Origin: a virus
IMG/VR virus record: IMGVR_UViG_3300034105_001622
Coordinates: 1-21,941 of that record
Direction: 5' to 3' (one strand)
Length of the DNA stretch: 21,941 nt
In this document: positions 1 to 21,941 of the stretch, piece after piece
Numbering within the stretch: position 1 is the first letter of the stretch
Layout: the number at the start of each line of letters is the position of its first letter
Notes under the pieces: model-generated
Seen by the model: only the letters and a program-made list of their open reading frames with translations
What the model was told of the DNA's origin: nothing
Databases searched by the model: none
Position numbers and translations under genes: made by a program

Positions 1-2
1 CC

Positions 3-254
3 GACGCGGCTGTGCCGGCCAAGGCTCGGGACTACGCTCGCACCTGGCTGACGGTCCTGAAGGTCAGGCTCGCCGGCGAGATCGGGCGGCAACCTCACCC
101 CGGGGAAATCTGGCTGGCTTGGAATCTTGGCTGGACTGGCTTCCGTCGCTACGGTTTCCAGTGGGCCGAGGTTCCCTCTGCCAAGTTCAACAAGGCGCGG
201 CAGGTGAACACGCTGGCTTGGGGCTTGCCAAAACGCCCTGCCGTCGCAAGGTAA
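3..254 (+). CDS. C-terminal fragment, possible lysozyme-like/transglycosylase-like protein
   Basis: The reading frame is open from the first complete codon at base 3 to a TAA at 252-254, so the gene probably begins outside the window; a GTG at 12 is only the first possible start inside it. The visible part is about 83 residues and ends in a basic tail. The segment PGEIWLAWNLGWTGFRRYGF, followed by a helix with KARQVNTLAW, resembles the end of lysozyme-like/lytic transglycosylase domains in which an A-W-N-x-G motif precedes the last helix. That match is from memory and is weak. The catalytic glutamate would lie upstream, out of view. This is the only plus-strand gene and it converges on the rest. 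If it is an endolysin it would complement the membrane-protein cassette at 5332-7099, which has none. Confidence 0.45.
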   Translation, partial: DAAVPAKARDYARTWLTVLKVRLAGEIGRQPHPGEIWLAWNLGWTGFRRYGFQWAEVPSAKFNKARQVNTLAWGLPKRPAVAR

Positions 255-314
255 CAGGCGAGGCCCGGACAAAATCAATTGTGCGGGATCGCAACTGAGG
301 GCAGTTCGGGCTTC

Positions 315-336
315 GGGCCATCCGCAAGGGTGGCCC
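315..336. terminator. Hairpin between convergent genes, candidate terminator
   Basis: GGGCCATCC (315-323), the tetraloop GCAA (324-327) and GGGTGGCCC (328-336) form a 9-bp stem with one G-T wobble. It touches the stop codon of the minus-strand gene ending at 337 and lies 61 bases past the plus-strand stop. On the plus strand it is followed by the T-rich TTATGCTTTATA, which is a modest U-tract. On the minus strand no U-run follows. It therefore most plausibly ends plus-strand transcription and may also protect the 3' end of the minus-strand operon. The rest of 255-336 holds only a weak 5-bp hairpin (293-306). Confidence 0.5.
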
Positions 337-831
337 TTATGCTTTATACAAGCGGTCGAGGTCGGCCTTCAGGTAGTAGGCGTTCATGTGCAGGCCGATG
401 ATACCGCGAGGGGTCTTCCAATACTTCGGCTTCAGCCCTGCCCGGGCTACTCGGCCACGCACGGCCACGTCCGAGACGTTCTTGCTGACCGCGTAATCGA
501 CCAGGCGCACCCAGCCCTTGGGGACTTTGTCGGAGCGGTGGGCGAACATCTGGGCGGCGGCCTCCTTGATGGACTTATACGGAGGGACCGGGCGGTAGAC
601 GTAGGCCATGTGGCACTGGCCTGTGCCGGACTTGAACTGATGGGGCTGGCGTTCGAGCAGGCCACGGCGCTGCAGGTCGAGCGCGCGGGAGGATGCGTTG
701 CGCGTGTGGGCCATATCGAGCTCGACGCGGATCTGGTCCACGGTGAACCAGCCCTTGGGGCAGGGGTAGTCCTTGGGCTCGTTGCTCAGTTCCTTGAGCA
801 GGCGCTGCACGATGGAGTTTGAGTCGGTCAT
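337..831 (-). CDS. Winged-helix/HTH-like putative DNA-binding protein
   Basis: The product is 164 residues. An in-frame ATG exists at 846, but the ATG at 831 overlaps the upstream TGA (828-830) in the ATGA arrangement used by its neighbours, so I prefer 831. Residues about 27-62 (GWFTVDQIRVELDM...SSRALDLQRRGLLERQ) read like a winged-helix domain used to test template or operator DNA. Residues about 104-160 contain a second HTH-like stretch (GWVRLVDYAVSKNVSDVAVRGRV) and then a beta-turn with a helix ending LKADLDRLY, a layout seen in small excisionase- or MerR-like proteins. No family is recognised with certainty. As the last gene of the early operon it could be a regulator. The function is inferred only from the predicted fold. 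Confidence 0.6.
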   Translation of the reverse strand: MTDSNSIVQRLLKELSNEPKDYPCPKGWFTVDQIRVELDMAHTRNASSRALDLQRRGLLERQPHQFKSGTGQCHMAYVYRPVPPYKSIKEAAAQMFAHRSDKVPKGWVRLVDYAVSKNVSDVAVRGRVARAGLKPKYWKTPRGIIGLHMNAYYLKADLDRLYKA

Positions 832-1574
832 ACGGATAAGCGCCAAGGCTGGCCGGACATCTCCAGCGGGTGGATGTAGAGACTAGGCTGGATGCCCGTG
901 TCGCAATACTCGCCATACGCGATGGCCTGACCCCACGACAGGGTCTTGCGACGCCCCTTGGCGTAGTCGCTTGAGCCCCGCAGCTTGAGCGTGCCGACGT
1001 TGATGCCGATCGTGCGGCGGGAGTTACGGGCTAGGGCTATGCCAGGGGAATGGGTATGGCCGAAGAAGACCGCGTCCGCTTCGACATACATTTCCGCCAT
1101 GTCCCGAGGCGCTGACTCGTTGTAAATCGTGCCGTGCGTGAACAGGCCCGTGCCGAGCATATACTTCTGGAAGACCCCGGTGTAGGGGACGTGGTCGGCC
1201 TTCAGTTTCTGGACGGTCTGCTCGATGTCGTGCTTCAGGTATTGGCTCAGCTCGGCCACGACCTCGTTCTTGGAACGGGTCAGCCGCCAGATGCGGTCCT
1301 CGTGGTTTCCGTTGATGACCACGTTGAACTCGCCGTCCTCAAGGAAGCGGACGCCCCCGGCGATGTCAGGCGCAAGGGGTTCGCCATGGCCGGCGCCGCC
1401 ACCCATCAGGGCCTCGACGTCTACGAAGTCCCCGAGGTGGATGCGCTTCGCTCCTGGGCCTTTGCAGAAGTCGCCCATGAACTTGAGGACAGACTCCCGC
1501 GCCACCGGGTCGATGTGATGCCCATGAGAGCAGGACACCGCCGCGAACCGCTTCCACTTCCGGGTGATGTTCAT
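828..1574 (-). CDS. Calcineurin-like metallophosphoesterase
   Basis: The product is 248 residues. The order of metallophosphoesterase motifs is clear: SCSHG (14-18), GDFVD (48-52), GNHE (89-92), THG (146-148) and GHTH (172-175). These place a two-metal phosphoesterase site that hydrolyses phosphomono- or diesters; the substrate cannot be read from the sequence. In the first motif the usual D-x-H is C-S-H, so the aspartate that normally bridges the metals is replaced by Cys15. The start at 1574 forms a 4-nt ATGA overlap with the dNMP kinase-like gene, and the stop overlaps the next start the same way. Linkage to nucleotide and DNA metabolism genes suggests a role in nucleotide turnover or nucleic acid end processing, which is inference. 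Confidence 0.88.
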   Translation of the reverse strand: MNITRKWKRFAAVSCSHGHHIDPVARESVLKFMGDFCKGPGAKRIHLGDFVDVEALMGGGAGHGEPLAPDIAGGVRFLEDGEFNVVINGNHEDRIWRLTRSKNEVVAELSQYLKHDIEQTVQKLKADHVPYTGVFQKYMLGTGLFTHGTIYNESAPRDMAEMYVEADAVFFGHTHSPGIALARNSRRTIGINVGTLKLRGSSDYAKGRRKTLSWGQAIAYGEYCDTGIQPSLYIHPLEMSGQPWRLSV

Positions 1575-2191
1575 CGGTATAGGCTCATTGACTGGGTAAA
1601 CTTACGGGCCCACTGACGGATCGCCTCGACGGAGTTATCCGGGAAGCAGACCTGCAGGGCGTTGCCCCTGCGGAAGCAGTCGTGCGCCGCCATCAGCCCG
1701 ATGGACTCGGCCTCGGCGTTGTTGGCGGGCAGGTTGCCCTGGCGTTCGATGTAGATCGGGACGAAGGCCCAGCCGCGTTTGACGCAGAGGGCCTCGAGTT
1801 TCAGATACTCGTTCTCGTAGCGCATATCCGGCACGAGGATGACGGAGTGCTCGGAGCCTGAGTCCTTGCAGGTGATGTCGGCCCAGTTGTTGATGTGCTC
1901 GATGACCTTGTCCACCCAGACGTTCGGGTTCTGCGTGCGGCAGTATTCCCCGTAGGCAACCAGGAGCGGACGGAGCGCGGCCTTCTTGGCGGTGTCCTCG
2001 GTGAAGGCGTCGATATTCACGCCCGCTTCGTCTAGGGAAATCTGGAGGGACTCCTTCAGCGCGTCGGCGAACTTCAGGACGATGCAGGAATACTCGGGCT
2101 CGTCCTGTTCGAGCAGCTCGAAGATGGAGTCGGCCAGGGAATCTTTGCCTGCCCGGGCGAATCCTGCGATGGGGACCAGTATGTGTTTCAT
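1571..2191 (-). CDS. Deoxynucleoside monophosphate kinase-like P-loop protein
   Basis: The product is 206 residues. A Walker A loop sits at 10-17 (GFARAGKD), right after the first beta strand, as in nucleoside monophosphate kinases; the aspartate after the lysine is typical of the phage dNMP kinase group. Residues 73-96 (LRPLLVAYGEYCRTQNPNVW, then VDKV) match the helix and R-x-x-x-P-x-x-W-V region of that family. PDMRYENEYL (121-130) looks like the strand-helix that carries the Asp-Arg pair. The predicted role is phosphorylation of dNMPs to dNDPs for phage DNA synthesis. It has ATGA overlaps with both neighbours, so it is translated with the HExxH protein and the phosphoesterase. The exact nucleotide specificity is unknown. 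Confidence 0.82.
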   Translation of the reverse strand: MKHILVPIAGFARAGKDSLADSIFELLEQDEPEYSCIVLKFADALKESLQISLDEAGVNIDAFTEDTAKKAALRPLLVAYGEYCRTQNPNVWVDKVIEHINNWADITCKDSGSEHSVILVPDMRYENEYLKLEALCVKRGWAFVPIYIERQGNLPANNAEAESIGLMAAHDCFRRGNALQVCFPDNSVEAIRQWARKFTQSMSLYR

Positions 2192-2442
2192 AGGGAAGTT
2201 CTGCGGTAGCCTTGGGACCAGAGCACGTCCGCGATCTTGCGCGAGATGCGGTCCACCTTCTTCTCGGGGGCTTTCCAGTCTCCGAGGTGGAGGGCCTCAT
2301 GCACGGTCACGCGCAGGCGTTCGCGCTCCGTGATGATGTTCGGGTCGAGCTCGATGGTGTTGTCCTTCTTGCAAGCGAGCCCTGCGATGTCCCCGGGCAG
2401 GGGTCGGACGATGACCTTCGGGACCTTGGGTTTCTTTCCCAT
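2188..2442 (-). CDS. Small HExxH putative zinc metallopeptidase-like protein
   Basis: The product is 84 residues from the ATG at 2442. A longer frame up to 2526 runs back through the terminator hairpin, so the internal start is preferred; GGGAG lies 13 bases ahead of it. The helix VTVHEALHLGDW holds HEALH at 48-52, a canonical HExxH zinc motif, preceded by a strand with LDPNIITERERLR as in small ImmA/IrrE-like or SprT-like proteins. A third zinc ligand is not obvious, and the C-terminal half is a basic helix. It may be a minimal peptidase or a degenerate zinc-binding fold. It is the first gene after the recT terminator and couples by ATGA to the kinase-like gene. The substrate is unknown. Confidence 0.65.
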   Translation of the reverse strand: MGKKPKVPKVIVRPLPGDIAGLACKKDNTIELDPNIITERERLRVTVHEALHLGDWKAPEKKVDRISRKIADVLWSQGYRRTSL

Positions 2443-2476
2443 GGGTGGATGTTGTCTCCCAGCATCTGCACCTAAG

Positions 2477-2512
2477 CAAACAATAAGCCCCGCCCCCTTT
2501 CGAGGGCAGGGC
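2477..2512 (-). terminator. Intrinsic terminator after recT
   Basis: Read on the minus strand, GCCCTGCCCTC (2512-2502), loop GAAA (2501-2498) and GGGGGCGGGGC (2497-2487) form an 11-bp stem with two G-U pairs, then TTATTGTTTG (2486-2477). The two wobbles become C-A mismatches on the plus strand, so the element is built for the minus strand. It sits 27 bases past the recT stop. Together with the gap 2443-2538 it divides the recombination genes from the nucleotide-metabolism genes. No good promoter is visible in the gap. Confidence 0.8.
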
Positions 2513-2538
2513 CGGCTACACGGCACTCCTGCGTCAGC

Positions 2539-3324
2539 CTAAATGTCGATGGGTTCGTCGCCGGCGGGGGCGGCCTCGGGCTCGGTGGCCTTGGCCTTCT
2601 TGACCAGGTCCTTCACGGCTTCGGCAGCGGGCTGAACCGGCTGGCCTTCGACCGTGCGCTGGCCATACTCGGCCTCGTTGTCCTTGCGGATGGCTTCCTG
2701 CACGTCACGCGGCAGGCGGGGGAGCCACTTGGCAAGGCGCTTAAAGGCGGTCTTCTTCCACATCTCCATCGGGTAGGTGGCCCAAGGGCCGGACGAGCCG
2801 GAGCGGCTGGCCTTGCGGATGGCCTCGACCTCGGCCTTGCTCATCTGGATCGCGGCGGTTTCCCCGTCCTTGAAGCGGACCATGGCGTAGACCGCGTAGG
2901 CTTCGCCCCGGTCCTTGGACAGGTCCACGACGTGCTCCTCGACCTTGCCCAGGTTGAACCGATACTTGTCATTCTGGCAGACGATGTCGGCGTGTATGTG
3001 GGCGACTTCGCCCGAGCGCATGACGAGCGCAAGGATGCCCTTGTAGTCGAACTGCAGGGTGGCGTCGTTGCCGTAGGGGATGAGGTGGGCGTGGTGGCCG
3101 TCAGGCATCAGACCCCACTGGGCGGCCTGCAGGACCACGGAGGCCACGGACTCCTTAGTGCAGTCCCAGAGTTTGGGGTTCTTGTTGCAGGCGGTGATGA
3201 CGCAGCGCATGAAGCGGCTGGCGTCGTCGGCGTTCGGGAGGGCCTTGGCGACCTGCTCCTGCAGTCCGGCAGAGCGGACGAGTTCGATGGTGTTCTTCGG
3301 GGGGAGTGCGGGTGTGTTGCTCAT
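2539..3324 (-). CDS. recT: RecT-family single-strand annealing protein
   Basis: The product is 261 residues from the ATG at 3324; the frame is open to 3501, but that part overlaps the upstream gene and has low-complexity basic sequence. RecT hallmarks are clear: an N-terminal helical region, VLQAAQWGLMPDG (64-76), the strand with LIPYGNDATLQFDYKGILAL (81-100) and the signature stretch from SGPWATYPMEMWKKTAF (178) to RLAKWLP (202). A charged Ala/Pro/Glu-rich tail follows from about 225. The protein coats single-stranded DNA and anneals complementary strands during phage recombination, using 3' tails made by its partner exonuclease encoded at 3547-4335. It starts 11 bases after the small gene's stop and is followed by a strong terminator. 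No SD is seen before the start (CCCTTTCCCAC). Confidence 0.95.
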   Translation of the reverse strand: MSNTPALPPKNTIELVRSAGLQEQVAKALPNADDASRFMRCVITACNKNPKLWDCTKESVASVVLQAAQWGLMPDGHHAHLIPYGNDATLQFDYKGILALVMRSGEVAHIHADIVCQNDKYRFNLGKVEEHVVDLSKDRGEAYAVYAMVRFKDGETAAIQMSKAEVEAIRKASRSGSSGPWATYPMEMWKKTAFKRLAKWLPRLPRDVQEAIRKDNEAEYGQRTVEGQPVQPAAEAVKDLVKKAKATEPEAAPAGDEPIDI

Positions 3325-3335
3325 GTGGGAAAGGG

Positions 3336-3542
3336 TCAGAGGGTGCGGGTGGCCTCGGCGATGTCTTCGCGGATGCGTTTTAGGAAGTCTTCCATCGGGC
3401 CGTCGAAGGTAAACTCGTAGCCGTTGGTCATTGTGACAATGGTAAACCCGCACTTCGGGTAGATGTGGGAAATGGACTCGGGGTTGAAGAAGGCATCCCA
3501 TCCCCCGGCGGTTTTGTATCTGAGGAAGTAAGCGCAGGACAT
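3336..3542 (-). CDS. Small conserved-looking protein between exonuclease and RecT
   Basis: The product is 68 residues and no family is assigned with confidence. The pattern is a short beta-rich N-terminus (SCAYFLRYK), an N-P-E-S-I-S-x-I turn, the strand TIVTMTNGYEFTF and a C-terminal helix PMEDFLKRIREDI. This resembles the small FlbD-like fold (a residue pattern ending in a strand, NG turn and helix), but it is only a visual likeness. It starts 4 bases after the exonuclease stop and ends 11 bases before recT, so all three are in one transcript. Its position suggests an accessory role in recombination or merely a cargo gene; the sequence does not decide. Confidence 0.7.
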   Translation of the reverse strand: MSCAYFLRYKTAGGWDAFFNPESISHIYPKCGFTIVTMTNGYEFTFDGPMEDFLKRIREDIAEATRTL

Positions 3543-3546
3543 AGCT

Positions 3547-4335
3547 TCAGACGTTGAACTTGGACAGGTCCACCTCGATGACGCCCGGGCCGGTCTTCTT
3601 TGGCCATGCGATGGGGTCGGCGCCGTGGGTCTTGATGTAGCGATCCATCAGGTCGAGGCCAGCGCGGTAACGCTTGCGACCGATTTCGATGTCGGCCTCG
3701 GTCATCACAAATACCTGGACGAAGATTTCGGGAGCGTCCTTGCCCTCGATGGCGATGAAGGCGAAGCCACGGGGGCGGCGGCTGGTCACGGCCTCGATGC
3801 CGTCGATATAAATGGCGGATTGCCTGTCATAGCCATACTCCCAGACTGCTCGGCGGTAGGCATAATGCTCTATGGAGGTTGTCGTTTTCACGTCCACGAG
3901 CAGGCCGTCGTCGCGGTAGCGGTCAGGTCGGCAGCGCATATCGATGCCGGTGATGGAGTCCTTCCAGAAGTAGGAGGACTCGTTGACCCCTTCGCCGGAG
4001 AGGAGAGCGGCGGCTTCGTCATCCTGCTGGACGGCTTCGGCGATGGCGCTCAGTTGGGTGAACTCATCGTGGCTCACGATCTCCTTGCCGTCGTTAGCCA
4101 GGAGGAACTCCTCCTCGCGGGCCTTGGCTCCCTTGCCCTTGTCGAGACCCTCGGGCATCACGGCCCATTCGTCGCCGATGAGCTGAGGCTCGAGGATGAT
4201 GGAATGGACAAGCGAACCCCAGCGAAGGGAAGGGGTCTTCTTGCGGGGCGTGTTCATCAGACACGGGGACTCGAGGAAGCGGGAGAGCTTCGAGTTCGAG
4301 ACCGCCGGGCTGGCGTGGTAGTCTTTGTTATTCAT
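3547..4335 (-). CDS. RecE-like PD-(D/E)XK exonuclease
   Basis: The product is 262 residues. The N-terminus has the family entry pattern DYHASPAVSNSKLSRFLESP (5-24), followed by WGSLVHSIILEP (39-50) with His44. The core has ESSYFW (120-125), CRPDRY (135-140) with Asp138, then VDVKTTTS (147-154) with the catalytic D148-x-K150, and Q172-x-x-I-Y176. This is the order of the lambda exonuclease/RecE nuclease fold. It should degrade one strand of duplex ends to give a 3' overhang for RecT. The length matches the nuclease domain alone, without the long N-terminal part of E. coli RecE. It sits 11 bases after the ligase stop. The leader ends CCCCCGCAC before ATG, without SD. Confidence 0.9.
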   Translation of the reverse strand: MNNKDYHASPAVSNSKLSRFLESPCLMNTPRKKTPSLRWGSLVHSIILEPQLIGDEWAVMPEGLDKGKGAKAREEEFLLANDGKEIVSHDEFTQLSAIAEAVQQDDEAAALLSGEGVNESSYFWKDSITGIDMRCRPDRYRDDGLLVDVKTTTSIEHYAYRRAVWEYGYDRQSAIYIDGIEAVTSRRPRGFAFIAIEGKDAPEIFVQVFVMTEADIEIGRKRYRAGLDLMDRYIKTHGADPIAWPKKTGPGVIEVDLSKFNV

Positions 4336-4346
4336 GTGCGGGGGAA

Positions 4347-5234
4347 TTACTTGTCGCCACGGATGCGGGGGTGACGGAGGGAGCCATCGGGCGTCTTGCT
4401 CTGGAAGGTGACCTCAAGGAAGGAACCGATGACGGTGTCGCGGTTCGCCCAGATCATGGCGCGCTGCTCGTCGCTGAAGCCACCGCCGACACGCACGAGG
4501 CGACCGTTGTTCTCGACGACGACGTGGCCCATCGTGCCAGCCAGACGGCCTTGGCCTTCATGCACGGAGACCACCGGGCAGTCCTCGGCGTCCACGGCCT
4601 TGACCTTCAACCAGGCGTTGGAGCGTTTGCCCTGCGAGTAGGGAGCGTCGAGGTCCTTGACCATCGCACCCTCGAAGCCCTGCGAGACGAAGCGGCGGAA
4701 GGCATCGTTAGGGGAGATGCCGACGAAGGACTCGACCAAGCGGACGGAGTCGGTGAACTCGAACTTAGCCATCAGAGAGCGGCGCTCGCGGTAAGTTCCG
4801 ACGTCATCGGGCAGGTCGAGCAGCCAGAGGAACGCATCCTTGGCGGGCTCGCTGGAGCGGATGTCGCCGACCGCGTCGTAGAAGTCAGCGCCGGAGACGG
4901 CCTCGCAGTCGAAGGTGTAGACGCCGTGCTTGCCAGCGACGTCAGCGAACCATCCACCGAGGTGCTCGATGGACGGGAGCGGGTTGCCGTTGCGGGTCTT
5001 CATGCCCACGGCGAACGACTGGCGGCAGACTTCGACGATCACGCGGACGCCGTCAATCTTCGGCTCGACCGCGTAGGACTCGGGGAGGATGCCCTTGTAG
5101 GGCTTGGCCAGCATGGCCGGGGAGAGAGGGGCGGCGGCAGGCTTGCGAGCGCCGGCACGGAAGTGCGGCTGGCTTTCAATCATGTTGAAGATGAAAGCGT
5201 AGAGGTCGGCGTTGGGATCGGAGGATGAGCTCAT
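4347..5234 (-). CDS. ATP-dependent DNA ligase
   Basis: The product is 295 residues from the ATG at 5234; the frame extends to 5282 but that part crosses the promoter-like region and palindrome. Nucleotidyltransferase motifs are in order: motif I EPKIDGVR (57-64) with the adenylated Lys59, motif III TFDCE (107-111), motif IV FEGAMVKD (187-194) and motif V AWLKVK (207-212). A C-terminal OB-fold-like segment ends SLRHPRIRG, which resembles motif VI. The enzyme seals 3'-OH/5'-phosphate nicks through ligase-AMP. It is compact, like other phage ligases, with a short alanine-rich N-terminal extension. First gene of the recombination operon, it lies directly after the regulatory gap 5235-5331. Confidence 0.93.
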   Translation of the reverse strand: MSSSSDPNADLYAFIFNMIESQPHFRAGARKPAAAPLSPAMLAKPYKGILPESYAVEPKIDGVRVIVEVCRQSFAVGMKTRNGNPLPSIEHLGGWFADVAGKHGVYTFDCEAVSGADFYDAVGDIRSSEPAKDAFLWLLDLPDDVGTYRERRSLMAKFEFTDSVRLVESFVGISPNDAFRRFVSQGFEGAMVKDLDAPYSQGKRSNAWLKVKAVDAEDCPVVSVHEGQGRLAGTMGHVVVENNGRLVRVGGGFSDEQRAMIWANRDTVIGSFLEVTFQSKTPDGSLRHPRIRGDK

Positions 5235-5253
5235 GTTGTGCGGGATAGGCAAA

Positions 5254-5282
5254 GGTATGCCGCCCGGGCGGGCCGCCGTCAA
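5254..5282 (-). promoter_or_regulatory. Candidate promoter for the ligase-recET operon
   Basis: On the minus strand TTGACG (5282-5277) resembles a -35 box, and 17 bases downstream CATACC (5259-5254) is a weak -10 (3 of 6 consensus bases). Transcription would begin near 5247, leaving a leader of about a dozen bases before the ligase ATG at 5234. The spacer is filled almost entirely by a perfect palindrome (5260-5271). The -35 is a good match and the position between gene blocks is sensible, but the -10 is poor and host sigma preference is unknown. Confidence 0.35.
5260..5271. promoter_or_regulatory. 12-bp perfect palindrome, possible operator
   Basis: CCGCCCGGGCGG reads the same on both strands and falls inside the spacer of the candidate ligase promoter, where a bound repressor would block RNA polymerase. 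In GC-rich DNA such palindromes also arise by chance, and I see no second copy nearby. Confidence 0.3.
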
Positions 5283-5326
5283 GCCCCAAGGGTCGGGTGG
5301 CCTAGGATGCCCTAGGAGGGGGGCTT
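5281..5326. terminator. Nested inverted repeats, possible weak terminator between gene blocks
   Basis: AAGCCCC (5281-5287) pairs with GGGGCTT (5320-5326), enclosing CCTAGG-ATGC-CCTAGG (5301-5316), a 6-bp stem with a 4-base loop. The block begins 5 bases past the stop of the minus-strand gene ending at 5332. There is no U-run after it on the minus strand, so a classical intrinsic terminator is not supported. It may instead fold the transcript end or act as a binding site. Confidence 0.4.
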
Positions 5327-5331
5327 ATGGG

Positions 5332-5658
5332 TCAACCCTGCCGTCTACCCCGCCAGAGCCTGATACCCACCGCCACGGCCACGGCAAGGCATCCAAATGA
5401 CAGGGCCAGCCCTAGTTCGCGGACGGACTGCAGGGCTAGGGTGGCCGAGGACATATTCCGCTCAAGGTCCTTGGAGTCTGACTTCAGCCCCCCGTCCGTC
5501 ACGAGCATGACCAGGGCGTCAGTGTTCTGTAACTGGTCAACGACGTAGCCCGCCGTATAAGCCGTGGTCACTGAGGCCATACCCGCAAAGGTTACCAGCA
5601 GGCAGACCGCCAGCAGGAGGTTGCCCTCACTTGCGCTTGGTTCGCTTGGCTTTTGCAT
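5332..5658 (-). CDS. Small two-transmembrane protein of the lysis/membrane cassette
   Basis: The product is 108 residues from the ATG at 5658; the frame continues to 5700, deep inside the upstream gene. Two hydrophobic helices are evident, about 13-33 (NLLLAVCLLVTFAGMASVTT) and 81-101 (ELGLALSFGCLAVAVAVGIRL), joined by a polar loop of about 45 residues and followed by a basic tail WRGRRQG. Under the positive-inside rule both ends would face the cytoplasm and the loop the periplasm. It overlaps the 3' end of the holin-like gene by 32 bases. It could be a second holin or antiholin, or an inner-membrane accessory; no family is recognised. Confidence 0.65.
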   Translation of the reverse strand: MQKPSEPSASEGNLLLAVCLLVTFAGMASVTTAYTAGYVVDQLQNTDALVMLVTDGGLKSDSKDLERNMSSATLALQSVRELGLALSFGCLAVAVAVGIRLWRGRRQG

Positions 5659-6007
5659 TGGGCTTGGACTTGGCAGGCTTGGAAACCTTCTCGACCTCAC
5701 GCTCTGCCCGGTTCTTTACCCAGCGTAGTAGGGCGTCTAAAGCCTCTGGACTGGAATAAGCGAGGGCCCCGATGGCTCCCATCCGCAGGCCCGGGCTGGA
5801 GATGTAATCGGTCAGGGCGTAGCCTGCGATCGCGGCGGTCAAACTAGCGGCGCATACGCGGCGAGCGACCCAGCCCCAGGTATGCTTCTCCTCTGACAGC
5901 AGGAGACGGGCGGCCATGCTCATGGCTCCGATCGTGCCGGCCACAACGCCGTCCTTCAGTTCCTTCGGGATGGACTCTGGGTCAATGGGGGGAGGGGGGG
6001 GGCTCAT
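5627..6007 (-). CDS. Holin-like membrane protein (LydA-type candidate)
   Basis: The product is 126 residues from the ATG at 6007, which overlaps the upstream TGA (6004-6006) as ATGA; the longer frame to 6076 is unlikely. After a proline-rich start (MSPPPPPID) there are weak to moderate hydrophobic helices at about 20-37 (GVVAGTIGAMSMAARLLL), 50-69 (RVCAASLTAAIAGYALTDYI) and 74-86, then a helix with SPEALDALLRW and a strongly basic lysine-rich tail. A glycine-rich first helix, an arginine-rich linker with WGWVARR and a charged tail recall LydA-like phage holins, which form membrane lesions that release endolysin. This is family resemblance, not proof. It lies between a lipoprotein and another membrane protein. 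Confidence 0.6.
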   Translation of the reverse strand: MSPPPPPIDPESIPKELKDGVVAGTIGAMSMAARLLLSEEKHTWGWVARRVCAASLTAAIAGYALTDYISSPGLRMGAIGALAYSSPEALDALLRWVKNRAEREVEKVSKPAKSKPNAKAKRTKRK

Positions 6008-6762
6008 TCGTCCTTGGTGATTTCGGCTTCGTCCTTCTTGTCCTGCACGGCGTCGGAGACTTTGTCGTAAAGCCACCAGAGCGATAGGCCCGAGGCGATG
6101 GTCGCCGTGCCGATGGCCACATACATGAAGGCAGGCGAGTCGTAGATGAACGGGACTGAGCCCGCCAGCGCAGCGCAGGCTAGGAGGGGAACGCCAAGGC
6201 GAGGACCGAGGAAGGCAGTGGTCAACGCACCGACCGCGAAGAGCCCTGCCCCTAGGAGGGTCCAGATGTTCTTAGAGGCTTCGGACTTCACGGCTTCGAC
6301 CTCCTTAATCAGTTCGACGATGCGTGCGTCCTTCAGCTGCGAGACGCGCAGGGCTTCGGCCTGTTGGGTTTCTAGTTTCTCCCATGCCTTGGTCACGGCG
6401 GTGGCGAGTTGACGACCGAAGGCCATCTGGCGGGCGTAGTCGATGTCCCCTTGGGGCGTGCCAGCCTTAGAGGCCCGGGCTTCGGCGAAGGCAATATCCG
6501 CCAGCGGGGGAGCAGGCAAATACGATTGGGCTAGGCGAGACTCAGCGACGACGACCTTGGGCTTGTCGGCGTTGCGCTCGATTGCCACGAGGGCCGAGGC
6601 TACGCGGTGATCCGTCTTGTCGAGGTCTTTGCCTAGGGTGGCGACGACGTCAGGCTTGGTCGGGCCGGGAGGCTGGACGGGCAGGGCCGGCAGGGCGTCA
6701 CCCTTGCGGAACAGACTGCACCCGGTCAGGGCCAGGACGGCGATGACCAGGAGCAGGCGCAT
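6004..6762 (-). CDS. Membrane-anchored lipoprotein with coiled coil
   Basis: The product is 252 residues. The N-terminus is a lipoprotein signal (MRLLLVIAVLALTGCS) with lipobox LTGC and acylated Cys15. A proline-rich segment (24-37) is followed by a long alanine/charge-rich helical region of about 45-165, including KAWEKLETQQAEALRVSQLK and ELIKEVEAVKSE, that should form a coiled coil. Three hydrophobic segments follow (about 166-186, 190-207, 212-232), then a charged Asp/Glu/Lys tail. A lipoprotein with coiled coil in a lysis cassette suggests a spanin-like role linking the outer and inner membranes, but three C-terminal transmembrane segments are not typical of spanins. It starts 3 bases after the 44-residue gene and overlaps the holin-like gene by 4 bases. 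Confidence 0.7.
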   Translation of the reverse strand: MRLLLVIAVLALTGCSLFRKGDALPALPVQPPGPTKPDVVATLGKDLDKTDHRVASALVAIERNADKPKVVVAESRLAQSYLPAPPLADIAFAEARASKAGTPQGDIDYARQMAFGRQLATAVTKAWEKLETQQAEALRVSQLKDARIVELIKEVEAVKSEASKNIWTLLGAGLFAVGALTTAFLGPRLGVPLLACAALAGSVPFIYDSPAFMYVAIGTATIASGLSLWWLYDKVSDAVQDKKDEAEITKDE

Positions 6763-6765
6763 GGC

Positions 6766-6900
6766 TTATTCGCGACCCTTGAGGGCGTCGAGGGCCTGAC
6801 GGCCTTTCGCTTCGAGCGTGTCGGCCTTGGCCTTGTGCTTGCGCATGACGAGGGCTCCGGCGACGAAGCCGACGATGAGGGCGAGGAGGTGGGTAATCAT
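6766..6900 (-). CDS. 44-residue single-transmembrane protein
   Basis: From the ATG at 6900 the product is 44 residues: a hydrophobic helix MITHLLALIVGFVAGALVMRK followed by a basic/charged helix rich in Lys and Ala. It begins one base after the upstream stop (TAA at 6902-6904) and ends 3 bases before the lipoprotein start, so it fills the gap exactly. The longer frame to 6993 runs through the preceding gene and is proline/serine-rich, which marks it as a shadow. It may be an antiholin, a holin partner or a spanin subunit. Confidence 0.6.
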   Translation of the reverse strand: MITHLLALIVGFVAGALVMRKHKAKADTLEAKGRQALDALKGRE

Positions 6901-6901
6901 G

Positions 6902-7099
6902 TTATTCGTTGGAGATGAGTTCGACGCGGACGAGGGGGCCGAGGTCGGCGGGGGTCTGCGGGGTGGCGAAGGTGACGGCCACGTATGCGCCATTAGACTC
7001 CGCAGGCTCGCCGTTCCACTGAGGGAAAACGACCTTCAGGAAGACGTAGGGATCAGAGAGGGTGACCCCGGACATGGAGACTTTATAGGTGTATTTCAT
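6902..7099 (-). CDS. Small beta-rich hypothetical protein
   Basis: The product is 65 residues and is not recognised. Alternating hydrophobic residues (KYTYKVSMSG, YVFLKVVFPQW, AYVAVTFATP, VRVELISNE) suggest a small beta-sheet domain. No signal peptide, transmembrane helix or catalytic motif is seen. Its ATG overlaps the tail fibre stop by 4 bases (ATGA), so it is translated directly after the fibre. A fibre chaperone or a small tail or head decoration component is possible by position only. Confidence 0.6.
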   Translation of the reverse strand: MKYTYKVSMSGVTLSDPYVFLKVVFPQWNGEPAESNGAYVAVTFATPQTPADLGPLVRVELISNE

Positions 7100-9960
7100 C
7101 GGGACATATAGATGCCAGCACCAGCGATGTGCATGGAGGAAAGAGAGCCAGAAGAGGTAGCCGATTCAATCTGCTCTTCGTAGATGTTATGGCCGGACGT
7201 TCCGCTACCCGTAGGGCCAGCGGTCGTCGAGGCCGCAAGGACGCCGTCAAGATACAGCTGCACGTTGCCAGCGCCATCGGAGTAGATGATGTAATGGACG
7301 GTCGCGTCACTGGCAAGGGTGACCGATGAAGCCACGCTTGTCAGAGTCGTTCCGTTGTGGACGGTCAGGTTGATAAAGGTTCCTGTGCCTCCTACCTTAA
7401 AGAAGCCGATGCCTTTCTGCGTAAGGTTGCCGGTGGCGTTAGCAGATCGTCCGCCAAGGTTTACGCGGGTGACCGTATTTGCGTTGCCGAGGTAGGTCGA
7501 GCGGCCAAGGATAGCCGTTCCGAAGACCCAGATTTTCTTCGACCAGTCGATGATGTTTGAGTTGGACTTGGAAGACATCGACATGAACGCCGAAAAATAA
7601 AAAGCATTCATGAAAGTGGCTCTTCCTGCTACACTTGTCGAGCTGGTGTAAAGTTCACGAGCAGATCCAAATTGAGTAGTGACTGCGCTGCCACTGATGC
7701 TTGTAACAGTAAGGCTGGAAAAGTTACGATAGTTGCTGTTAGCCAGGAACTGCGGGACCAGTGAAGGGTTGAGCGCAAGGGTCGTGCTTGAAGGGTCGAA
7801 GATGACGTTGGTCGTAGCCGCAAACGCCGGAACCGCAGCCGTCACGAACGCCGTAGTCGCCAGCGCCGTGGTGTTATTGCCAGCGGTCTGCGTGACCCCG
7901 ATCGTCCCCGTCGGCAGGGAAGGCGTGCCGGTGAAAGCTTGAGAGTCTACAGCGGCGCGGGTCGTATCGGTCGGATGGACGTGATCCTGACGAGCGTAGC
8001 GGAGGGACGTGCCGACGGCGGCAGTACCGTTGACCAGGGGCGTGGCCGAACCAGCCTGACCGGCGACGAAGGCCGTGGTGGCGATGCTTGCGCTATTATT
8101 GTCAGCGGCAGGGGTGCTTGCTTGGGCTGATCCGTTAATAACGGTCAATGAAGTGGCGCCGCCCGCTCCAATGGTGATGTTAGTAGTGCTGCCAGAAACG
8201 CCGTTCGTTCCGATGTTAATGGCTTTGGTTGCCCCGCTGATGGTCCCACCCGTGCCAAGGTTCAGGCTAGACGCGGCAGTCGTGTTGCCGACAGTGATGG
8301 TCGAAGCACCAAGGACCGGCCCGATAGTCATGTTGGTCGTGCTACCGACGACCCCACCTGTGCCAACGTTGACCGTCTTGGTGGAGGCGCTGATGGTCGC
8401 ACCCGAAGCCACGTTGATCGTGCCGGTCGCCGTCGAGCTGCCGAATGTGCTGGAGGCGTTCGAGAAAGTATTATTTGTGCTGAGAGCTGGGTACTGCTGT
8501 GTGCCTCCGTTGATGCGGGCGAACAGGCCAGCGGTCGTCGTCCAGACGTCACCGTTGACCGGGGTCGTCGGGGCTACGCCGTGGGCGATGTTAAAACCAG
8601 CTCCGTTGGTGGCCTCAGAAGGGATGGTGTTAATCTTCCCGTTCTGGTCGATGGCGACGAAGGTCGTATCCGCAGCCTGGTCATGCAGGGTCAGGATGTT
8701 GCCCGTGCCAGCCTGCTGGATGAAGAGCGCAGGGCCTGTCGTGTTCGACGTGATCGTGACGTTGCCAGTCAGGGCAGGGGAGGCAAGCGGAGCAATCCCC
8801 AGCGTCGCCGCCGTCTTGTTCTTCCACAGGTCGGTCGAGGACTCGTAGGTCAGCAGGTCGTTGTTGGCTTCCGAGGACAGGGCCACGTCGTGCAATTCGT
8901 GCAGCTCGTAGCCGTTCTGGACAGCGACGAGGATAGTCCCGAGGGTCGGGTGCGAACGGATGACGATGCCGACGTAGACGAGGTGCTGGGGGGCGGTGGG
9001 CTTGGTCGTCGTGTAAGCACCGGCCACCGTGGGGGACAGGTACAACTGAGCGCCTTCGGTCAGCGCTGACGTGTCGAGGTTCTCGACTTCGCCGCGGACG
9101 ATGACGTAGCCGAAGGCGTTGTTCGCGATGGCCGTCTTAGTGAAGCCCATTGTCTGGGCCGAGTTCGCGTCGTTGTTAGCCTGGGACAACGTGATCAGGG
9201 GACGGTTGCCCGTGGCTCCGCTGATGTAGACGATGGAGCCCGCAGGGATAGAAGCCCCCGACTGATTGCGGACATAGACCTCGAGGTTCTTCGCGACGGC
9301 CACGCCTGATGCGAGTTCCTGCTGCACGAAGGCGGTGGTCGCCAGGGAGGTGTCGTTATCGCCGAGGGCCGCCGTGGGGGCGGTGGGGTTGCCCGTGAAG
9401 GCGGGGGAGGCGAGCGGGGCGTAAGCCGAGAGGTCAATCGTCAGGTTCCCCGAAGTGACCGACAGGGGCGACGAGACGCTGGAGATGAAGTCGGGGGTGG
9501 TCGTGACCACTTCCCAAGCCGCGTTCTTTCGGGCATACTGCGAGCCGTCCGAGGGGGCGTCGTTGACCACAGCTAGGGAGCCGAGGCCAAGGTTAGTGCG
9601 GGCCGTTGGAGCCGAGGGAAGGTCGGAGAGGTTGTTCGCCTTAACCGCGTAAGCCGACAGGTTAACGGTCGTCCAATCGGTGTTGTAGTTCGTGCCGTCA
9701 ATCTTGGTGAGGAACTGGCCAGCCGTGCCGCCAGTGGGGACTCCTACGCCAGGGGCTCCTGCAGGGCCAGCAGGCCCAGTGGCCCCTGTGGGTCCCGTTG
9801 CGCCGGGACTGCCCGCAGGCCCCGGCACACCCACCGAACCGTCAAGCGTGCCGGCCACGATGCCCGTGACCGTGCCCGAGATGGTGGACTGGTCTGCGGC
9901 GAACGTGCCGGAGATGGTCCCGAACGTCGAAGCCGTCGAGGTGATCGTCGCGTCAGGCAT
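7096..9960 (-). CDS. Mosaic tail fibre with collagen-like, repeat and jelly-roll domains
   Basis: The product is 954 residues, likely the receptor-binding fibre. Residues 44-71 are a run of nine G-x-y triplets (GVPGPAGSPGATGP...), a collagen-like trimerising stem. APLASPAFTGNPTAPTAALG (181-200) starts a repeat unit that ends ATTAFV; ATTAFV occurs at about 207-212, 627-632 and 701-706. Residues about 220-357 (LEVYVRNQSGASIPAG...VQNGYELHELHDV) match a domain common in aquatic phage fibres. Residues about 512-600 carry glycine/threonine beta-repeats, and TSLRYARQDHVHPTDTTRA (651-669) is another known fibre unit. Residues about 780-954 look like a LamG/concanavalin-type sandwich (HYIIYSDGAGNVQLYLDGVL at 889-908). 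It starts 3 bases after the preceding gene. Confidence 0.9.
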   Translation of the reverse strand: MPDATITSTASTFGTISGTFAADQSTISGTVTGIVAGTLDGSVGVPGPAGSPGATGPTGATGPAGPAGAPGVGVPTGGTAGQFLTKIDGTNYNTDWTTVNLSAYAVKANNLSDLPSAPTARTNLGLGSLAVVNDAPSDGSQYARKNAAWEVVTTTPDFISSVSSPLSVTSGNLTIDLSAYAPLASPAFTGNPTAPTAALGDNDTSLATTAFVQQELASGVAVAKNLEVYVRNQSGASIPAGSIVYISGATGNRPLITLSQANNDANSAQTMGFTKTAIANNAFGYVIVRGEVENLDTSALTEGAQLYLSPTVAGAYTTTKPTAPQHLVYVGIVIRSHPTLGTILVAVQNGYELHELHDVALSSEANNDLLTYESSTDLWKNKTAATLGIAPLASPALTGNVTITSNTTGPALFIQQAGTGNILTLHDQAADTTFVAIDQNGKINTIPSEATNGAGFNIAHGVAPTTPVNGDVWTTTAGLFARINGGTQQYPALSTNNTFSNASSTFGSSTATGTINVASGATISASTKTVNVGTGGVVGSTTNMTIGPVLGASTITVGNTTAASSLNLGTGGTISGATKAINIGTNGVSGSTTNITIGAGGATSLTVINGSAQASTPAADNNSASIATTAFVAGQAGSATPLVNGTAAVGTSLRYARQDHVHPTDTTRAAVDSQAFTGTPSLPTGTIGVTQTAGNNTTALATTAFVTAAVPAFAATTNVIFDPSSTTLALNPSLVPQFLANSNYRNFSSLTVTSISGSAVTTQFGSARELYTSSTSVAGRATFMNAFYFSAFMSMSSKSNSNIIDWSKKIWVFGTAILGRSTYLGNANTVTRVNLGGRSANATGNLTQKGIGFFKVGGTGTFINLTVHNGTTLTSVASSVTLASDATVHYIIYSDGAGNVQLYLDGVLAASTTAGPTGSGTSGHNIYEEQIESATSSGSLSSMHIAGAGIYMSR

Positions 9961-9963
9961 GGC

Positions 9964-10278
9964 TTAGACGGTGACGCTGTCGATGACCTGAACGCGGAAA
10001 ACCTCGGTCCGGGAGATGCCACCGCCAGAAAATACGAATTTGATATCCCATCGGCCTAGGCCCAGCGCCCAGTCGGCGGTCGAGCCCGGGTAGGTGCAGG
10101 TAAACGACAGGCCGTCTCCGGCCTTGGTGATCGTCAGCTCGTAGAGGTTGCCGCACTTGTCCTCCACAGTCGAGGTCAGGGTCGTGGCCAGCAGGTTGGC
10201 AGGGCCGGTAGCGCCAGGGGTCCAGACGAAGGTGCAGGCGAACGTGTTGCCCTGCGATAGAGTGACGGTATCGCTCAT
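9964..10278 (-). CDS. Beta-sandwich hypothetical tail protein
   Basis: The product is 104 residues with a repeating beta pattern: TVTLSQGNTFACTFVW, NLLATTLTSTVED, LYELTITKAG, LSFTCTYPGSTADWALG, WDIKFVFSGG and a last strand EVFRVQVIDSVTV. This layout is common in small immunoglobulin- or baseplate-wedge-like proteins encoded next to phage fibres, and a fibre adaptor is a reasonable guess. It has no catalytic motif. The gene lies 41 bases after the preceding stop, and the gap ends in one copy of the start-site motif (10276-10305). It is followed 3 bases later by the fibre gene. Confidence 0.7.
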   Translation of the reverse strand: MSDTVTLSQGNTFACTFVWTPGATGPANLLATTLTSTVEDKCGNLYELTITKAGDGLSFTCTYPGSTADWALGLGRWDIKFVFSGGGISRTEVFRVQVIDSVTV

Positions 10279-10305
10279 CTTACTTATTGTGCAAATGGTA
10301 GGGTT
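10276..10305 (-). promoter_or_regulatory. Start-site motif, copy D
   Basis: On the minus strand the sequence reads AACCCTACC, five bases ATTTG, CACAATAAGTA, AG and then the ATG of the gene starting at 10278. It differs from copies A-C by one base in the first box and two positions in the second, but keeps the 5-base spacer. It is a divergent copy. Confidence 0.55.
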
Positions 10306-10319
10306 TACCCCGGGCAGGG

Positions 10320-10730
10320 TCAGGTGATGGGGTAGAACAGGCCGATGTCCACGATTGTCGAACTTGTAGGGGTCGAGATGGTCTGATAGTCCGGGGGAAC
10401 GAATGCGTCCGCGTCTATGGTATATAGTTCGGAGGACTCGTTCAGGACGTCCTGCCCGATTAGTTCGGGCTCATACTTTTCATCGAAGTTTGACGCCTGA
10501 AGGTAGAAATCAGTGTCGTCGATGCGGATGGTCAGATCGGCGATAAAGAACGCATCGGTCAACCCTCGCTTCAATAAGCCTTTGCCTTCGATGCTCTTGA
10601 AGGCGACTCCGGTGTCTGGATAGATTTCGTTACTATCACCCCTAAGAGGAGGCGCGTTCTGAATGACGGCGCCCCGGAGCTTGGCCCAAGTATTGATGCC
10701 TACTCCGCTGTCTCCGATGACGAAGGCCAT
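10320..10730 (-). CDS. Hypothetical tail-region protein
   Basis: The product is 136 residues, unrecognised. Segments such as TDAFFIADLTIRIDDTDFYLQASNFD and a Thr/Ser-rich end (STPTSSTIVDIGLFYPIT) suggest a beta-rich structural protein. No signal, membrane helix or enzyme motif is visible. The ATG shares one base with the upstream stop (TGATG at 10728-10732), so it is coupled to the 198-residue gene before it. Position between tape-measure-like gene and fibre suggests a tail tip or baseplate component. Confidence 0.6.
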   Translation of the reverse strand: MAFVIGDSGVGINTWAKLRGAVIQNAPPLRGDSNEIYPDTGVAFKSIEGKGLLKRGLTDAFFIADLTIRIDDTDFYLQASNFDEKYEPELIGQDVLNESSELYTIDADAFVPPDYQTISTPTSSTIVDIGLFYPIT

Positions 10731-11326
10731 CAGATGCGGGCGTAGTAGTACTGCGCCGTCTGGCTGCCGAGCTTGATGCGGTCACCCCAGAGCGAGCCGG
10801 TGACGTACTGGTCGACCGAGTAGACTCCGCTGCCAAGCGCGTTGACCTTAGCCAGGAGGACATAGCCGTAGGTGTCAGTGTCGGCAGGCAGGGCGCCGCC
10901 TGTATTAAACACCGTCGGATACGGGTCGTCTGGATCGTAAGGAGTAATCGGAGCCGGGGCCGGGAAGTTATTAGTCGAAGGGTCTGGGCCTGCTCGCAGA
11001 TATACAAAGCAGGAGGATGTAGACGCAAAGTCGAGCCTCAGTATGTATCCGGCGCTTAGGTCGTCCAAGTACTCAAAGACCTCCTCCGCTTCGTTGTATA
11101 CCTGTGGCATCAGGTTGTTCACAGTGCCAGGGCAAATCTTGTAATTGACCACGGTCGTCTCACCCACCGTGCTCTCGGTGATGCCATGAACCTTAAATGG
11201 CGCACATGGCTCTACGGGCTCTTCCGCCGGGTAAATTGCCCAAGGCGCCCAGGGCTTTTCGATGTTAAGGTTGGACCCTTGGCTTGACGCGCTGAACGTA
11301 TAACCGACTCCTGGCTGGATGCTCAT
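10730..11326 (-). CDS. Hypothetical tail-region protein, acidic
   Basis: The product is 198 residues and is not recognised. It has a Pro-rich acidic stretch (PWAIYPAEEPVEPCAPF), a second one (FPAPAPITPYDPDDPYP) and a tyrosine-rich end QTAQYYYARI. These features and the surrounding order fit a tail tip or baseplate protein with exposed loops. Four cysteines are present with no clear metal-site spacing. It starts 6 bases after the upstream stop. The sequence AAGGG just ahead of the start (AAGGGCACATG) is one of the few SD-like matches in the window. Confidence 0.6.
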   Translation of the reverse strand: MSIQPGVGYTFSASSQGSNLNIEKPWAPWAIYPAEEPVEPCAPFKVHGITESTVGETTVVNYKICPGTVNNLMPQVYNEAEEVFEYLDDLSAGYILRLDFASTSSCFVYLRAGPDPSTNNFPAPAPITPYDPDDPYPTVFNTGGALPADTDTYGYVLLAKVNALGSGVYSVDQYVTGSLWGDRIKLGSQTAQYYYARI

Positions 11327-11332
11327 GTGCCC

Positions 11333-12211
11333 TTAGATGTTTGCGTAGACGTTGGGAGGCCAGCCGTCCTTGGAGTAACGGATTTCGTACATGACCTTGT
11401 AGAGTAATCCGTATTCCTCGACGTTGATTTGAGACAGCAGGTTGCGCTTACCGAAGTCACCAGAGCCAGTCGGAGCCCACGATGGAAGAAGCTGGAAGAC
11501 GCCCCAAGAGTTAGTGGCCGTGGCGCTCGCAAGCAGACCGTAAAGAGCCTGCACGTCAGATATTGAAGTCGTATACATGACGCCAGAGTAGGTCGTCGTG
11601 CGGGCGAGATACTGGGTCTTTCCGTAGAGTTCAGGGACGGACGGATCGACGAAGCCGATGAAGCGACCGCCTTGTCCGGTCTCGAAGCACGCGCCGTTGT
11701 AGCCCTCAGAGGACGGGACTGCTACAGGCTTGCCAAAGGTAGGACCAGGGGCGGCACTGATGACCGTCACAGGAGGCCCGAGGGTCGAGTCGTCGTATGC
11801 GCCGCCGAAGTCGGAAGGCAGGCCAGCGAGAGGACCACCAGTGAAACCTCCAGAAGACTCAAAAAAGTTGGGGTGGCTGGTGATGTTCTCGGCGGTCAGG
11901 CCGTTGGCCGAAGAACAGTTTGCCCGGGTACGGACGCCACTGTTTACAGTCGGGTCGATGCCGACGTAGTCAACCTTCAGGGTAGCAACCCCGAGGTTGT
12001 CCCAAGAGATGCTGCCCTTGTGAGACTTGCAGTAAGTGTAACCACCAGCAGGAAACGCGGTGCCACGCACGAACGGCGCAAACGCCCCGGTGTTTTGGTC
12101 GGACTTGAAAGTCGCGTTGATGACGATCAGGCCGAAGCCGTCCGAGGTGGTAGTCCATCCAGGCTGAAGGATGTCAGCGGTTAGTGCGTTGCCTTTTTCG
12201 ATGCGTGCCAT
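11333..12211 (-). CDS. Hypothetical tail structural protein
   Basis: The product is 292 residues, unrecognised. It is Gly/Ser/Thr/Ala-rich with evenly spaced aromatic residues, typical of beta-rich virion proteins. Examples are GFGLIVINATFKSDQNTGAF near the start and QYLARTTTYSGVMYTTSISD at about 205-225. It ends with YGLLYKVMYEIRYSKDGWPP. No helical membrane or catalytic motifs are seen. It follows the tape-measure-like gene after 9 bases, where siphophages usually encode distal tail and hub proteins, so a distal tail component is likely by position. The leader (ATTTACCGAC before ATG) has no SD. Confidence 0.65.
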   Translation of the reverse strand: MARIEKGNALTADILQPGWTTTSDGFGLIVINATFKSDQNTGAFAPFVRGTAFPAGGYTYCKSHKGSISWDNLGVATLKVDYVGIDPTVNSGVRTRANCSSANGLTAENITSHPNFFESSGGFTGGPLAGLPSDFGGAYDDSTLGPPVTVISAAPGPTFGKPVAVPSSEGYNGACFETGQGGRFIGFVDPSVPELYGKTQYLARTTTYSGVMYTTSISDVQALYGLLASATATNSWGVFQLLPSWAPTGSGDFGKRNLLSQINVEEYGLLYKVMYEIRYSKDGWPPNVYANI

Positions 12212-12220
12212 GTCGGTAAA

Positions 12221-13117
12221 TTACATCTGGCTTCCGTAGCCGTCAATCTGCGGGTTGGCTGTAGCCTGCTTGGTGAAGTCGGGCGGGGTGTAACTGCCAC
12301 CCATTGCGATCTGCTGGAGCAGGGCTGTGTGCTTGCGCTGCTCGTCGAGCTGAGCGGTGACGGCGGCAAGGACCGGGTTGGCTCCCACGCCGACGACATT
12401 GGAGAATCCTTCGGCGCCTGCCATGGCTCCCTTGCCCTGGACATCGAGCGCCTTCTGGGCGTCAGACTTGGTTTCGGCTGCTTGCTTTGCGGCGGCCGCT
12501 TCGGCGGCGGCCTTCTGCTTGGCAATCATCTCAGGCTCAACGGCGACGCGAGCAGCCGAACGGCTTTCGAGGACTCTCTGCATCTCTTCGTCCTTAGAGT
12601 AGTCGTTGACGCCAAAGAACATTGCACCGGCTTTTAGATTTCGACGGAGATAGTCCAAAGGACCTGTAGACTCTTTCAGGTACTGGACCATGGCCGCATC
12701 AGCCTCACCACCAAATCCTGCAAAACCTCCCTCTTTGCCCTGCTCCTCGGCTAGAGCCTGTGCCGCCAGCTTGGCGTTCTGGCGATCTAGTGCGTCCTGA
12801 CGACGGCGTGCCGCTTCTTGGGCGGAGCCGACCGTGCCCTCGCGCATATACTTGTTGCCGCCACCTTCGGCCACGGCCTTGGCGTCCTGCACGGCTTGCC
12901 GGTTCTTCTCGATGGCCGCAGAGATGGAACTCATGGCCGCGTTGAGCAGGACCATCGGGGCCGCGAAGGAAAGGAACAGGTCCTTGCCGAAGTTCTTGAA
13001 GCGGTTCTCGATGCCCTCCATGTTCTTCTCGAGGGTGCTGATGGACTTCTTGACCTTCTCGGTCACCTGCTCGGCATTGGTATCGCCGTTGATGCTGAAC
13101 TTGATGATGTTGCTCAT
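12221..13117 (-). CDS. Short tape-measure-like tail protein
   Basis: The product is 298 residues. Residues about 15-47 form a coiled coil (EQVTEKVKKSISTLEKNMEGIE), followed by a hydrophobic helix (LFLSFAAPMVLLNAAMSSISAAI, about 47-69), a long Ala/Gln/Lys/Glu-rich helical stretch with repeated ARRRQDALDRQNAKLAAQALAEE and a second Ala-rich coiled coil at about 195-235. This composition and the place between the tail-assembly candidate and the distal tail genes are those of a tape measure protein, though far shorter than the usual 600-1500 residues. It overlaps the preceding gene by 4 bases (ATGA). A minor tail or injection protein is the alternative. Confidence 0.6.
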   Translation of the reverse strand: MSNIIKFSINGDTNAEQVTEKVKKSISTLEKNMEGIENRFKNFGKDLFLSFAAPMVLLNAAMSSISAAIEKNRQAVQDAKAVAEGGGNKYMREGTVGSAQEAARRRQDALDRQNAKLAAQALAEEQGKEGGFAGFGGEADAAMVQYLKESTGPLDYLRRNLKAGAMFFGVNDYSKDEEMQRVLESRSAARVAVEPEMIAKQKAAAEAAAAKQAAETKSDAQKALDVQGKGAMAGAEGFSNVVGVGANPVLAAVTAQLDEQRKHTALLQQIAMGGSYTPPDFTKQATANPQIDGYGSQM

Positions 13118-13653
13118 GCTTCGGTCTTTTCGAGTGAGTCGATTAGTTCCTCATCCTCAGATGTGAGGACCTTGAGTTCGGCGCCCTTGCTGATCGCAAA
13201 GGTGGAATTAAGCCAGATGGCTTGGCACTCAGGCATCGTCCATGCGCGCTCCTCCGGGATGCCGTTGGAGATAAGCGACGCGACCACCGTCAAGACCCAC
13301 GGGGTTCCGCTGGTCTCGGAAGCCTTGGCTTTCTTCTCCCAGAACTTAGGCCACGCCTCAATCAGGACGAACTTGGAAAAGCGGTCAATCTGCTCGACGA
13401 AGTAATCCTCGTTTGAGGACATCTTCCCGAGATACCAGGAGTCCTTCAGCGTCAGCTTGTCGAGGCGTTCGCCGGAGCAAATCTTCACGGCCACCAGCAG
13501 ATCAAGCGGACGGATGGGAGCACCCGAACGGAGCAGGGGGCTTTCGGCTGCTTCCAGCTGCACGCGGTGAAGCAGGCAGAACGGGGAAACAAAACGGCCC
13601 AGGAGTTTGGTCAGCCCTGGGTCCGTGAAAGCGGATGTGAACCGCTTATCCAT
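13114..13653 (-). CDS. Putative tail assembly chaperone
   Basis: The product is 179 residues. It is a soluble, mostly helical protein with no transmembrane segment: PIRPLDLLVAVKICSGERLDKLTLKD, YFVEQIDRFSKFVLIEAWPKFWEKK, then ERAWTMPECQAIWLNSTFAISKGAELKVLTSEDEELID near the end. Position between the tail tube and the tape-measure-like gene is where siphophages encode the tail chaperone. The pattern W-x-x-P-x-C-x-A-x-W-L resembles that group only faintly. The frame ends in CTC GAA AAG ACC GAA GCA TGA, overlapping the next gene, and I find no convincing slippery heptamer for the usual frameshift product. The start lies 4 bases after the tail tube stop. Confidence 0.5.
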   Translation of the reverse strand: MDKRFTSAFTDPGLTKLLGRFVSPFCLLHRVQLEAAESPLLRSGAPIRPLDLLVAVKICSGERLDKLTLKDSWYLGKMSSNEDYFVEQIDRFSKFVLIEAWPKFWEKKAKASETSGTPWVLTVVASLISNGIPEERAWTMPECQAIWLNSTFAISKGAELKVLTSEDEELIDSLEKTEA

Positions 13654-13657
13654 GCGG

Positions 13658-14041
13658 TTAAGCGATGGTGACGCCTTCGTAGCCCACGGCAGTCACGGTG
13701 ACTGCGGAGTATCCACGATTAGAGCCCTTGTCGGAAACTTTGGTAACCCAGCCGGAGAAGGCCGTGGAAGCCGCGCCGCTAGTGTAAGCGGAGGCGGTGT
13801 TGACCGTCAGCGTGAAGTTGGCGCCGAGCTGAGGAATGGCCGTCGTTTTTGCGATAATCTCGACGCTCACCTGACAGCGTCTGTCGTCGCCGCGCCAAGC
13901 AACGGTCTTGCCCGTCTCATCGACGATGGTCGCTTCGGCGGTGAACTCGCCGTCGTTGGTGTAGGACTGGACGACCGCGTTGGACACGGTTGCGCCCGTC
14001 AGGCCATAAATTGCGGTTACCCCTTTGACGATTGCAGCCAT
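13658..14041 (-). CDS. Tail tube (major tail) protein candidate
   Basis: The product is 127 residues, almost entirely beta: AAIVKGVTAIYGLTGATVSNAVVQSY, GEFTAEATIVDETGKTVAW, RRCQVSVEIIAKTT, LGANFTLTVNTA, GWVTKVSDKGSNRGYSAVTVTAVGY. This is the pattern of small phage tail tube proteins, with a central helix-less barrel and a central D-x-x-G-x-x-V-A turn. It follows the tail terminator candidate and precedes the chaperone candidate, the canonical siphophage order. As a high-copy virion protein it would need strong translation, and it carries one of the best copies of the start-site motif (14039-14066). The call rests on pattern and order. Confidence 0.7.
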   Translation of the reverse strand: MAAIVKGVTAIYGLTGATVSNAVVQSYTNDGEFTAEATIVDETGKTVAWRGDDRRCQVSVEIIAKTTAIPQLGANFTLTVNTASAYTSGAASTAFSGWVTKVSDKGSNRGYSAVTVTAVGYEGVTIA

Positions 14042-14066
14042 ATACTATTGCGGATAAGGTAAGGTT
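14039..14066 (-). promoter_or_regulatory. Start-site motif, copy C
   Basis: Minus strand: AACCTTACC, five bases TTATC, CGCAATAGTAT, ATG. The first AA belongs to the TAA stop of the upstream gene (14067-14065). Copy B at 17189-17216 has exactly the same arrangement, spacing and stop overlap. The copy introduces the tail tube candidate. No SD sequence is present in the 23-base gap. Confidence 0.75.
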
Positions 14067-14502
14067 AGCCCTCGGGGTTCACGACTACCAGAATGTCGTA
14101 GACTAGGACCGATGCCCAGGAGCGCTCGTTGACCCCCTCATCCTCGGACAGAGGGGTAATGTCGTAGCAGTGGGCGTCGGCCTGCAGGGTGAACACGGCC
14201 TGCAGCGCTTCGAGGTCCTGCATGGCCCCGGCGATGGCGGCCATCCGGGCTCGGTGATCGGCTAGGGTCACGTCGTCGGCAGAGTCGAACAGGGTGACGC
14301 GGACGGAGCAGGAGTAGTTCCCTAGGCCATCCGGGAAGTCGTTAGGCAGGCGGGCGGAGTCGCAGAGCACGATGGCCTTGGGGAGCACGTTCGTGTCGGC
14401 GCTGTCGCCCTTGTAGATGTTCACCCCGGCCAGTTCGGTCTGGGCGGTGAGGTGGGCGGCCACTGCGGCTTCCACGATATGGCGGGCGGATTTGGTTCCC
14501 AT
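14065..14502 (-). CDS. Tail terminator/minor tail protein candidate
   Basis: The product is 145 residues from the ATG at 14502 (MGTKSARHIVEAAVAAHL); the frame to 14625 lies inside the upstream gene and is Ser/Pro-rich. The order is an N-terminal helix (ARHIVEAAVAAHLTAQ), beta strands with LPKAIVLCDS and NYSCSVRVTLFDSAD, a helix DHRARMAAIAGAMQDLEAL and two last strands ending VLVYDILVVVNPEG. Alpha-beta fold, size and place before the tail tube match tail terminator proteins (lambda gpU type), which cap the tail tube and join it to the head. The start lies 4 bases past the upstream stop. Confidence 0.6.
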   Translation of the reverse strand: MGTKSARHIVEAAVAAHLTAQTELAGVNIYKGDSADTNVLPKAIVLCDSARLPNDFPDGLGNYSCSVRVTLFDSADDVTLADHRARMAAIAGAMQDLEALQAVFTLQADAHCYDITPLSEDEGVNERSWASVLVYDILVVVNPEG

Positions 14503-14506
14503 AAAG

Positions 14507-15466
14507 TTATTTGCGGCGCTTGTTGGCCTTTTTGATGGTTGGGTAGAAGTATTCTTGGACGGCGGTTCGCATCTGTTTGACGCGGTTTCTGTAGACGATG
14601 TTCTCGGTCCCGGACTCAGATGCAACGTTGTTGATATTCCCGATCAGGTTCATCACGGTCATCGAGACGAAGCCAGGGCTACGGCTTGCGCTGAACACGC
14701 CCTGAGCTGAACGCTTGTTTGCGTCCACCCACGGGGCGTCATATGTGCCGAAGTTACGCTCGACGCCCTTTTTGGTCACAGGCTTGGGGACCTGCTGCAT
14801 GACCGCCGCCCACCCGGCCTTGACGCGTCCGACCTTGAACTGGCGTTCGGCGATGTAGGCATTGAGCGCGTCCGAGGACTTGGCGAAATATTGAGGCCCG
14901 ATGTATCGGCTGAACTTAGGCCAGCGACCGCCGACCGCACCCTTGGCCTGGTCGTGGATGCCTTTCAGGTCCGTGGCCATGCCGAGCACCTTGTTGCCTC
15001 GGCCCATGATAGAGGCTTTGCTAAGGTAGTTCTTAGCCTTGGCTTGGGCGCGCTGCCAGTCCGTATCCTCCATGATCTTGCGCATGACCGGGGACAGGCT
15101 TTCAATCTTGGACTCCGTCACGTTCTGGTGCAGTTGGAAGAACGTCTGGGTGTCGTTGCCCTTAACCGCGTTGATGACCTGGCGCAGGAAGACCGTCCGT
15201 CCCTTGACGGGTTTGTCTTGGGGAATAAAGATGCGTTTGATATCGTTGCCGGTCTTGTTCATGCCCGCCTTGTGGGCGGCCACGCTCAGGCCACGGCCCC
15301 CACCTTTGGGCATCGGCGGGGTGAAGGTCATGGCGTCCCGGCACATCAGCCTGATCTGCTGGCGGGTGACCATCTCCATGTCGACTTTCAGCTCATCGAC
15401 GAAATGCCTCAGCGTCGCGTTGAAGTCCGCGAGGCTGGCTGGTTCGATGGCCGTCTGCTTGGCCAT
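14507..15466 (-). CDS. Neck/tail-completion-like protein (HK97 gp10-like N-terminus)
   Basis: The product is 319 residues. Residues about 15-60 (FNATLRHFVDELKVDMEMVTRQQIRLMCRDAM, then TFTPP) resemble the start of HK97 gp10-like tail-completion proteins, where a helix bundle precedes a T-P-P turn. The remainder is basic (a K/R-rich end, KKANKRRK) with several helices and MTVMNLIGNINNVASES near the end. It is about twice the size of a typical gp10, so an extra domain is likely; a minor head protein is an alternative. It shares one base with the preceding stop (TAATG at 15464-15468). No catalytic motif was seen. Confidence 0.5.
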   Translation of the reverse strand: MAKQTAIEPASLADFNATLRHFVDELKVDMEMVTRQQIRLMCRDAMTFTPPMPKGGGRGLSVAAHKAGMNKTGNDIKRIFIPQDKPVKGRTVFLRQVINAVKGNDTQTFFQLHQNVTESKIESLSPVMRKIMEDTDWQRAQAKAKNYLSKASIMGRGNKVLGMATDLKGIHDQAKGAVGGRWPKFSRYIGPQYFAKSSDALNAYIAERQFKVGRVKAGWAAVMQQVPKPVTKKGVERNFGTYDAPWVDANKRSAQGVFSASRSPGFVSMTVMNLIGNINNVASESGTENIVYRNRVKQMRTAVQEYFYPTIKKANKRRK

Positions 15467-15837
15467 TACTGGTTGTCGTCGATGCAGGTGAGCTCGATGA
15501 CGGCGCTGGCCTGCTTGTAGGACTGGCCCTTGACCCGGAGGACCTGCCCGTTGACCGTCAGTTTCTTGCCCGGGGCTAGGGCGGCCATAGGGACGCCAGA
15601 GACGATGGTGGCTACCTGACCTCCCACCCGGCCATCAGAAGCCGTCCAAGGGGCCGTAGCGGCGGCGAAACGCACCGTCCACATCTTCTCCTCGGTGAAG
15701 CCCCCCGCGTCGAACTTGGGGGTGTTCATGGGAGAGGACAGGCCAACGAGGAACAGGTTGGCCCCGACCGTAGCCGGGACGCCGATGTCAGCCAGGAGCA
15801 ATTGATAGTCTGCGAGAAAGGTTCCGTATAGGGACAT
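15466..15837 (-). CDS. Head-tail connector protein (gpFII-like candidate)
   Basis: The product is 123 residues. It starts MSLYGTFLADYQLLLADIGVPATV, followed by a beta-rich body: KMWTVRFAAATAPW, GGQVATIVSGVPMAAL and the end GKKLTVNGQVLRVKGQSYKQASAVIELTCIDDNQ. The last segment, strand-NG turn-strand with an arginine/lysine pair and an ELTC end, matches small head-tail joining proteins of the lambda gpFII/HK97 stopper class. It stands directly after the capsid gene, behind the terminator at 15866-15890, with a C-rich leader (TACCCACCCTCTC) and no SD. It would attach to the portal ring and let the tail dock. Confidence 0.6.
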   Translation of the reverse strand: MSLYGTFLADYQLLLADIGVPATVGANLFLVGLSSPMNTPKFDAGGFTEEKMWTVRFAAATAPWTASDGRVGGQVATIVSGVPMAALAPGKKLTVNGQVLRVKGQSYKQASAVIELTCIDDNQ

Positions 15838-15865
15838 GAGAGGGTGGGTAGGGATTTAGGGATAC

Positions 15866-15890
15866 AAAAAAGCCCCCATCGCTGGGGGCT
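15866..15890 (-). terminator. Strong intrinsic terminator after the capsid gene
   Basis: On the minus strand AGCCCCC (15890-15884), loop AGCGAT (15883-15878) and GGGGGCT (15877-15871) form a 7-bp stem, with a six-T run (15871-15866) starting at the last stem base. It starts 20 bases past the capsid stop (15913-15911) and lies before the next start at 15837. It is a textbook intrinsic terminator and would make capsid mRNA more abundant than downstream tail mRNA. Confidence 0.88.
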
Positions 15891-15908
15891 GTTTCAGGAC
15901 TCAGCCCC
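15885..15908 (-). promoter_or_regulatory. Alternative hairpin competing with the terminator
   Basis: On the minus strand GGGGCTG (15908-15902), a 10-base loop and CAGCCCC (15891-15885) make a 7-bp stem. Its second arm is the first arm of the terminator hairpin, so the two structures cannot exist together. This is the geometry of an antiterminator or attenuator. Its first arm lies 2 bases past the capsid stop codon, where a terminating ribosome would cover it. Confidence 0.45.
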
Positions 15909-15910
15909 GA

Positions 15911-16765
15911 TTAGGGGTTGTAGACGCTGGCGATCGTGCCCGTGGTGATGCCCTTGGCCGCGCCGAACATCAGTTCCATGGAACCGATGAGGTTACGGGT
16001 GGAGGCATCGACCCAGACGTTGTACGACACCGAGATGCCGAGACCTTCGATCGGGACGACTTCGCGGAGGAGGAACTGCTGGCCAACGGACTCGAGGTCA
16101 GGGGAAGCAGCGGCCATCGCCACGGCTTCGGCGGAGCAGGCAAATCCGGCCAATTTCGCTTCGGACGGGAAGACGTTGGCGTAGAAGACGCCGCCTTCGA
16201 AACCGTAAGCGCCTTCAGAGAGAGGGAGACCAGTGGTCGCCGTCGGGATGAGCTGGCTGTAGATGCCCGGGTTCACGATGAGGGTCTTGCGACCAGCCTT
16301 CGAAACGCCGGCCCAGAGAGCCTTCAGCTGAGCAGAGCCAGGAGTAACAGCCGAGTCAGCGGCGGTGACCGTGGCGGCGCCGAAGTTGGCGACGGTGATC
16401 GGAGCGGTAGCGGCGGCCCAGATGGAGTCGGCCAGCTTGTCCATGTTGATCTTCAGAATCTTCTCCAGCTTGATACCGTTCTGGATATCAGCGTAGGAGA
16501 GACCGAAGGGCTGGTAGAGGTGGTTCAGCGTCACGGCAGAGGCGCCGAGGGTGCTGTCGCCGATGCTGTTGAAAGCGGTCGGGTTGGTCAGCGTGGTGCT
16601 GCCAGCGGTGGAGAGAGCCACCTGGACGACGTCCTTCGGGCGCTTCACGTCCGAGGAGAAGTCGGAGGCGAAGTTGCGAAGACCGGCGAGGCGGTTCGAG
16701 AGGGAGGTGAGGCTGAGCTCGGCGACGGTGTCGACGATCAGAGCGGCGTTGATGGTGTTAGGCAT
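15911..16765 (-). CDS. Major capsid protein
   Basis: The product is 284 residues. It starts MPNTINAALIVDTVAELSLTSLSNRLAGLRNF, an N-terminal helix as in HK97-fold capsid proteins. It continues with alternating strands and loops (KDVVQVALSTAGSTTLTN, GASAVTLNHLYQPFGLSYADIQNGI), a spine-like helix KINMDKLADSIWAAATAP, GRKTLIVNPGIYSQLIP, and a C-terminal beta part ISVSYNVWVDASTRNLIGSMELMFGAAKG. Composition (rich in A, S, T, V, L; no Cys cluster) and position behind portal, protease and scaffold give the assignment. It should form the icosahedral shell with other copies. The leader has no SD (CTCCTAAGCTACC before ATG). A strong terminator follows. Confidence 0.85.
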   Translation of the reverse strand: MPNTINAALIVDTVAELSLTSLSNRLAGLRNFASDFSSDVKRPKDVVQVALSTAGSTTLTNPTAFNSIGDSTLGASAVTLNHLYQPFGLSYADIQNGIKLEKILKINMDKLADSIWAAATAPITVANFGAATVTAADSAVTPGSAQLKALWAGVSKAGRKTLIVNPGIYSQLIPTATTGLPLSEGAYGFEGGVFYANVFPSEAKLAGFACSAEAVAMAAASPDLESVGQQFLLREVVPIEGLGISVSYNVWVDASTRNLIGSMELMFGAAKGITTGTIASVYNP

Positions 16766-16792
16766 GGTAGCTTAGGAGGGTGGGTTGAAAGA

Positions 16793-17191
16793 TTATTTGG
16801 AGAAGAGGACGGCCTTGTGCTTCTTCAGGAAGGCGCGGCGCTCAGGGCCGGCAGGCATCGAAGCGTACTGCTCGTGGATGGAACCAAGGGCAGCGGCGGC
16901 GACAGGGGCGGCGACAGGAGCAACGCCAGAGCAGGCGAGGATGTTCGCGGCTTCGACGGAGGCGGTGGCCTTGGAGGCTTCGAGCTCGACGATCTTGGCG
17001 TTGGCCTCGGCGAGAGCGGCTTCAAGTTCCTGAACCTTCTGGTCCTTGGCGGCGGCATCAAGCTGAGCCTGGTCGAGTTCGGCAGAGACGTTGACCACGG
17101 AGGCTTCGACCGTCTTGCGGAGATCGTCGCGTTCAGCGGTGAGGGAGACGACAGCGGCCTCGGCGGCCTTGAAGCGTTCTTCGATGGTCAT
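16793..17191 (-). CDS. Coiled-coil scaffold candidate
   Basis: The product is 132 residues. Residues 1-80 are a nearly continuous coiled coil (ERFKAAEAAVVSLTAERDDL and QKVQELEAALAEANAKIVEL). An Ala/Val/Pro linker about 85-105 follows, then a short helical end HEQYASMPAGPERRAFLKKHKAVLFSK with a basic character. A long coiled coil plus a small basic C-terminal helix is what capsid scaffold proteins show, and the gene sits between the capsid protease and the capsid gene, where lambda keeps its scaffold inside gene C. Scaffolds are used in many copies and removed by the protease. The gene has a strong copy of the start-site motif. Confidence 0.7.
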   Translation of the reverse strand: MTIEERFKAAEAAVVSLTAERDDLRKTVEASVVNVSAELDQAQLDAAAKDQKVQELEAALAEANAKIVELEASKATASVEAANILACSGVAPVAAPVAAAALGSIHEQYASMPAGPERRAFLKKHKAVLFSK

Positions 17192-17216
17192 ATACTATTG
17201 CGTAGGGGGTAAGGTT
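17189..17216 (-). promoter_or_regulatory. Start-site motif, copy B
   Basis: Minus strand: AACCTTACC, five bases CCCTA, CGCAATAGTAT, ATG. It is identical to copy C outside the spacer. Its first AA is shared with the TAA of the S49 protease gene (17217-17215). It introduces the scaffold candidate. Confidence 0.75.
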
Positions 17217-18018
17217 AAGCGGACTGCTCAAAGGCCGCGAGGGCCTCGGCGAAGGACGTAGCCAGACCCGTGATGAGGTTCTTGGCGGCGGCTTCACGGC
17301 CAGTGAACACTTGGCCTTCCATGTCTTCGCGGCGGGCCAGCGAGCGCTTGCGGAGGACGGTCTGCTTGAACTCCTCGTGCATGGCCTCGACGGCCTTCTG
17401 CTCCATGTCGCGCATCTCGTCCGTGTAACCTTCTCCTGCGATGTTCGGGGCCTTGTACTTTCCAGCACGGAACACCTCGACCTTGAGCCCCATGTTCTTG
17501 AAGGCTTCGTCATAGGACTCGTCCACGCTGATCACGCCGATGGAGCCCACCATGGCGGAAGGGCTGGCCAGAACGTAGTCGCTCTGAGAGCCGGTGTAGT
17601 ATGCGCCAGAGGCCATCAGCTTCTTGGCGTAGGACATGGTCGGCAGCGGGATGCTGGCAATCTTGTCGGCGAGTTCGGGCGTGCCGACGACAGTCCCACC
17701 AGGGGAGTCGATTTCAAAGGCGATGCGCTGCACCGCAGGGTTGGCGAGCATCTCGTCGATGGCCTCGCCGATTTCAATCATGTCGGACGCGCCGGTCATC
17801 TTCTCGAACTTGGTCAGGCCGACGCCTAGGAAACCCTGGAGCGGGATGACCGCCGTGCCGCCCTGCGTGACGTAGGGCTTGGCGACAGGGTTGAAGAACA
17901 TATCCAGAACGCTGTCCACGACGCCGTACTTCTCGGCGTACTTCATGTGGTTCGCGGCCTTGATAGGGTCGCAGAGAAGTGGCTCTCTTCCAGAGAGTCC
18001 GTTGATTAAGCATTTCAC
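17215..18018 (-). CDS. S49-family capsid maturation protease
   Basis: The product is 267 residues. The S49 (SppA/lambda gpC-like) fold is clear: GTAVIPLQGFLG (54-65), IAFEIDSPGGTVVGTPELAD (99-118) with the oxyanion-region SPGG, SYAKKLMASGAYYTGSQSDY (129-148) with nucleophile Ser137, VGSIGVISVD (157-166), and RAGKYKAP (184-191) with Lys187 as the general base. It should cut the scaffold and process head proteins during capsid maturation. The start is a GTG at 18018 that overlaps the portal stop (TGA 18017-18015) as GTGA, matching the local coupling style; the next in-frame ATG (Met25) would leave a long untranslated gap. Confidence 0.92.
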   Translation of the reverse strand: MKCLINGLSGREPLLCDPIKAANHMKYAEKYGVVDSVLDMFFNPVAKPYVTQGGTAVIPLQGFLGVGLTKFEKMTGASDMIEIGEAIDEMLANPAVQRIAFEIDSPGGTVVGTPELADKIASIPLPTMSYAKKLMASGAYYTGSQSDYVLASPSAMVGSIGVISVDESYDEAFKNMGLKVEVFRAGKYKAPNIAGEGYTDEMRDMEQKAVEAMHEEFKQTVLRKRSLARREDMEGQVFTGREAAAKNLITGLATSFAEALAAFEQSA

Positions 18019-19487
18019 GGGTTAGAGGGTTCGGGGGGAGGAGGGAGGTCGAGGTTGTCAGCGACCGCGTCAGGCGTCTGGCTCGAAGCCTGACCCTGCT
18101 GCAGCCAGTTGAAGGCCGACTGGTAAAGCATCCACAGCGGGAGGTTCCGCTCCTTGGACTTCTGCACGAGCTTCTCCATCTCGACGGCGCGCTGCTCGAG
18201 CACCTCGTCGTAGGTCATGCCCTTCTTGCCGAGGATGGCCTGAGCCGTGGTCAGACCCATCTGCAGGTCGGCACGGTCTTGTGAGGCTTCGCGGCCAGCG
18301 TCCACGGTGATGTCTCGGGGCGTGATCCAAGACTTGCGGTTGAAGTCCGGGTCGTCGGGCAACTTGCCCTTGGCGATGGCGTCGGCGATGACGTAGTCGT
18401 ACACCCGGTCAAGGTTGTCGATGAGGATAGACTGCCACTTGGCCGCCCATCGGGAGACCTTGCTGGCCACCAGACGGACCGAGGCCCCGCCAATCTTGGA
18501 CGGGTCAACCTGGTACTCGTAGGGGAGCAGGCGCACGATGTCGCGCTCGATGGCGGTCATCATCCCAATCCACGCCGGAGAGGGGCGGTTGTTTTGGACC
18601 TGACTAAAGTCCTCGTTCTGATCTACGACCAGCACCTTGCCGCCCATCTGGCTGGCCATCTTCTCGCAGGAATTGTAGTCGCCGGAGAACTTGGAGGCCG
18701 GGTCGTCTTGAAGCACGCCACCCTGCTTCTTGAGCAGCATAACATGGTCACTTGCCGCGCGGCACGCAGCCTTCTCGAGTTCGTAGATTTCCAACTGGTC
18801 CTGAACGCTCAGGAGGCTGGACTGCAGGACGGGGTAGCCGCGAACTGCAGACGGGCGCTCGAACTCCATGACCTGGAGCATGGACTGCGCCGGCACGTAT
18901 CGGTCGCGGGTCTCGCCATCAGTGTAGACATTCCAGCCCAAGATTTCGCCGTAGGTTCCGAGGTAGGCTCCGTCCACGTTGTTCGGGTCGAACTTGGCGG
19001 CAGGTGAACCGATGCGGTGACTCTCGAGGATTTGAAGTTTCGGGACCCCGGTCTTCGGGTCGTTGGTCAGGATGCCGAACGAGTCGCCGTCGATGAGCGC
19101 GCCCGACATCCACATGGCCTGAATCTGGCCGAGGTTGTAGCGGTTCGTCAGGTCGCAACGCACAGCCCAGTCGCGGAAGTAGTTCTGGTGCGCCACGGCC
19201 ACCTTGGGGTCGCGGGCGTTCGACTGCACGACGAGACCGTCGCCGACGGAGACCAGGACGGCTTCATCGACGCACTGCTTGTAGATCGGGCTGTTGCGGA
19301 CGGCCCAGCGGGACTTGGCCACCATGGCGATGCGCGTGCCGGACGTGACCTCCTTGCGCTGGTCGCTGATTGCTCCGACGAACAGCATACGCCGCGAGCC
19401 CGACTGGGTCGTGCTGGCGAACTGCGAGTAGGAGGCGGAGGCCCCCTTCTTCTCAGTCTTGGTCTTAGGGGTGGTCTTCTTTCGCAT
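18015..19487 (-). CDS. Portal protein, lambda gpB type
   Basis: The product is 490 residues. After a basic start (KKTTPKTKTEKKG), the sequence shows the lambda-type portal pattern: SRWAVRNSPIYKQCVDEAVLVSVGDGL (about 59-85), NYFRDWAVRCD, MWMSGALIDGDSFGIL (about 125-140), PKLQILESHRIGSP, then VMEFERPSAVRGYPVLQSSL (about 205-224), ASDHVMLLKK (about 243-252) and SWITPRDITVDAGREASQDRADLQMGLTT (about 383-411). The portal dodecamer is the DNA gate at one capsid vertex and binds the terminase. The start shares one base with the connector's stop (TGATG at 19485-19489). The C-terminal tail is Pro-rich. Confidence 0.93.
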   Translation of the reverse strand: MRKKTTPKTKTEKKGASASYSQFASTTQSGSRRMLFVGAISDQRKEVTSGTRIAMVAKSRWAVRNSPIYKQCVDEAVLVSVGDGLVVQSNARDPKVAVAHQNYFRDWAVRCDLTNRYNLGQIQAMWMSGALIDGDSFGILTNDPKTGVPKLQILESHRIGSPAAKFDPNNVDGAYLGTYGEILGWNVYTDGETRDRYVPAQSMLQVMEFERPSAVRGYPVLQSSLLSVQDQLEIYELEKAACRAASDHVMLLKKQGGVLQDDPASKFSGDYNSCEKMASQMGGKVLVVDQNEDFSQVQNNRPSPAWIGMMTAIERDIVRLLPYEYQVDPSKIGGASVRLVASKVSRWAAKWQSILIDNLDRVYDYVIADAIAKGKLPDDPDFNRKSWITPRDITVDAGREASQDRADLQMGLTTAQAILGKKGMTYDEVLEQRAVEMEKLVQKSKERNLPLWMLYQSAFNWLQQGQASSQTPDAVADNLDLPPPPEPSNP

Positions 19488-19735
19488 CAGAGGTCAACCC
19501 GGGAGTCCCAAGTAATCTGGACGGAGGTATGAGCGCCGCCATACTTCTTCGGGTCGATACGGGACAAAGCGTAGTTAATCTCCTGCAGGCGCTGCGCGGG
19601 AGGCATCCCGAACTGCTTGTTTACGGACGTGCCAGAGTCAGAGTAGGACGTCACGGCTTTGCCGAGGTCCCCTAGTGCCTCCTGCTTGTATTGCAGCAGC
19701 ACGTCTTCCTGTACGCCTACGTAGATGCCGAGCAT
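19487..19735 (-). CDS. gpW-like head-tail connector protein
   Basis: The product is 82 residues. It has two helices around a Ser/Gly-rich turn: YVGVQEDVLLQYKQEALGDLGKAV, then SYSDSGTSVNKQFGMPPAQRLQEINYALSRIDPKKYG. Location between large terminase and portal, size, and the helix-S-x-S-x-G turn-helix pattern agree with lambda gpW-type connector proteins, which plug the portal after DNA packaging. The similarity is not strong, so a decoration or terminase-associated protein remains possible. It starts 4 bases after the large terminase stop, and the start is part of motif copy A. Confidence 0.55.
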   Translation of the reverse strand: MLGIYVGVQEDVLLQYKQEALGDLGKAVTSYSDSGTSVNKQFGMPPAQRLQEINYALSRIDPKKYGGAHTSVQITWDSRVDL

Positions 19736-19761
19736 ATACTTATTGCGGGGCGGGTAAGGTT
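19733..19761 (-). promoter_or_regulatory. Start-site motif, copy A (within the terminase C-terminal codons)
   Basis: Minus strand: AACCTTACC, five bases CGCCC, CGCAATAAGTAT, ATG. It has one extra A compared with copies B and C. Most of it lies inside the last codons of the large terminase (stop TAA 19742-19740), which restricts its coding sequence to Q-T-L-P-A-P-Q. It precedes the gpW-like gene. Confidence 0.7.
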
Positions 19762-21566
19762 TGCACCTCGTCTCGTCCGATCAGACCCCAGCGGGCCGCG
19801 ATGAGCATCCCGAGAAGCTCGCAGTCCAAGCCGTGGTTATGCTTCACGCCCTGGCGCAACCGCCAGATTGCCTTGCCGCCCGGCTCCCTTACGCGGGTCT
19901 CGCTGTTAAGTTGTTCCACGTAGGCAGGGTCGGCATCACGGGCGAACGTGAAGACCTTCCTCGCTTTCTGGCCGTGGAATAAATCCTTGCCCGACAGATT
20001 GGACCAGACCACCAGCGCAGTCGGCGTGCGTACGCCCGGGACGTGGATCGCGGTCGGCGTCGCGTAGAACCGACGCACCGTCTCGCCCGACTTCGTCTTG
20101 ACGTTGAAGTACTCCTGGCCCGAGCCCTTGGCACAGTACCAGCCACGGACGGCGCACTGCTTGTAGACCTCCTGCGTGGAGTTGCCGTCACCCGAGTCCA
20201 CCATCACGAGCTGAGGATGCACCCCGTGCTTGGCCGCCAGAGCGTCGAGGCCCGACCAATCCGTCAGCCCGTCCACGCTCGGAACCTTGCCGAAGTGCAC
20301 CAGACGGCTGTGGCCCGTTCGTGCCCACTGCCTGACCACCGTCCAGAAGTGGTCGCCCTGACAGTCGATGGATAGGGTCTGGAACTTGACCGAGCCTTCA
20401 GGTGCTCCGGCCATGTCTACAATCTGACCGCGCGGACCGATGGCGGCCACCGCGTCCCAAGGGTCGGCCATCGCATAGTCCGATGACTCCGTCGAGACGA
20501 CGAGGCTCCCGGTGTCGTCACTCCAGGGCAGAGCCAAGAACTGCTGCTTGAATACCTGACGGGGAATATTGTCGCCCATCTCTGCGGACTCCTTCGCCTT
20601 GATCATGTCCACCGCAAGCGACCCCCAGCTCGTAGACGCGAGGGCGTTGACGTGCAGTCCGACGTAGCCTGCCTTCTCGGACTTGGACGTGGCCTCGAAC
20701 CCGGCGCCGCGCTCGACCTCGTTGCAGATTGTGCGGACCTCGTCGTTGTCCTCCATGCGGTGACGGCACTTCGAGCACTCGTAGGTCGTGCCCTGTTGCA
20801 CGGCCTCAAGGTCCCAGCCGTCTATCATCTTAGCGCCCTCCGGGAATCTGATGTAGTCCCACAGCCAGGGCTGGCGATGGTTGCACGACGGACACACGAA
20901 CATCCACTCCCGCTGGTCGGTCATCAAGTAATACTTCCAGAACTCCGCACCCTGTCCCTCGACGTTCCCGGGCTGGCTCTCGTAGATTGCCTTGCTCGCG
21001 AACGCCGCCGCCTTCAGTCGGCTCATGCTCATGGCCAGCGCGCCGTTCGGCCACTGCCAGCACTCCGAGCCCAAGACGTAGCGGACGTGCAAGGACTGCA
21101 GGTGCTTCTCCGTCGAGGCCGAGCGGTTGTGAATCAGCGACCCGTCCGCGAACCGAAGCGTGCCCGACTTGTCGTTGTCCTCCCCGGACATCTGGCCTCG
21201 GATATCCGAGACCTGGTCGAACAGCGGGCGCAGCTCGTTCAGCGTGAACGCCTTCGCCTTGTCCTGAGAGTCGAGGAAGATGGCCATCGAAGCACGGCGG
21301 TTTGCCATCAGGTAAGCCGCGTTCAGTTTCAAGGTCAGCGTCTTCCCGCAGCCGATTGCCCAGGGCATGAACAGCCTGCTGGTCGTCGGCGCGTTGAAGA
21401 TGCGGACGGCCTCACCGATCCACGGCCACCGCTTCGGGTTGTACCCGCCGTCGAACACGCCAGCCGGAATCTTCTTCACGTTCTCCTTCAGGTAAGCGAC
21501 AGGGTCGCTCAAGGCCGACGGCCTGACCACGGCCAAGCCCTCCTCGAAGAGCTCGTCTGCGTTCAC
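19740..21566 (-). CDS. Large terminase subunit, GpA type
   Basis: The product is 608 residues. The ATPase domain has Walker A IGCGKTL (71-77), a motor strand RYVLGSECW (162-170) in the Walker B region with Glu168, and YESQPGN (195-201). Two CxxC pairs (C225/C228 and C264/C267) mark the zinc-knuckle insertion seen in GpA-type terminases. The nuclease domain has SIDCQGDHFW (399-408) with Asp401, MVDSGDGN (455-462) with Asp457, and HGLDCE (578-583) with Asp581. The protein cuts concatemeric DNA and pumps it into the procapsid through the portal. The start is a GTG at 21566 that overlaps the upstream stop (TGA 21565-21563). No other start would preserve coupling. Confidence 0.95.
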   Translation of the reverse strand: MNADELFEEGLAVVRPSALSDPVAYLKENVKKIPAGVFDGGYNPKRWPWIGEAVRIFNAPTTSRLFMPWAIGCGKTLTLKLNAAYLMANRRASMAIFLDSQDKAKAFTLNELRPLFDQVSDIRGQMSGEDNDKSGTLRFADGSLIHNRSASTEKHLQSLHVRYVLGSECWQWPNGALAMSMSRLKAAAFASKAIYESQPGNVEGQGAEFWKYYLMTDQREWMFVCPSCNHRQPWLWDYIRFPEGAKMIDGWDLEAVQQGTTYECSKCRHRMEDNDEVRTICNEVERGAGFEATSKSEKAGYVGLHVNALASTSWGSLAVDMIKAKESAEMGDNIPRQVFKQQFLALPWSDDTGSLVVSTESSDYAMADPWDAVAAIGPRGQIVDMAGAPEGSVKFQTLSIDCQGDHFWTVVRQWARTGHSRLVHFGKVPSVDGLTDWSGLDALAAKHGVHPQLVMVDSGDGNSTQEVYKQCAVRGWYCAKGSGQEYFNVKTKSGETVRRFYATPTAIHVPGVRTPTALVVWSNLSGKDLFHGQKARKVFTFARDADPAYVEQLNSETRVREPGGKAIWRLRQGVKHNHGLDCELLGMLIAARWGLIGRDEVQTLPAPQ

Positions 21567-21941
21567 GGCTTAGGTTCCTCCAGCGAACCAGAAACCCGGG
21601 CGACTTTCTCCCGCGTCTCACGCGCCCATTCAGTCAGCACACCGATGGCCTTCACCGGGTCCTTGGGGTTTGCGTTCTCACCGCACTCAGAGCCCAGCGC
21701 GTCCAGCCGCTCGACGATCAGGCCAGCCAGACGGAGCATCGCCTCACGGGCTTCGCTTGCGCGGATATGCTCGCGAGCAAACACCGACCGACGCTCGGCC
21801 TCTTCCCGCAACGCCACGCTCTGCTTCAGGCTCTGGTTGTACGTGACTTGGTAGCGCCCAGCCTCGGCATCACCGGCTCTGAGCATCCGTTCGTACTTCT
21901 CACGCGCGAGCACGACCAGGCGCTCGTGCTTCTCGATCGTC
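21563..21941 (-). CDS. 5'-incomplete gene, terminase small subunit candidate
   Basis: The frame is open to the right edge of the window (codons for T-I-E-K-H-E-R-L-V before the GTG at 21913), so the true start lies outside. The visible 125 residues are mostly helical: YERMLRAGDAEAGRYQVTYNQSLKQSVALREEAERRSVFA, then EAREAMLRLAGLIVERLDALG and AIGVLTEWARETREKVA, which suggest a coiled-coil protein. Small terminases combine an N-terminal DNA-binding domain with such helices, and GpA-type large terminases normally follow them. The DNA-binding part would be outside the window, so the assignment rests on position. The stop overlaps the large terminase start as GTGA. Confidence 0.55.
   Translation of the reverse strand, partial: TIEKHERLVVLAREKYERMLRAGDAEAGRYQVTYNQSLKQSVALREEAERRSVFAREHIRASEAREAMLRLAGLIVERLDALGSECGENANPKDPVKAIGVLTEWARETREKVARVSGSLEEPKP

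Follow-up and report, generated by a model that had tools for sequence, protein, structure and literature searches.

A two-part DNA element, AACC[CT]TAC-N8-CAATA-(3-8 nt)-ATG, heads four genes of the virion blocks in the phage sequence studied here: those for a gpW-like protein, a scaffold candidate, a tail-tube candidate and the tail-region protein p104. The distance from AACC to CAATA is constant at 16. We infer that the element may be a late promoter/operator that acts on the DNA and gives near-leaderless mRNA, a reading to which we assign a probability of about 0.5.

The element and the genes it heads

The source is a virus record of 21.9 kb (the window, meaning the whole stretch of DNA analyzed). 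Its minus strand carries nearly all of the genes, which are ordered TerS-TerL-gpW-like-portal-S49-scaffold-capsid-tail-fibre-...-RecT. Pfam matched the portal, the S49 peptidase, the ligase and RecT. The features on which the argument rests are as follows.

19740..21566, minus strand: TerL (terminase large subunit); its final codons lie beneath motif copy 1
19733..19761, minus strand: motif copy 1 with the gpW-like ATG; variant AACCTTACCCGCCCCGCAATAAGTATATG; motif kept at this start in 39 distinct upstream sequences
19487..19735, minus strand: gpW-like head-tail connector, 82 aa, assigned by position only
17189..17216, minus strand: motif copy 2 with the scaffold-candidate ATG; 42 distinct upstream sequences in relatives
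16793..17191, minus strand: scaffold candidate, coiled-coil, the gene ahead of the capsid gene; assigned by position only
15911..16765, minus strand: major capsid protein, 26% identity to P8625 gp11
15871..15890, minus strand: intrinsic terminator AGCCCCCAGCGATGGGGGCT plus TTTTTTG, directly after the capsid gene; conserved in 49/49
14039..14066, minus strand: motif copy 3 with the tail-tube-candidate ATG; 42 distinct upstream sequences in relatives
13658..14041, minus strand: tail-tube candidate; module swapped among phage lineages, where crossovers fall at the motif
10276..10305, minus strand: motif copy 4 with the p104 ATG; variant AACCCTACCATTTGCACAATAAGTAAGATG (AACCCTAC...CACAATAAGTAAG)
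9964..10278, minus strand: p104, tail-region protein of 104 aa that opens the fibre block; weak match to PHROG 1084

The capsid assignment is by way of gp11 of phage P8625, annotated as containing P22 coat protein; Pfam and PHROG searches with the 82-aa gpW-like protein returned no confident match.

All four copies had been proposed in a first-pass annotation, and each was confirmed at its position on the minus strand. An exact 28-mer, AACCTTACC-N5-CGCAATAGTATATG, occupies both 17189-17216 and 14039-14066. With the right part shortened, as AACCTTACC-N5-CGCAATA, the pattern matches three times in the window, on the coding strand only (reversed control, 0), and the fourth copy reads AACCCTAC-N8-CAATAAGTAAG-ATG. 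The CG preceding CAATA is often AA, and one more base is tolerated after CAATA. The initial description, of a 9-mer and an 11-mer separated by 5 nt, is therefore replaced by an invariant core of AACC-Y-TAC, N8 and CAATA.

The element runs into the preceding genes. Copy 1 overlaps the 3' end of TerL, such that the TAA or TAG of CAATAA or CAATAG is the TerL stop codon; in copies 2 and 3, AACC shares bases with the stop codon TAA, in the former case that of the S49 peptidase gene and in the latter that of the preceding gene. Under copy 1, TerL uses TTA for leucine, a codon that makes up 1.2% of its leucine codons, so that the DNA itself is kept and not the peptide alone. Beyond the ATG, the relatives differ by whole codons and by synonymous changes (M-LGI, M-ALGI, M-CALGI; M-TIEE, M-ALTIEE), which marks this ATG as the true start.

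Lack of a Shine-Dalgarno sequence had been taken as a special feature of the motif genes; it is shared by 26 of the 27 genes in the window, TerL being the only one with such a sequence. Likewise, the supposed weaker relative of the motif at the ligase gene has neither block, and the relatives keep a different, single-copy element there. This start-proximal element, which relatives keep, reads CATACCTTNGCNTATCCCGCACAAC-ATG at the ligase (5235-5262, minus strand) and CCCGCAC-ATG at the exonuclease (4336-4350), and is possibly a separate signal of early or middle genes.

Conservation in relatives and change between two lineages

Relatives were collected from IMG/VR by a TerL search, which gave 80 loci, and by a DNA pattern, which gave 104 stretches. 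Nearly all pattern matches in the viral collection precede a gpW-like, scaffold or tube gene, and a few lie on unrelated contigs by chance. At 157 of 161 distinct AACCNNACN8CAATA sites an ATG follows 3-8 nt past CAATA; the remaining 4 are on contigs outside the family. Among 16 whole records, comprising relatives and distant outgroups, ten had four matches, one had three, one had two and four had none (two genomes of a sister lineage, B, and two distant outgroups). All matches in a record were on one strand, and the reversed control gave 0. The occurrence of the element is thus far beyond chance, and when start regions of one relative were searched without bias for gapped words, it ranked first. 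The first-pass annotation had suggested a phage-specific signal tied to start codons, to be given up if the motif were as common elsewhere or if close relatives lacked the copies. Within the family, matches fall only at starts and close relatives retain the copies, and that part of the suggestion stands.

In 130 distinct sites of lineage A, to which the window belongs, the AACC, TAC and CAATA columns are invariant and the spacer and flanks are near random; because the collection pattern fixes most core columns, this table is informative for the spacer and flanks and is not proof of the core. Neither AGGAG nor a conserved -35 block upstream appeared in the column counts.

The same sites exist in lineage B (L054-L060, L074, G008 and G011) with another left half. 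Here the left block reads AACCCGAA at the gpW, scaffold, tube and p104 genes, in place of the AACCYTAC of lineage A, and the right block is the same in both. In scans for the right block by itself, or combined with AACC, no left block other than these two appeared in family members, apart from AACCTTCC at two scaffold sites of lineage A. The spacing of 16 is kept in every lineage although the spacer bases change. Among the 88 contigs that carry at least two sites, a set from which overlapping contigs were removed only roughly, 73 were all A, 15 were all B and none was mixed.

Class changes were nevertheless mapped on the protein trees: at least three and most likely six for the tube protein, two for the scaffold and one for gpW. 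They are explained by breakpoints at the motif. In L116, lineage-A DNA extends as far as the ATG and lineage-B DNA lies beyond; L234 shows the reverse. Base by base, such crossovers at the motif or ATG were seen in L116 (site 1682), L234 (site 3797) and L225 (site 4099). With breakpoints at this position, the left half remains with the resident genome; the absence of mixed contigs is therefore no proof of selection, since a crossover in the common right half alone would retain the resident left half. The original switch, made at four separate sites, calls for a common reader, and the left half is probably recognized by a factor that acts in trans.

These crossovers also bear on whether the sequence is kept only for recombination of structural modules at gene borders, with no regulatory role. 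Breakpoints in L116 and L234 and six class changes on the tube tree are what such an exchange boundary would produce. However, a patch of homology has no need of a left half changed at four places in one lineage, and the motif stands at only four among many gene borders; we consider this reading unlikely. If it is a control site, the element also serves as the place of crossover in module exchange, which is directly visible in L116 and L234.

The phage group is freshwater and widespread. A TerL 85% identical to that of the window occurs in a metagenome-assembled genome (MAG) of Opitutia (Verrucomicrobiota) and one 81% identical in an Aurantimicrobium-named MAG, both on short phage contigs that are possibly mis-binned. 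The nearest named phages by TerL include P8625 and an Akkermansia phage; against the phage records of named isolates, identity was only ~21%, with no close isolate in that collection. Taken together, we regard Verrucomicrobiota as the likely host from sequence comparison. Verrucomicrobiota hosts do not use the element: a scan of 289 genomes gave only scattered single matches, no more than the reversed control, save for a phage contig in one MAG. A terminal overlap of 127 bp in one relative (G005; L173/L174) suggests that it is probably a complete genome of ~35.1 kb from this uncultured group.

Candidate reader and possible mode of action

A candidate for the reader is encoded just ahead of TerS and TerL, beyond the window. 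This protein, p154, has a C-terminal helix-turn-helix that appears similar to sigma region 4. Over residues 1-114, its identity is 73% between lineages A and B and 80% within lineage A; over the helix-turn-helix, it is 34% between the lineages and 70% within A. The B-type domain is found in all lineage-B genomes with p154 (L058, G008 and G011) and the A-type in lineage-A genomes, a correlation that reflects few independent events. Profile matches to sigma-type families were weak, though they recurred among the members: Pfam Sigma70_r4 matched 4 of 13 members (best E 0.033), NCBIfam TIGR02937 matched 5 of 13 (best E 9e-4, below the curated cut-off for the member shown) and PHROG 3512, "sigma factor," gave a best E of 0.034. 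A mediocre AlphaFold model (pLDDT 79, pTM 0.48) had no significant match in a fold search, the best being AlpA (7xyb, E 0.34, probability 0.60). p154 is a candidate only, because p117 and p172, proteins of DNA-binding type, also diverge between the lineages. The p172-type protein (337-831, minus strand) is DNA-binding-like by sequence with no Pfam match, well kept in lineage A and only 30% identical in G008, and is another possible regulator. No p154 was found in host genomes, a search in which the genomes included no positive control. In G002 (L171/L172), two p154 copies, 90% identical, lie at opposite ends of one 35.2-kb contig, either as tandem paralogues or as two strains assembled together.

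The arrangement of the late region provides further evidence. Motif genes stand first in their blocks (gpW-portal-protease, scaffold-capsid, tube-tail and p104-fibre), and among the start regions examined the motif is absent ahead of the capsid gene. The terminator behind the capsid gene, AGCCCCCAGCGATGGGGGCTTTTTTG, hardly varies in stem, loop or T-run across all 49 distinct sequences found upstream of the gene that follows. With this conserved terminator, scaffold and capsid together look like one transcription unit with the motif at its head. Terminators between blocks are few.

On the promoter/operator reading, a two-part site would be read jointly by host RNA polymerase and a factor of the phage. 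Phage-specific recognition would lie in the left half, to which p154 would probably bind, and the right half (CAATA-R-GTA), common to both lineages, would probably contact a shared partner. Transcripts would start at the ATG or a few bases from it, leaving the first gene of each block almost leaderless. A fixed spacing of 16 despite spacer change is as expected of a rigid DNA-binding complex. The first-pass annotation had left the choice among an initiation signal, an RNA-binding or processing site and a promoter. Between transcription and translation, the evidence leans to transcription because of the concerted half-site change, the position at the heads of blocks, the capsid terminator without a capsid motif and a -35-like TTGACA in phage P8625 (see below). 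Some observations stand against a promoter. If transcripts start at or before the ATG, the commonest copies place CAATA at -9 to -5, nearer than suits the -10 box of a sigma-70 promoter. The hexamer also lacks the final T, no -35 box is conserved upstream, and no promoter-like site was predicted on the coding strand. Moreover, each copy in the family has an ATG at a distance of 3-8 nt, a link that a translational element would account for just as well.

Such an element would act on the mRNA, where an RNA-binding protein or ribosome contact at AACCYUAC...CAAUA would turn on or repress the first gene and the downstream genes would follow by coupling. The constant distance to the ATG, CAATA in the Shine-Dalgarno position of a phage that otherwise lacks Shine-Dalgarno sequences, the strand specificity and the poor sigma-70 spacing all suit it, and the start-associated sequences (SASs) of Cluster K mycobacteriophages have been proposed to act in translation (PMC3203893). 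However, the capsid gene, presumably the most translated, has no motif; predicted RNA structure at the four copies was no better than in shuffled sequence (z -0.89 to +1.06); and two blocks that always lie 16 nt apart are easier to reconcile with DNA than with a flexible RNA. In P8625, the counterpart is dyad-symmetric, with arms that pair in some copies only and with TTGACA on its 5' side. Control at translation is plausible but less likely than a promoter.

Cleavage of a late polycistronic mRNA at the motif by a nuclease, yielding near-leaderless and separately stable segments, would fit the gene-junction location, the strand specificity, the short leaders and the few inter-block terminators. 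It is improbable given that no nuclease was linked to the element in this analysis and that a change of the left block alone would need a nuclease with switched specificity. We give still less credence to a loading or pausing site at which p154, as an antiterminator of the Q/AlpA type, would allow readthrough of the capsid-gene terminator. AlpA is the best fold match of p154, which is encoded just before the terminase genes, and a conserved terminator does lie within the late region; but the AlpA match is below significance, and four copies tied to ATGs are found rather than one or two.

Returning to the promoter/operator reading, we tentatively suggest, at odds well short of even, a new kind of late promoter. 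Two half-sites would be fused to the ATG and give near-leaderless virion mRNAs; the reader would be sigma-region-4-like, its domain and the four half-sites would have switched together, and modules would be swapped at the element with the half-site kept. Lineages A and B form a natural swap pair, in which either left half can be set against either p154. The element is a possible first handle on late gene control, and perhaps on leaderless initiation, in Verrucomicrobiota phages, in which gene-start signals are little studied.

Comparison with known systems

The element was compared with known bacterial signals. No sigma-70 promoter (TTGACA/TATAAT 16-18 nt apart, start ~7 nt downstream) was predicted on the coding strand at the copies. 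For the sigma-54 pattern GG-N10-GC, the left block lacks GG, and the GC before AATA is AC in many copies. The GGAG/GAGG core of a Shine-Dalgarno sequence, 5-12 nt before the start, is absent at all motif genes. The sense strand of AACCTTACC presumably coincides with a conserved stretch of 16S rRNA; pairing between the two was given no weight, as lineage B loses the match. A T7-like polymerase promoter was rejected, since no such polymerase was recognized in the relatives inspected and the left block is too far upstream. Late promoters that depend on phage factors include the T4 MotA middle and gp55 late promoters and those served by RinA/ArpU activators or Q/AlpA antiterminators. Such systems have few promoters, placed before virion blocks, and are read by a DNA-binding protein of the phage, whose gene often directly precedes those of the terminase. 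None of them matches the window element in sequence or geometry.

Phage P8625, an isolate whose host is a Verrucomicrobia subdivision-4 strain, has the same head gene order as the window. In its genome, GTAT-N11-ATAC occurs 7 times (0.4 expected), and 5 of the 7 copies sit 2-7 nt ahead of an ATG, including a re-assigned start of gp13, which probably lies at the ATG after 9652 and not at the annotated TTG 9620. Dyads of the GTATCC-N7-GGATAC type were seen before virion genes of P8625 (L210) at 5426, 9634, 10750, 11267, 15573, 17515 and 8089. Four copies have TTGACA or TTGCCA 8-9 nt on their 5' side, about -36 from the ATG, and the gp13 copy directly follows a terminator-like hairpin. Like the window element, this one has two parts at a constant spacing and stands 2-7 nt ahead of an ATG, here of gpW-like, tail and fibre genes; a terminator-like hairpin likewise lies past the capsid gene. 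It differs in having another sequence, dyad symmetry and TTGACA upstream. No p154 homologue was detected in P8625; gp40, with two tandem helix-turn-helix-like repeats, could be the reader of its dyads. The word "promoter" does not occur in the text of the P8625 paper. The motif was found by inspecting start regions and was not ranked by generic gapped-word discovery, probably because it is palindromic. The same gapped-word search found no comparable motif in the more distant contigs L078 and L083 or in Akkermansia phage Moulinsart.

The nearest described phenomenon is the SAS of Cluster K mycobacteriophages with its linked upstream element, the ESAS. The SAS, GGGATAGGAGCCC, has a Shine-Dalgarno core and occurs in 11-19 copies before non-structural genes of actinobacterial phages; the ESAS consensus, like the left half of the window element, differs in concert between groups, in its case subclusters. 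ESASs were first read as sites for DNA-binding proteins, then as promoters of SigA-like type that contain an inverted repeat, the function being unproven (PMC3203893; PMC11373665; PMC12699233). Like the window element, these are short, specific to a phage clade and to one strand, almost missing from hosts and located 3-9 bp before start codons, and stop codons of preceding genes may fall inside them. Proximity to the start codon in one orientation is thus shared (157/161 within 3-8 nt). However, the SAS consensus, with its AGGAG pairing to 16S rRNA, is absent from the 130 sites, and all four window copies precede virion-block genes, outside the non-structural genome half to which SASs are restricted. 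The window element also differs in copy number (4 per genome) and in having two half-sites at fixed spacing within one unit. It resembles the SAS and is not a member, because the defining sequence and gene-class features fail. Start-associated sequences have been known since 2011 in that one mycobacteriophage cluster, with function unproven (PMC3203893); the present element adds an independent example, from phages that are probably of another phylum. Its signal is cleaner, with four copies at a constant spacing, natural variants of specificity and a candidate for the reader.
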